A stretch of 64,000 nt of DNA from Incurvaria masculella (taxonomy: Eukaryota; Arthropoda; Insecta; Lepidoptera; Incurvariidae): the NCBI GenBank assembly GCA_946894095.1, contig OX335665.1, positions 2,862,001-2,926,000 on the forward strand, read 5' to 3'. The notes under the pieces are model-generated. The model saw nothing but the letters and a program-made list of their open reading frames with translations. It did not search any database and was not told the DNA's origin. Shown one piece after another: positions 1-64,000 of the stretch. The translations under genes and the position numbers were made by a program. Positions within the stretch are counted from its first letter, which is position 1, and each line of letters starts with the position of its first letter.

Positions 1-1263
1 GTTACCTGTTCTGACGTAATTGGACGATTTTATTCTCTTCGTATGTTATGTTAAAAAAAAAGTGCTTTATGATCCACGACAAAGTTCTTAAGACATTCTT
101 AAACTGTGCCTACACTGCCTAGGTACCCTAGAATTATTGTTAATAACACTATTTACAACCCTTAATTCAATATAACCATAGTTAAGTAATATCATTTTTC
201 CTTGTCCAAACTATAACCTAATTTTTTTTTACATTAACACCATTTTTAATTTAGTCTGACAGTTTTCTTAGTTACAGCACAGTGTAGTGAATACACCTTG
301 GCTCTGTAAGCTTTCGCAAAACTTGGCGTGATTGTAAATTCTGTGCAAAGGGGTTTATTGCGTCACCCTTATAATTATTTTAAATTTCGCATAGAATCAC
401 CCCTAATGTATTCACAAAGCTTACAGGGACACGGTGTAGACTGTTAACAAAACAATTTTGTTCGAGTGATTATGGCCTCTGTTCAAAATAGCATTTAATA
501 TACAGCAAAAATATACTTTACTTATTAACGTTAATAATTTGAATATGTTTTAACCGATTAGTGAATTTTATACTTTCTCAAGAGAAGTACGAACGCATTC
601 AATGCAAACGAATGCATATTTGTTGACGATTGTACTTACGTGGTTTACGAATGCAAAATTTTAATGAACGGACTGATTGCACTTTCATTGACAAACATGC
701 ATTTCATGCGCACCGAATGCGCTGTACTTACCTTTAAAAGCGCACCACAACATTTGAGGATTCCGATTGGTTTTTTTTTAATAAGCAAAACACATCTTGG
801 GTAACGTCACTGGTGATGTAATATTACAAAATCAAATAAATAAAAGTATTTAAATTTTTCTTCGATTTATGATGATTTCTATAAAAAATCTAAATATCAG
901 GCCTACCTAAATAATAAAGATGGTATATATAAGTACATAAATAGGAATGAATAAAAATAACTAAATACTAAATTGGGAATTATGAACGCAACCTAATGTC
1001 TCATGATATTATGTCACCTTCGGTTACCCGAGAGACAAATCTTGCATTCTTTAACGGCAAATGTTTTATAATATAAAATTAAAAATATTTTAAAATATAA
1101 TAAAGGAGAATTTACTCATGGCGACATTGAGTCTGAAGCACGGCCGCTAAAACGCTAGGTATTTTTTTTTTCATATTATAAATACTTTCTTTATTTTCGG
1201 AACGACAAAATACTATATGAATTAAACCAAAATAGTTTTGAATGTTGAAATAATTCTTTTCAG
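1..1263. other. AT-rich DNA, no gene recognised
   Basis: Mostly AT-rich single-copy-looking sequence. The patch around 300-430 is slightly more balanced but has no sustained open frame. A short patch at 1114-1155 ends in AG/GTATTT, but its frames hit stops, so I do not call it an exon. Confidence 0.4.
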
Positions 1264-1387
1264 GCTCATATCTCATGGGCACAGCCAACCGGAAGAGGTC
1301 AACCTACAATCCCACGAGACATTCCCTCGGACACCCATAAAGAAGGCTTTGTCCCAACACAAAAGTGCTCAATCACAAACGCCAATC
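1264..1387 (+). other. Candidate internal exon (124 nt) of an unidentified gene
   Basis: A good acceptor (pyrimidine-rich tract ending TTCTTTTCAG, 1254-1263) is followed by 124 nt of markedly less AT-rich sequence and then a donor, ATC/GTAAGC, at 1388. Two of three frames are open throughout. Frame 2 reads as a polar, Ser/Gln/His-rich segment (LISHGHSQPEEVNLQSHETF at its start), frame 1 as AHISWAQPTGRGQP. Neither is recognised. No partner exon could be fixed, so this rests on splice-site look and composition only. Confidence 0.33.
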
Positions 1388-3624
1388 GTAAGCATTACTC
1401 CTCATTAGACACGGCTAATATAACTTTACGATCAGCCTTATAATTATAAAATAGCCCCGCGAAAGTTCATTAAGGTGCAGCAGCCTTCGGCGTGTTATCG
1501 GTATGAAAGTTCAAAAACACAGAAAACAATTTATGAATCGATTTTTGTATAAATTGATAAACATGTTGATATTTTTTTTTCTTACCAGCTGAAACGCTTT
1601 CCCAATACAAATATTATTTTTTGATCTTTCTTAATGTAATACTTTCAAAAAGTTGTATTTACCCTCAAGAAATAGACATTTCTGGAGTGAAAATAAATTT
1701 CTAACTACCAATGATTGTAAAATAAAAACCAGTAGACGTTACCCAAAATGGATAACTTCATCTTAAAATATAAATATTGCATTAGTACCTTAAATTAAGG
1801 TACATCCATAGTACATATGCAAAGAATTCAATACTTCATTTTCATTCAAAATCGACATCTTTACGGAGTTCGGGGACAGTGCAAAATGTTGCTCGCTATG
1901 GCAGATTTTACAAGGAATCTGTGTTTTAAGCTTCTACTATGACACCAAACATTTTCTTTAATAAATCTAGCACAAAAATGGTATACTAACACTAAAAAGG
2001 TGTCTCAAATGCAACACATAACTTAAAACAACGTCGTTGAATGTCTGACGTTGTTGACATTGCTTTTGTTTGGTCTTGAGTTAATATTTCAGGGTTCTGT
2101 AGAATAAGATGAAATTTATAGAAATTATGCGGCCTAAATACAATTAGGTTATATGGAAATTTCATTCAAAAATATTAACTTTAAGTTCAGAATCTCTCTA
2201 AAGGTTCCACTGTTGACTCTGTGCAAAAATCTCACCAAATGTTAGATAGGCAATAAGTAGTTTCTTCAAAAGCACACACCGGAAGAAATCTGGGCCCTTT
2301 GCTAACATCCATGGAAATTACCTACACCTAACATGTGAATGGTCCGATATGTAGAGGTTGGCACCCTCACTCCTTTGGGATAAATTTAGAAGCACTACTG
2401 CCATATGGCGGGGAGCATCGGTGGTTTGGGGCAAGAAGCAATTAATTGTGAGGACATGGAATATATAAATTAATAGGACTTGATTGATATCTATCTAGAA
2501 TTTCCCTTTTATTCTTATGAATTTATATTTGCAATGCAATATACATTTGAAGAGTTAGGGCTGGAAGAAATTTGAAAATTAAGATCACCAAACATATTTT
2601 GTAAAGTCAATGATGATGCTTATAGAATAAAACCAATTTATTGAAAATTAAATACCTAATCTCAACTTTAGGTACTTCAAAATATATCGATTTTCTCTTA
2701 CCATTTCAACCGAATAGTAACGTTGGATTACAACAACCTGTGATTTTTTTAATTCTCTCTCACATAAATTCATGGAATTATTATGTACGAACATACTTAG
2801 GAATGTGCATGGAGCGAAAAGTTCAAATAAAAACAGACCTTACCTCATTGGTATAAGATTTGTATTTGAAGTAATGACTGAATTGAGCCGATAGAGGTAA
2901 ATTCATGGGGAAAGAATCTCTTTCTAGACACTGCCAGAATACAAAAAGGATTCGTACTGCCTTACGTGTTGATTTATAATTATTTTTAAAAAGCAATGTG
3001 CCCATAAGAAAACACAAAAAAAAAATATTGTAACATATTATTTCAACGATCTGTTATTTACATTTGGCAATAAAAATACGAAAATTGATAAGGTTTTGTA
3101 GTTTATAGTGACAATATGAATGCAAAATTTTTGGACAGTTTGACTACCTACTAGTGACTTACTGTGATGTCCAAAGTTATCAATTGATACCATAATACGA
3201 TCTAAATAGAGTAACGTGGGTATGGTCCAACCGTTAACCAGGTATTCCTAGGCATATTTGGAGCGAAAAGGGTAGATGATCATTTTGTTGCACGACTTAA
3301 AAGAAATGGGTCTTCCCATGCATTTTGTGTGATAGGTATTTCCAATTATGTATGGGGGAATTAAAGTTGAAAATACAACAAATTCTTCTAAACCCATCTC
3401 CTATTCCAAGCCAAATTCATAGTGATCCCATGGACTCTTCCCCTTTGCTTCATAGCTCCACGGTACAGGATCAGGAGAGCGGTTTCATGCGCTACTAACC
3501 CTAGCCTCCGTAATGGACTGAAGCAGTAAAATCAAACGGTGCCATGTCAGGATTTAGACAAGAGTTTAACTTTACAGATCTGTTTACTAAACAATGCATT
3601 AGCCCTGGAGAATTAAGACATTTG
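1388..3624. other. AT-rich intergenic or intronic DNA
   Basis: No sustained coding. A 48-codon ATG frame at 3352-3498 (starts MGELKLKIQQ, Pro/Ser-rich) is too short to call. The segment about 3229-3345 shares pieces with 44500-44615 (both orientations of a motif around CACGACTTAAAA and TATTCCTAGGCATATTTGGA), so a degraded repeat is present. Confidence 0.4.
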
Positions 3625-3945
3625 CTTTTGGGACGGCAGTGTTGAGACGAACGGACAGTTCCTGCCGCATGGTTTGGGAGATGTTGGTGATATCTTTGTC
3701 TATGGCAACAGGGTTTTGGGTAAATTTTAACATTTTACTCATTGGTTTTAGTTTTTCCTTAGTCCATGGATGGTATATGTACTGTTTCAATGTTTGGGAC
3801 GCTGGTGTGAGACAAACGGATAGTTCGTGCCGTGTGGTTTGGGAGGTCTAGGTGATATAATCTATTTCCATCGCAGCAGGGTTGTGGGTATATTTTAACA
3901 TTTTGTTCAGTGATTTTAGTTTTTACTTAGTCCATGGATGATGTG
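3625..3945. repeat. Diverged tandem duplication, about 166-bp unit, two copies
   Basis: GAGACGAACGGACAGTTC at 3643 recurs as GAGACAAACGGATAGTTC at 3809. Matching TTTGGGACG, TTTTAACATTTT and TTAGTCCATGGATG blocks keep the same 166-bp phase. The minus strand of the right part of unit 1 is open for about 60 codons, but the second unit carries stops, so any coding origin is decayed. Confidence 0.75.
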
Positions 3946-5669
3946 TCGTACCAATTTTTAAATTACTTCCACCAGTTGGGAAATGGAACCAATGAATTTC
4001 TGATAATTTAATTAAATATGTAATACCTACATATTTTGTTACTGGCCTATGTTCAATAACCAATGACTGAAAAACTAAAGTTTAGAGCGGGCATACATCA
4101 GCAGAAAATATTTCCATGAAATATGGGAAATTATTGTGTAGGTATCTTGGAAAATTCCAGAAGTCTACGAAGATATGGCCTAATGTCATTCAAAAACAAC
4201 TTACATCACCCAGATACCAGTCGGAAGCATAACAAGTTTGTGCACCTCTAACTTGATAAGGAATTGGATAGTTAACACAAATGTCATTAAAAAACCATTT
4301 GTTTGAGTCATCGTCTCGTTTTGTGGTGAGGTCCTGATTCTAATTTCCAAACCATTGAGTTTGTCACAAATGTGTACAAATATTTTTTGTTCGAATTTTA
4401 TGATATTAGAATGAGATGGGTTAACACAGAAAATAATGATTACTCATCTATCTATTTCTACAGAACCCTTATATTACTGACAAGTTTAAAAACAATACCG
4501 TGCTCTATGTTGTTAGTGTTACGATTTTTTAAGCTTTTTTGTCAATATAGTTATGGTGAGATCAGTCAAAAGTGTACGTAAGCATAGCAAATTTGCATTT
4601 AACTTCATTCATAATGTATTTATGCGTCTGTGCTTACAGCTGAACGAATAGTACGAAGCTTTAAACATCAAAAGACTTATACAATCTGAAAATTCTACAC
4701 CTTTAGCTCGTGTGTGTATTTCTTAAACTTAATCCAGACTACATTTCTAAATAGACGTTGGTGATTGGCTACTAAAAATAAATGCATTGAAAAATGGCCG
4801 TCTGGGATATTGGACAAACAAAACTCTTACTGGCGTGATGAAAGTCATTATCAGCAATAAAAAAAATTGTAAAATTACCTTGAATTTATTTTTTTATTTA
4901 TTAATTGGACTTTCAATCCAACGTAAGTACGAAATGATTCTTAGATGCTGGCAACCCTAAAAATAAGCACACACACTTGGCCTTTCTTTATACGTAGTGG
5001 AGGGATTAATAAAAAAACAGTGACACAGGCAACATTGCGCTAATTATGCAGTAAGTATTTTAAATATTTAAGAAAGTTAAGCTACCGAGGTAATTTTATG
5101 AATAGGATGCTAAATGCAAGTAATAAAAGGTAATTTATGTAAAGAAAAGCCGTAATTAAAATGAATACTGTCAGAAATCATTACTGTTTTGTTAGCTGTC
5201 AATATTAAACCATAAGCTAAGAAAAATTACCTAAAAAAATCACAGAGTCCCATAAAGTGCTTGGACGCACCTCTTTTGTAGAAAAATAAATAAGTTCTAC
5301 TTAATGTTTGTCTAACGAACAAAATATTCCAAAAGAATAAGTCTTATTCAGACTCGAATCGCTCGAATCTACAATATTATCCTAACGTTTTAATATTAAA
5401 GTTAACAGTTTAGGAAAGTGTTTTAGTTCCGTTGTCATCCAATAGAGTATTTTAAAAAAAATGTCTTTTATATTACGTCATCTACTAAAAATTATAATTC
5501 ATACAAAATAACTTTTTAACCCTACACTTGTTTGACTAAAATCAACATTTCGTATATAAATAGTGTAGGAGCTGTAACTGTAGGTAGTTGCAAGTTCGCT
5601 AAATTAACGTTAATTACACATAATTGTATATATTTTTGTTTCTAAATCGTTCAATGTAGGCCCAACTGT
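3946..5669. other. AT-rich DNA without recognised features
   Basis: Poly-A/T and AT-rich single-copy-looking sequence. A weak open frame at 4372-4581 (plus) has no recognisable domain. Nothing else can be supported. Confidence 0.4.
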
Positions 5670-5927
5670 TTCATTCTATTAACTAAACGGCAAACTTCAC
5701 TTTTCGGAACCCAACTCCATGCTGAACTTAGCTGCAATCTTACCGGACCGCCTTCCAAATTCAAATCCGGAGCTCTTCCCAATCTAGGGCTGCATTCACT
5801 GCAAACTCAAGGGGTCTATTCTGCACTTAACTCGATTCTAGGATTCACGGTTGGACTAGCTCGAGGTTCACACTCCGGACGCGGGAGTCTGTCACTAGGG
5901 GGCACTATGTATCACTACCACGCACAT
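5670..5927 (-). other. Probable ephrin 3' untranslated region
   Basis: This is moderately GC-rich, non-repetitive sequence directly after the TGA stop of the ephrin frame. It differs from the AT-rich DNA further left. No AATAAA lies on the minus strand in the first several hundred bases. ATTAAA occurs near 5390, and an AATAAA cluster near 4885-4905 is the first strong candidate. The 3' end is therefore unresolved. Confidence 0.35.
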
Positions 5928-6698
5928 TCACCGGGCCAGGAGGAGCGGGAGAGCGGCCAGCGCGAGCGCCAACGCCAGCGTTGGACTCGCCGCGCTGGAA
6001 TACGACAGCTCCTCGCTTTTGACGACTTCGTTGGGCGACTTGTCGTACTTGTGTGTCTTTTTAGTGACCGGTTTGCGAGTCGTCGTCGTGGTGGTGGGCA
6101 CGACGGGCGGCGCGGGCGGCGGCGGCAGGCTCGGCGTCGGCGGAGGCGCCGGCGACTGCTCCTCCGCCCGGCAGCAAACGCGAAACACGAGCTTCATGTT
6201 GTGGCTCAAACATCGCCCGCCGATCCGCCGGTGCAGGTCGTCCTTGCTGGACGTGCTTATAAAGTAATAGTCTTTGCCCGGGAGGAACTCGAGCCCCCCC
6301 GGCTGCGGCGTAAACGGGCGGAAGGTGATCGTGAAGAACATCAGCTTGTGAGGCTTGTCGCATATCGCTATGATCCGAGGGTTCGGGTTCGTTATGCGAC
6401 ACGTATCGTACTCCTCCTTGCTGACGTTGTAGATTATGTATTTCTCCGCGTCCTCGTCGAACGTGCCCGGCGCGTACACCGGGCATATGATGTTCACCTG
6501 GTCGTACTCGAACTGAGCGTTTCCCTTGTTCAGGTCGAACACGTGATCGGTGTTGTCGATCCGGAATATGCTGTTCGTCGTGTTCCAGTGGATGTAGAAC
6601 GACTTTGCGTAGTTTCCCATCACGCTCTCGATAAAGAAGACGAGAACTAGGAGGGTCCAGGAGGTCTGCCGAAGGCCGAAAGTCGCCGCCGACACCAT
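5928..6698 (-). CDS. Ephrin: Ephrin, GPI-anchored type (Eph receptor ligand)
   Basis: This is a 256-residue cell-surface ligand for Eph receptor tyrosine kinases, which act in contact-dependent axon and cell guidance. Seen: a hydrophobic signal peptide (about residues 13-28); an ephrin receptor-binding domain at about 31-177; four cysteines at 72, 100, 113 and 163 in the spacing of the two ephrin disulfides (1-3, 2-4), plus a C175-C176 pair; the receptor-contact loop PFTPQPGGLEF (128-138) followed by KDYYFISTSS (142-151), very close to the family pattern; sequons at N39 and N91; a Pro/Thr-rich stalk (183-210); and a Ser/Ala cluster (232-238) before a Leu/Ala tail (240-255), typical of a GPI-attachment signal. 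No transmembrane segment plus cytoplasmic tail follows, unlike B-type ephrins. Known: moth (Manduca) ephrin is described as GPI-linked. The frame has no intron. The start is the first ATG before the signal peptide, in the context ACGATGG. Large open frames on the opposite strand here are shadows of GC-rich coding. The family is sure; whether this is the parental locus or a retrocopy is open. Confidence 0.92.
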   Translation of the reverse strand: MVSAATFGLRQTSWTLLVLVFFIESVMGNYAKSFYIHWNTTNSIFRIDNTDHVFDLNKGNAQFEYDQVNIICPVYAPGTFDEDAEKYIIYNVSKEEYDTCRITNPNPRIIAICDKPHKLMFFTITFRPFTPQPGGLEFLPGKDYYFISTSSKDDLHRRIGGRCLSHNMKLVFRVCCRAEEQSPAPPPTPSLPPPPAPPVVPTTTTTTRKPVTKKTHKYDKSPNEVVKSEELSYSSAASPTLALALALAALPLLLAR

Positions 6699-6889
6699 CG
6701 TGAGCGATCTACCGTCGAGGCGAACGCGAAACGCTCGTCATACTAGGGACTCCGCTGGGTGCAGAATCGCGCTCCGAATTCGATCGATTCGAAACAGATT
6801 CCTGGGATCCGGCTGTTAGAAATTTTGAATTTGGAACTGAGCATGGACTATTTCACTGAACACTCGTTTCGACACTTTGATCCATATTG

Positions 6890-7260
6890 AGTGAAACTGC
6901 ACGAAAATCCACTGGGTGCGCTCACTGCGCGCAGGCGAGCGCGGGTCGCGGCGCGGCCTCCATGTTACCGTAGATTCTGTTCACCGATAAATGTGGAATT
7001 TCACCGTTTGCGTCGTGGCGACTTCGAAAAACCGACTGGCACACTCGACAACGCGCACTGGAGGGCAAGTTTACTCATACGGAAGGTCTGGGGTGGCCGC
7101 GCGAGGAATAATCAATACATCACAGATTTTTTACAATAGTGAGGTGTTCTTTGTACGGAGTGTGGAGCGAGCGACAGACGTAGCGCCGCGCGGGGGTCGG
7201 CCGAACTACTGGAATGCGGCCGTCGTACGCATGCGGCTGGGGCGAGCGAGCTTTAATGAT
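6890..7260 (-). promoter_or_regulatory. CpG-rich region upstream of ephrin, possible promoter/5' leader
   Basis: This is a GC- and CpG-rich block in otherwise AT-rich DNA, starting about 190 bp upstream of the ephrin ATG on the coding strand. It contains dense GCGC/CGCG clusters (about 6925-6960 and 7180-7245). Position and composition suggest the promoter or 5' untranslated exon of ephrin. No TATA box or initiator could be assigned with confidence. Short open frames here (for example plus strand 6891-7139) look like composition artefacts. Confidence 0.35.
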
Positions 7261-7756
7261 ACCACTATAGTACGCATAACCGCTGCTGGGAGGGTAAATA
7301 GCAGCAAAACCAAAATAGAAGAGGCTTTATAATAGGTTTTTGGCTGCAAGATGTGTGTTTAAATTCAATTTGTTGTAGAATAAAATATTATATAAATTTA
7401 CTTGACTGCTAACAAGAAGTTCCGGTGAAAATATTAAACGTTTTATGTAAGTTGGGGAAAATTTAGAATATGCTTGCAACACTGGGCAGGCCAGCGAGGT
7501 GGGGCGCGGGGACAACAGACGGACGCGTTCCTAACTTCACACCGGTCCACCGTCTGACTCGGGTCTTGCGAGCCACCTAAAATTATTTTTTGGTCGTTCA
7601 CCGTTTGACAAGTGCGATTTTTTTGTCAATTCTGTGACGCGTCTGTATAGCGACTTGGTGAAATTGGATATAAACTTATTCCAACTAACATAAGCAACGG
7701 ATTTGAAAAAAAAGTAATAAGTACCTATCGCATGTATACACGGCTAGTCACTCAGG
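7261..7756. other. Non-coding sequence upstream of ephrin
   Basis: Mixed-composition sequence with no sustained frame and no repeat shared with the rest of the window. It may belong to ephrin 5' regulatory DNA. Confidence 0.3.
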
Positions 7757-7988
7757 AGTTCAGGGGCGCGGGGCATTGCTTTTCATGCTAGAGGTCAAAG
7801 GTTCAATCCCCGCCCCGTTAATGCACCCCTATCTTTCTGAGTGGGTTAATGCGAGCAGTTCCACGGCTCGGAACTCATGTAAAACTGTAGGTCCTATTCC
7901 CCTATTAGGTTGTAGGGCTAAGCCCGTCCGGGTTGGTACCTACCTTCGCATTGAATTAACAATGGTCGAAGCGGCAAAAAAAAAAAAA
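7757..7988 (+). mobile_element. SINE, tRNA-like head, 3'-truncated
   Basis: The head has a B-box-like GGTTCAATCCC near 7800. It is followed by the shared body (CTGTAGGTCC, GTTGGTACC, GGTCGAAGCGGC) and stops in an A-run after the GAAGCGGC block. The last third of the body is missing. Confidence 0.7.
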
Positions 7989-8018
7989 GCGGCAACCTCA
8001 ACAAAAATCACACTGGTA

Positions 8019-8140
8019 TTCAGAGTGGGCGGACTAACTTTAGTGCTCGTATTATTGCCGGACTAAACCGGTTTTTGCATGGTTAGTCCTGTGCTAAGGC
8101 CGTACTAACTTTTGACAGGTTATTACTAAGCTTATTTACG
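8019..8140 (-). mobile_element. Short MITE, GGACTAAC family (about 110 bp)
   Basis: The ends TTCAGAGTGGGCGGACTAAC and TTTTGACAGGTT, with a central palindromic CCGGACTAAACCGG core, match copies at 8992-9104, 9515-9627 and 10958-11056. This copy is inverted relative to the others. Confidence 0.7.
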
Positions 8141-8154
8141 TTATTTAGGTTATT

Positions 8155-8386
8155 ACTAGGTATTACTAAGCATCTACTGTCCGTCCGTCCGTTTGTCTGA
8201 TACAGGGCTGCATCTCATGAACCGTAATAGGTAGATAGTTCAAATTTTCACAGATTGTGTATTTCTTTGGCCGCTATGATAACTTGATAAATTGATTGAA
8301 AAGAAACTTGATTTTATTGTGACGTAACAAACTTTACGATGGTACTGACGAAACCCTTCGTGTGCGAGTCCAAATCGCACTTATTT
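8155..8386 (+). mobile_element. GTCC-microsatellite lepidopteran element, degraded copy
   Basis: It has the family order ACTAAGC, CTGTCCGTCCGTCCG, CAGGGCTGCATCTCATGAAC, CCGCTATGATAAC and CCCTTCGTGTGCGAGTC, but lacks the left GGTTCCGTACCC block. Confidence 0.7.
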
Positions 8387-8420
8387 CTCATTACTATTAA
8401 TGTATTACGGTAAGTATTTA

Positions 8421-8970
8421 TTAAGGTAGCCCAACCCGGCGGGACTAACTCATTCGCGGGCACGGTACAAAACCGTGCTGTTGCACTCTGGGACCTTCTC
8501 TGTTTCAAAGAATAAGACAGGCTCCGTGATGAGGAAGATGCAACATGTCCACAAAAAAGACAATGTGCATAGTGTATGATTTGGTAAGATTTACGAAAAT
8601 TTTAATTACAAAACTACTTATAGCTAAAAGTAAACCACGACCTCTGTAGTCAAAAATCTAACAAAAAACAAATAGAGTATAAATCTTGATTAAATAAGCT
8701 ATGTCTGATGACTAATCTTCTTAAGATGTTCTTACTTTATCAATGCGTAATCCACCTCCAAAGTTATTGTATAAAACGCGCGAAAAGTTCGAACTTTCGG
8801 ACCTTATAACTTAGAAACCAAACACAATTTTAAAATGCCAACGGTCATCAGACATCTAGTTCGATCAAATAAAGCTATTTTGAGCAAAATTTGGGATCTC
8901 TGACAAGAAATATGGGCGTGATCTTCTTTCCCCGTTTGTATGGGGAGTTGAGCGGGTTGGGCCACCTTAA
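8421..8970 (+). mobile_element. TTAA-flanked MITE, about 550 bp
   Basis: The ends are TTAAGGTAGCCCAACCCG and, inverted, CGGGTTGGGCCACCTTAA. Both are flanked by TTAA, as in piggyBac- or Kolobok-type insertions. There is no coding capacity. Full-length copies lie at 26706-27256, 27893-28442 and 41027-41578. Confidence 0.85.
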
Positions 8971-8991
8971 TGTGCCAAAAACATTTACAGT

Positions 8992-9104
8992 CGTATTAAG
9001 AGAGAACCTGTCAAAACTTAGTACGAGATTAGAGCCGGACTAACCATACAAAAACCGGTTTAGTCCTGCGTATTAAAGTTAGTCCGCCCACTCTGAATAC
9101 AGCT
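8992..9104 (+). mobile_element. Short MITE, GGACTAAC family
   Basis: This is a near full-length copy with AGAGAACCTGTCAAAACTTAG at the left and GTTAGTCCGCCCACTCTGAA at the right. With the inverted copy at 8019-8140 it brackets the GTCC element and the 550-bp MITE. Confidence 0.7.
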
Positions 9105-9171
9105 GTTAGTGTCAAACACTTATTTTAACCGATTGAACAGTACCGCTTGGTGAACATAACACGAGTGACAG

Positions 9172-9290
9172 ATCAGGGCGTGTATTATTGGCGGATTCAG
9201 TAGAGTTAACAGTAATGTCAAAGTAAATTCTTCTTTTGTCAACTCTACTGAATTCGCAATGACTGAATGCCAAGAATACACGTCCTGATG
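9172..9290. repeat. Imperfect hairpin with about 45-bp arms
   Basis: Left arm ATCAGGGCGTGTATT...TTCAGTAGAGTT; right arm AACTCTACTGAA...AATACACGTCCTGAT. It is probably a small foldback or MITE remnant. Confidence 0.65.
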
Positions 9291-9514
9291 ATTTTGAAAC
9301 GGTTATGAACATTACGACATTACGGCTGAACATAAATTAGGCGTGTAACTGTCCAGTTTAAAGAGCTGCAGGAATTTTAACAGATTGGACGGTAACTTTT
9401 CACTGAATATAAGAGGTAAGTAAGAATGGAAAAAATACTAAAGCTGGAAACAGTGTTTCCCTATTGCACACAGTTAAAAAAACAATTAAAATATACATTA
9501 ACATGTACAGCCGT

Positions 9515-9627
9515 ATTCAGAGAGAACCTGTCAACACTAAGTACTACATAGGCACCGGACTAACCATACAAAACCGGTTTAGTCCGGCGTATTAAAGTTA
9601 GTCGGCGCACTCTGAATACGCCTGTAA
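9515..9627 (+). mobile_element. Short MITE, GGACTAAC family
   Basis: This complete copy runs from CGTATTCAGAGAGAACCTG to GGCGCACTCTGAATACG, the outer bases being inverted repeats (CGTATTCAGAG / CTCTGAATACG). Confidence 0.75.
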
Positions 9628-9883
9628 ACGTTTAAGGCTAGCAAGACGGTTGGAATTACAGTTAGATTCACTGATTATTTTTTCAGTGTACACGCGATGA
9701 GCTGAAATCATGATAGTAGGGTTAACCGCCCATATGAAGTTCCATAAAATTGTACGGCTCGTGGTTCAGGGGCTAGATGACTTGCTTTTCATGCGAGAGG
9801 TATTGCTTCAAATCCTCGGCCCGGTCATGGACCACTATATTTCTCTTTATGAGTTGGTAAGTTTATTTCGTTACGAATTCGAT

Positions 9884-10132
9884 CAGGTGGTCCATTCAGA
9901 GTAAGAGTGAGTTCGAATTCGCCACTAAATATCAACTCACTTTTTTAAATAGTTACTGTTTCCACACTTCTAGAACATCATTACAGTTAGGTAAAAATCG
10001 GGTTTGTCCCGTAAATACGTTGGAAGTATAAATAAAGGTTCCGTTATTTAAATAATAATGTATTTCCCAGCTATTTTTTAGGTTAACTCACTCCCGAACT
10101 CGAACTCACTCTTGCTCTGAATGGACCCCCTG
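9884..10132. mobile_element. MITE, GGGGTCCATTCAGAG family (about 245 bp)
   Basis: Terminal inverted repeats of about 32 bp (GTCCATTCAGAGTAAGAGTG / CACTCTTGCTCTGAATGGAC). Comparing flanks with intact SINE (GAGCTGCTCCATGG) indicates a 3-bp CTG target duplication, the left copy now reading CAG. Sister copies lie at 15181-15422 and 60512-60740. Confidence 0.85.
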
Positions 10133-10146
10133 TACCATGGTTCTGT

Positions 10147-10384
10147 ACCCGAAGTCTCAGTTGTCACCTAAATTGGCGTTTACGGCAAACCGATCGACTG
10201 GCGTTTACAAATGTATATGGAGAAATTTAAGAGCGCGCATTTGCGAGTCCGAGTTTGACTTTGACAGCTTGAAGAAGTAAAACCACAGAATATCTAGTAA
10301 AAACTTGTATGGAGTTGTCGGAAGACGCCAGTCGTTCGGTTTGCCGTAAACGCCAATTTAGGTGAGAAATTAAACTGACCACTC
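10147..10384. mobile_element. MITE, GTAGTCCCAGCTGTCACC family, short copy
   Basis: The left end CAGTTGTCACCTAAATTGGC and right end GCCAATTTAGGTGAGAAAT are inverted. The core repeats GTTTACGGCAAACCGATCG in both orientations. The right end is degraded. Related copies lie at 14284-14612, 28858-29172 and 40391-40754. Confidence 0.75.
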
Positions 10385-10575
10385 TGATCCCATTTACAAC
10401 TATTTATTTATTTATTTATTTAAGAAAGAACTGAAGAAGAAACTGTAGGTCCCCTTCCCCTACTGGGAGCTGGTAGGGTCAATCCCGGCCGGGTACCACT
10501 GCATTGGATGCAACTAAGTTTGAAGCGGCAATTAAACATTGTCCGTGTTTCCATCCAGTTCAGTGCAGCTGTGCT

Positions 10576-11168
10576 CCGCCGGGTCAGTCACTTAGCGAAT
10601 GTGTACATTATTTGGTAATCTCAGGTAATTTTAGGTGGGAATCCATCCAAGGAATCTGATGGGAGTCGGAGGAATCTGGAAATCTTAAGCAATCGCGAGT
10701 TATCCTAGGGAATCTGGGAATCTCTAGGTAATAATTGTCAATCCTATCATATTCATGGTAGTCTCGGTATTTGTAGGCGGGAGTTCGCGGAATCTGAGAA
10801 TCTTAGGGAGTCCCGAGTAATCCCAGGGAATCTGGAATTTTATTATTTGCTTATTAAAAAAAAATCTTGAATATTTTACCTAAATCGGCTGCATAAGCTT
10901 TTTTTCGCTAATATTTGGGTGGTGGTAATCCTAGAAATATTTGGTAATCTCTAACTTTCGTATTCAGAGAGCACCTGTCAAAACTTAGAACGAGATTAGC
11001 ACCGGAATAACCAAACAAAAACCGGTTTAGTCCGGCGGATTAAAGTTAGGCTGCCCTAACTTCCTGGAGATAGGAAATCTCCAGGAAATCACAATCACCT
11101 GGTAATCTTGACTACCTACTGGTAACTTTGTAACTTGGTTGACTACTGGTAATCTGATTTACACTACC
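10576..11168. mobile_element. 593-bp insert of degenerate GGTAATCT/GGGAATCT repeats
   Basis: Inserted in SINE sequence between TGTGCT (10570-10575) and TGTGCT (11169-11174), a 6-bp target duplication. The content is an irregular short-period array (AATCTGGGAATC, GGTAATCTC, GGAATCTGAGAATCTTAGGG) plus a GGACTAAC-family MITE at 10958-11056. There are no inverted ends; class unknown. Confidence 0.6.
10958..11056 (+). mobile_element. Short MITE, GGACTAAC family, nested
   Basis: CGTATTCAGAGAGCACCTGTC to GATTAAAGTTAGGCTGCCC. The right end is partial. It lies inside the 593-bp repeat insert. Confidence 0.65.
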
Positions 11169-11370
11169 TGTGCTCATAAAGGGAAGGTCCTGGCATGGCA
11201 CCTAATTCCTTCGGGAATGTGGTGTAATGTCATGACGGTAGTTGTGTGGTATTAGCCACATGTTCTGCCAGGTTGCAGTAGGTATGGCAAAAATAACGTT
11301 CACTGAAAACACTTCATTTTCATTTAATTTCATTTATTTATTCAACTTCTAGTAATCAAACTACACTAAG

Positions 11371-11521
11371 CCCCGATTGCACGAAGATACGTCTGAGTTA
11401 ATCAATGTGCAAACACGTCACTTTTAGTGAACCGCACGGAGCTCCTTCCATACAAAGTGACGTGTTTAATCATACGTTGATGTTGATTTTGATTTTTAGT
11501 CCTTTGGTGCACTCGGCCCTA
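11371..11521 (+). mobile_element. MITE, GCCCCGATTGCACGAA family (about 160 bp)
   Basis: Imperfect inverted ends (GCCCCGATTGCACGAAG / TTTGGTGCACTCGGCCC). Internal inverted blocks ACACGTCACTTT and AAAGTGACGTGTTTAATCAT. Sister copies lie at 12459, 37327, 54509 and 58359. Confidence 0.8.
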
Positions 11522-11527
11522 ACTCAT

Positions 11528-11886
11528 GTCACAATCCGAGTTCGATGAGTGCATTTTCGTCACGAATGCGAGCTGCTCCATGGTTCGGAATCCATGTAAA
11601 ACTGTAGGTCCCCTTCCCCTACTAGGTGGTAGGGTTTAAGCCCGTCGGGGTTGGTACCATCGCATTGGATGAAAAGATGGCCGAAGCGGCAATTACAAAT
11701 TGTCCGTGTTTTCCATCCAGTTCAATGTGGCCGTGCTCATAAAGGGAAGGTCCTGGCATGGCACCGAATTCCTTCGGGAATGTGGTGTATTGGGCTAATA
11801 TCATAACGGTAGTTGTGTGGTATTAGCAAAGATAATACTAATAATTGTATTAGCATCCATGTCAGGTTGCATAAAAAAAAAAACAA
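11528..11886 (+). mobile_element. SINE, 5'-truncated, full body and A-tail
   Basis: It starts within the head (ATCCGAGTTCGATGAGTGC) and continues through CTGTAGGTCCCCTTCCCCTA, GGTTGGTACCATCGCATTGG and GTGGTGTATTGGGCTAATAT to GGTTGCATAAAAAAAA. The short minus frame at 11622-11804 is a SINE-body shadow that recurs in every copy. Confidence 0.85.
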
Positions 11887-11987
11887 TTTTATTGATCCGC
11901 GGATTCGATCAACTCAGTGAAGAAGAACCCGCAAAGAAACTTCACTGGTCCTATAAGTTATGTTTTTTTTGTCTACATTAATGATAT

Positions 11988-12008
11988 AACCTAACCTAAC
12001 CTAACCTA
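11988..12008. repeat. Short (CCTAA)n telomere-type array
   Basis: Four consecutive CCTAA units, the complement of the insect telomere repeat TTAGG. It is too short to imply a former chromosome end. Confidence 0.8.
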
Positions 12009-12169
12009 AATGCTGCTGCCAAACTTACATTGGTAGAACAGTCTAAGTCAAAGAACTAAGAACTACGACGAAACAACAACCCACAATGTGAAACAGTCCC
12101 TCTCTTTGAGGTAGGTATATGGTAAAATGTTGGTCTGTCTATCTTTGAAGGAAATAAGTCTTGCAGACC

Positions 12170-12353
12170 CTGGGCACAGAATGCCCTGGACTATTTGCGC
12201 CTTCGTATGCAGCGGTCAGTCGGGCGGAATGGAAGCGTTTGTCAACAAAACGCCGAGAAACGCCGACGGCGCACGCTCGGCGGCTCCGGGCCCGCTCGGA
12301 ACAATTAGCGGACTTACGTAAATTAAATAAAAGTCGTAAACAGCTCTTTGAGG
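12170..12353 (+). other. GC-rich open patch, candidate exon of unidentified gene
   Basis: A CpG-rich island in AT-rich DNA. An acceptor-like AAGTCTTGCAG ends at 12169, and a possible donor, TTTGAG/GTGTGT, follows 12353. The open frame is charged and helix-like, including KRRETPTAHARRLRARSEQL then ADLRKLNKSRKQLFE. No family is recognised and no partner exon found. Alternatively it is a fragment carried by a repeat. Confidence 0.27.
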
Positions 12354-12458
12354 TGTGTGTCGGCTGCGAAGGAGTAAGTCCGCACTCCCGGCACAAGTCT
12401 TTGGTGACATGTTGAAACGGAATTCGACGCTGAGATAAATAGTCGTAACAAAAACTAA

Positions 12459-12612
12459 GCCCCGATTGCGCGAAGAGACGGCTGAGTTAATCAATGTTAA
12501 AACACGTCACTTTTAGTGAACCGCATGGAGTTCCTTCCATACTGTCCATACAAAGTGACGTGTTTAGTTACACGTTTGCGTTGATTTTGATTGTTAGTCG
12601 TTTCGTGCAGTC
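12459..12612 (+). mobile_element. MITE, GCCCCGATTGCACGAA family
   Basis: GCCCCGATTGCGCGAAGAGAC to TTTCGTGCAGTCGGC, with the internal ACGTCACTTTTAGTGAACCG block intact. Confidence 0.8.
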
Positions 12613-12670
12613 GGCTCTAAGACTAAGGCTGACCTTAGGGCCATTTTCTGATTAGTTTAATCGCCATGTA

Positions 12671-13183
12671 TTAAGATGGCCCAACCCGGCGGGACTAACT
12701 CATTCGCGGGCACTGTACATAACCGTGCTGTTGCGCTCTGGGACCTTCTCTGTTTCAAAGAAAAAGACAGGCTCCGTGATGAGGAAGATGCAACATGTCC
12801 ACAAAAAAGACAATGTTGATTTCAAACCACTAATAGCTAAAAGTAAACCACGACCGCTGTAGTCAAAAATCTAACAAAAACCAAATAGATTATAAATCTT
12901 GAATAAGTAAGCTATGTCTGATGACTAATCTTTTTAAGATTTTCTTACTTTATCATTGCGTAATAAACCACCAAAGTTATTGTATAAAACGCGCGAAAAA
13001 TTGGAACTTTCCGACCTTATAACTTAGAAACCAAACAAAATTTTACAATGCCAACGGTTATCAGACATCTAGTTCGATCAAATAAAGCTCTTTTGAGCAA
13101 AATTTGGGATCTCTGATAAGAAATATGGGCGTGATCTTCTTTCCCCGTTTGTATGGGGAGTTGAGCGGGTTGGGCCACCTTAA
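12671..13183 (+). mobile_element. TTAA-flanked MITE, internally shortened (513 bp)
   Basis: TTAAGATGGCCCAACCCGGC at the left, GCGGGTTGGGCCACCTTAA at the right. Relative to the 550-bp copies it lacks about 35 bp after the GACAATG block. Confidence 0.85.
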
Positions 13184-13202
13184 GGGCATTTCTTAGCAGC
13201 TT

Positions 13203-13292
13203 GCAATCATTACCAGTACTAAATAATCAGTATTTTAGTAATAAAGGCCCTTTAAGTGTCGATCAAAATAAATCAGCACTTGGCAAAAACTA
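13203..13292. mobile_element. Short repeat, AATCAGCACTTGG family
   Basis: It shares ACTAAATAATCAGTATTTTAG, AATAAAGGCCCTTTAA and AATCAGCACTTGGCAAAAAC with copies at 50163-50318 and 53231-53440. The ends are inverted (CCAAGTGCTGATT). Confidence 0.55.
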
Positions 13293-13770
13293 GCCTTATA
13301 GTTTCTAACTTCACATTTTTACGACGGTGGCGCCATCTAATTTGATGCCCCTTAAACAGGAACGTATGTTGTATAATCAAGATTAGTTAACGTATATTTG
13401 GGGATCAGAGTGCTGGCTGGCTTCTCTAGAAATTTGTTTTTGCTGATGACCAAATTGTATTGTATTGTTTATTCATCTTCCATAGACAGTACACTACACT
13501 CGGATTTGTTATATTTTAACATAGGCCAGTTCAGCAAAACAAAACACAGCGAAGAAGAACTGGAGATAACCTCCGCTGATTTTTTTTTCAACGTCCACTT
13601 AGTCTAAATTGACAATAGTGTTTGTCATTTTTTTTTAACAAAAACATAGGTAAAACACTAAATTAACATGAATTCACAAAAAATAACAATTCATACCGTA
13701 TGCAATCGGTCATGACAAATATCATTTTATTTGCAAAGGCTATGGCAGCCAGGCCAGTCCCCACAAACAG
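13293..13770. other. Sequence without recognised features
   Basis: An open frame at 13398-13607 (plus) shows no domain. Nothing else is supported. Confidence 0.35.
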
Positions 13771-13771
13771 C

Positions 13772-14014
13772 ACCGGCAGTGCGATTACGAAGCACGAAAC
13801 GGGGGAGGTTGCTTGTATTTAACAGCTAAATTGCGATAACGATATGGAAGTAACCGCAGTGCGATTACGAAGTGCGATTACGAAGTGCGAAATTAAGTGC
13901 GGTTAGTACCCAAAACTGACATATTTTGTAATCGAAAGCCGTCCGTTTGCTGTCAATTTGGGGTAGGTGCGGCACCTACACCTCATGTCGCGCTTCGCAA
14001 TCGCACTGCCGGTC
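13772..14014. mobile_element. Inverted-repeat element, CCGGCAGTGCGATTACGAAG ends
   Basis: The left end ACCGGCAGTGCGATTACGAA pairs with the right end TTCGCAATCGCACTGCCGGT. The motif GTGCGATTACGAA repeats three more times inside (13788-13890). It is a probable MITE of about 243 bp; the right flank is CpG-rich (14040-14160). Confidence 0.7.
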
Positions 14015-14283
14015 ACGAGTATCACTATATCAAAGAAATAACATTTTATCCCCCCACGCGTTACGAACACGTTAACAGTTTCGCGCTCGCCCCCGCGGTC
14101 GGAGCGGTCGCAATGTAGAAAGAGTGTTCGCGTGCAAATTGGTTTTATGACCCGCCCGTTCTTAGTTTTGGTTCCTTTTGTTTCGTATCCCCAGCGCGCA
14201 GCGGTCACTGATCAAATGCAGTCCGCTCGCATTGAAAGCGAAGGATCTTTGAACGGTTGTTACCCCTTCAGAGTGTACCTACA

Positions 14284-14612
14284 GAGCCCGTAGTCCCAGC
14301 TGTCACCTAAATTGGCGTTTACGGCAAACCGATCGGCTGGCGTTTTCAAATGTATGGGGAAATTGAAGAGCATGCGCAGTGGGCGTTTAGCGAACTAATA
14401 TTTTCGAGTCCGAGTTTGATTTGACAGCTTACTCGACGTTGCCGTAAATACGTCGACGTTGCCGTTTACGCCGACTCCGCGTTTATATACAAATCGGAAG
14501 TTCGAGTTTGGCTTTGACAGCTTGAAGAAGTTAAACCACAGAATATCTAGTAAAAACTTGTATGGAGATTGACGTTTTTATACGTAACTTCAAAGTTCCG
14601 TAAACGCCACTT
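14284..14612. mobile_element. MITE, GTAGTCCCAGCTGTCACC family
   Basis: The left end AGAGCCCGTAGTCCCAGCTG is intact. The right end GTTCCGTAAACGCCACTTTC is truncated. Internal GACAGCTTGAAGAAGTTAAA and TAGTAAAAACTTGTATGGAG are shared with the other copies. Confidence 0.8.
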
Positions 14613-15046
14613 TCTCCTCCGACTGACCACTCAGGACAGCGAGCATGGAAGGACGGTAGAGCGGATCGAAACTCAATCGTATGGCGGCAGCGTAGCCACA
14701 AAGTGGAAAATTTCATACAATAAATAGCTCGCTTATGAGGAATGTAACATGTATGTATGTATAATCGACCGTGAAACAAGGACACATTAATTGAATCACA
14801 TGAATTAAGTACCTGCTTAGTACGAAAAAGTATATTTACTTAGTTCGCTTACGAATTTGGGACGCGCGATACAGAATGATCGTTGCACAAGTAACGTCCT
14901 ATGAAGTTATTACGTCTTACGTGTACTTACGTGTCGTTGGAACTCGAAAAATATTTCCAAGTGAGCGAAATCTTAAGCGACCACACTCGCGGGCGCTGCA
15001 GGTCTATTCCTGGCACTCGGTAATCAGTAATCAGGATATTATTTTA

Positions 15047-15458
15047 CGTTTACGGATAAACAGTGTTCAGCTCACTTACTTAGCTCGACGTTTCGTCAAC
15101 CACGCTGTGGACATCATCAGGATTCGCGACGCGACCTGGAGGACCACTGACGCACAGCGTGATGGTAAGTAAGTGAGCTGGGGGTCCATTCAGAGCAAGA
15201 GTGAGTTCGAGTTCGGGAGTGAGTTAACCTAAAAATAGCTGGGAAATATATTATTATTTAAATAACGGAACCGTTATTTATACTTCCAACGGATTTACGG
15301 GACAAACCAGATTTTTACCTAACTGTAATGATGTTCTAGAAGTGTGGAAACATTAACTATTTAAATAAGTGAGTTGATATTTAGTGGCGAATTCGAACTC
15401 ACTCTTACTCTGAATGGACCCCCTGAACACTGTTTATCCGTAAACGTAAATTAAGGCG
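15047..15458. mobile_element. Inverted-repeat element split by a MITE
   Basis: The left end TTTACGTTTACGGATAAACA...CAGTGTTCAGCTCACTTAC pairs with a right end that is now in two pieces: GTAAGTAAGTGAGCTG (15165-15180) and GAACACTGTTTATCCG (15425-15440). The MITE at 15181-15422 lies between them with a CTG target duplication. A truncated relative is at 53431-53490. Confidence 0.75.
15181..15422. mobile_element. MITE, GGGGTCCATTCAGAG family, nested
   Basis: It begins GGGGTCCATTCAGAGCAAGA and ends in the inverse, GCTCTGAATGG-type bases followed by ACCCC. CTG at 15178-15180 is repeated at 15423-15425. Confidence 0.85.
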
Positions 15459-15922
15459 CTAGGACTAGCCAACTACTCGCGCCATACAAATGCACTTTTT
15501 AACAAATGTAATAATATGTAGTGAAACGCTTCAGCAAATCCAAATAGAACTCCAGACTGATAATGGATTGTTAATATTTTTTTATTTCACCATTTATTTA
15601 AATAATAATAAAAATAAAAAAAGTTGATTTTTCTCATTAGAAATCTGAAAGTCATTCTATTTCTAGATATAAGCAAAAACAGCATATATGCATAAACAAA
15701 AAAATCCATTTGCTTTTAGATTTCTACATTTAGTCAAAAAAGTTCGGAAATGGACACCGTTTCCGCAATGTATTTTGTATAGAAAAAGGAAACATACATT
15801 AACGAAAATCATTCGATTCCTAGACAAGGAATCATATATTGTAAGGATGACACTTATAATCGTCAGGCTTAGTTAGTTTACTTGGGGTGCCTCGTCTAAC
15901 TTTGCGATTTGGCTAGTACCAG
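15456..15922. other. AT-rich sequence without recognised features
   Basis: The open frame at 15688-15876 (plus) is lysine-rich from A-rich DNA and has no domain. Confidence 0.35.
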
Positions 15923-16158
15923 GCCCTTAATATGTCGAACAACAGTGAAAATCTAAACAAACAGTAATCAGGAATCCTGAGTCTAGACCACCGCTTTTGC
16001 AGCGGTTTTCAAACCGATTTTCTTGACAAAAATATTCCGGAGCATAGTTTTTTTAATCAATCAAGGTGTTCCGTAGAAAAACTCGCTCTGAAAATCGTTA
16101 TAAAAGCAGTTTTATAGACTCAGGATTCGTGATTACTGAATCCCAGGAATAGACCTGC
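15923..16158. mobile_element. MITE, AATTCCGTAATCAGGAATC family
   Basis: AGTAATCAGGAATCCTGAGTC at the left is inverted at the right as GACTCAGGATTCGTGATTAC followed by CCCAGGAATAG. The core shares TTGACAAAAATATTCCGGAG with copies at 17068, 22463, 41811 and 47478. Partial ends also occur at about 15004-15037, 20839-20865 and 23203-23256. Confidence 0.75.
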
Positions 16159-16406
16159 TGTTCATTTTTCATATACGGAATGTATTTAGTTTAGATTTTT
16201 ATTACAGATTAACGACTGTGACATTAATAATTTAGCTGAAATCGCAAGATAGGATTAATATGTCGTTACCTATTACAGCGAAAATACGCAACATCTGACA
16301 ACACTGAGAACAACATGTTATTAACTTTTTTTTTAATAATAGTCCTTTTCCGCTGGGACTGTCATTAATTCATCATTGGAAAATAGAGAACCAAGAATAA
16401 AAAAAA

Positions 16407-16753
16407 CCAGAGGCCTGGGTTCAATTCCGACTTGCACCACTGTCTTTCTCTTTCCGAGTTCGATACGTGCATTTCGTCACGAATTCGAGCTGCTCCATGG
16501 TTCGGAAGGTCCCCTTCCCCTACTAGGTGGTAGGGTTTAAGCCCGCCCGGGTTGGTACCATCGCATTGGATGAAAATATGGTCGAAGCGGCAATGAAAAA
16601 TTGTCCGTGTTTTCCATCCAGTTCAATGTAGCCGTGCTCATAAAGGGAAGGTCCTGGCATGGCACCTAATTCCTTCGGGAATGTGGTGTATTGGGCTAAT
16701 ATCATAACGGTAGTTGTGTGGTATTAGCCATCCATGTCAGATCGCATAAAAAA
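16407..16753 (+). mobile_element. SINE, tRNA-type head part, full body
   Basis: It starts at the B-box region GGCCTGGGTTCAATTCCGAC, runs through the whole body and ends ATCGCATAAAAAA. It abuts the large inverted repeat. Confidence 0.85.
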
Positions 16754-17067
16754 GCTCTTTTAATATTCTGCAGATATAGGGTGATTCCAAGATTTTTAAA
16801 ATAAATTCTGTACATTTTGCGGAAACAAATGTTGGTCCCATCCGCCCGCCGGGTTTGTGAATCTAGTCAATGAAAACATGACTCGGGCCGGAAAAGTCCC
16901 CGAGGGGTCCAATTTTCCTTAGATGTCGAATTATCGAAGCCCACTTAATGTATTTCCATTTATAATTTAAATCTACTTATGGAGGAAAAGTGAATGTGTA
17001 CATTCACCCTAAGTCGGTCGAAGCCAACGAGTAGGAGTTTAACCAAAACTCATCCGGATATACTGCA

Positions 17068-17280
17068 GGACTTTTTCTAGGAATCCGTCATCAGCAATCA
17101 GGAATACTGCGTCTAGAACAGCTTTTATTGCGGTTGTCAAAGTGATTTTCTTGACGAAAAGATTCCAGAGCATAGTATTTCAATTTAATCGAGGTTTTCG
17201 GTCAAAAAAATCGCTTAGAAAGCTGTCTTGTAGACTCAGGATTCCTGATTCCTGATTACGGAATTCCAGGAATAGGTCTG
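17068..17280. mobile_element. MITE, AATTCCGTAATCAGGAATC family
   Basis: CTAGGAATCCGTCATCAGCA at the left, CTGATTACGGAATTCCAGGA at the right. The core GTTGTCAAAGTGATTTTCTT is as in the other copies. Confidence 0.75.
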
Positions 17281-17698
17281 CGGAAGTCGGATTAGACCTG
17301 ATACTGATGAAGTCTAATTCCGAAGGGATGTAGGGTCCTCTCTGTCTTCTATCGCCTTTACCATGGAGAATGCTCGTCGGAGCTGCATCACGCTGTCCCT
17401 CCGTCCCCTTTCTACCTTCGCTCAACGCGGAACAGGGAGAAGATGCACAGATCCACAGGCGACATTCCAAAAATAAGAACCTACCGATCCTTTAATATAA
17501 TTTTCCAATAGGGTCGGTAAACTATAGAATGAAAACTCTTCCGAGGTATTTCCCCCAGAGTACAACCTGGACTCCTGCAAACGTGGTGTGAAGAAGCACC
17601 TGGCCGGCCGACATAGTTTACGCAGCCCCCCTGAAAGTTCGAATACCCACGCGCGTAGTCTGGCGCACGACATGTCCTGCGCATGGCTGCACTAAACA

Positions 17699-17992
17699 TA
17701 AAAAACCGGCCAAGTGCGAGTCGGACTCGCACACGAAGGGTTCCGTACCATCGTAACAAGATTTAACACAAAAAAATCACGTTTTTGTATGGGACCCCCC
17801 CTTTAATATTTATTATTTTTTTATTTTACCTATTTGTTGTTATAGCGGCAGAATAAATTACGGTTCATGAGAGACAGCCCTGTTACAGACGGACGGACGG
17901 ACGGACGGACGGACAGACGGACGGACGGACGGACAGCGGAGGCTTAGTAATAGGGTTCCGTTGGCACCCTTTGGGTACAGAACCCAAAAAAA
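17699..17992 (-). mobile_element. GTCC-microsatellite lepidopteran element
   Basis: It has an AAAACCGGCCAAGTGCGAGT end, a perfect hairpin GCGAGTCGGACTCGC, a poly(GGAC) tract at about 17889-17935 and a final GGTTCCGTTGGCACCCTTTG block. It is non-coding. It may be a Helitron-like or other non-autonomous family; class not settled here. Confidence 0.85.
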
Positions 17993-19083
17993 CGAAATAT
18001 TTATCAGCAAGACGGATGGTTTACAAAGACAGCACATTATAATGAGAAATCTGACAGCCGAATGACGTTCAAGATGGCGACCGTTTAGTTTCGGTTTTGG
18101 CCACGCGCAAAATTAGCTTTAGGGACCTATACTTATTCTGTGCCCGTGTGCGCTTGAAGCCAGCGTTGCCAACATTAAGACGCGCAAAATCTCGTCGATT
18201 CTTACTTTCCTCGCAAAAATGGCCCATCAATCATGACGTCTGTGCAGTACAAACGCGACAAGATGGCACTTCCACGCAACGCAGACTTTCAGCTTATTGT
18301 ATTCTATTTGTGTTCGTCAAATTGGCAGACAAGCTACACTCAGACAGGTCATATTTTCTAATTTTAGGGCATAATTAGCATTTGCAACAATAAACAGAAC
18401 AACAATTAACATGCATACATCTTACAATTTCTGGCATATACCATTACCTCGTTAAATTTACTAAATAATTAAAAGTAAGCTAAATATGTCAAGGAAATTA
18501 TTAGTCAAAGGTTTTATGATATCTTAGGTCGCCTCGAGGACATCACATTGTCGTTTCGTTGATCGTTTGCAACGAATGTTGAATAAATACCCGTGTGATA
18601 TCGCATGGCTTGAACGGGCAAGAAAACACAAAGCATAGTGTAGATATCGCATGAGCTACATCACCATAGAAACTTCAAAACTGTCATTCCTGTCAAGTTT
18701 TATTTACAATAGTTAGATGACATATGTACTCCATGATGCAGTTAGAAAAGGTTAGCAGGAATATTCTTATAAAACATATTCGTTGAAAACCTCAACGAAT
18801 AATAAGTAATAAATTATTATTAAAATATTCTGGGAGGTCATGACACTTTTGGTTACAATAAGGCAAATTGCTCAATCTAGATTCATAGGTTAGAGACCAA
18901 CCCTCTTATACTAATTATGTCGGTCTACCCTTAGATGAAAAAGGAATGGATAGGGGACTAAAAAAAATTTACGGTCCGTCAAATATACGCTCAGTCAGCT
19001 CATATGCTCTCAGTCGGTGTCAAACGTCAATCCATGCGCGTCAGTTGGCCAAGATTTCAAAATATCAACAAAATGCCTTCAAA

Positions 19084-19157
19084 ATGTCTTGTGTGGTTGA
19101 CAAATGTCGAAATAACACTAATAAGCACAACAAGAGCAATGGAATCACATTCCATGT
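19084..19157 (+). pseudogene. THAP zinc-finger N-terminal exon of P-like transposase (remnant)
   Basis: The ATG-initiated exon reads MSCVVDKCRNN, then lysine/asparagine-rich sequence, then SNGITFH. It ends at a consensus donor (CATGT/GTAAGT, GT at 19158). A Cys-x4-Cys pair at the very N-terminus followed by G-I-x-F-H about 20 residues later is the opening of a C2CH THAP domain, the DNA-binding module of P-element transposases and THAP proteins. The frame is open upstream to 18946, but THAP domains sit at the N-terminus, so 19084 is preferred. The next acceptor (TTCATTTCAG, about 19290) leads to stops rather than the expected F-P continuation, so the rest of the domain is lost. A host THAP gene exon is the alternative. 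Confidence 0.6.
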
Positions 19158-19583
19158 GTAAGTACAAGCATATTCAGTATATTTTTAGTTTAGTTGACCT
19201 GAAACCTTTTATGTGTTGTAAAGGCGCAAACAGGGTTGGCACAAGCAAACTTAAAATATCAGTTCTATTTTTATTTTTGTTTTCATTTCAGTATTATATA
19301 TTGAACTAAATTTTATTATTAACTGCCACAAAACAATAGTCTACGTACTGTTTATTATTTTTTATCATGTCGTTTAGGATGTTTGTATAATATGTCTTAG
19401 TTAGCTTAGCTGTAATAAAAAGGTACATCTTTGAAAATGGTCAAAATTCTACATGTGACCGACAGCTCGTTTCCATAAAGATTAAATTCTCAAGTCGTTT
19501 TAAATTCTCAAGTCGTTTCTTGGCTCAAATGTCCTTTTGTCATTTCTGTATTCATTTCTTCAACCTGCTACATTTAATTATAG

Positions 19584-19731
19584 ACTCCATCTTCTTAGGG
19601 ATATTATCGAAAAATATGTAAATGTAAAACTTTATCATATACATAAAACCAATCTGGGGATTAAAGCCAGGACAAAAGGACAAAAGCGTAATAAACTGAA
19701 CCTATTTGAAGGAAAATATAAAAAAATGTAA
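19584..19731 (+). pseudogene. Basic C-terminal exon, probably P-like/THAP transposase (remnant)
   Basis: An acceptor, TTTAATTATAG, precedes an open frame, LHLLRDIIEKYVNVKLYHIH then KTNLGIKARTKGQKRNKLNL and FEGKYKKM, ending at TAA. A helix of aromatic and basic residues followed by a Lys/Arg-rich tail resembles, from memory, the C-termini of insect P-like and THAP9-like proteins. It lies only about 430 bp after the THAP exon, so over 90% of a normal transposase is missing. The assignment leans on its position inside the element. Confidence 0.4.
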
Positions 19732-21727
19732 AAAGAAAGAACTTAGTGGTTTATCAAAATACCATCACACATTTACGGCAAACGGCAATAATCATAAAGA
19801 GGTTTTACATGACACTGTACTGACTATTATTTGGACTATTTTTTAGCATCTAAAACGCATTGAACGAAATTTTTAAATGCATAAAATGCAAACATGGACA
19901 ATTCAAGAATAATCAATATTATTAGTTTTGCAATGTTTGACCCATACTTGCAATACATTAATGATTCCCTCTTTGTGTTTATTTAATTTTATGATTTAAA
20001 TATTTACAAATTGTGTATATTCGACTTTATTAATTTATCCTTAATATCGATGATTTTTACTCAGAAAAACGAGGGTTTGAAGAATGATTCCATTAATATT
20101 TTTTTCATTTTACCTCTTGCAAATTCGCCAAAAGATTAATTGATGCCTTGTTAACTATACAATCATGGTACTACTTGTTCTGACCACTATCACTAAATAG
20201 GAACCTTAATATTTTAATGTGCAATACAATATATTGTTATAATTTATTTTTGTGATCATTTTTTTTGGCAACCCTGCCGTTTTCACTTTCATTTTTCATT
20301 TAGTTTTGACGCGCCATTCTGGTCAAAGGGCTTAGCATGCGCGCATCGTTGATGTGTTATGATGGATAAGGATGAATTTTGCACTATATCTACGACCAGA
20401 TGTCACAAATGTCACCATCCCTTTTTCTCACGCTATAACTAATTCAATTTAAGGAAATTGTTGTCTCATTTCATTCTTTCGCGATTAGATGAATCTATTT
20501 GTCACTTTTTCGCATGATGCATTTCCTTATACCTTGGTCCTGCTCTATTACCCTTTACGTATTAGAGTTTGGTGTGCATGTAAAAGTATAGGTGTGTGAG
20601 TTTTTTTTTAAATAGGAACGCTTTTGAACTATCGTCAGTATGGAGGTACCGTATCCATTCTTTTTCATCTAAGGGTCTACCTGCGCCAAATGCTTACGTT
20701 AGCTAGATTGGTTACACAAAATATATGTTGGTATGAATATATCGATTGTCAGGACTTATTGATACCTATTAATTCTACAATAACAACTCGTCGGTTTTTT
20801 TTATGAAATACTTTAATGTAGCTAAAGTTACATCTGCAGGCCTATTCCTGGAATTCCGTAGTATTTCTAGTATTGTAGTATTTGCCTTATTGTAACCAAA
20901 AGTGTCATGACCTCCCAGAATATTTTAATAATAATTTATTACTTATTATTCGTTGAGGTTTTCAACGAATATGTTTTATAAGAATATTCCTGCTAACCTT
21001 TTCTAACTGCATCATGGAGTACATATGTCATCTAACTATTGTAAATAAAACTTGACAGGAATGACAGTTTTGACGTTTCTATGGTGATGTAGCTCATGCG
21101 ATATCTACACTATGCTTTGTGTTTTCTTGCCCGTTCAAGCCATGCGATGTCACACGGGTACTTATTAAACATTCGTTGCAAACGATCAACGAAACGACAA
21201 TGTGATGTCCTCGAGGCGACCTAAGATATCATAAAACCTTTGACTAATACATTCCTTGACATATTTACCTTACTTTTAATTATTTAGTAAATTTAACGAG
21301 GTAATGGTATATGCCAGAAATTGTAAGACGTATGTGTTCTGTTTATTGTTGCAAATGTTAATTATGCCTTAAAATAAAAAAATATGACCTGTCTGAGTGT
21401 AGCTTGTCCGCCAATTTGACGAATACAAATACAATACAATAAGCTGAAAGTCTGCGTTGCGTGGAAGTGCCATCATGTCGCATTTGTACTGCACAGATTT
21501 CATGATTGATGGGCCATTTTTGCGAGGAAAGTAAGAATCGGCGAGATTTTGCGCGTCTTAATGTTGGCAACGCTGGCTTCAAGCGCACTCGGGCACAGAA
21601 TAAGTATAGGTCCCACATAGCTAATTTTGCGCGTGGCCAAAACCGAAACTAAACGGTCGCCATTTTGAACGTCATTCGGCTGTCAGATATCTCATTATGA
21701 TGTGCTGTCTTTGTAAACCATCTATCT

Positions 21728-22048
21728 GTTCTGTACCCAAAGGGAGCCAACCGAACCCTATTACTAAGCCTCCGCTGTCCGTCCGTCCGTCCGTCCGTCT
21801 GTCCGTCCGTCCGTCCGTCCGTCTGTGACAGGGCTATCTCTCATGAACCGTAATAGGTGGGCAGCTGAAATTTTCACAGAGTGTGAATTTATTCTGCCGC
21901 TATAACAACAAATAGGTAAAATAAAAAAATAATAAATATTAAAGGGGGGGTGCCATACAAAAACGTGATTTTTTTGTGTTAAATCTTGTTACGATGGCAC
22001 GGAACCCTTCGTGTGCGAGTCCGACTCGCACTTGGCCGGTTTTTTATG
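21728..22048 (+). mobile_element. GTCC-microsatellite lepidopteran element
   Basis: Complete: TTCTGTACCCAAAGGGAGCC, then (CCGT)n at about 21776-21823, CTATCTCTCATGAACCGTAA, CCGCTATAACAACAAATAGG, and GCGAGTCCGACTCGCACTTG before GCCGGTTTTTTA. Confidence 0.88.
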
Positions 22049-22462
22049 TTTAGTGCAGCCATGCGCAGGACATGTCGTGCGCCAGACGACGCGCGTGGGT
22101 ATTCGAACTTTCAGGGGGGCTGCGTAAACTATGTCGGCCGGCCAGGTGCTTCTTCACATAACGTTTGCAGGACTCTAGGTTGTACTCTGGGGGAAATACC
22201 TCGGAAGGGTTTTCATTCTATTGTTTACCGACCCTATTGGAAAATTATATTAGAGGATCGGTAGGTTCTTATTTTTGGAATGTCGCCTGTGGATCTGTGC
22301 ATCTTCTCCCTGTTCCGCGTTGAGCGAAGGTAGAAAGGGGACGGAGGGACAGCGTGATGCAGCTCCGACGAGCATTCTCCATGGTAAAAGCGATAAAAGA
22401 CAGAGAGGACCCTACATCCCTTCGGAATTAGACTTCATCAGTATCAGGTCTAATCCGACTTC

Positions 22463-22680
22463 CGCAGACCTATTCCTGGAATTCCGTTATCAGGAATCAG
22501 GAATCCTGAGTCTACAAGACAGCTTTCTAAGCGATTTTTTTGACCGAAAACCTCGATTAAATAGAAATACTATGCTCTGGAATCTTTTCGTCAAGAAAAT
22601 CACTTTGACAACCGCAATAAAAGCTGTTCTAGACTCAGGATTCCTGATTTCTGATGACGGATTCCTAGAAAAAGGCCCGC
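22463..22680. mobile_element. MITE, AATTCCGTAATCAGGAATC family
   Basis: It runs from TATTCCTGGAATTCCGTTAT to GATGACGGATTCCTAGAAAA. It is the mirror copy of 17068-17280. Confidence 0.8.
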
Positions 22681-22979
22681 AGTATATCCGGATGAGTTTT
22701 GGTTAAACTCCTACTCGTTGGCTTCGACCGACTTAGGGTGAATGTACACATTCACTTTTCCTCCATAAGTAGATTTAAATTATAAATGGAAATACATTAA
22801 GTGGGCTTCGATAATTCGACATCTAAGGAAAATTGGACCCCTCCGGGACTTTTCCGGCCCGAGTCATGTTTTCATAGACTAGATTCACAAAGCCAGCGGG
22901 CGGATGGGACTTTTGTTTTTAGAGAATGTACCGAATTTATTTAAAAAATCTTGGAATCCCCCTATATCTGCAGAATATT

Positions 22980-23811
22980 TCAAGAAAATTGTCGAAATGA
23001 AAATCGCATTAAAGAGTACATTGACTAAGACCTAGGACCAATAGTCAAACATGTGATTGATAATTTAAATTTATATATATTATATATATATAATAATATT
23101 AATAACAACGATTGTTGTTTTTTTGTGTTTGTTGTAGAGACAGCACCATAACCATAATTTAAATTAAAAATAAAAGTTTTTCAATTATTCATTAATGAAT
23201 TAATAGACTCAGGGTTCCCGAATCCTGATTACGGAATTCCAGGAATAGGCCTAACCTTAATCGCCTATAACTACGAAATGCAACAATTTCAGTTTTGTTT
23301 TAAATTAGCAAGAATGTACTGATACTTTCAATCAAATAATTATTGTTTTGTCACCATAACTAATCATTATGTACCATAACTTATCTATGAAATGCAACCA
23401 CTTGACGCAGGCAGACAGTCACATTGAGCTTCAGAGGGTAGGTTTATCCTATGAACCTAGTTTCAGTTTTACGTCATCGTTACCATTTTGTTTCGCGACC
23501 TTAGTTTAAAACGAGCTAAAACCTAGCTGCTGCCTATGGATGATGAATAAACAATAAACTAAATTGTTTATTTAAATTCATAGAGAGAAGTGTCATCATA
23601 CCGCGGCGGCCGCACACGCGACCTCTGAAACGGGAAGGTTGACGCACCATGATACCGAATAGATATTTTAGCGAGATGAGAAATCTTATCATTTTCAATA
23701 GATGTTTTCTTTTGAAGATGCTCTCAATGGGCGTACATGCCCGCCGTCGTGTGTACGGGTGAAGTTAGGCTACATGCTCGATCATTTGCATCTTTGCTGT
23801 AATTATTTGAA
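22980..23811. other. AT-rich sequence with MITE fragment
   Basis: There is an AT-dinucleotide-rich stretch near 23070-23100 and a right-end fragment of the AATTCCGTAATC MITE at 23203-23256. No coding seen. Confidence 0.4.
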
Positions 23812-24062
23812 ATAAAAAAAATAACAAAAAAAACCGACTTCAAAGAAAATGCACTAAAAAGAAAAAAACAAAATGCCATTTTTGTAGTTATGATTATTGT
23901 TATTTTTGAGTAGGCGTCAGCCGGGCACGCGCTGCGCCAGCCAAGAGAACCTTGGCTACCTTGACTGACACCGACTCAAAAAATTACAATAATCGTAACT
24001 ACAAAAATGGCATTTTGTTTTTTTTACTTTTTAGTGCTTTTTTTTTGAAGTCGTTTTTTGGA
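23812..24062. mobile_element. Foldback element with AACCGACTTCAA ends
   Basis: Long inverted arms: AAAACCGACTTCAAAGAAAA...CATTTTTGTAGTTATGATTA and its inverse after 23982. A loop (GGCGTCAGCCGGGCACGCGC and CCTTGGCTACCTTGACTGAC) separates them. It is the same family as 52741-53040, which has telomeric repeats in the loop. Confidence 0.8.
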
Positions 24063-24392
24063 TTTGTTTATTTTTATTGAATCTGAAGTATACTAACTAA
24101 TTTGTACACGTCCTTTCCGATAAAAAAAAGAATCATCGAAATCGGTTGGCGTTATATTGAGTTATTGGTCCATTGGTCGCGCACATACGCAAATTTAAGA
24201 CTTATATGATTTTCTCATGGATATCACTGTCGGAACTAAACCAAATTAATATAGGACCACACAGGAAGCACCAGCTTTCAAATAAAAACATAATCACCAA
24301 AATCAGTTCACCCAGGCAAAAGTTCTGAGGTAACAAATATTTTAAAAAATACAGTCGAATCGAGAATATCCTCCTTTTTTAAAGTCGGTTAA
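24054..24392 (-). mobile_element. AACCGACTTC interspersed element, near full length
   Basis: Reads in reverse as the family: GTCGGTT ends, CTTCCTGTGTGGTCC, ATATCCATGAGAAAATCATA and GAAAGGACGTGTACAAATTA. It adjoins the foldback element. Confidence 0.75.
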
Positions 24393-24598
24393 AAATATCG
24401 TCCTAGGCAAGTGCGTCGCTTTTTTCAACGAATATAACATTTATGTAGAATCGAACGAAAAAAAAGGCACAATCATTTAAGGTCGGCCCGTAAACACCTG
24501 AAAATTTCGCCTCCCATACAAACGAAGTTTACTAATCATTTGAAAACCAATGTTCCAACTTACTTGATATTTGGTATATAATATTAGGCTACAAATAT

Positions 24599-24742
24599 CT
24601 GTGTCTGCATGCCTTTGTTTTTTCGGTAAATGTATTCTGGGTCAAACCATAGAGAAAACAAAATTCGTATGAAGATTTTCTTTTTGCTTTCATTTCATTC
24701 GGTTTTGATTTTTCAAAAAAACAAAAGCATGCAGACACAAAA
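24599..24742. mobile_element. Small inverted-ended insert (about 144 bp)
   Basis: TGTGTCTGCATGCCTTTGTT at the left is inverted at the right as AACAAAAGCATGCAGACACA. Related sequence without clear ends occurs near 63285-63385. Confidence 0.6.
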
Positions 24743-24744
24743 AT

Positions 24745-25212
24745 GTTGCTCAAAATAGCTTTATTTGATCGAACTAGATGTCTGATGACCGTTGGCATTG
24801 TAAAATTGTGTTTGGTTTCTAAGTTATAAGGTCCGAAAGTTCGAATTTTTCGCGCGTTTTATACAATAACTTTGGAGGTGGATTACGCAATGATAAAGTA
24901 AGAACATCATAAAAAGATTAGTCATCAGACATAGCTTATTTAATCAAGATTTATCATCTATCTGGTTTTTGTTAGATTTTTGACTACAGCGGTCGTGGTT
25001 TACTTTTAGCTATAAGTCGTTTTGAAATTAAAATTTTCTTAAATCTTACCAAATCATACACTATGCACATTGACTTTTTTGTAGACATGTTGCATCTTCC
25101 TCATCACGGAGCCTGTCTTATTCTTTGAAACAGAGAAGGTCCCGGAGCGCAACAGCACGGTTTTGTACCGTGCCCGCGAATGAGTTAGGCCCGCCGGGAT
25201 GGGCCACCTTAA
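24745..25212 (-). mobile_element. TTAA-flanked MITE, truncated at one end
   Basis: This is the inverted copy. The GGGCCACCTTAA end at 25201-25212 is present. The other end stops at TTGCTCAAAATAGC where a different insert abuts. The open frame near 25125-25349 is a shadow. Confidence 0.8.
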
Positions 25213-25324
25213 GGAACATAATCACTGACGTTATGCACAGGGTCGCCAAACTCAAAATCGGCAGCGGGCAGGCCACATGTGTCGCAGAGATCACCACAGA
25301 TGGAGCACGGAAGTCTGACGCTGA

Positions 25325-25470
25325 GATCCATAGACGATACTCGTACTAGGCTGAGCCAAAGTATGTCTTTCATCTGTCAGTTTTGACATAAAATGTATGG
25401 ACCGAATGTCAAATTCGACAGTCGGAAGCCATACTTTGGCTGAGCCAAGTACGAGTAAGAATCTCAGCAT
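25325..25470. mobile_element. Small foldback/MITE, about 146 bp
   Basis: CTCGTACTAGGCTGAGCCAA with AGTATG pairs with CATACT then TTGGCTGAGCCAAGTACGAG. Outer bases GAGATC are also inverted. Confidence 0.65.
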
Positions 25471-26308
25471 GAGATCAGAGCCTCTATTACGAGTTACAAA
25501 TCACTTATCGGAATATCGCTTAACTCTTCGTTTCCGCAGGATTACACCATGTAATAGAGCAGGCATTTGAGGCATAGACAAAATCGTCCGTCCATGGAAT
25601 TTGACATCTGTGTGAATACAATATTTTCAATACATTTATAAAATCAAAATCAAAATAATTTATTCAGTGATAATATAAATCAATTCGATATACAATTAAA
25701 TTGTTCACATCATCTTAAAAATATTAATAATTCGCAATACAACTGAACATTCAAATAGAAAAAAAAGTCAAGTAGTTATCTGTATATTAAAGTAAAAGTA
25801 GAGAAGAGAATGATATGAATGGGGTAAAAACCTGATATTTATTTAGTAAAGAAACCACTCTTTGAAAAAAATTAGTTGCCAATAATGTTTTTTTATTATT
25901 TCTGCCTTTCGCTTTGTGCCTTATTCTTTTTCAAACCGGCGAAGCTCTTAAAAATGATTGAATAAAGGTTCGTCTCACATCCTTTTCAACATTGTCTCAA
26001 CCCATTGACCAAATATCCGAAAAACGTTAATAACACTAAAAAAATCAACGCATAACTTTTTACCCGCCATTTTACTGCACTCCATTACGACGAACAAATA
26101 TTACAATGGCAAAAGTTTTTAACATTTCGTTTGCGCAAGCAATTCGGGTAGCCATAAACGAAGAGAGCTTTCTGTCATTGACGCGGGAGAAATGGCCGCG
26201 CAGCGTTTAACTTGTTCCTAATTTAAAATATTGGTGAAGGAGTTGTAACGTTCAAATATGACTTGACCTAACCTCCAAAAACATAATAAAGTGCAGAGTG
26301 CGTCCGTT
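25471..26308. other. LINE-tail-like AT-rich sequence
   Basis: Contains AAAATCAAAATCAAAATAAT followed by TTATTCA (25640-25663), resembling the reverse of the short-repeat 3' tails of lepidopteran LINEs. The rest shows no reading frame. It is a weak assignment. Confidence 0.3.
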
Positions 26309-26343
26309 TTTAGGGTTCCATACCCAAAGGGTGCCAACACAGT
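26309..26343 (+). mobile_element. GTCC element, left-end fragment
   Basis: Only TAGGGTTCCATACCCAAAGG and GTGCCAAC remain. Confidence 0.6.
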
Positions 26344-26449
26344 GTTTAAGATAATACCTACATCATTGACCTACATACATTTATTTATCATCGTTTTCTT
26401 TAATTAATTTGTCCATGCTTCACGTTCTCGAAAATTGTTCTTGTTTTGT

Positions 26450-26512
26450 ATCCAGTTCAATGTAGCCGTGCAGTTTGAAGAAGGTCCTGGTCACTGATAT
26501 TCTTCCATAATC
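26450..26512 (+). mobile_element. SINE body fragment
   Basis: ATCCAGTTCAATGTAGCCGT followed by GAAGGTCCTGG matches the SINE body. Both ends are lost. Confidence 0.55.
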
Positions 26513-26705
26513 TAGTCCTGGCAAAAAGTTTTGCGAAAGTAAGACTCAGACTTACTCATACTAGGGCTGTTAGTCTATTTGTGTTGGGTGAGTAGTGGAA
26601 GCTAGCAGCGATATTTCTGTGCTCGTCCTACCGTTTTTAGTTTTTTTTACAAGATTTAATTAAACTTGCAATTTTTTTGTATGTTTAGCCGTACGCCAGA
26701 ACCTC

Positions 26706-27256
26706 TTAAGGTGGGCCAACCCGCTCAACTCCCCATACAAACGGGGAAAGAAAATCACGCCCATATTTATTATCAGAGATCCAAAATTTAGCTCAAAATG
26801 GCTTTATTTGATCGAACTAGATGTCTGATGACCGTTGGCATTGTAAAATTGTGTTTGGTTTCTAAGTTATAAGGTCCGAAAGTTAGAACTTTTCGCGCGT
26901 TTTATACAAAAACTTTGGAGGTGGATTACCCAATGATAAAGTACGAACATCTTAAAAACATTAGTAATCAGAAATAGCTTATTTAATCAAGATTTATAAT
27001 CTATTTGGTTTTTGTTAGATTTTCTTACTACAGCGGTCGTGGTTTACTTTTAGCTATAAGTCGTTTTGTAAATAAAATTTTCTGAAATCTTACCAAATCA
27101 TACACTATGCACATTCTCTTTTTTGTGGACATGTTGCATATTCCTCATCACGGAGCCTATCTACATATTTCTAACAGAGAAGGTCCCAGAGCGCAATAGC
27201 ACGGTTTTGTACCGTGCCCGCGAATGAGTTAGTCCGGCCGGGCTTGGCCACCTTAA
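26706..27256 (-). mobile_element. TTAA-flanked MITE, full length
   Basis: TTAAGGTGGGCCAACCCGCT at one end and GGCTTGGCCACCTTAA at the other. 551 bp. Confidence 0.88.
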
Positions 27257-27376
27257 GGTGCCCGACGATGCCCATGGGCTGTCGATTTTTCAGGGGGCTG
27301 CAAAAACTATGCCGACCGGCCAGAGGTTGTACTTTCGGGAAAATACCTCGGCCGAGAGTCGTTTCCATAGTTTATA
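27257..27376. repeat. Low-copy lepidopteran fragment (GATGCCCATGGGCTGTCG)
   Basis: Shares GATGCCCATGGGCT, GCCGACCGGCCAG, GGTTGTACTTTCGGG and AATACCTCGGCCG with parts of 17480-17680, 22090-22300, 55530-55760, 59380-59610 and 61660-61760. Origin unknown, possibly an old LINE. Confidence 0.55.
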
Positions 27377-27488
27377 GCTGGCATGGCACCTAAGTCCTTG
27401 GGAAATTTGGTGTATTGGCTAATATCTATGCTAATATCATAACGTTAGTTGTGTGGTATTAGCCACCCATGTCAGTTTGCAAAAATAA
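27377..27488 (+). mobile_element. SINE 3' fragment
   Basis: CTGGCATGGCACCTAAGTCC to CCCATGTCAGTTTGCAAAAA, with a short internal duplication of the GCTAATATC block. Confidence 0.7.
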
Positions 27489-27892
27489 ATACCCGCGGAA
27501 TCCAAAGCATTGTTGTATTTGTCAACAACACGGTGTTGTGTTCATGGAAATGTCAAGTGTGTACGGGCGACGCAGGTGCGAACAATCGTTGTTTAAAAAG
27601 GCGGTGACGTGATCACTGATCTGACGTATTCCCACACGGTTGTGTCAAAGCCCACTGTTCCGTACAATACAGTCGTTTCCTCTCAATTGTATAAATTGGA
27701 ACGAGAGTGAATTCCTAAGTCCCTTTTACTCCACGGTTGACGTCAGCATGACAGAAAGAGATATCAAATTTGTCTCTATTTCCGGTGTATAGATTTCAGA
27801 CGAAACGACTGTACCGAACCGAAAAGGACAGTGTTTTTCTAATGATTAGTAAACTACGTTTGTATGGGTAACATAGCTTACGGTTATAGTTC
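27489..27892. other. Non-coding sequence with a small inverted repeat
   Basis: TACAGTCGTTTC near 27669 is inverted as GAAACGACTGTA near 27801, suggesting a short MITE. No gene seen. Confidence 0.45.
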
Positions 27893-28442
27893 TTAAGGTG
27901 GCCCAACCCGGCGGGGCCAACTCATTCGCGGGCACTGTACAAAACCGTGCTGTTGCGCTCTGGGACCTTCTCTGTTTCCGTGAAAAAGACAGGCTCCGTG
28001 ATGAGGAAAATGCAACATGTCCACAAAAAAGACAACGTGAATAGTGTATGATTTGGTAAAATTTGCGAAAATTTTGATTTCCAAACGACTTATAGATAAA
28101 AGTAAACCACGACCGCTGTAGTCAAAAATCTAACAAAAAACAAATAGATTATAAATCTTGATTAAATAAGCTATGTCTGATGACTAATCATTTTAAGATT
28201 TTCTTACTTTATCATAGCGTAATAAACCATCAAAGTTATTGTATAATACGCGAGAAAAATTCGAACTTTCGGACCTTATAACTTAGAAACCAAACACAAT
28301 TTTGCAATGCCAACGGTCATCAGACATCTAGTTCGATCAAATAAAGTTCTTTTGAGCAAAATTTGTGATCTCTGATAAGAAATATGGGCGTGATCTTCTT
28401 TCCCCGTTTGTATGGGGAGTTGGGCGGGTTGGGCCACCTCAA
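27893..28442 (+). mobile_element. TTAA-flanked MITE, full length
   Basis: TTAAGGTGGCCCAACCCGGC at the left. The right end, GGGTTGGGCCACCTCAA, has a TTAA-to-TCAA change. Confidence 0.87.
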
Positions 28443-28857
28443 TAAACACAAATGTTTCGTTCAACGCCAAAAGAAAGGGACCATCCCCCACACCTAACCT
28501 TACACCGCTAACAGCGGGTTCAAAAACAACTGCGAAAGCTAATTGTCTATTACAAACGGTGCATTTATGGTTTGCTTCCCTAATAAAACCCTGCAGCCAC
28601 CATTGTTCTTGGACTTTCTCCGCGAATGCGGACCCCATCGCCGGTTCCTTGGACAGTCATCAAAGGAAGACCCTCTCGCGTGATTGATGGTGGTCGTAAA
28701 AGAGTTGTTTGGTAATATAGTTTTACAGGCAAGATATGAGTTACGCTAACTCTAGCATAACTGTCCCGTATGCAGGTAAAATCGTGCAATACTTAAATAC
28801 TTTCTTTGGATGCAATGTCAAAAATAAAATTGTTAACTTTTTCAAGAAATGTGCTGT
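28443..28857. other. Unassigned, moderately GC-rich sequence
   Basis: Open frames exist on both strands (about 28440-28687), but none shows a domain or splice pattern. It is not shared with the rest of the window. It could be an old transposon internal region. Confidence 0.3.
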
Positions 28858-29172
28858 GAGCCTGTAGTCCCAGCTGTCACCTAACTTCGCTTTTACGGCA
28901 AACCGATCGACTGGCGTTTTCAAATGTATGGAGAAATTGAATTGGACATTTGCGAGTCCGAGTTTGATTTAGAGCTTACTCAACTTTGCCGTAAATACGT
29001 CCACTTTGCGGTCTACGCCTACCCCTCGTTTTCATACAAATCGGAAGTCCGAGTTTGACTTTGACAGCTTGAAGTAGTAATACCACAGAATAAGTAGTAA
29101 ACATTTGTATGGAGTTTGACGTTTTTACGTAACTTCGAAGTTCCGTAAACGCCAATTTAGGTGAGAACCCAG
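28858..29172. mobile_element. MITE, GTAGTCCCAGCTGTCACC family
   Basis: Left end GAGCCTGTAGTCCCAGCTGT, right end CGTAAACGCCAATTTAGGTG. The core GACAGCTTGAAGTAGTAATA is shared. Confidence 0.8.
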
Positions 29173-29185
29173 ACTCACCACCTCC

Positions 29186-29280
29186 TTTTATGGCACATAG
29201 TTCCCATGTGGTGTGTCAGGTTAATATCATGACAGTACACTTTCTAGCACGTACTACTTATGGTACTACGTATTAGCAAG
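29186..29280 (+). mobile_element. SINE 3' fragment, 5S-headed subfamily
   Basis: TGGCACATAGTTCCCATGTG and GTGTGTCAGGTTAATATC, the variant found in copies with 5S heads. Confidence 0.6.
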
Positions 29281-29365
29281 CATAGACGGAACTAGCTATG
29301 AAACGAAACTCATTTGTAAGGCAGCAGAGCGGAGCCACGAGTCTTGTGTCTCCGTCTAAAATGTC

Positions 29366-29426
29366 TGAGGGCCGAGTGCACGAAAGGACAAAAATTCAAA
29401 ATCAACGTTTAAACACGTCACTTTTT
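29366..29426 (-). mobile_element. MITE fragment, GCCCCGATTGCACGAA family
   Basis: GGCCGAGTGCACGAAAGGAC to AACACGTCACTTTTTAG, cut off by the GTCC element that follows. Confidence 0.65.
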
Positions 29427-29728
29427 AGGGTTCCATACCCAAAGGGTGCCAACGGAACCCTATTAATAAGCCTCCGCTGTCCGTCCGTCCGTCCGTCTGT
29501 CATACGGCTGTATCTCATGAACCGTAATAGATAGGCAGCAGTTTTTTTTTACAGAGTGCATATTTATTTTGCCGCTACAACAACAAATAAGTAAAATTAG
29601 AAAAAGTCATAAAAGACAAAGGGGCCCCCATACAAAAAACGTGTTTTTAAACGTTAAATCATGTACGATGGTACGGAACCCTTCGTGTGCGAGTCCAACT
29701 CGCACTTGGCCGGTTTTTTATGGACAGT
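29427..29728 (+). mobile_element. GTCC-microsatellite lepidopteran element
   Basis: GGTTCCATACCCAAAGGGTG, CTGTCCGTCCGTCCGTCCGT, ATCTCATGAACCGTAATAG and GAGTCCAACTCGCACTTGGC. Complete. Confidence 0.87.
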
Positions 29729-30138
29729 ATGGAAGGAAGCTGATTCAACTCACTAACTTTCTAAGAAAATTCGCATTATTACACGTTTGCCCAACTGTAT
29801 AGCTATTTTGAACAACAAATACAAAATACAACCCATTATTCTAGCCTTTATGTTGGTAGCTCGTCCTGACAAAGGACTCCCGGAAACAGAGCCTCTGCTT
29901 GCTTCATTATTCAAGGACGAATGACCGCCGAAGGACGAGACAACATTACGTTACACCCAAAAAAGGATTAGCAGAAAGCGATAGTTTTCCGAAAACAATC
30001 GCAGGCGTTCGGAGTTTTGGAGAACGAGGCCTCTATTCAAAGTCTCGACTAATAAAAGAAGGAGTCGATGTTACTATGCAATCGTTTTCAAAACAAAAAT
30101 TCATTTGCGATCCGATATCGCATTCAAACATGCACCAC
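29729..30138. other. Unassigned sequence with an open plus frame
   Basis: The plus frame about 29899-30138 (includes FPKTIAGVRSFGERGLYSKS) is open before running into a SINE fragment. No domain is recognised. It may be a decayed exon; evidence is composition only. Confidence 0.25.
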
Positions 30139-30216
30139 TTTATTTCTTTTTCCGAGTTGGATAAGTGCATTTCGAATCCGAGCTGTTCCATGGTTCGGAA
30201 CCCATGTACTCGGTGG
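30139..30216 (+). mobile_element. SINE fragment, tRNA-headed subfamily
   Basis: TTTTCCGAGTTGGATAAGTG and GCTGTTCCATGGTTCGGAAC. It is followed by a (GTT)n tract at 30226-30240. Confidence 0.65.
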
Positions 30217-30571
30217 CAGGGTTGTTGTTGTTGTTGTTGTGCTTCGGGCTTGTTTCTGCACTCAGCCTCAGTGGCCCAGTGGCGCGACACTTCGGCGATC
30301 GCTCTCCGAAGTTAAGCAACGCTGGGTCCGGTCTGGTCTTGGATGGGTGACAATTCGACCGTTGAGAGAGGCTGGCCGTGGTTCGGATTCCACGTTAAGC
30401 TGTAGGTCCCCTTCGTTACTTACTAGGTGGTAGGGTTTATCCCGCCCGCACTGAAAAAAAAATATGGTTCTCCTGACACTCAGTCTGCACTGGGGATACA
30501 CTCAAGATAGTGACTTTATGGACAGCAAAAATAATTGTAAGGTGTACATTTTGCTAAATGTATTTGCGATT

Positions 30572-30720
30572 TAACAATCTAAATAGTATTTACATGGACA
30601 ACAATCAGAAGATTACTGTTACTATCAATAAAATGTAATTTAAACTAACAATCTGCATAGTATTTACATGGACAACAATCAGAAGGCTACCATTACTATC
30701 TACTTATTGTAATTTGTAAC
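30572..30720. repeat. Two-copy tandem repeat near left end of the 5.2-kb element
   Basis: ATAGTATTTACATGGACAAC and CAATCAGAAGATTACT recur 75 bp later with few changes. Confidence 0.75.
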
Positions 30721-30830
30721 AAAATTCTGCCATCTTAAATTATACGGGGAACACGCTTCTATGGTTGTGTTTACAATCTATGTTGTGATCTTTACAGTTT
30801 AAATTGTGTCAGCTATAATCTATAACTTCT

Positions 30831-31310
30831 TCTACCACCATCTGGTTGTAGTAGGTACTATTACAGATAGTTGATTATATACTATCTTATTGTTTCTCTT
30901 ACTGCCGACTATAATGAATATTGTACTGAATAGTCTCAGCTAAAACCCGTAATTGTTATTTCTACCATCTAGCTTTAGCAGGTGCCATTAGAGATAGTTG
31001 TTTATATGCTATTGTATCGTTTTTTCTACTACCTGACTGTAATTGCTATTATACCGAATAGTCTCAGCTAAAACCCTAATGGTTACTTCTACCATCTGAT
31101 TTTAGTAGGTACTCGTAGATATAGTTGTTTGTATACTATCGTATTGTTTCTTTTACTATCTGACTGTAATGGTTATTGTACTGAATAGTCTCAGGCAAAA
31201 TCTCTAATCGGTGCATCGACCATCTGGCTGTAGTAGATACTTTTAGAGATGGTTGTTTTCACACTATGCTATGGTTTTCTCTACTATCTGACTTGTTCTC
31301 ATTACTGTCA
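30831..31310. repeat. Left subterminal array, about 128-bp unit, four copies
   Basis: Units begin TCTACCACCATCTGGTTGTA (30831), TCTACCATCTAGCTTTAGCA (30961), TCTACCATCTGATTTTAGTA (31088) and TCGACCATCTGGCTGTAGTA (31216). Each holds GATAGTTG and, in the first three, a GAATAGTCTCAG block. Confidence 0.85.
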
Positions 31311-31370
31311 ACAATATTGTGGACAAGCATCCTAAATGTATTTTCTATAATATTCGTCTAGTAATTCCTA

Positions 31371-31669
31371 CAATACGCCAAATTAGTAATTACAATTACC
31401 TTATTGTAGTCGTCACATTCAGCCAATAGTCGCTTCCTGGTTGTAATTTACAGTTGCATTTATCTGTGTTTGTGCTACTTTTTATACAGATACATATTTA
31501 CTTATTAATTGATGCAATAATGACATGATTTAATAAGTAAATATTTATCTGCATACGAAGTAGTTACATACACAGATAACTGAAACTGTAAATTACAACC
31601 AGGAAGTGACTAATGTCTAAATGTGGCGACTGTAATAAGGTAATTGTAATTACTAATTTGGCGTATTGC
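31371..31669. repeat. 299-bp near-perfect palindrome
   Basis: Arm CAATACGCCAAATTAGTAAT to CTTCCTGGTTGTAATTTACA, mirrored by TGTAAATTACAACCAGGAAG to ATTACTAATTTGGCGTATTG. It is probably a foldback MITE inserted in, or part of, the 5.2-kb element. Confidence 0.8.
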
Positions 31670-32747
31670 AGGGATTATAGAACGAAAATTGCAGCGAATA
31701 CAAGTTTAAATGTGCAATACTATGTATAAGCTTACATTTATTTACATACTATATGCACCTAACTCCAGAAATTAAATTAAAACACAAAGCTTATATTTAG
31801 TATTGTAACAGGAAAGGTGAATGCCATTACTAAAATACAGTTTGCTTTAGTTTACACATTTATTGTTAAAATAAAAAACATTCACAGCGTTGCCAATACT
31901 ACAAATTACGTACCTAACTCACTGGTTCAAGATCAAAATGAATTTTTTTATACTAACCTTAATTCGAAATAATGGAGGTGGTGAAATCAGGGGTTAGACG
32001 AGTTATTTTTACACCTCCAATAAATTCTATCCTTACAATAATAAATTGGAAAATATTTTTTTTTATAACACAAAATACTCTTTTGAGGACAGAATATGTG
32101 CTAGAAGTTCTTACCAATGCACACACTTCTTATGGTAGGTAAGTATTTATAATAGGTATTCAACGGTCGAAATAGATTGTCTTCTTGGTTTGTATTTGGT
32201 GTGGCTGTCCGTGAAGTAGCTCCCGAAATTAAGTGTGGCAGAAGTAGAAGTGCTGCCACATTTGCTGTGTCGACGTTGTATGAGAAATCAAAATCGTGAA
32301 TCAACTGAAACAAAAAAAACATGCCATAGTAATAAAGGCTGATGTAAACATTGGAGATAAGTAAGCTTAAGGTGGACCCGTAAGCATCAGAATACTGCGA
32401 TCCCCATTCAAACGACGTAACAGACAGACAGACAGACAAAGTTACTTTCACATTTATAATACTACACTAATATGAGGCGCGCTAGGCCTTAAGTTAAAGA
32501 GAGAAATTTGTAGTTTTTTTTTATGTTTACCGTGACATTATGGCATGCATACAGAAAAGATACAAATTGGATAAGTAGTTCTCAAATTAGAAGTGGACAC
32601 ATGAAAGATCTCATGAGTAACTGCTAGTGAAGACAAAACGTCGAGCAGCACGTCCTGCTCCTCACACGCGCGGTAAGCCGTCAAACTAAATATTGTAGTT
32701 ATGTCCCGCGTAAGTTTTAAAATATTAATAAGACAAAAAATACTTAC

Positions 32748-32930
32748 CAACTGATATCCGTTGAGCTTCTTTAAACGTGGATATGTATTAAGATAGGCAA
32801 AGATTGTGCCGCCACCCCCGGTTTTATCGAAGACAGCCTTTAGCTGGCTGCTTGCGGCGTCTGCCCAGTATACTTTGACCGGCACAGCACAACGGACAAA
32901 GGAGAGACCATGGAGAGACGCACGCCGACC
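32748..32930 (-). other. Candidate exon inside the 5.2-kb element
   Basis: The minus-strand open frame includes VPVKVYWADAASSQLKAVFD, KTGGGGTIFAYLNTYPRLKK and LNGYQL, ending at a consensus donor (CAGTTG/GTAAGT). A second segment downstream on the same strand, about 32170-32308, follows a strong acceptor (poly-T then GTTTCAG) and reads LIHDFDFSYNVDTANVAALL and beyond. Neither is recognised. It could be a captured host exon or a remnant of the element's own gene. Confidence 0.35.
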
Positions 32931-33784
32931 ACACCACAGATTACAACACGTACCCGCCGAGTGACATTCACAACAAAACTGACAGGAATATTCGTGGTCC
33001 TTCGTTTTATATCAATATTTACTTTGTAGTATATTATTGTCAACATAAAGATTTTAGATAATATTATACAATTATTGTCACACTATACTTCTGAATGCTG
33101 ACTTTACTGTGACACTGTGTTCACTGCAATCTGATTTTACTGAGAACATTTTGATTATGTTCGTTTGAAAATTTCGAAATGTCGATACAACTGTCTTTAA
33201 GTTTACCATTACTATCTAGACCTGCAATGACAAACAAAAGTAAAAAATCCTAGAACCATCTGTTAGTGCTGCTAACATCACAGATTGCTGACATATAAAA
33301 CATAATTGCTGCCATCACAGAATAATACTGTATTAAAAAGCGTTATTCCAAATTTCCATCGACGATCACAGGAGTTTGCCAGGCGTATGGATTTAATATT
33401 ATACAAAATTTTAGTAACTAGCTTTAATAACTCGACAGAAAATGATTTGTTTAAAACAGATTTACCTTCTTTCTTATTCGTCAGTCACTCGAAGGGTATT
33501 CAGTAACTTGCCTTCTGATATTTTTTCGGACAACTTAAGAGTTTTTTTTTTGGTAAACGAACTTCAAATCGGAAGCGTCAATATCCCAAGATATTTTTGT
33601 CCGAATTTAAAAATAAATCAGTATCTGTAACTATATTTCCTTCCTTCGGGCGTTGGACAGGTTTTTCTAATCTCCGTGAATATATTTTTTTGTCGACTCA
33701 GTTTTTAGAAAAATGTCACAAAAGTTTTGTTTTTTGCCAAGACTTAAAGCGCAGCAACTGAGAAAATATAAGAAAAAAAAAACA

Positions 33785-33833
33785 AAAAAAACATACATAC
33801 GAATTGATAACCTCCTCCTTTTTTGAAGTCGGT
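33785..33833 (-). mobile_element. AACCGACTTC element, end fragment
   Basis: CCTCCTCCTTTTTTGAAGTC followed by GGTT is the family's terminal block in reverse. Confidence 0.6.
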
Positions 33834-34424
33834 TAATAATAGCATTTTGTTTTAAGATGCGCGGCGACCATTTATTCAGTTTTAAGCTAGGTAAAGACGG
33901 ACTCTAACTCTCAGGTCTAAAACTCAGAAAGCCACTAGTGTTAAGTTATTTACGATACAGAAAAGTATGTATATTTTCACCATTACATAACCTCTTAATC
34001 AGTAAACGTACCAATCGCTTTGTTTTGAGTTTTACAGATACAAAGAAATCTTATTATAATCTCACTCTCAATCTCAAAAATTTCGATACCTGTGAACCTT
34101 ACGGATTAGCGTAGATAAATAAGTTGACGCTAGAGCAGCAGACGTTAAAAATGCAACGATAGGTTACCTATCACTAGTGAATTGATCTTATTTCACGTTA
34201 AAACGATCATCGTCAACGATAGCTACGTAAAACATGTTAGTGAATACCTCTATTTAAGAGCGATTATTTTTTATATTCGATTACTTTGTCAAATTTGTAA
34301 AACGTGATCCCCATTTTTAACTTCTTAGTTACCGAACAGATTTCCGATTTAGTGTGTATTTATGTCATATTTATGTTTATATCTCTAATTTCATTTTTAT
34401 TATTGTTTTTATTTAATGCGCTGC

Positions 34425-35190
34425 CTCAGATATTCATAAAAAACGTTTAAAGTTAGTGTTATTTCAGATATTCGTGATAATAACACAAGTACTATTTTAT
34501 TCTTCAATTTTCAATACTACAAATCTAGGTGTAGCGAACATAATAAGAAACGTAACGTGTAACCTCAGATATTTACAATAATAAATACAGCTAGTATTCT
34601 TTCAGATATGTGTTTTAACAAAACAGAGAGTTGCAGTAATGATAGCTTATTGTATTTAAGAAAAAACCAAGTACCATTCAAATTGCAATACTTCAAATCT
34701 AGGTGTAGCGACCATCGTGGGAATCTGTTGCGCCTTACCTCAGATATTCACAAAAACATTTGTAGGAGCAATTTTTTCAGATATGTACGCTTACACTACA
34801 GATAGTTGCAGTAATGACAGCTAATTGTTTTTGATAAATACCGATTATTATTCAAATTGTAATGCTTAATATCTAGGCGTAGGGAATATCCTAAGAAAAT
34901 GTTGCACATTACTTCAGATATTCATAAAAACATTTAAAGTTAATATTAGTTCAGATATTTATGCTAGCTATAAAGATAGTTTGCAGTAATGGTAGCTTAT
35001 TGTATTTGGTAAATACCGAGTACTATTCAAATTGTGATGCTTAACATCTACGTTTAGCCAATATCATAAGAGACTGTAACGCATTACCTCAAATATTAAT
35101 AAAAACAATTAATTCAGTATTATTTCAGAAATTTGTGAAAACAATACAGGTAGTTGCAGTAATGACAGCTCATTGTATCTGCAACATTGC
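34425..35190. repeat. Right subterminal array, 175-bp unit, about 4.5 copies
   Basis: Units start CTCAGATATTCATAAA (34425, shortened), CTCAGATATTTACAAT (34564), CTCAGATATTCACAAA (34739), TTCAGATATTCATAAA (34913) and CTCAAATATTAATAAA (35088). Each carries AGTTGCAGTAATGACAGC-like and ATCTAGGTGTAGCG-like blocks. Confidence 0.87.
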
Positions 35191-35874
35191 GATTATAGCT
35201 GTTACATACTGTTTGTTGTTACTGTTTCTACATTTTCAGATTGTTATAGCAATAATTTCAAATACTACTTATTACACTCTGCTATTGTAGATATTTACAG
35301 AATAAGATTGTTTGCATAAATATCTATTGTTGTAACTACATTAGAGTGTATTCATTACTTTAGAATGTAACACCAACTCTCACTAGTAATTAAATGTTAC
35401 AAACAGGTATAATGTATTTGATCTTTTTACACTCAGAGACTGTGCGGTTTACTATCGAGTGTAGCGGTTATAGATTAGACATTTGGAGTTACAAGGGATT
35501 GTAATTCCTGATTTTACTATTTCATGATTGTAAATTCAAAAAACCGCATTGTAAGAATATTACCATTTCATAGTCACTGTGGCACGTAGATAGTTGTGAT
35601 TAAACACAATTCACTTTACAATCACTGATTGTATCATGCTTCGACCTCATTTTTCTCAGTGCGGGTTGGTACCATCGCATTGGATGAACGATGGTCGAAG
35701 CGGCAATGAAAATTGTCCGTGTTTTCCATCCAGTTCAATGTAGCCGTGCAATATAAGGAAGGTCCTGGCATGGCACCTAGTTCCCATGTGGTGTGTTGGG
35801 CTAATACCATGACAGAACTTGTGGTATTAGCCATCCATGTCCAGTCACATAAAAAAAAACAAAAAACTTAGACG

Positions 35875-36164
35875 GCAATACATCCATTGTACGTGTCAAG
35901 AAGCTCCACCAGCTGTCACGTCAGCCAGCCAAGGTCCTCCACGAAGCGCAGCAGCCTTTTTGGACTCTTCCACACTTCCTGAGCAGTTCCTGTGGTTTTA
36001 AGGAACTGGAGTCGTATGTTAGCCACCTCTGGACAATCCAAGATAACGTGAGCGGCGGTCTCTTCCTCCTCCATGCAAGCTCTACAGAGGGCGCTGTCGG
36101 TGACACCAAGAGTGAATAAATGCTTATTTGGTGGACAGTGCCCCGTTAGGAGGCCAATCGGTGG
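35875..36164 (-). pseudogene. LINE ORF2 C-terminal fragment (RNase H-end of Jockey/R1-type)
   Basis: The open frame reads LLTGHCPPNKHLFTLGVTDS, ALCRACMEEEETAAHVILDC and PEVANIRLQFL, then LLRFVEDLGW and a stop. The LTGH...N.HL...G..DS..CR.C.EEEET..HV..(D/E)CP pattern is the conserved segment just after the RNase H domain of Jockey/R1-like non-LTR retrotransposons. Only the last 80 or so codons remain, 5'-truncated. It is wedged between SINE fragments; the extra N-terminal residues of the open frame come from SINE DNA. Confidence 0.75.
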
Positions 36165-36350
36165 TGGGGTTAAGCCCGCCCGGGTGGGTACCACCGCATT
36201 GGATGAAGCTGTGTTTTCCCATCCAGTTTAATGTATCCGTGCTCATTTTATTTATTGTAACTGGACATGGATAGCGAATACCAAAGTGACCGTCAGATAT
36301 TAGCCTAACACACCGCATGGAAACTAGGTGCCATGCCAGGACCTTATTTA
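36165..36350. mobile_element. Two SINE fragments in opposite orientation
   Basis: Plus: TTAAGCCCGCCCGGGTGGGT to GTATCCGTGCTCATT (36170-36246). Minus: GTAACTGGACATGGATAGCG to AGGTGCCATGCCAGGACCTT (36257-36345). Confidence 0.7.
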
Positions 36351-36467
36351 TGTTGCTGGGTGAACAACACGAACATTCAATGTACAGAGCCCATCACGCT
36401 CAGCGCCACAGTAGGAAAACGTATGTGGGTCAAAGTCCAACGTGTGACGTCTAGGGTGATGCCAGTG

Positions 36468-36948
36468 GTACAGGTTCTGGCATGGCACCTTCCTTCGGGA
36501 ATGCGGTGTGTTCAGGTAATATCGTGACTGTGGGCGTGATTTTGGATATCCATGTCGTGTAGTGGCGCGGGGACTGGCCTAGCGTACCAGAGGTTTGGGT
36601 TAAATTCTTCGCCCCGACATGCACAACTTTCTTTCTCTTCTGAGTTCGATAAGAGCATTTCGTCACGAATGCGAATTGCTCCATGGTACGGAATCCATGT
36701 AAAACTATAGGTCCGCTTCACCTACTAGGTTGTAGCTTTTAAGCCCGCCCGGGTTGGTACCATCGCATTGGATGAAAATATGGTCGAAGCGGCAATGAAA
36801 AATTGTCCGTGTTTACCATCCAGTTCAATGTAACCGTGCTCATAATGGGAAGGTCCTGGCATGGCACCTAATTCCTTCGGGAATGGGGTGTATTGGGCTA
36901 ATATCATAAAAGTAGTTGCAGCCATCCATGTAAGGTTGCATAAAAAAA
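36468..36948 (+). mobile_element. SINE 3' fragment plus a full tRNA-headed SINE
   Basis: 36468-36555 is a 3' end (TTCTGGCATGGCACCTTCCT to GGATATCCATGTCGTG). 36556-36948 is nearly complete: A-box-like GTAGTGGCGCGGGGAC, B-box-like TTGGGTTAAATTC, body, and GGTTGCATAAAAAAA tail. Confidence 0.8.
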
Positions 36949-37326
36949 TTACCCACATAAAAATTCAAAATGAAATCTGCCTTGTGATCCATGACGGCCA
37001 AAAATGGTACAGTCACAGTATTGTAGAAAAAGGTATCTCCTTCCATTATTCTCTCCAGGGTTTATGTACATACATTTAAAACAATCTATCGCACAAAGGA
37101 GCGAATTGAATTGTTACTTCGCAGCGAAACAAAAGATAGACGAATGAAAGTGACCGTTTGTTGGGTCGTGACGCACGCGCGTGCGCGACGCTGCAGCGCG
37201 CCGTTTGTCACGATCCGGCCCGCCAAAACAAGGGCAATGTTTACGCGCGCTGGCAACACGCGTCATAATTTCCGGGTACAAGGAAAAATAGGCCATTACA
37301 TTCTGCATTGTTCAACCATAGACTAA
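36949..37326. other. Unassigned sequence with a CpG-rich patch
   Basis: 37160-37262 is rich in CGCGCG and GC boxes and may be a promoter-like or repeat-derived patch. No frame with recognisable protein. Confidence 0.3.
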
Positions 37327-37488
37327 GCCCCGATTGCACGAAGAGACGGCTGAGGTGATCAATGTTCAAACACGTAAGTTTTAGTGAACCGCATAGAGTT
37401 CCTTCCATACTGTCCACACAGAGTGACGTGTTTAATCATACGTTGACGTTGATTTTGATTTTTTTATCCTTTCGTGCACTCGGCTCAT
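37327..37488 (+). mobile_element. MITE, GCCCCGATTGCACGAA family
   Basis: GCCCCGATTGCACGAAGAGA to CTTTCGTGCACTCGGCTC. Confidence 0.82.
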
Positions 37489-37858
37489 GGACTGTTAACG
37501 TAATACAACTTACAGAACTAGCCGAATTCTGCTTATTTTCGCTGGTACTATGACATTTCAAACCAGCGCCATCTCCCGTCACTGCCAGAACTAGCACACC
37601 GTCATTAAAGCAAGCATTATTCCAAATTTTACCTAGAAATAATTATTAGCAGTAAAAATTAAGTGTATGTCGCGGTCAGCAAACGTCATTTGACGTGTTC
37701 AACTAACGGGAATACTTCTTAGAATACGTCATTGAAATGAATACGTCTTTATATTGTGCTGTCTGGGCTCCGGCACGTGAAAAGAATACACTGGGTCCCA
37801 CTGCAATTATTTCCGTGTATGTCGTAAGAGCCGACTAAGGGATTCGCCGTTCGTGTTT

Positions 37859-38003
37859 TGTATACCACGTTAAACTGTAGGTCCCCCTTCCTACTACTAG
37901 ATGTTAGGAGTGATCCCTCCCCAGTTTGGTATCATCGCATTGAATGAACGATGGTGTTGCCGGCAATACAATTTGACCATGTTGTCCACTTAGTTCAATA
38001 GAT
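37859..38003 (+). mobile_element. SINE body fragment, 5S-headed subfamily, degraded
   Basis: CCACGTTAAACTGTAGGTCC, GTTTGGTATCATCGCATTGA, ATGAACGATGG and CCACTTAGTTCAATAGATG. Confidence 0.6.
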
Positions 38004-38028
38004 GGCATCTCGTTCCCAGCGAGTCATA

Positions 38029-38432
38029 TTGTCCACAAAGCAGACAATGTGCATAGTGTTTGATTTGGTAATACTTACGAACATTTTAATTACAAGACGA
38101 CTTCTAGCTAAAAGTAAATCACCACCGCTGTAGTAAATAATCAAACAAAAAACCAAATATATTATAATCTTAATAAAACCAGCTAGGTTTGATGACTAAT
38201 CTTTTTAAGATGTTTTTGTTTTATCGTTGAGTCCAAAGTTATTGCATAAAATGCGCGAAAAATTCGAACTTTCGGACCTTATAATTTAGATTCTAAACAA
38301 TATTTTAAAATGCCAATGGTCATCAGACATCTGTTTAAATAATGTTGCTTTGAGCACAATTTTGGATTATCTGACAAGAAATATGCGCATGATCTTCTTT
38401 TCACGTTTGTATCGCGCGAAGGCCTACCTTAA
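38029..38432 (+). mobile_element. TTAA MITE, degraded
   Basis: TTGTCCACAAAGCAGACAAT to CGCGAAGGCCTACCTTAA. The left end is missing and there are many changes. Confidence 0.7.
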
Positions 38433-40360
38433 AAATATTTATCACAAGAATAAGCAATTTTTTTTAATACGTTTAATTTGTGTTGGATCCTAGCCAAAAC
38501 ACAACCAGACATGACTGTTGATACTGGCTCCCGAGCTCGAGATATAGAATATTCGGATGAATCATATAAACATAAGTACATGCTCAAAACAAACTAATCA
38601 GAAAATCCAATCAAGATTCAATAAAGCAATCCTCGATTGTTACTCAGAACAGAAAGCAAATATTATGGAGACAAATCATTAACTTCGAACTAGTTTGTAG
38701 GAATATATTGTTTGAATTGTAACTAGTTCACGAGGATGTGGCATAACGTATTACGTCATAATTCTGCAGTTTGTATTATTATTATTTATTTAAGAAAGAA
38801 AACAGACAGCCAATTATAAAAATATAGACTAGATTTTTTAAGAACTAATACGGTTAGTCCAATTATATTTTTCCCTGATTATTAGAATTTAAATTTATTC
38901 AAATTGGGAGTGTGTGTATGTAATCGAGTGTGAAGTATGTAAAGTGTGTTGTAGTGTGGTGTAGTGTGTAGTAAAGAGTGTAGGTGTGAATAAATATTTT
39001 GTAGTTCAATGTATAATTTAAAAAAAATAAGGCGTAAATAGCATATATCTTGAACATTGATGTTTATTGTAGGTATAGTAGTAATATTAATAATAAATTG
39101 AATAAAAATATACACATATTTATAATTATAGGTAGTTGCACAGGGTTAGATTAGTACGTAGATAGATGTATGTCAATATTGAGATAAAAATCATATTAAG
39201 CTTTGAGACGTAGGGGGTAACCGGCATAAGATGTGAGAAAAAATGCGAGGGTATCCGATAAATTCTGAAGCGCCAATCAGAAGCGTTTAGGTCATACCTT
39301 TTACGCTTTTATTGGGTAGAATATTTGACATTCACTTCTGAATGGTTCCAGAATTGATAGAATTCTGTCACAAATTTTCTTATATCTTACACCGGTTCAG
39401 CCCCTGAACTCATGCTGCTAATGCATTAGCACCTGTGATTCTCTCCTATCACCATTCGTAAATACTTACTGTCAATCTTAGAATAAATTAAAAATTATTT
39501 ATTTACAAAAACAAGTACCAAAAACTCGTTTATATGTATGTAAACAGTGACACTTTGACAACTACCGTTTCCTTCAACGAGCTAGTCTCTTGTAGTTATA
39601 TGTAATGACGCTCTAATAACGGCGGAGGTATGCATGTACAATGGTTGGAGTCCATGTTACTCATTTCTTACCTCGAAGTACTCACATGTGAAGTTATTTG
39701 CGTACCATGCCAGAACCTTCCTATGTTTGAGCGAGCCTTTTTTTACCATCAACCTCCTTTCTTTCAACCCTGCCACCGATTTAGCCTAACTAGTAAGTCT
39801 GATTACCAGTGGGTACCAGTCTGATTACCATGGGTTACCATGATAAATTAATTTATCGGGTGGTGATTAAATATGACGTTTAGTTGCATTTGGTACCATG
39901 CTAACTGTCAAACGTCATGTTGTTCGGCCAAATGAACTGACATTTACCAGTTAGCATAGAACTAAATGCAACCCCCCTGGGCTAATAACCAGTTTGTGAC
40001 CCGTATTTTCAATAAAAGTACACTTTTTAGTCTTATACAAGAATTAAAGGATTATGATATCGATACAGTCGTCTCTGAAACAAAGCAAGAACTTGCATCT
40101 CTGATGACGTAGTTAAAATGTTCGCTGTCTCCTGGTCTTCACGACATTGCAGCGCCGACCGCAGAGACCGATCTGGTGCTGAGATCTGTGTCAGCTGACA
40201 TTTCCCTGTGTACACACTTCAACAATGCACTCAAAGTTTGTAAATTCGATTGGCTGACATAGCTTATTCAAACGTACCTACTTATTATTACCATTAGTTG
40301 GATAATGATTATGTCACTCGCTTGCTTATGCCAACAATGCTGACAAAAGCTGCGGTACCC
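38433..40360. other. AT-rich sequence with low-complexity tract
   Basis: A GT/TAG-rich tract at 38908-38990 (for example GTGTTGTAGTGTGGTGTAGT) produces a spurious minus frame (38882-39115). ATTTATTTAAGAAAGAA at 38784 recalls repeat tails. A small inverted pair, TAGTTGCATTTGGTACC / CTAAATGCAACC, lies at 39880-39977. No gene. Confidence 0.4.
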
Positions 40361-40968
40361 GGCTCCGCTCAGGTTAATGTCGTTTCGGACAGAGCCCGTA
40401 GTCCCAGCTGTCACCTAAATTGGCGTTTACGGAACTTCTAAGTTGCGTAAAAACGTAAAACACCATACAAGTTTTTACGAGATATTCTGTTGTTTTACTT
40501 CTTCAAGCTGTCAAACTCAAACTCGGACTTCCGATTTGTATGAAAACGCGAAGTCGGCGTAAACGGCAACGACGTATTTACGGCAACGTTGACTAATATG
40601 TCAAATCAAACTCGGCCTCGCAAATGTTAGTTCGCTTAACGCCTCTTCGCTTAACTTCCTCGCGCGCTCTTCAATTTCTCTGAAAATTTGAAAACGCCAG
40701 TCAATCAGTTTGCCGTAAACGCCAATTTAGGTGACAGCTGAGACTACGGGCTCTAATGTAGGGTCGAATTGTTTCCTTGATGTTGTATGAATTCCCCATA
40801 ATTTAATTCCCTTTTTCACCCCTTCGGTTAAATTTTCGCCACACAGAGACCTTCTACAAGATCTTGGGTAGATTTATATCAAAATTCATCAAAATTGGTT
40901 CAGCGGTTTAGGAGTTAAAACGCAACAGACAGACAAAGTCACGTTCCCATTTATAATATTAATGATAG
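40361..40968 (+). mobile_element. Common insect repeat (TTCAGCGGTTTAGG family) with a MITE inside
   Basis: CCCGGCTCCGCTCAGG at 40361-40377 and ATTGGTTCAGCGGTTTAGGA to CATTTATAATATTAATGATA at 40890-40967 are two parts of one degraded family. They are split by the MITE at 40391-40754. Confidence 0.6.
40391..40754. mobile_element. MITE, GTAGTCCCAGCTGTCACC family, complete ends
   Basis: AGAGCCCGTAGTCCCAGCTG at the left, AGCTGAGACTACGGGCTCT at the right; about 45-bp inverted ends. It is the best copy in the window (364 bp). Confidence 0.88.
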
Positions 40969-41026
40969 ATGTGGTATTAGCCCGCAAAAAAATATATTTA
41001 AAAAGTCTTATTGGGATCTACTGTCA

Positions 41027-41578
41027 TTAAGGTGGCCCTTCCCGGCGGGACTAACTCATTCGCGGGCAGAGTACAAAACCGTGCTGTTGCGCTCTGGGAC
41101 CTTCTCTGTTTCAAAGAAAAAGACAGGCTCCGTGATGAGGAGGATGCGACATGTCCACAAAGCAGACAATGCGCATAGTGTATGATTTGGTAAGATTTAC
41201 GAAAAAAAATATTAGAAAACGACTTATAGCTAAAAGTAAACCAAGACCGCTGTAGTCAACAATCTATCAAGAACCAAATTGATTATAAATCTAGATGAAA
41301 CAAGCTGGGTCTAATGACTAATCTTTTTTTAAGAGGTTTTTGCTTTATCGTAGAGTAATCCAACTCCAAAGTTATTGTATAAAACGCGCGAAAAATTCGA
41401 ACTTTCGGACCTTATAACTTAGAAACTAGACACAATTTTACAATGCCAACAGTCATCAGACATCTAGTCCGATCAAATAAAGCTATTTTGAGCAAAATTT
41501 GGGATCTCTGACAAGAAATATGGGCGTCATCTTCTTTCCCCATTTGTATGGGGAGATGAGCGGGATGCGCCACCTTAA
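41027..41578 (+). mobile_element. TTAA-flanked MITE, full length
   Basis: TTAAGGTGGCCCTTCCCGGC at the left, GCGGGATGCGCCACCTTAA at the right. 552 bp. Confidence 0.86.
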
Positions 41579-41810
41579 TTGTATTTTTGCATTACGAAGT
41601 TTTGACGTTGAAATCCGTACCAAAGATAACATTTCCCTGCAATCCGAAAGTGAACACAATTACCACTAATCGCGGCACCAAAATAAAGTGGTATTAGCGG
41701 GGCTTCCGCTGACCTCGGGTTAAGTAAACGGAGATTATGTCTTAATCTGGGATTAGTGAAATAGTTGTCGGCGGACCGGAGTTTCAGCGACTATTTCATT
41801 GGGCATGTTC

Positions 41811-41985
41811 TTTGTATTCCGTGCTCAGGAATCAGGAATCGATCAGTCGAGAAAACCTCTTTTGTAGCTGTTTTCCAAGCGATTTACTCAACGGACAAAC
41901 TTAAATCATCGAAATCTGCTCTGGAATCTTTCGGTTTTCAACCAAAGGTTTTCCGATTCCTGAGCACGGAATTCCAAGAATAGGC
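41811..41985. mobile_element. MITE, AATTCCGTAATCAGGAATC family, diverged
   Basis: TATTCCGTGCTCAGGAATCA to TTCCTGAGCACGGAATTCCA. The core CGAAATCTGCTCTGGAATCT is shared. Confidence 0.75.
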
Positions 41986-42237
41986 CCTCTACACAATTTG
42001 TGAGGCTTCCTTGCGGTCGCGGAAACGGGGCCCGAGTCCGACTTCCCACGTAAATGGGCGTTTACGAAACTTGGAAGTTACGGGACTAGAAACGTGTTGT
42101 ATCATGACTGTGGCTTTGGTATTAGCCATCCATGCCTATAGTTACATACAAACACATTAATTGTGTAGGGTAGAGCCTTCGACATAGACAATCATTCACG
42201 GGTCGTATTTAGCTTATGTTCTTATATGTAGGTACGA

Positions 42238-42503
42238 CAATTTTTCATTGCCGCTTCGACCATCGTTTCATCCAATGCGATGGTACCAACCCGGACGGGT
42301 TTAAACTCTACCACCTAGTAGGGGAAGGAGACCTACAGTTTTACATGGATTCCGAACCATGGATCAGGTCGCATTCGTGACGAAATGCACTTATCGAACT
42401 CAGAAAGAGAAAGAAAGTGGTGCATGTCGGGGCGAGGAATTGAATCCTGACCTCTGGTACGCTAGGCCGGTCCCCGCGCCACTAGGCTACGAGACCGCCC
42501 AAG
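42238..42503 (-). mobile_element. SINE, tRNA-headed, lacking 3' end
   Basis: In reverse: GTAGCCTAGTGGCGCGGGGA (A-box-like), B-box region at about 42437-42450, CCATGGTTCGGAATCC, and the body as far as GCAATGAAAAATTGTC. The last third is missing. Confidence 0.8.
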
Positions 42504-45500
42504 CGGTTATAGTTGGTATTTGGTTCTGACGTCATTTGCGTCATAGCGGTTTGATTATTGTTGCTAAGAATTCCAGCTTTAGTAAATATTTGGTAACATA
42601 TCACACTGGACTGGTAAATTTCTACTACTTCTATAATATTTATTTTTTATTTTATTTTTTATTAGGCACACAATACAGAACAAAGTCTGGGCAATGACTT
42701 AAATACAAACAATTCTTAATATAAACTTAAATTAAGACAGTGTCCCACTTGGATGAGTGCACAGAAATTGCCAAAAACATAACAAAATTAGACTGTAAGT
42801 ACTTAAGTTCTAAAAGCAGTTACTGTAGATTTGTAAATTACTTAATTATCTAGGTGCAATGTAATAAAATATAATAGTGAAATAGAAAAATAATTATTTA
42901 AGGAACTTTAAGAGTTTCTAAAATGTTTTTCTTGAAAGAATAAATTGATGATGAAAATATATCTAAACTATCGTTGGAATTCCGAACTAAATTGTACGAT
43001 GTGCACATTCTTGCATTTATGTTATATCTACACAATAATAGAAGTAAAATTTAACTAAATTTATGATATGAATATCTAACTGCATTTTAAGTAAATCAAT
43101 TAAAATACGTCAGCCGTAAAGATTCTCTCCAATTTTCACAAACCGAAATTAAAATTGCCACTCTTGACAATTAAAAAGTAGCGAAATGAAAGGGCAATTT
43201 TCAAAGCGTTCTTTATTCAAACTAGTCGAGCGGGTGAATAAAGCGCGAATTTATTTTCATAAATGGAACGAAATACATTTCCGGTGCCGCCGACACTCAA
43301 ACCGGAAGCCACGCCCCGTCTGCCTCCCGCTCTCTAGTGATGGGTAACGACTCAAACTAGATATCGACTTTTTAAATGTTGATTGTTTTTATGTTTTAGA
43401 ACGCATTGGCTCTTAATGCAAATAATAATAACAAAAATAACCTGCACCTTAACTAATATTTTTATTTATACATATTTTATTAAAAATAATCCATAATGAA
43501 GAATATTATGGATTAAATAAAAATAAATAAAATTAATCTGTAAAAAACGCTTGTGCGTTTGTTAGTTACAATCACGCGCGTGCTTACAAGATATAATATT
43601 GCTATATTGATAATTTAGTTATTTGTCAATCATTTGACCAAACTAATAAATAGGTAATAAGATATTGAGAGAACTAAATAGATTATAAATAGTTTTACGC
43701 TCCTTTTCAAAACCTACTCTAGTAGGTACTTCAAATGATATTGTAACTAAAATTTTTAATCCCAATTTATTGTGAAAAGTATTTTGTGAATTGTAAATAT
43801 ATTGCTTGATTAAATACATTTTATTATATTCTTGGCTAAGTTTTATTTCGAAAGAAGAATGCCCAAAACCAGGCCCGTTTGGTTATCATTAGTGTCTTTC
43901 ATTGACACATATGTGATGATTTATATTTTTCATTCCATGATATTTTAAACTATTTAAATCCCCTTTTTTCACGGCCGATTACTCGTTAAATATTAAAAGG
44001 AATCATTTAGAAATAATTCTTTTTCTACTAACAATATGAGTAAGACAAGGACAGAACATCCCATAGTACTTCCGTTGTCACATGACGTGTTAGGGTAGCC
44101 TCCTCCTTGCCATTCCGTCCGGTAAGGGAGAAAAAAGTCGTACATACATATGTATCATTATTCCTAGGACCAATGTGAAGGATTGTTGCTTATGAAATAT
44201 CGAAATGACATAAAACTCTGTCAATTTTTATTCGTTTGGACTAGAGCATTTTGCTCTACGCTAAGCTCTCTGGTGTCTTTTAAACATTCATAACATCAAA
44301 AACGCATGTTGTCAATAACTTTAAAATAACAATAAATTTGGGTTTCAAAATTTATAACTCGAAAAGATATTATTTTATACATTATAACACTGGTTTGGAA
44401 TATTGACACTGAAATTTTGAGGGGCCCAAAATATATGGGGTAATGGGCATTCTCCTTTACACGGTGTTAAGAGTCCTTAAAATATTGGTGGCAAAAAATG
44501 TCGATAACATTTCGTTGCACGACTTAAAAATAAATCGTCCTACACACGTTTTATGTGCAGGTATCAACAAACACAATGTGGAAGACAGGCTCCAAATATG
44601 CCAGGGAATACCTAGTTAACATGCGGCCAAAAACATGGTAACATTGCCTATAGTACTGTAAAAAAACATGTGGAAGTTATATTTTTAAACCTTTTCGTCG
44701 CCATTATTATAAAAAAATAAGTAATATTTAGAAAACATCCAGATAGGTATTATCAAAATATATGTATTAGTCAATACATAGAAAATATATATAAGCCATT
44801 ATTACATAAAATCCATTAAAGTCAGACGTGAGGTAGGTTAAAGCCTTTGTCATGCACACGGAAAAATGTCAATAAACAAACGGAATTACAGCACATTTAC
44901 CAAATTATAACACTTTTAATCAAGCCACAACTTAGTTAAAATATAAACGGTAAATTAAATGAAATAAAACAATTACCAAATCTTTCACAAAATTTAAAAT
45001 TCCCCCAAAAATAATCTAGGTATAAAAACATCCCTGCGCTGCACAAAAGTTCGTTTGGTAATGTTCCCAATTTTTTATTTTTTTTTTATTTTTAAATGAA
45101 ATTTTATTTATAGAATTTCAATATTTTGAATATACGGAGTTGATTCGTTTCGAGGTGTATCTAAACCTGTGAGAGTATTTATAAAATCACCTGTACAAAT
45201 ATCGAACCAACTACATCACTACACGATAGTTCGACGTTTGAAAACACACGGCTTGCTTTTATTTTTTCCATTTGAGCTCAGTTAATGGCGTTCGGGGGAA
45301 GGGCCCGATCGCCTTCCGCTAATGCTGTCTTAATATAGCGCTATTTATGACAGAACCGCCCTGTCATAAAAGCCGCTTTATGCCAGGAGAAATGGCGACC
45401 AAAGGAGCCCGCCCTTTCTATTGTCGAGTTTAAATGTTTTGTCTTATGCCACCATTGTATAATGTACCTTAAAATTACGAAGACTTGATAAAGCAATAAT

Positions 45501-45557
45501 TCTCTAAGAGAAAGCATTATTTTTATGTAAGTTTGTTTTAAAGTTAATCTATGAATT
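42504..45557. other. AT-rich DNA, no gene recognised
   Basis: Long AT-rich, apparently single-copy stretch. GGCACACAATACAGAACAAA near 42665 recalls repeat tails. 44500-44615 shares pieces with 3229-3345. The minus frame at 45341-45778 overlaps the LINE remnant and has no domain of its own. Confidence 0.4.
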
Positions 45558-45749
45558 ATGTTTTCATTTTGTAACTGGACTAATCTCAAGTGGGAGTGGG
45601 CTGGCCACGTCAGCCGAAGAGACGACGACCGTTGGAGTAGCCGTGTTCTACACTGGCGGTTGTGGACAGGAAAACGGAGTGTGGGACGACCACCCGCTGA
45701 GAGCCGGGAGGACTGGAGAAGCATTGGAGAGGCGTATGTCCAGCAGTGA
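45558..45749 (+). pseudogene. RTE-type LINE ORF C-terminal remnant
   Basis: The open frame contains NLKWEWAGHVSRRDDDRWSS, then WRLWTGKRSVGRPPAE, then REDWRSIGEAYVQQ and a stop. The W-AGH-R--D-RW...GRP...W..(L/I)GEAYVQQ pattern is the tail of many insect endonuclease/reverse-transcriptase LINE proteins, often annotated as craniofacial-development-protein-2-like. About 30 residues normally lying between GRPP and the final W-GEAYVQQ block are absent. It lacks the reverse transcriptase and is a dead 3' fragment. Confidence 0.75.
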
Positions 45750-45771
45750 ACGCAAACACGCAGTGACTGAC

Positions 45772-45826
45772 TGAACATGGATGGCTAATACCAAATTGAA
45801 CGTCAGATATTAGCCTAACACACCAC
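45772..45826 (-). mobile_element. SINE 3' fragment
   Basis: GAACATGGATGGCTAATACC and GATATTAGCCTAACACACCA, the reverse of the SINE 3' end. Confidence 0.65.
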
Positions 45827-45830
45827 TGAG

Positions 45831-46143
45831 CGGCTCGTAGCCTAGTGGCGCGGGGACTGGCCTAGCGTACCAGAGGCCGGGGTTTAATTCCGACATGCAC
45901 CGCTGTCTTTCTCTTTCCGAGTTCGATAAGTGCATTTCGTCACGAATGCGAGCTGCTTCATGGTTCGGAATCCATGTTAAACTGTAGGTCCCCTTCCCCT
46001 ACTAGGTGGTAGGGTTTAAGCCCGCCCAGGTTGGTACCATCGCATTGGATGAAAAGATGGTCGAAGCGGACGTGGTGTATTGGGCTAATATCATAACGGT
46101 AGTTGTGTGGTATTAGCCATCCATGTCAGGTCGCATAAAAAAA
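45831..46143 (+). mobile_element. SINE, complete tRNA-like head, body deletion
   Basis: GGCTCGTAGCCTAGTGGCGC (A box) and CGGGGTTTAATTCCGAC (B box), body to GGTCGAAGCGG. A deletion then joins directly to ACGTGGTGTATTGGGCTAAT, and the copy ends GTCGCATAAAAAAA. Confidence 0.85.
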
Positions 46144-46438
46144 TCATGACAGGACCTTTCTTATATTGCTCGGCTACATTGAACTGGATGGAAAACGCGG
46201 ACAAATTGCATTTCAGCTTCGACCGTCGTTCATTCAATGCGATGGTACCAACCCGGGCGGGATTAACCCCACCACCTAGTAAGTAACGAAGGGGACTACC
46301 GTTTTAAGTGGAATCCGAACTACGGCCAGCCTAAACGGTTGAAAATGGTCACCGATCCAGAACCCAACCGCGCTCAGAGTTGCTTACCCAGCTTATCGAA
46401 TCGCAAGGCGTCGCACCACTGGGCTACCGAGGCAGATT
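46144..46438 (-). mobile_element. SINE with diverged 5S-like head
   Basis: In reverse: CTCGGTAGCCCAGTGGTGCG, GGGTAAGCAACTCTGAGCGC and GGATCGGTGACCATTTTC, then the body. The head keeps 5S-like TAAGCAAC and GATYGGTGACC blocks but is more diverged than the copy at 50828. Confidence 0.8.
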
Positions 46439-46644
46439 TTTATAGGTTACAAATATATTCCCATTGAACATCTCAAACATCCAAAGGTCCACTAGAAGAA
46501 ATATTTTCGAGGGATGATTCCGCCTTTACGGCCCACTTGTTATTTTGTTATTGCAGTGTACTTTCTTTTGTAAATTGTTTCTTGTGGCGTATTAAAGAAT
46601 CGTCAATCAATCAATCAATAAATCAAATTCCTGATGATCTAAGT

Positions 46645-47113
46645 AAAAAACCGGCCAAGTGCGAGTTGGACTCGCACACAAAGGGTTCCGTAGGTTTTGT
46701 GTATGTATGTACCCTTTAATTTTTAATTATTTTTTTGGTTTTACCTATTTGTTGTTATAGCGGCAAAATAAATACACAATTTTCAGCTGCCTACCTATTA
46801 CGGTTCATGAGATACAGCCCTGTGACCTTACCCAAAGGGTGAAAACGGAACCCTATTACTAAGCCTCCGCTGTCCGTCCGTCCGTCCGTCCGTACGTCTG
46901 TCACAGGGCTGTATCTCATCAACCGTAAGGTAGGCAGCTGAAATTTTCATAGTGAGTATTTATTCTGCCGCTGTAGCAACAAACAGGTAAAATAAAAAAT
47001 AATAAAAACTAAAAGGGGGCCCCATACAAATGACGTTACTCTTTTGTTTAAATCTTGTACGATGGTACGGAACCCTTCGTCTGCGAATCCGACTCGCACT
47101 TGGCCGGTTTTTA
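46645..47113. mobile_element. Two GTCC elements, head-to-head
   Basis: 46645-46830 is in reverse (AAAAACCGGCCAAGTGCGAG to CATGAGATACAGCCCTGTGA) and stops before its GTCC tract. 46833-47113 is a complete forward copy (CCCAAAGGGTGAAAACGGAA, (GTCC)n, CGACTCGCACTTGGCCGGTT). Together they form a large imperfect palindrome. Confidence 0.85.
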
Positions 47114-47477
47114 GAAGTTTTGGACCTATGATCACAATAATAGTGCTGCAGCACCTCCAAACGACCGGCCAACTGTAGCATAATCCTGTAATTTTAATCA
47201 ACGTTTTTAATCAATTAAAAAAGCTTGATGTAACGTCAATTGTATGTTTATTTGCCAATTTAAAAGGTAAATAAAAAAAAAACAAAAACGTACACCTAAG
47301 TTTTGAAAATGTATTTTAAAATAAACAACGATTTTTTTTATTTTATTATGATAAATTCATTTTGCATATTGATTTTTATTTCAAAATTTTAATGTAAATG
47401 AAGTTGTTTTGTTTTCGATACGGATACACCCCTAAAGCGGTCCAGGAATTTATAAAAAACCGCCTTTGGGGACTTTT

Positions 47478-47694
47478 AGAAGGAATTCCGCGCACTGGAA
47501 TCTGGAATCTGTCAGTCAGGAAAACCGTTTTTATAGCGATCGCCAAATCGATTTTCTCGTCGGAAAGATTCCGAAGCACGGTTTTTCAATTATTTAAGCT
47601 TCCCGTTGATAAAACCGCTTTGACGACAGTACTATGAAAGCTGTTTTCTCGACTTAAATATTCCTGATTCCTGATTCCAAAAATAGCCCTGTAG
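47478..47694. mobile_element. MITE, AATTCCGTAATCAGGAATC family, diverged
   Basis: GGAATTCCGCGCACTGGAAT to TATTCCTGATTCCTGATTCC. The core shows TCGTCGGAAAGATTCCGAAG. Open frames on both strands here are repeat shadows. Confidence 0.7.
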
Positions 47695-47865
47695 ATGAAC
47701 GCACAAACCATTTAATCTTTTGATCCCATCACGTAGTAATTTCGAAGTTGCACGGGGCGGGAGGGGGTGATTCATCCATACCTTCACGCCGCTTTCCCGG
47801 AGGGGTAGGCAGAGATGATAGAGCGCCATGAGGTACGATCACAGCACACCTCTTTCGCTTCATCT

Positions 47866-48279
47866 TTTTTTTTTTATGCGACCTGACATGGATGGCTAAT
47901 ACCACACAACTACCGTTATGATATTAGCCCAATACACCACATTCCCGAAGGAATTAGGTGCCATGCCAGGACCTTCCCTTTATGAGCACGGCTACATTGA
48001 ACTGGATGGAAAACACGGACAATTTTTCATTGCCGCTTCGACGATCTTTTCATCCAATGCGATGGTACCAACCCGGGCGGGCTTAAACCCTACCACCTAG
48101 TAGGGGAAGCGGACCTACAGTTTAACATGGGTTCCGAACCACGGAGCAGCTCGCATTCGTGACGAAATGCACGTATCAAACTCGGAAAGAGAAAGACAGT
48201 GGTGCAAGTCGGAATTGAACCCAGGCCTCTGGTACGCTAGTCCAGTCCCCGCGCCACTAGGCTACGAGCCGCTCAACAT
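47866..48279 (-). mobile_element. SINE, full-length tRNA-headed copy
   Basis: In reverse: GGCTCGTAGCCTAGTGGCGC, GGCCTGGGTTCAATTCCGAC, TCCGAGTTTGATACGTGCAT, the whole body, and TGTCAGGTCGCATAAAAAAA. It is the best reference for this subfamily, about 410 bp. Confidence 0.9.
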
Positions 48280-48539
48280 ACATCTTTTCATACATGCTCT
48301 ACGATCACGGGTGCTACGTACCAGACTTTTATGAAGAATTACATCGATTTGGTCGCGGTAAGTTTTTCTAGGTCGCCCGGGCACGACACTTCCGCTCACT
48401 TCTGCTCTGTAAATTTGTTTCGTTATTTTCTCGTCATCCATTCGTCCATAATGATAAAATATGACAAATCCGAGCACAATAAATATATGTCCAAACAATC
48501 CAAGCCCTCCTTTCTCGATTCTAGTCAAAACATCATTTT

Positions 48540-48820
48540 TAGCGTTCCGTACCGAAATATTGCCAAACGGTACCCTATTACTAAGCCTCCGCTGTCCGTC
48601 CGTCCGTCCTGTCACAAGGCTGTATCTCATGAACCGTAATAGGTAGGCAGCTGAAATTTGAACAGAGTGTGTCTTTTTTTTGCCGCTATAAAACAAATAG
48701 GCAAAATAAAAAAATAATAAAAATTATATATGAAAAACCGGACTTTTTTTTGTTAAATCTTGTACGATGGTAAGGAACCCTTCGTGTGCAAGTCCGACTT
48801 GCGCTTAGCCGGTTTTTCAA
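48540..48820 (+). mobile_element. GTCC-microsatellite lepidopteran element
   Basis: AGCGTTCCGTACCGAAATAT to AGTCCGACTTGCGCTTAGCC with a short GTCC tract. Confidence 0.84.
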
Positions 48821-48899
48821 TCGACATTGCTCTCTAACCCATAGGGACTGATTCATAGTTCTGTGAATCTCATAAATGCTGGACAAAACAAATATTCAT

Positions 48900-49462
48900 G
48901 TTCTATTTACATTAATTGCACCTTCTACGCTCGCTTCCGCTCCTGAAGAGTTGAGGTCCCTCATTAAAACATTTGCCGGCGACACATTTCCGAAGAGTGG
49001 CTTCTAAACCCGTCGCCCAATCGGGAGCCGTCGATCGGGTCGGCTCTAACGCGCATGCGTGAGATGTCACCGCGCACCGCCGCCTCCGACAAAAAACTTG
49101 TTCAACAGAAACATCAAAATACCGCAAACAACGCGCCGACACCCGACACCGCGGCTCACCAGGTTACACCCGGCGGGATGCGCGCGAGAGACCGACTCGT
49201 TTGGCGTGAAACGTCTTTTAAAAAGTACGGATGGCATATTTGTATCGTGTAACCAAAAGGTATCTTTGGGATTTTTGTACCTGGAGGTGATGGAAACGAG
49301 CACTAGTCGGCCGCGCTTCAAACGTTAAGGTTAGAAAGGAAAAAGTTATCTCCACAGCGAGAAGTCCGTTGTAAGTCGACTAGCAGGACAGGCACGGGTT
49401 CCAGTAATGGCAGGCGCAACTGCAGCCAGCAACCGGTTGGCGAAGGCCGAACCGAGTGTACT
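48900..49462. other. CpG-rich, non-repeat patch
   Basis: GC-rich sequence at 48970-49200 (for example GGGTCGGCTCTAACGCGCAT), unlike its surroundings, with overlapping open frames on both strands and no recognised protein. It could be a promoter or first exon of an unplaced gene. Confidence 0.3.
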
Positions 49463-49654
49463 GGGCCCCTACTGCGAACCCTGTCGAGTAGGCGCTATCG
49501 AGGGACCGATATCGACTGTCGAAAATATTGTATGCGTTTTACAGATGGTATCGAAAGCGCTGCCGATACCATCTGTCAAACGCATACTATATTTTTGACA
49601 GCCGATATCGCCTCCTCGATAGCGCCTACCCGATAGGGTGCGTAGTAGGGGCCC
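49463..49654. mobile_element. Foldback/MITE, 192 bp, long perfect arms
   Basis: GGGCCCCTACTGCGAACCCT and GTAGGCGCTATCGAGG pair with CCTCGATAGCGCCTAC and GTGCGTAGTAGGGGCCC. The inner arms, ATGCGTTTTACAGATGGTAT / ATACCATCTGTCAAACGCAT, also pair. Confidence 0.85.
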
Positions 49655-49869
49655 AGATCATTTATTCGGAATAAGATAACTAACCGTAATATGTATTGTT
49701 ACCTCTCATAGTACAAACTGAGTTTAGTTTGGGAGGTAGCAAACTAGTTTCAAAATTATGTTATAAATAACTTTCTTTGTTCAGACACTGTTTTTATATA
49801 ATGTTGCATAATTTGTTTTGTTTTCAATATCTAATACACGATTATTATTATTTCCAAGTGTCTGATTAA

Positions 49870-50110
49870 TCTGACTATTGTGCGAGTCCCCCGCTACCCG
49901 AGCGCTCACGCGAGCCTCTCGGTGGTCCAGGCAGCCTCATCATCACACTCATTAGGCCCGGATTAATTAGTGGGGGACGCGCTATCGACGCGCGTGTATG
50001 AATAGCCTGCGTGCGTGTACCGAGCCGCGGTATGCATTATCTAACTAGCTGACAGCTGTGCGTTCATGCGACGTGATTTACCTCGCTGACCACGGATAAT
50101 CTGGGATCCA
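49870..50110. other. GC-rich unique sequence, possible regulatory DNA
   Basis: About 240 bp of non-repeat, GC-rich sequence with a homeodomain-like GGATTAATTAG and several CGCG blocks. No open frame. A conserved non-coding element is possible. Confidence 0.25.
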
Positions 50111-50162
50111 GGTTTTGATCCATTCGAATCCAGACAATGGTGCTCCACGTTTATATCACTAA

Positions 50163-50318
50163 GCTTGGTTGTCACCAAGTGCTGATTTATTTTAATTTAC
50201 GTTTAAAGGATCTTTATTACTGAAGTGCTGATTATCTTGTACTGGTATCGATTGCATGATGGTAAGAAAGGCCTTTTAATGTACGGATTAAACTAATCAA
50301 TACTTGGTGGAAAATACC
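50163..50318. mobile_element. MITE, ACCAAGTGCTGATT family
   Basis: CACCAAGTGCTGATTTATTT at the left, AATCAATACTTGGTGGAAAA inverted at the right. Confidence 0.7.
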
Positions 50319-50599
50319 CTAACACTCTTGTTGCATCTCCGTTTTAGGCTGTGGCGCCATCTGTATGAACGCACAGTTTAGGGTATTGTTCTCGTGTTAA
50401 GGACGTGACAACACCCAATTGCATTTAGTTCCATAAGGGCGTAAGCGAAACCATATTTTATTATTAAAAAAAATTGCTGCTACTTATTTTGGAATTTCAA
50501 AAAGATGAAAGATGCGTTGATGGTCTAGCTATAACGGGAAATATCTGACGCTCATGTTCTGTGTTTAAACTTTTTTATGTAATGTTATAAATATTAATG

Positions 50600-50768
50600 T
50601 GAGTTTCAGCGACATCTAGCATTGTAATCAGATTTTTGAAAATAATCTGAAAAAGTATTGGTCGTGACATTAGTCGAAAGCAGGATCATATTGTCACGAC
50701 CAATACTTTTTCAGATTATTTTCAAAAATCTGATTACAATGCTTCAAATGTAGATGTCGCTGAAACTC
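50600..50768. mobile_element. Foldback element, nearly perfect 169-bp hairpin
   Basis: GAGTTTCAGCGACATCTAGC and TTTTTGAAAATAATCTGAAA pair with TTTCAGATTATTTTCAAAAA and GATGTCGCTGAAACTC. One arm has a short insertion (TTCAAATG). The loop is about 25 bp. Confidence 0.88.
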
Positions 50769-50827
50769 AAATTAATGAAATAACGGTAATGTCGTATCCA
50801 TTCAATACATAAAATTATCAAGTTTTT

Positions 50828-51205
50828 TTTTTATATGACTGGACATGGATGGCTAATACCACAAGTTCTGTCATGGTATTAGCCCAACACACCACATGGG
50901 AACTAGGTGCCATGCCAGGACCTTCCTTATATTGCACGGCTACATTGAACTGGATGGAAAACACGGACAATTTTCATTGCCGCTTCGACCATCGTTCATC
51001 CAATGCAATGGTACCAACCCGGGCGGGATAAACCCTACCACCTAGTAAGTAAGGAAGGGGACCTACAGCTTAACGTGGAATCCGAACCACGGCCTCTCTC
51101 AACGGTCGAATGGTCACCCATCCAAGACCAGATCGGACCCAGCGTTGCTTAACTTCGGAGAGCGATCGCTGAAGTGTCGCGCCACTGGGCCACTAAGGCC
51201 CAGGA
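50828..51205 (-). mobile_element. SINE, full-length 5S-headed copy
   Basis: In reverse: TTAGTGGCCCAGTGGCGCGA, CTCCGAAGTTAAGCAACGCT, TCTTGGATGGGTGACCATTC, GGTTCGGATTCCACGTTAAG, body, and ATGTCCAGTCATATAAAAAA. The middle part matches the 5S rRNA internal control region (A box, C box). About 378 bp. Confidence 0.88.
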
Positions 51206-51946
51206 TATTAAATATATAATAATAATAAAGCACCAGAGACTAACAGTTTTATCTTTTAGCTGGACTATCAATCTATTTATTACTTTTTGTCATCGAAATT
51301 GGTTGTGGTTATTTTTAAATAAAATTAAATGTAGTTTTACTTACGTCCTTATCAAACTGAACGCAATCAACTCTTATCCCGTCCTTAAGACATGTTTTTT
51401 TGTTTTGTAATATTTTTGTGTCAATTTGCCAAGAAACATTTCGAAATGTATTTTTTATTAAGGCCGACTCTAAACGTTTACCAAAAATGTCTACCTACAC
51501 ACATACAGTTTTAGGATACCATTCGAAATTAACGTTGATTCCGTTAGGGTACATCATACACGCAGAAACCAATATTCACTTATGTATGTATAATCGAGCG
51601 TGAAGCAAGAACACATCAATTAAAGATAATACACATACATTAAGATTAAAGATTAAAGAAAGAAGAAGAAAAAAAGAACTACTTTACAAATATACTGCAA
51701 GGCTGGAAAACATACAAACATACCATTCGCGGGTATTGCGTCTAACCAATTTCGCCACCTGCTGTATACCCATAATTTGGAATTCTCCTACAGTCCCTCT
51801 TCCCGTAATCAATGCGTCCTACTAACACAGTATTTAAGATGATACACATACATTTATTTGCGACTGCAAAGATTGAACATACAAACATATTGCCGTCGTC
51901 ACCAAAATCGTATTTTGAAAGCGACGTACATGCTTAGTACGAAAAA
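51206..51946. other. AT-rich sequence without recognised features
   Basis: ATGTATGTATAATCGAGCGT near 51583 is shared with 14745-14772, so a diverged repeat is present. No gene. Confidence 0.35.
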
Positions 51947-52176
51947 TCAGCCATGTGCGAGTCGGACTCGCACAACAAGGGTTTCGTACCATCGTACAAG
52001 ATTTAACACAAAAAATCTAGTTTTTTGAATTGGAGCCCCCTTTAATTTTGATATTTTTTTCATTTTACCTGTTGTTATAATTTGTTGTTATAGCGGCAAA
52101 ACAAATACAGTAGTAGTAGTACAGTAGTAGTAGGGTAGTAATTGGGTTCCGTTGGCACCCTTGGTATGGAACCCTA
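51947..52176 (-). mobile_element. GTCC-type element, tract replaced by TAG repeats
   Basis: CATGTGCGAGTCGGACTCGC, CGTACCATCGTACAAGATTT and GGTTCCGTTGGCACCC are retained. (GTA)n at 52108-52134 sits where the GTCC tract would be. Confidence 0.7.
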
Positions 52177-52269
52177 TACAGTATATTTACTTAAATATTC
52201 ACTTATATGTCCATAGAACTATTAAAACAAAATTTTAAGTAAAGGCGTTAACATTTGCGTGTCTTCCAG

Positions 52270-52398
52270 ACGATCGCCGACGGCGACGGAGGCGTGCGGA
52301 ACCTGAGCCGCGCGACTCCTCACTTGATGGACTTTTTATTCCCATCAACGTGCCGTACCAGCGGCACAGAGCACGCGGCGTTGCAGAGGCGACTTTTT
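52270..52398 (+). other. Candidate exon truncated by a repeat and by a duplication breakpoint
   Basis: An acceptor-like GCGTGTCTTCCAG (52257-52269) is followed by CpG-rich open sequence: TIADGDGGVRNLSRATPHLM then DFLFPSTCRTSGTEHAALQR and RLF. It is cut at 52398 by the AACCGACTTC element. The duplication begins at 52280, inside it, so the second copy (56130-56248) lacks the acceptor. The protein is not recognised. Confidence 0.35.
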
Positions 52399-52730
52399 AA
52401 CCGACTTCAAAAAAAGGAGGAGGTTATCAATTCGTCTGTATGTTTTTTTTTTTTTTTTTTTTTATGTTTGTTACCTCATAACTTTTTTCTGGGTGAACCG
52501 ATTTTGATGATTATTTTTTTAAATGATAGCTAGTGCTTCCCAAGTGGTCCCATTTTAATTTGGTTAAGTTCTGACAATGATATCCATGAGAAAATCATAA
52601 AAGTCTTAAATTTGTATTAAGATGTGCGCGACAAATGGACGAATAACTCAATATAACGCCAACCGATTTCGGTGATTCTTTTTTTATTCGAAAGGACGTG
52701 TACAAATTAGTAAGTGTACTTCAAATTCAC
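52399..52730 (+). mobile_element. AACCGACTTC interspersed element (repeated at 56249-56580)
   Basis: AACCGACTTCAAAAAAAGGA, TTGTTACCTCATAACTTTTT, AGCTAGTGCTTCCCAAGTGG and CGAAAGGACGTGTACAAATT. Confidence 0.8.
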
Positions 52731-52740
52731 TAAAAATAAA

Positions 52741-53040
52741 CAAATAAAAAAACAAATTTAACAAAAAAAATAACCGACTTCAAGGAAAAAGCACTAAAAA
52801 GTAAAAAATAATTTTCATTTTTGTAGTTACGATTTCTGTTATTTTTTGAGTCGGTGTCAGCCAAGGTTAGGTTAGGTTAGGTTAGGTTAGGTTAGGTTAG
52901 GTTAGGTTAGGTTCTCTTGATTGGCGCAGCGCGTGCCCGGCTGACGCCGACTCAAAAAATAACAGAAATCGTAACTACAAAAATGAAAATTATTTTTTAC
53001 TTTTTAGTGCTTTTTCCTTGAAGTCGGTTATTTTTTTTGT
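52741..53040. mobile_element. Foldback element with telomeric loop (repeated at 56591-56890)
   Basis: Arms AACCGACTTCAAGGAAAAAG...GTTATTTTTTGAGTCGG and its inverse. The loop holds TCAGCCAA, (GGTTA)9.8 and CTCTTGATTGGCGCAGCGCG. Compare the telomere-free loop at 23920-23980. Confidence 0.85.
52865..52913 (+). repeat. (TTAGG)n telomeric array, about 10 units (repeated at 56715-56763)
   Basis: Nine perfect GGTTA units plus GGTT, the insect telomere repeat in the TTAGG orientation, inside the loop of a foldback element. Confidence 0.92.
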
Positions 53041-53230
53041 TAAATTTGTTTTTTTTTACACCAAAAATGGAGATCATTAAATTTCATCCATGACCGAAGC
53101 GACTATTGTCGCCATGGAATATTTGCATGCTTCTGACATTTCTAGATTAAATTAGTAATCTACAATAATATTATAAAGAGTTTGTTTGATTATTTCATAG
53201 ATTTTTTTTAATAAGAAAATAAGGTTCGCT

Positions 53231-53490
53231 TCTACCAAGTACTGATTAGCTTAATCCTCACATTAAAGGGCCTTTCTTACCATCTAGCATTCGATACCAG
53301 CACAAAATAATCAGCACTTGGTGAAAACCAGGCTAAGGGTTCCACCAAGTACTTCTTTGTTTACATTTTCTTACTTTGTTATTGATACCATTACAAGTAA
53401 TCAGCACTTTAGTAATAAAGGAACTTTTTTACGGATAAACAGTGTTCAGCTGACTTATTTAGCCCGACCTCTCAAGATTCGCGACGCGTC
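53231..53490. mobile_element. Two ACCAAGTACT MITE fragments and an inverted-end fragment (repeated at 57081-57340)
   Basis: CCAAGTACTGATTAGC, AATCAGCACTTGGTGAAAAC, CCAAGTACTTC and AATCAGCACTTTAGTAATAA are the MITE family. TTACGGATAAACAGTGTTCA at 53431 is the end of the element seen at 15047. Confidence 0.65.
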
Positions 53491-53949
53491 ATTGTTAACT
53501 TAAAACAATATGTTGAACAACAGTGAAAATTTAAACTAACATACAATAATTTCTAACCGCCATTATTTGCACCGACGGTGTGAATTTAAAACTTACATCA
53601 TTCCGTTTTACGCGTGACCAAAGTGAACATTGTCTTCATGAAATATTTGCATGCGTCCAGCATGTCTTTATTGAATATTTAAAATATCTTATTTCAAATA
53701 TTATTATCAGAAAATTAATACAAGGAAAGTACGATCTTTTCAATCACACAACGCTGTTTGATTTCAAATATCGTGCTTTGACGAAGAACGAAGAGGCAGA
53801 ACTTGTACCATGGTACAGGTCCCAGCAGACAACTTTTGTATTTGTATTTGTATTTATTAATCCTCCTTTGGGACGCAGGGAACACTTGGAATCGTCAAAC
53901 AATTACAATTGAATACAATTAAAATTAAAGCATACTAGATCCCTGCAAC

Positions 53950-54031
53950 CATCATTCCCGAAGGATTCGGATGCCATGCCAGAACTTTCCTTTTATAAAG
54001 TCACGGCTACATTGAACTATGGAAAACAATA
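53950..54031 (-). mobile_element. SINE body fragment (repeated at 57800-57881)
   Basis: ATTCCCGAAGGATTCGGATG, CCATGCCAGAACTTTCCTTT and CACGGCTACATTGAACTATG. Confidence 0.65.
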
Positions 54032-54508
54032 CTCCACTCAAGAACTTCACTGTGCCGTGTAGATCAGCAGTTTTTGGTGCGGAGAAAAATACTGGTCTAA
54101 ATAAAAAATAGGTATAAATGTTGAGCTGTCACCTCTGCCTATGACACTCTGTGGCGTAACCCAAGCCGCGGTGACCGCGGCCGCTTCGGAGGCGTTTGTT
54201 TGCATTTTCATAATATTAAGGGACCTTAGAAAGTACCTGCATGGCGAGGGATGACGGTTTCACTGACAATATGATCCTTATTACTTTCAGGCCATTAAAC
54301 AAGGAGAGTTGTAATGTCAGGTTGAATAAAAAAAAAATCTTTCACTGAATCGAAGATTCGAAATTCTTTTACAACAGATATAATACCAGTAAGTATTATC
54401 TTTGGTAATACTAGCTGAGATACCCGGCTCCGCTCGGGTCAATGTCGTTTCGAATTGATGACGGGCAGAACCTATCCAATGCAATTATCAAATCTTAATA
54501 CACTTAGC

Positions 54509-54671
54509 CCCGGTTGCACGAAGAGACGACTGAGTTAATCAATGCTTAAACACGTCACTTTTAGTGATCCGCATAGAGTTCCTTCCATACTGTCCACACA
54601 AATGGACGTGTTTGATCATAATATACTTTGACTTTGATTTTGATTTTTTGTCCTTTCGTGCACTCGGCCCT
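54509..54671 (+). mobile_element. MITE, GCCCCGATTGCACGAA family (repeated at 58359-58521)
   Basis: GCCCCGGTTGCACGAAGAGA to TTTCGTGCACTCGGCCC. Confidence 0.82.
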
Positions 54672-55844
54672 TAGCTGTATTGAAACTTGACGATTTAACA
54701 GCAAATACATTGTTTTTACCTGCTCTTTTATCGAAGCCAAATTTTTATTAGCTTGTAAGGTTTTACATTATTTAAAAAAAAAATTGGCAAACATAGTTAG
54801 AAGTCAGCGAATACAATTTACGATATTTAAACATTGGCAACACTGAGACATGAAAACAAGAGAAAAACGCGGGAAAACGGACACATAGCCAATGAGGTAT
54901 TTTGTGTTGGACGGTATTTTGTAAGAAAAAGTGGAAATGATTATCAAACGACTATTACCTTAATTATAGCCTTGAAAAGTTAAAGGTTGTTTATATTTCA
55001 CGCGATACCCTTACAATTGGACAAAATGTATTCAAAATGTCTATTTGAAAACGTTGTTTGTATTTATTACAACCAGTATCTCCTCCAAACAGCATAGACA
55101 AGAGACGCACGTTTATCATCATTCCACCTCGCTGCGTTCCCGCCGGAATTGACAGCCGTGGACGACAAACGGACGAGAGGACGCGAATCGCAGCCATGTT
55201 GTTTTGTTCTGGTTGTCATGACAACCCGTGCCATTGTCACGTCTCGACGGCAGTGGCGTAGCTATAACTATTATTATTATTATATATTATTATTATACTA
55301 ACAACTAAAGTGATAACCTAACCTAACCTAACCCACCCACCGCGCTTAAGTTCTGAGATGGCGGCTGACCATTTTTTTGGTCGTGCGATCATCCGAGGTG
55401 GGCTGTTGAGACAACCACATCCTAGCATGGGTTTTAATGGGTTGGGTTTTATGGGGAGGAGAAACTTGTTTCGTCGTGCTTGACGTTTCATGTTAAAATC
55501 TGTGCCAGGAACTAAAAAAAAAGGCGCCCGATGACGCCCATGGGCTAACCAACTTTCACAGGGCTGCGTGCTTCTTCACACCATGTTTGAAGGACCACAG
55601 GTTGTACTTTGATGGAAAAACTTCAACAGGGAGTCGATTCCATTGTTTACCGACCCTATAGATAAAAGATCAAGAGAATCGGTGGGTTCTTATTTTGGGA
55701 ATATCGACAGTGAATGGGTGCATTCCCTGCCTGTTCCTGAGACCTTACATCCCTTCGGAGTTGAAGGGTATCTTAATTCAGGGATACTAATGAACTAAAT
55801 AGACTCGCAATGGCACCACACATCATTGCCAAAGAAACCGTTGT
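54672..55844. other. Unassigned sequence in the duplicated unit (repeated at 58522-59694)
   Basis: Contains short ATT and CCTAA arrays (55271-55333), a degraded low-copy fragment at 55530-55760 (GATGACGCCCATGGGCTAAC) and CpG-rich 55130-55200. Open frames on both strands at 54991-55261 have no recognised domain. Confidence 0.4.
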
Positions 55845-56003
55845 TCGTAACCGTGGTGTTTCGTAAACTGAGCGCGGTCGGGTCTTTGATGGGTGACCCC
55901 TTTCGAGCGGTGAGGCAGGGCGTGGTTCGGATTCCATTGACGGGTTTGTTCTGTAATTAAAGATGCTTCAAGCGGCAATGAAAGTGTTTTTCATCCAGAC
56001 AAA
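55845..56003 (+). mobile_element. 5S-headed SINE, degraded (repeated at 59695-59853)
   Basis: GAGCGCGGTCGGGTCTTTGA then TGGGTGACCCC keeps the 3' half of a 5S-like head. GTGGTTCGGATTCCATTGAC and TTCAAGCGGCAATGAAAGTG follow. Confidence 0.6.
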
Positions 56004-56129
56004 CGTACATGACAAACATACATGCAAACAATTATTTTTCACGTATTTTTAAATAGGTTACCAAATAAAATATCCTCAACATCTATAATGATGACATTGA
56101 TAGTCTTTGATAGCGCATTTTCTGTTTAT

Positions 56130-59100
56130 ACGGCGACGGAGGCGTGCGGAACCTGAGCCGCGCGACTCCTCACTTGATGGACTTTTTATTCCCATCAACG
56201 TGCCGTACCAGCGGCACAGAGCACGCGGCGTTGCAGAGGCGACTTTTTAACCGACTTCAAAAAAAGGAGGAGGTTATCAATTCGTCTGTATGTTTTTTTT
56301 TTTTTTTTTTTTTATGTTTGTTACCTCATAACTTTTTTCTGGGTGAACCGATTTTGATGATTATTTTTTTAAATGATAGCTAGTGCTTCCCAAGTGGTCC
56401 CATTTTAATTTGGTTAAGTTCTGACAATGATATCCATGAGAAAATCATAAAAGTCTTAAATTTGTATTAAGATGTGCGCGACAAATGGACGAATAACTCA
56501 ATATAACGCCAACCGATTTCGGTGATTCTTTTTTTATTCGAAAGGACGTGTACAAATTAGTAAGTGTACTTCAAATTCACTAAAAATAAACAAATAAAAA
56601 AACAAATTTAACAAAAAAAATAACCGACTTCAAGGAAAAAGCACTAAAAAGTAAAAAATAATTTTCATTTTTGTAGTTACGATTTCTGTTATTTTTTGAG
56701 TCGGTGTCAGCCAAGGTTAGGTTAGGTTAGGTTAGGTTAGGTTAGGTTAGGTTAGGTTAGGTTCTCTTGATTGGCGCAGCGCGTGCCCGGCTGACGCCGA
56801 CTCAAAAAATAACAGAAATCGTAACTACAAAAATGAAAATTATTTTTTACTTTTTAGTGCTTTTTCCTTGAAGTCGGTTATTTTTTTTGTTAAATTTGTT
56901 TTTTTTTACACCAAAAATGGAGATCATTAAATTTCATCCATGACCGAAGCGACTATTGTCGCCATGGAATATTTGCATGCTTCTGACATTTCTAGATTAA
57001 ATTAGTAATCTACAATAATATTATAAAGAGTTTGTTTGATTATTTCATAGATTTTTTTTAATAAGAAAATAAGGTTCGCTTCTACCAAGTACTGATTAGC
57101 TTAATCCTCACATTAAAGGGCCTTTCTTACCATCTAGCATTCGATACCAGCACAAAATAATCAGCACTTGGTGAAAACCAGGCTAAGGGTTCCACCAAGT
57201 ACTTCTTTGTTTACATTTTCTTACTTTGTTATTGATACCATTACAAGTAATCAGCACTTTAGTAATAAAGGAACTTTTTTACGGATAAACAGTGTTCAGC
57301 TGACTTATTTAGCCCGACCTCTCAAGATTCGCGACGCGTCATTGTTAACTTAAAACAATATGTTGAACAACAGTGAAAATTTAAACTAACATACAATAAT
57401 TTCTAACCGCCATTATTTGCACCGACGGTGTGAATTTAAAACTTACATCATTCCGTTTTACGCGTGACCAAAGTGAACATTGTCTTCATGAAATATTTGC
57501 ATGCGTCCAGCATGTCTTTATTGAATATTTAAAATATCTTATTTCAAATATTATTATCAGAAAATTAATACAAGGAAAGTACGATCTTTTCAATCACACA
57601 ACGCTGTTTGATTTCAAATATCGTGCTTTGACGAAGAACGAAGAGGCAGAACTTGTACCATGGTACAGGTCCCAGCAGACAACTTTTGTATTTGTATTTG
57701 TATTTATTAATCCTCCTTTGGGACGCAGGGAACACTTGGAATCGTCAAACAATTACAATTGAATACAATTAAAATTAAAGCATACTAGATCCCTGCAACC
57801 ATCATTCCCGAAGGATTCGGATGCCATGCCAGAACTTTCCTTTTATAAAGTCACGGCTACATTGAACTATGGAAAACAATACTCCACTCAAGAACTTCAC
57901 TGTGCCGTGTAGATCAGCAGTTTTTGGTGCGGAGAAAAATACTGGTCTAAATAAAAAATAGGTATAAATGTTGAGCTGTCACCTCTGCCTATGACACTCT
58001 GTGGCGTAACCCAAGCCGCGGTGACCGCGGCCGCTTCGGAGGCGTTTGTTTGCATTTTCATAATATTAAGGGACCTTAGAAAGTACCTGCATGGCGAGGG
58101 ATGACGGTTTCACTGACAATATGATCCTTATTACTTTCAGGCCATTAAACAAGGAGAGTTGTAATGTCAGGTTGAATAAAAAAAAAATCTTTCACTGAAT
58201 CGAAGATTCGAAATTCTTTTACAACAGATATAATACCAGTAAGTATTATCTTTGGTAATACTAGCTGAGATACCCGGCTCCGCTCGGGTCAATGTCGTTT
58301 CGAATTGATGACGGGCAGAACCTATCCAATGCAATTATCAAATCTTAATACACTTAGCCCCGGTTGCACGAAGAGACGACTGAGTTAATCAATGCTTAAA
58401 CACGTCACTTTTAGTGATCCGCATAGAGTTCCTTCCATACTGTCCACACAAATGGACGTGTTTGATCATAATATACTTTGACTTTGATTTTGATTTTTTG
58501 TCCTTTCGTGCACTCGGCCCTTAGCTGTATTGAAACTTGACGATTTAACAGCAAATACATTGTTTTTACCTGCTCTTTTATCGAAGCCAAATTTTTATTA
58601 GCTTGTAAGGTTTTACATTATTTAAAAAAAAAATTGGCAAACATAGTTAGAAGTCAGCGAATACAATTTACGATATTTAAACATTGGCAACACTGAGACA
58701 TGAAAACAAGAGAAAAACGCGGGAAAACGGACACATAGCCAATGAGGTATTTTGTGTTGGACGGTATTTTGTAAGAAAAAGTGGAAATGATTATCAAACG
58801 ACTATTACCTTAATTATAGCCTTGAAAAGTTAAAGGTTGTTTATATTTCACGCGATACCCTTACAATTGGACAAAATGTATTCAAAATGTCTATTTGAAA
58901 ACGTTGTTTGTATTTATTACAACCAGTATCTCCTCCAAACAGCATAGACAAGAGACGCACGTTTATCATCATTCCACCTCGCTGCGTTCCCGCCGGAATT
59001 GACAGCCGTGGACGACAAACGGACGAGAGGACGCGAATCGCAGCCATGTTGTTTTGTTCTGGTTGTCATGACAACCCGTGCCATTGTCACGTCTCGACGG

Positions 59101-59979
59101 CAGTGGCGTAGCTATAACTATTATTATTATTATATATTATTATTATACTAACAACTAAAGTGATAACCTAACCTAACCTAACCCACCCACCGCGCTTAAG
59201 TTCTGAGATGGCGGCTGACCATTTTTTTGGTCGTGCGATCATCCGAGGTGGGCTGTTGAGACAACCACATCCTAGCATGGGTTTTAATGGGTTGGGTTTT
59301 ATGGGGAGGAGAAACTTGTTTCGTCGTGCTTGACGTTTCATGTTAAAATCTGTGCCAGGAACTAAAAAAAAAGGCGCCCGATGACGCCCATGGGCTAACC
59401 AACTTTCACAGGGCTGCGTGCTTCTTCACACCATGTTTGAAGGACCACAGGTTGTACTTTGATGGAAAAACTTCAACAGGGAGTCGATTCCATTGTTTAC
59501 CGACCCTATAGATAAAAGATCAAGAGAATCGGTGGGTTCTTATTTTGGGAATATCGACAGTGAATGGGTGCATTCCCTGCCTGTTCCTGAGACCTTACAT
59601 CCCTTCGGAGTTGAAGGGTATCTTAATTCAGGGATACTAATGAACTAAATAGACTCGCAATGGCACCACACATCATTGCCAAAGAAACCGTTGTTCGTAA
59701 CCGTGGTGTTTCGTAAACTGAGCGCGGTCGGGTCTTTGATGGGTGACCCCTTTCGAGCGGTGAGGCAGGGCGTGGTTCGGATTCCATTGACGGGTTTGTT
59801 CTGTAATTAAAGATGCTTCAAGCGGCAATGAAAGTGTTTTTCATCCAGACAAACGTACATGACAAACATACATGCAAACAATTATTTTTCACGTATTTTT
59901 AAATAGGTTACCAAATAAAATATCCTCAACATCTATAATGATGACATTGATAGTCTTTGATAGCGCATTTTCTGTTTAT
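56130..59979. repeat. 3850-bp tandem duplication, copy 2
   Basis: Head-to-tail with copy 1. The join is CTGTTTAT/ACGGCGACGG. After 59979 the sequence continues into unique DNA (CATTGTGGCTG). It carries the same set of repeats as copy 1, listed there. Confidence 0.95.
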
Positions 59980-60324
59980 CATTGTGGCTGCATGTGTGAA
60001 AACATGTTTTTGGCTTTTGACAATTACATTGTCCATTTTTGTATATTAATTGTGAATAAGCTGTAAGTTTTCCAATAACTAAATAAATCAATACCTTGAA
60101 TTCCGTCTTCGCTCCTAAAAAACGTGGTATACCACCTAGTAGAGGAGATGGTAATGTTTTTTGTACATGGTGCTACTCGTCAGAGTTTATTCCTTCTGGG
60201 GCGACTATGGCTGACTATCCAACGGCTTAGAGACGATTCGAATTGGATTTATCTGATAAATTATATTTCACACGAGAATTTGTATACACGCGTTCAACTG
60301 GCTTCGAGTAAAGCATCATGGTTT

Positions 60325-60417
60325 GTACTTGTAGGGCGAGGATCGAACCCATGACCTTTGTCATGGAGAGCAAGTCCTGCGCCACTAATGCCACTAGGAG
60401 CCGTAAGATTCTGTCTC
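60325..60417 (-). mobile_element. tRNA-like SINE head fragment
   Basis: In reverse: GGCTCCTAGTGGCATTAGTG, AGGACTTGCTCTCCATGACA and CATGGGTTCGATCCTCGCCC (good B box). No body follows. It is not a functional tRNA, since no cloverleaf acceptor stem is evident. Confidence 0.6.
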
Positions 60418-60511
60418 ATGACACGAGCTGCGTTTACGTGAAAATACGTCAATGTACCATAGATTAAAGAGTAAGGCATAGATTACACAGCTTACATCAT
60501 ACAACGTGCAG

Positions 60512-60740
60512 GGGACGCACTCAGGTAAGAGTGAGTTCGAGTTCGGAAGTGAGTTAACTATATTATTACTAAAAAAAAACACTATTTTTTTATTACTTTA
60601 CCTTCCAAAGTATTCATGAGACCAACCAGATTTTTACCAAACAAAAATGACGTTCAAGGAGTGCAAAAAAATGAACTATTTATAAGAGTGAGTCGATATT
60701 TGCCGCCGAATTCGAACTCACTCTTACCTGAATGGTCCCC
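60512..60740. mobile_element. MITE, GGGGTCCATTCAGAG family, diverged
   Basis: GGTAAGAGTGAGTTCGAGTT and CGAATTCGAACTCACTCTTA are inverted. CAG at 60509-60511 and 60741-60743 flank it. Confidence 0.78.
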
Positions 60741-61097
60741 CAGAACTCACCGAAAACAGCTTATTTTCGCTGATACTACGACATTTCTTACCACCGCCAT
60801 CTCCCGTCACTGCCCAGAACTAGTTTAACCATCATAATTCCACATGCTGTCGCAGGCATGATGAAAACACTGCGGATTAACTATAAATTAAGTAATATCA
60901 TATAAATAAAATATATTATTAATATTTATTGGTTTGTATTTAATTTTTTCTGAAATGTGAATTGCAACGCCATCTGTGGACTTTTATTATCCCTAATCAA
61001 CACTGATATGCCGTTAGCAATCTATCCTTTCCTCTTTAATCTATGACTGTACTAACGACAGGATTTATTATATATTCTTTGCCACAGAATTCCTTTT
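60741..61097. other. AT-rich sequence without recognised features
   Basis: AACAGCTTATTTTCGCTGAT to CCATCTCCCGTCACTGCCCA (60759-60815) resembles 37525-37590, so a diverged repeat is present. Confidence 0.4.
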
Positions 61098-61446
61098 TAG
61101 GGTTCCGTACCCAAAAAGTGAAAACGGAACCTTATTACTAAGCCTCCGCTGTCCGTCCGTCCGTCCGTCCGTCCGTCCGTCCGTCCGTCCGTCCGTCCGA
61201 CCGTCCGTCCGTCCGTCCGTCCGTCCGTCCGTCCGTCTGTCACAGGGCTGTATCTCACGAACCGTAATAGGTAGGCAGCTGAAATTTTCACAGAGCGTGT
61301 ATTTATTTTGCCGCTATAACAACAAGTTAAAGTAAAATCATAAAATAATAAAAATTAAAGGGGGGCCCCATACAAAAAAGTGATTTTTTGGTATTGATGG
61401 TACGGAACCCTTGGTGTGCGAGTCCGACTCGCACTTGGCCGGTTTT
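61098..61446 (+). mobile_element. GTCC element with the longest microsatellite
   Basis: GGTTCCGTACCCAAAAAGTG, (GTCC)n over 61151-61236 with one CCGA interruption, CACAGGGCTGTATCTCACGA, and CGAGTCCGACTCGCACTTGG before CCGGTTTT. Confidence 0.9.
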
Positions 61447-61659
61447 ACATCATCTGACATGCAAACGCATCGTATTAAAAATTGTCGAACGAATGTTCAT
61501 ACTATTCTCAACTCCTTTTTTATTCAAAATCTTCAGTCGCGACTGCTGCCTGAATTTTTTATGACCCAGCAAGTCAACGCGCTTGTCACCGCAGCCCGAG
61601 GCGTGGGCGGCCATTGTCTAAGAATGTGATCGGCACGAAAGGTTGAAAAGATATGGCGT

Positions 61660-61765
61660 ACGCCAGACCATCTGACAATAGGTGCCCGTCGACGCCCAGG
61701 TTGTACTTCGGGGGAATTACCTCGATTTCGTTCGACAGTTTACCGAACTCCATTTTCCGATTCGA
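61660..61765. repeat. Low-copy lepidopteran fragment
   Basis: CCATCTGACAATAGGTGCCC, TCGACGCCCAGGTTGTACTT and GGGGGAATTACCTCG, the family seen at 27257 and 55530. Confidence 0.5.
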
Positions 61766-61835
61766 GGACATACAGGTGATTTTTTGTGGAACCGGTTGGT
61801 TAGGGCCTGGGAGAGCAAAATTTTACCTTGACCAT

Positions 61836-62253
61836 TTTTTTTATGCAACCTGGCATGGATGGCTAATACCACACAACAACCGTTATGATATTAGCCTAAT
61901 ACACCACATTCCCGAGGGAATTAGGTGACATGCCAGGACCTTCCCTTTATGAGCACGGCTACATTGAACTGGATGGAAAACACGGACAATTTTTCATTGC
62001 CGCTTAAACCATACTTTCATCCCATGCGGTGGTTCTTACCCGGGTGGGCTTAACCCTACCACCTAGTAGGGGAAGGGGACCTACAGTTTGACATGGGTTC
62101 CGATCATGTAACAACTCGCATTTGTAACGAAATGCACTTATCCAACTCAGAAAGAGAAAGAAAGTGGTGGATGACCGCGGCGAGGATTTGAACCCAGACC
62201 TCTCGGATGAAAGGCAAGTCCTCTAGCCTCTAGACCACGAGCTGTTCAAAATG
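61836..62253 (-). mobile_element. SINE, full length, second tRNA-like head type
   Basis: In reverse: AGCTCGTGGTCTAGAGGCTA, AGGACTTGCCTTTCATCCGA and GTCTGGGTTCAAATCCTCGC, then TTTCTGAGTTGGATAAGTGC and the common body with a TGCATAAAAAAAA tail. The head differs from the GTAGCCTAGTGGCGC type and matches the copy at 9755. Confidence 0.88.
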
Positions 62254-62934
62254 TCCAATGGACAAAGTAAGCAATGAATTTTCAAATCTCAGAGTCCTTA
62301 CAGATTGTTACAACATAATTTTGACAAAAAAAATAATTTTGACAGAAATTAAATGTTAACAGAAATGAACTTAGTTTAAATACTCGTACAATGACGAACT
62401 ATAGTGGGTACGGACACCAAAGTTGTGTCACAGAATAAGTACTGGTTGTGTGTGATTGGCCTATTGATTTGTGAGCGATTGCCGGTGCGTTTTGACAGCG
62501 TTATAAGGCGTTTTACACTTTGACAAGTTTTCACAAAACAAGGACGTCAGCGTGCATTTGTCTTTAGGTTGCTTCCACCTAGTAAGAAAGGAAATCCGTA
62601 AGAAACGGGAATCCGAGAAAGCGTTCCCCATCCAGAACCCGCGCCCGCAGTTGCTTCACCTCAATTATCGAACGCCAAGGCATCGCGCTACCGATAGTTT
62701 CACGGATAGCGTTTCTGGTTGTTGGGTTGAGTGTTGAAGTCCAAAAAAACAGTCTATTTTTCCTGACTTATCTCATGGATAGCACTGTTTACCCGTTAGG
62801 CTATTTAGAGTAATGATGAGTAGCATATAACTGGTGTGAACAATTCAATTATACGTAGATACAGACCGCATCATATCGCATCGCATCAATCTGATAGATT
62901 GTTCGCAAGTTGGCAAGAGACAGACAGAAACACC
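62254..62934. other. Unassigned sequence
   Basis: The plus frame at 62552-62737 shows no domain. The end of that stretch (CAGAACCCGCGCCCGCAGTT) faintly recalls a 5S-type SINE head but is too diverged to call. Confidence 0.3.
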
Positions 62935-63250
62935 AACAAGGATTTATGATGATTATTTTTTATTCGAAATCTGGTGCTTCCCGTGTGGTCCCATTTCAAT
63001 TTGGTTTAGTTCTGACTATGATCTCCATGATAATATCATATAAGTCCTAAATTTGCATTACTTCAGATTCACTAAAAATTTACAAATAAACAAAATTTTA
63101 CCAAAAAAAACCGACTTCAAATAAATAGTATTCCAAAACCAATTAACATGCACTAAAAAGTAAAAAAATAAATGCCATTTTTGTAGTCACGATTATTGTT
63201 ATTTTTTTAATCAGCGTCAGCCAAGGTAGGTAGCCAAGGTTCCCTTGACT
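62935..63250 (+). mobile_element. AACCGACTTC element and half of its foldback partner
   Basis: GGTGCTTCCCGTGTGGTCCC at 62971, then AAAACCGACTTCAAATAAAT at 63107 and CATTTTTGTAGTCACGATTA. The loop CAGCCAAGGTAGGTAGCCAA lacks a telomeric array and the second arm is missing. Confidence 0.65.
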
Positions 63251-63849
63251 TGAACTTAATTCAAATTAAAGAAATATTAAAAATTTTGTTTTTGAAAAAT
63301 GTATCCTGTTTGACACAGATAAATATAGCGTGTATTGAAAATGTTCTTTTGGCTTTCATTTTACTGGGTTTTGTATTTCAAAAAAACGCGACGACTTGAT
63401 ACCAATAATAAATAATTTAAAACAGTGGTTTTCAAATGATTAGTAAACTACATTTGTGTGTGGTACGTAGCTTACGGGCCATTCGATTGACCATAATTCC
63501 GTGGCTATTTCAGGATTTCAGTGAAGGGGCGTGTCCAGCTGTCACCTTCTCACGGAGCGAACGTCGTCGGTGGAACAGCTATAATCTACCCAATCACGAA
63601 GCATTATGTGCGACAGATTGCGGCATATATTTCTAATTTAAGACATTATAGGCGCATATCGCAAAACTTCCCTCATTATTTATGAATTAGAACTCCTACA
63701 ATCGGTAGAAAGCCCTATAGATACCCCACTGACTTACTCTTCCACGAATTACTTAATTATATTAAGCTTATAGTACTTGTAGTCATACAGGATGTCGTAA
63801 CGGCCAGTACAGTGACTAGTAATTTGATAAGGAATGTTTGGTTGAGCTA
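63251..63849. other. Unassigned sequence
   Basis: CTTTTGGCTTTCATTTTACT near 63350 and TCAAATGATTAGTAAACTAC near 63432 match pieces at 24480-24740 and 27840, so degraded repeats are present. The plus frame at 63436-63636 has no domain. Confidence 0.35.
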
Positions 63850-63935
63850 AGGAAGGTCTTGGCATGGAACCTAGATCCCACGTGGCATATCAGGCTAATG
63901 GCATGACAGCAGGTGTGATATTAGCCATCCACGTA
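63850..63935 (+). mobile_element. SINE 3' fragment, 5S-headed subfamily
   Basis: AAGGAAGGTCTTGGCATGGA, CCTAGATCCCACGTGGCATA and GATATTAGCCATCCACGTAC. Confidence 0.65.
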
Positions 63936-64000
63936 CACACAACACTCTTTCGTTCTTACAGACCACGGAGGAGGGAGGGAGAGAGGAGGTGTTATTACTT

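What the first reader, a model, noticed from the sequence alone, without database searches (positions are those of the whole stretch)
18930..20673. P-element-like relict with perfect 8-bp target duplication in a lepidopteran genome
Three independent signals coincide: GGTCTACC on both sides, about 24-bp inverted ends (CTTAGATGAAAAAG...), and inside them a THAP-type first exon with a consensus donor plus a basic terminal exon. Eight-bp duplications and THAP transposases are established traits of the P superfamily. That this copy is a P-type internal-deletion derivative is inference. As non-autonomous copies of this kind need a helper, an intact relative may exist elsewhere in the genome.
Basis: partly seen in the sequence, partly recalled or inferred. 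Interest (0 to 1): 0.8.

Follow-up and report, generated by a model that had tools for sequence, protein, structure and literature searches.

The report
Shortened P-type jumping gene in moth
The stretch is a shortened P-type DNA transposon in a moth genome, one of several hundred similar copies that make no working transposase; the only full-length relative found is broken, so what moved the copies is an open question about an otherwise ordinary element.

Summary
Confirmed. Window 18930-20673 is a 1744-bp DNA transposon with perfect 8-bp target duplications (GGTCTACC) and 22-24 bp inverted ends. It keeps the first exon of a THAP domain and a frame-broken remnant of the last ~100 codons of a P transposase. 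The host assembly (552 Mb, 31 contigs; inferred Mythimna loreyi) holds 423 exact copies of the 29-bp left end and 429 of the 28-bp right end; backwards controls 0. Of 20 copies read at both ends, 17 have perfect, mutually different 8-bp duplications. An unoccupied paralogue of the window's own site exists.

L051, on the same contig ~730 kb away, has the same left end, THAP exon and C-terminus plus the P-transposase domains; the window family lacks ~2.67 kb between intron 1 and the last exon.

No intact same-family helper was seen: L051 has frame breaks and no right end, and is the only close DNA match for the two of three parts of the lost stretch that could be searched. Other P families with long open frames exist. 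New family of a known kind; modest interest.

The parts
18922..18929 (.). left 8-bp target-site duplication GGTCTACC
   Evidence: gap-free empty-site paralogue
18930..18952 (+). 5' terminal inverted repeat CTTAGATGAAAAAGGAATGGATA
   Evidence: the 29-bp left end occurs 423 times exactly in the genome, backwards control 0
18930..20673 (+). non-autonomous P-superfamily element, 1744 bp (transposase-sense orientation)
19084..19157 (+). first coding exon: N-terminal ~25 residues of a THAP domain, ending FH + 2 nt (phase 2)
   Evidence: homologous exons in L051 and in the 870-aa family
19158..19363 (+). 5' remnant of intron 1, starting with donor GTAAGT
19231..19244 (+). possible subterminal inverted repeat, left copy CAGGGTTGGCACAA (12 of 14 complementary to 20263-20276)
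   Evidence: seen also in L051 (by eye); role inferred
19363..19369 (.). internal-deletion junction; about 2.67 kb of transposase gene present in L051 is absent here
   Evidence: element 434/440 aligns to L051 517/3192
19397..19713 (+). remnant of the last ~100 codons of a P transposase (ends QKRNKLNLFEG), frame broken
19482..19517 (+). 18-bp perfect tandem duplication within the C-terminal remnant
20012..20222 (+). about 210 bp absent from L051 (gained here or lost there)
   Evidence: element 1083-1293
20263..20276 (+). possible subterminal inverted repeat, right copy TTTTGGCAACCCTG
20652..20673 (-). 3' terminal inverted repeat (TATCCATTCTTTTTCATCTAAG on the + strand)
   Evidence: 22 of 22 identical to the 5' end of L051, inverted; the 28-bp right end occurs 429 times exactly
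20674..20681 (.). right 8-bp target-site duplication GGTCTACC

Best explanation
The element is a cut-and-paste transposon of the P superfamily that has lost the middle of its transposase gene. It keeps both ends, the first THAP exon and part of intron 1, and the C-terminal coding remnant plus 3' region (shown). It makes no transposase (shown: the catalytic part is absent and the remnant frame is broken). It moved when a P-type transposase made elsewhere bound both ends, cut it out and inserted it with an 8-bp stagger (inferred from the 8-bp duplications and the known P mechanism). The copies read align continuously across the same deletion junction, so they descend from one deleted founder (shown for that sample only). 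More than 400 places now carry an exact left end; paired ends fall mainly into two size classes, about 1.7 kb and about 2.05 kb, the larger carrying a further ~0.3-kb stretch that looks like an insertion which spread with it. The helper was most likely a same-family autonomous P element, a sister of L051, now lost, unassembled or still segregating in the species (inferred).
For: ends and duplication; copies, duplications, common structure; same 5' end, THAP exon, intron start, C-terminus and 3' region as L051, with ~2.67 kb missing; pieces of L051 and L056 carry THAP, PF12017, PF21787, PF21788, PF21789; the C-terminal piece of L051 matches the solved Drosophila P transposase 6p5a, E 4.8e-15; full THAP domain; counts and sizes; empty sites.
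Against: No intact same-family transposase was found, so the helper is inferred. L051 is 82-91% identical in DNA to the window copy, so it is a relative, not the direct parent. Three of 20 copies do not show a perfect duplication as printed (L017 6 of 8; L019 has a damaged right end, its target octamer follows the damage; L025 lies inside another copy). 23 of 92 left ends on C1-C4 had no exact right end within 15 kb. The N-terminal catalytic piece of L051 gave no PDB match. One part of the lost stretch (L051:394-1000) could not be searched because the tool did not complete.
Confidence: 0.95

Rival explanations
1. The family was amplified in trans by a different P family still present in this genome (for example the 870-aa, 864-aa or 827-aa families) that recognises its ends or subterminal sites. 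This concerns who moved it, not what it is.
For: P transposase genes with long open frames and several like copies exist; no same-family intact gene found; the THAP intron position is shared with the 870-aa family (read by eye).
Against: The 5' end of the 870-aa family (GATCTAAATCGATAGATGAG...) is unlike CTTAGATGAAAAAG. None of the 92 exact left ends on C1-C4 lies within 10 kb of the 20 PF21787 hits listed there. The left ends of the 827-aa and 864-aa families lie outside the loci held, so their termini were not compared.
Confidence: 0.3
2. It is a host THAP gene exon (or a pseudogene of one) that happens to lie between inverted repeats.
For: The exon alone is a short, sub-threshold THAP match.
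Against: The exon sits at the same place in the 18 other copies aligned (L022 has lost the ATG and L026 has a changed donor), inside the ends, and its full-length relative continues into a P transposase.
Confidence: 0.01
3. It belongs to another superfamily with 8-bp duplications or THAP domains (hAT, Merlin, Mutator, Kolobok).
For: Eight-bp duplications are not unique to P (recalled).
Against: The pieces of the full-length relative L051, and L056, match only THAP and P/THAP9-type transposase models in Pfam at E <= 0.01; Kolobok duplicates TTAA (recalled), not seen here.
Confidence: 0.02

Closest known systems
P-MITEs of Anopheles gambiae (PMC1562414, passages read)
   Same: P-element ends, perfect 8-bp duplications, non-autonomous, terminal homology with a coding P element
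   Different: [quoted passage not shown] here about 1.49 of 1.74 kb still aligns to the P element L051, including coding pieces at both ends
Internally deleted Drosophila P elements such as KP (PMC7776569 passages read; KP details recalled)
   Same: Internal deletion of the transposase gene with both ends kept
   Different: KP encodes a repressor with a whole THAP domain (recalled); this element keeps only ~25 THAP residues, so it should not make a DNA-binding repressor (inferred)
Zebrafish Pdre elements (PMC10983969 and PMC7776569, passages read)
   Same: 8-bp duplications, short inverted ends, internally deleted copies besides a full-length gene, subterminal repeats hundreds of bp inside
   Different: Unlike end sequences; the zebrafish full-length gene encodes an active enzyme, whereas the only full-length relative found here is broken
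L051, G000:C25:3610024-3613416
   Same: Same family: same 5' end, THAP exon, intron start, C-terminus and 3' region
   Different: Keeps the transposase body, lacks the right end, has frame breaks, 82-91% DNA identity to the window copy

Membership tests
P superfamily of DNA transposons | 8-bp target-site duplication | tested here: met
   17 of 20 copies read at both ends perfect, all different; empty sites
P superfamily of DNA transposons | short terminal inverted repeats | tested here: met
   22-24 bp with one indel
P superfamily of DNA transposons | N-terminal THAP domain in the transposase | tested here: met
   Only the first exon is in the window (below the Pfam cut-off); exon 1 + exon 2 of the relative L051 give 55.2 bits
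P superfamily of DNA transposons | RNase H-like catalytic domain with GTP-binding insertion | tested here: met
   Absent from the window element (deleted); met through its full-length relative: pieces of L051 carry PF21787, PF21788, PF21789
P superfamily of DNA transposons | catalytic acidic residues (D230, D303 and E531 in Drosophila; PMC7776569) | tested here: inconclusive
   The SQDHLELFFG stretch of L051 aligns with NQDIVEHFFG of 6p5a, taken by inference as the E531 region; the N-terminal piece gave no PDB match, so the two Asp were not placed by alignment
P superfamily of DNA transposons | mobilised by a P-type transposase | not testable with these tools
   Needs an excision assay
Autonomous P element | intact transposase gene | tested here: not met
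   About 2.67 kb of the gene missing and the C-terminal frame broken
Kolobok | TTAA target duplication (recalled) | tested here: not met
   8-bp duplications of varied sequence
hAT | hAT transposase domains | tested here: not met
   Pfam scan of pieces of L051 and of L056 gave only P/THAP9-type and THAP models at E <= 0.01

The most novel reading that the evidence does not exclude
A family with more than 400 non-autonomous P copies was amplified by the transposase of a different P family that still has an open gene in the same moth, making this genome a natural case of cross-mobilisation between P families.
Probability: 0.25. Interest if true: 0.55.

Novelty: new member of a known kind. Interest (0 to 1): 0.35.

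Why it matters
P elements are best known from flies (recalled). One moth genome here gives 144 matches to a P-transposase catalytic domain (150 of 162 candidates scored, pieces of one gene counted apart), several families with long open frames in more than one copy, and a separate non-autonomous family with over 400 exact left ends whose own helper was not found. That makes the question of what moves a non-autonomous family testable within one species. The element itself is an ordinary internal-deletion derivative.

Tried and rejected
KP-like repressor: only ~25 THAP residues remain and the C-terminal frame is broken, so rejected. Longer, possibly autonomous copies: of 69 paired ends on C1-C4, five are longer than 2.25 kb. 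I read the middles of two of the five; neither had a transposase: L061 carries repeats also found in the window, L062 the deleted element plus an insert whose frame looks like a LINE reverse transcriptase (my reading, not searched). L015 (2984 bp) is longer because of a nested palindromic insert (inverted ends read by eye). Same ends at other P loci: none of the 30 loci L029-L058 has the 23-bp end within 5 errors, but these loci reach only 1.5 kb either side of the domain, L051 starts 34 bp inside its element, and the left ends of the 827- and 864-aa families lie outside (for the 674-aa family my edge finder lost register and gave nothing usable). With a 14-bp core and up to 2 mismatches only an internal match in the 11 loci of the 864-aa family appeared. 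Two 801-bp pieces of another P family had no such core within 3 errors, but its termini were not reached: inconclusive. Codon-position differences between L051 and the deleted copy L062 (7, 3, 8 of 109 each) are too few to show past selection. Viral contigs: 0 exact matches for either end; the tool notes that records near the window's genome may be left out. Papers: searches (listings seen); passages read of PMC1562414, PMC10983969, PMC9033116, PMC6327564, PMC7776569; no paper read whole. None of what I saw names this family; that is not proof that it is unpublished.

Full report
What is there. Window 18930-20673 is a 1744-bp element with inverted ends and the octamer GGTCTACC directly on both sides. 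A scan of the whole window for exact 14-bp inverted arms with an identical octamer outside gave 14 hits; 13 have self-complementary octamers, as expected inside longer inverted repeats, and only this one is a true direct duplication. The window's own target exists unoccupied: the joined flanks, with one GGTCTACC, align without a gap to L009:3148-2995 (124 of 154 identical, target present once as GGTCTGCC) and, over 86 bp, to L014. Of the joined flanks of 20 copies, searched only against the window and the loci in hand, those of six (the window copy, L010, L014, L015, L016, L019) align across the junction to sequence without the element (for L019 my script cut the right flank 8 bases off because its right end is damaged).

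Copies. The assembly holding the window is on hand (552,006,686 bp, 31 contigs; window = C25:2862001-2926000). The first 301 bp gave 41 matches, 40 of them at 98% identity or more; 40 of 617 candidates were scored. Exact counts: left 29 bp 197 + 226 = 423, right 28 bp 202 + 227 = 429, backwards controls 0. I fetched 20 further places and read them with the window copy. L027 was cut too short by my own request and dropped; L002-L008 are shorter views of places also fetched as L009-L015 and were not counted again. Of the 20 read at both ends, 17 have perfect 8-bp duplications, all different; L017 has 6 of 8, L019 has lost part of its right end but its octamer follows the damage, and L025 sits inside another copy. 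On C1-C4, 69 of 92 exact left ends pair with an exact right end within 15 kb on the same strand, 23 do not; of the 69, 35 are 1640-1800 bp, 21 are 2001-2250, 4 are 1801-2000, 4 are shorter than 1640 and 5 are longer than 2250 (the listings show only the first 100 places each; 8 left-end rows on C5 were dropped; the right-end list stops 0.7 Mb before the end of C4). Mean K2P among 19 copies is 0.031; the window copy is the second most diverged (3.1% from the column majority). The fetched sample was chosen by similarity to the window's 5' end, so it is not random.

What it derives from. L051, found by a search for the P-transposase RNase H domain, lies on the same contig ~730 kb away. Its left end, THAP exon, donor and intron start align to element 1-434 (82% DNA identity), its last coding part and 3' region to element 440-1083 and 1293-1704 (85% and 91%); between them L051 has ~2.67 kb that the element lacks. 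That stretch encodes the rest of THAP, the P-type helix-turn-helix, RNase H and GTP-binding parts, and the C-terminal piece of L051 matches the solved Drosophila P transposase (6p5a, E 4.8e-15), the N-terminal piece matches no solved structure at E <= 0.01. Joining L051 exon 1 to exon 2 gives a full THAP domain (55.2 bits). The window element keeps the last ~100 codons (84.5% identity over the final 71 residues), with the frame broken near an 18-bp tandem duplication. In the 18 other copies aligned the THAP exon is at the same place; L022 has lost the ATG and L026 has a changed donor, so the exon is not obviously kept by selection. In L051 and in the 870-aa family the first intron falls at the same place, phase 2 in the codon after FH (splice sites read by eye).

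How it works. Shown: ends, 8-bp duplications, empty sites, copies that align continuously across one deletion junction, no catalytic coding. Inferred: movement by a P-type transposase supplied in trans. A further ~0.3-kb stretch, flanked by an 11-bp direct repeat, is present in 13 of the 20 copies read and accounts for the ~2.05-kb class; it looks like an insertion that spread with the element, though loss between the repeats in the other class is not excluded. A 12-of-14 subterminal inverted repeat (CAGGGTTGGCACAA / TTTTGGCAACCCTG) ~300-400 bp inside each end is also seen in L051; a role like that of the zebrafish Pdre2 subterminal repeats (passages of PMC10983969 and PMC7776569) is a guess.

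The missing helper. Two parts of the lost stretch were searched: L051:1000-2600 gave L051 at 100% and otherwise only 65-71% DNA identity (10 of 10 candidates scored), and L051:2600-3067 gave L051 and one place at 71-72% (2 of 2 scored). A third part (L051:394-1000) could not be searched. The DNA search skips very common words, so it does not prove absence. L051 itself has at least one frame break, probably two, and loses the match at element position 1704, so its right end is missing. Its nearest proteins are 55-57% identical: P0009 of Mythimna loreyi over the C-terminal part and P0022 over the N-terminal part (120 of 432 hits of a search made with the 870-aa family were examined). Thus no intact same-family helper was seen in this assembly, while other P families with open frames of 827, 864 and 870 aa are there. 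Whether one of them moves this family is open; the 870-aa family has unlike ends, the ends of the others were not reached.

Host. P0009, annotated as Mythimna loreyi PYW08_006005, comes from a contig of 23,272,500 bp, exactly the length of C8 here; I infer that species (Noctuidae).

Novelty. Deleted P elements and P-MITEs are known from Drosophila, Anopheles and zebrafish (PMC7776569, PMC1562414, PMC10983969, passages read), and P-type proteins from several Lepidoptera are already in databases. An arthropod survey that included four lepidopterans names the P element superfamily among the DNA transposons of arthropods (PMC6327564, passages read). In a Helicoverpa MITE study the terms 'P-element' and 'P superfamil' do not occur (PMC9033116; passages read). 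I file this as a new family of a known kind.

Noticed in passing
window 16756-18881 and 20866-22985: The element sits in the spacer of a ~2.15-kb inverted duplication whose arms are 93-97% identical; transcribed, it could form a long hairpin.
   Followed up: partly
window 52280-56129 and 56130-59979: Perfect 3850-bp tandem duplication (100% identity, no gaps): very recent, or an assembly artefact.
   Followed up: no
G000, table: 144 matches to the P-transposase RNase H domain PF21787 (pieces counted apart), several families with long open frames (827, 864, 870 aa) in several copies; by my count 27 of the 144 lie on C20, a 17.8-Mb contig (3% of the assembly).
   Followed up: partly
L063 and L064 (C12:18240100-18240900, C14:19085242-19086042): Two copies of another P family are identical over 801 bp upstream of the transposase and show repeated exon-like units, suggesting very recent movement.
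   Followed up: no
L015 (C24), element positions ~1310-2560: A copy of the element carries a ~1.2-kb nested palindromic insert with its own long inverted ends.
   Followed up: no
L009 and 12 other copies, element positions ~1267-1600: A ~0.3-kb stretch flanked by an 11-bp direct repeat, present in 13 of 20 copies read, i.e. probably a passenger that spread with the element.
   Followed up: partly
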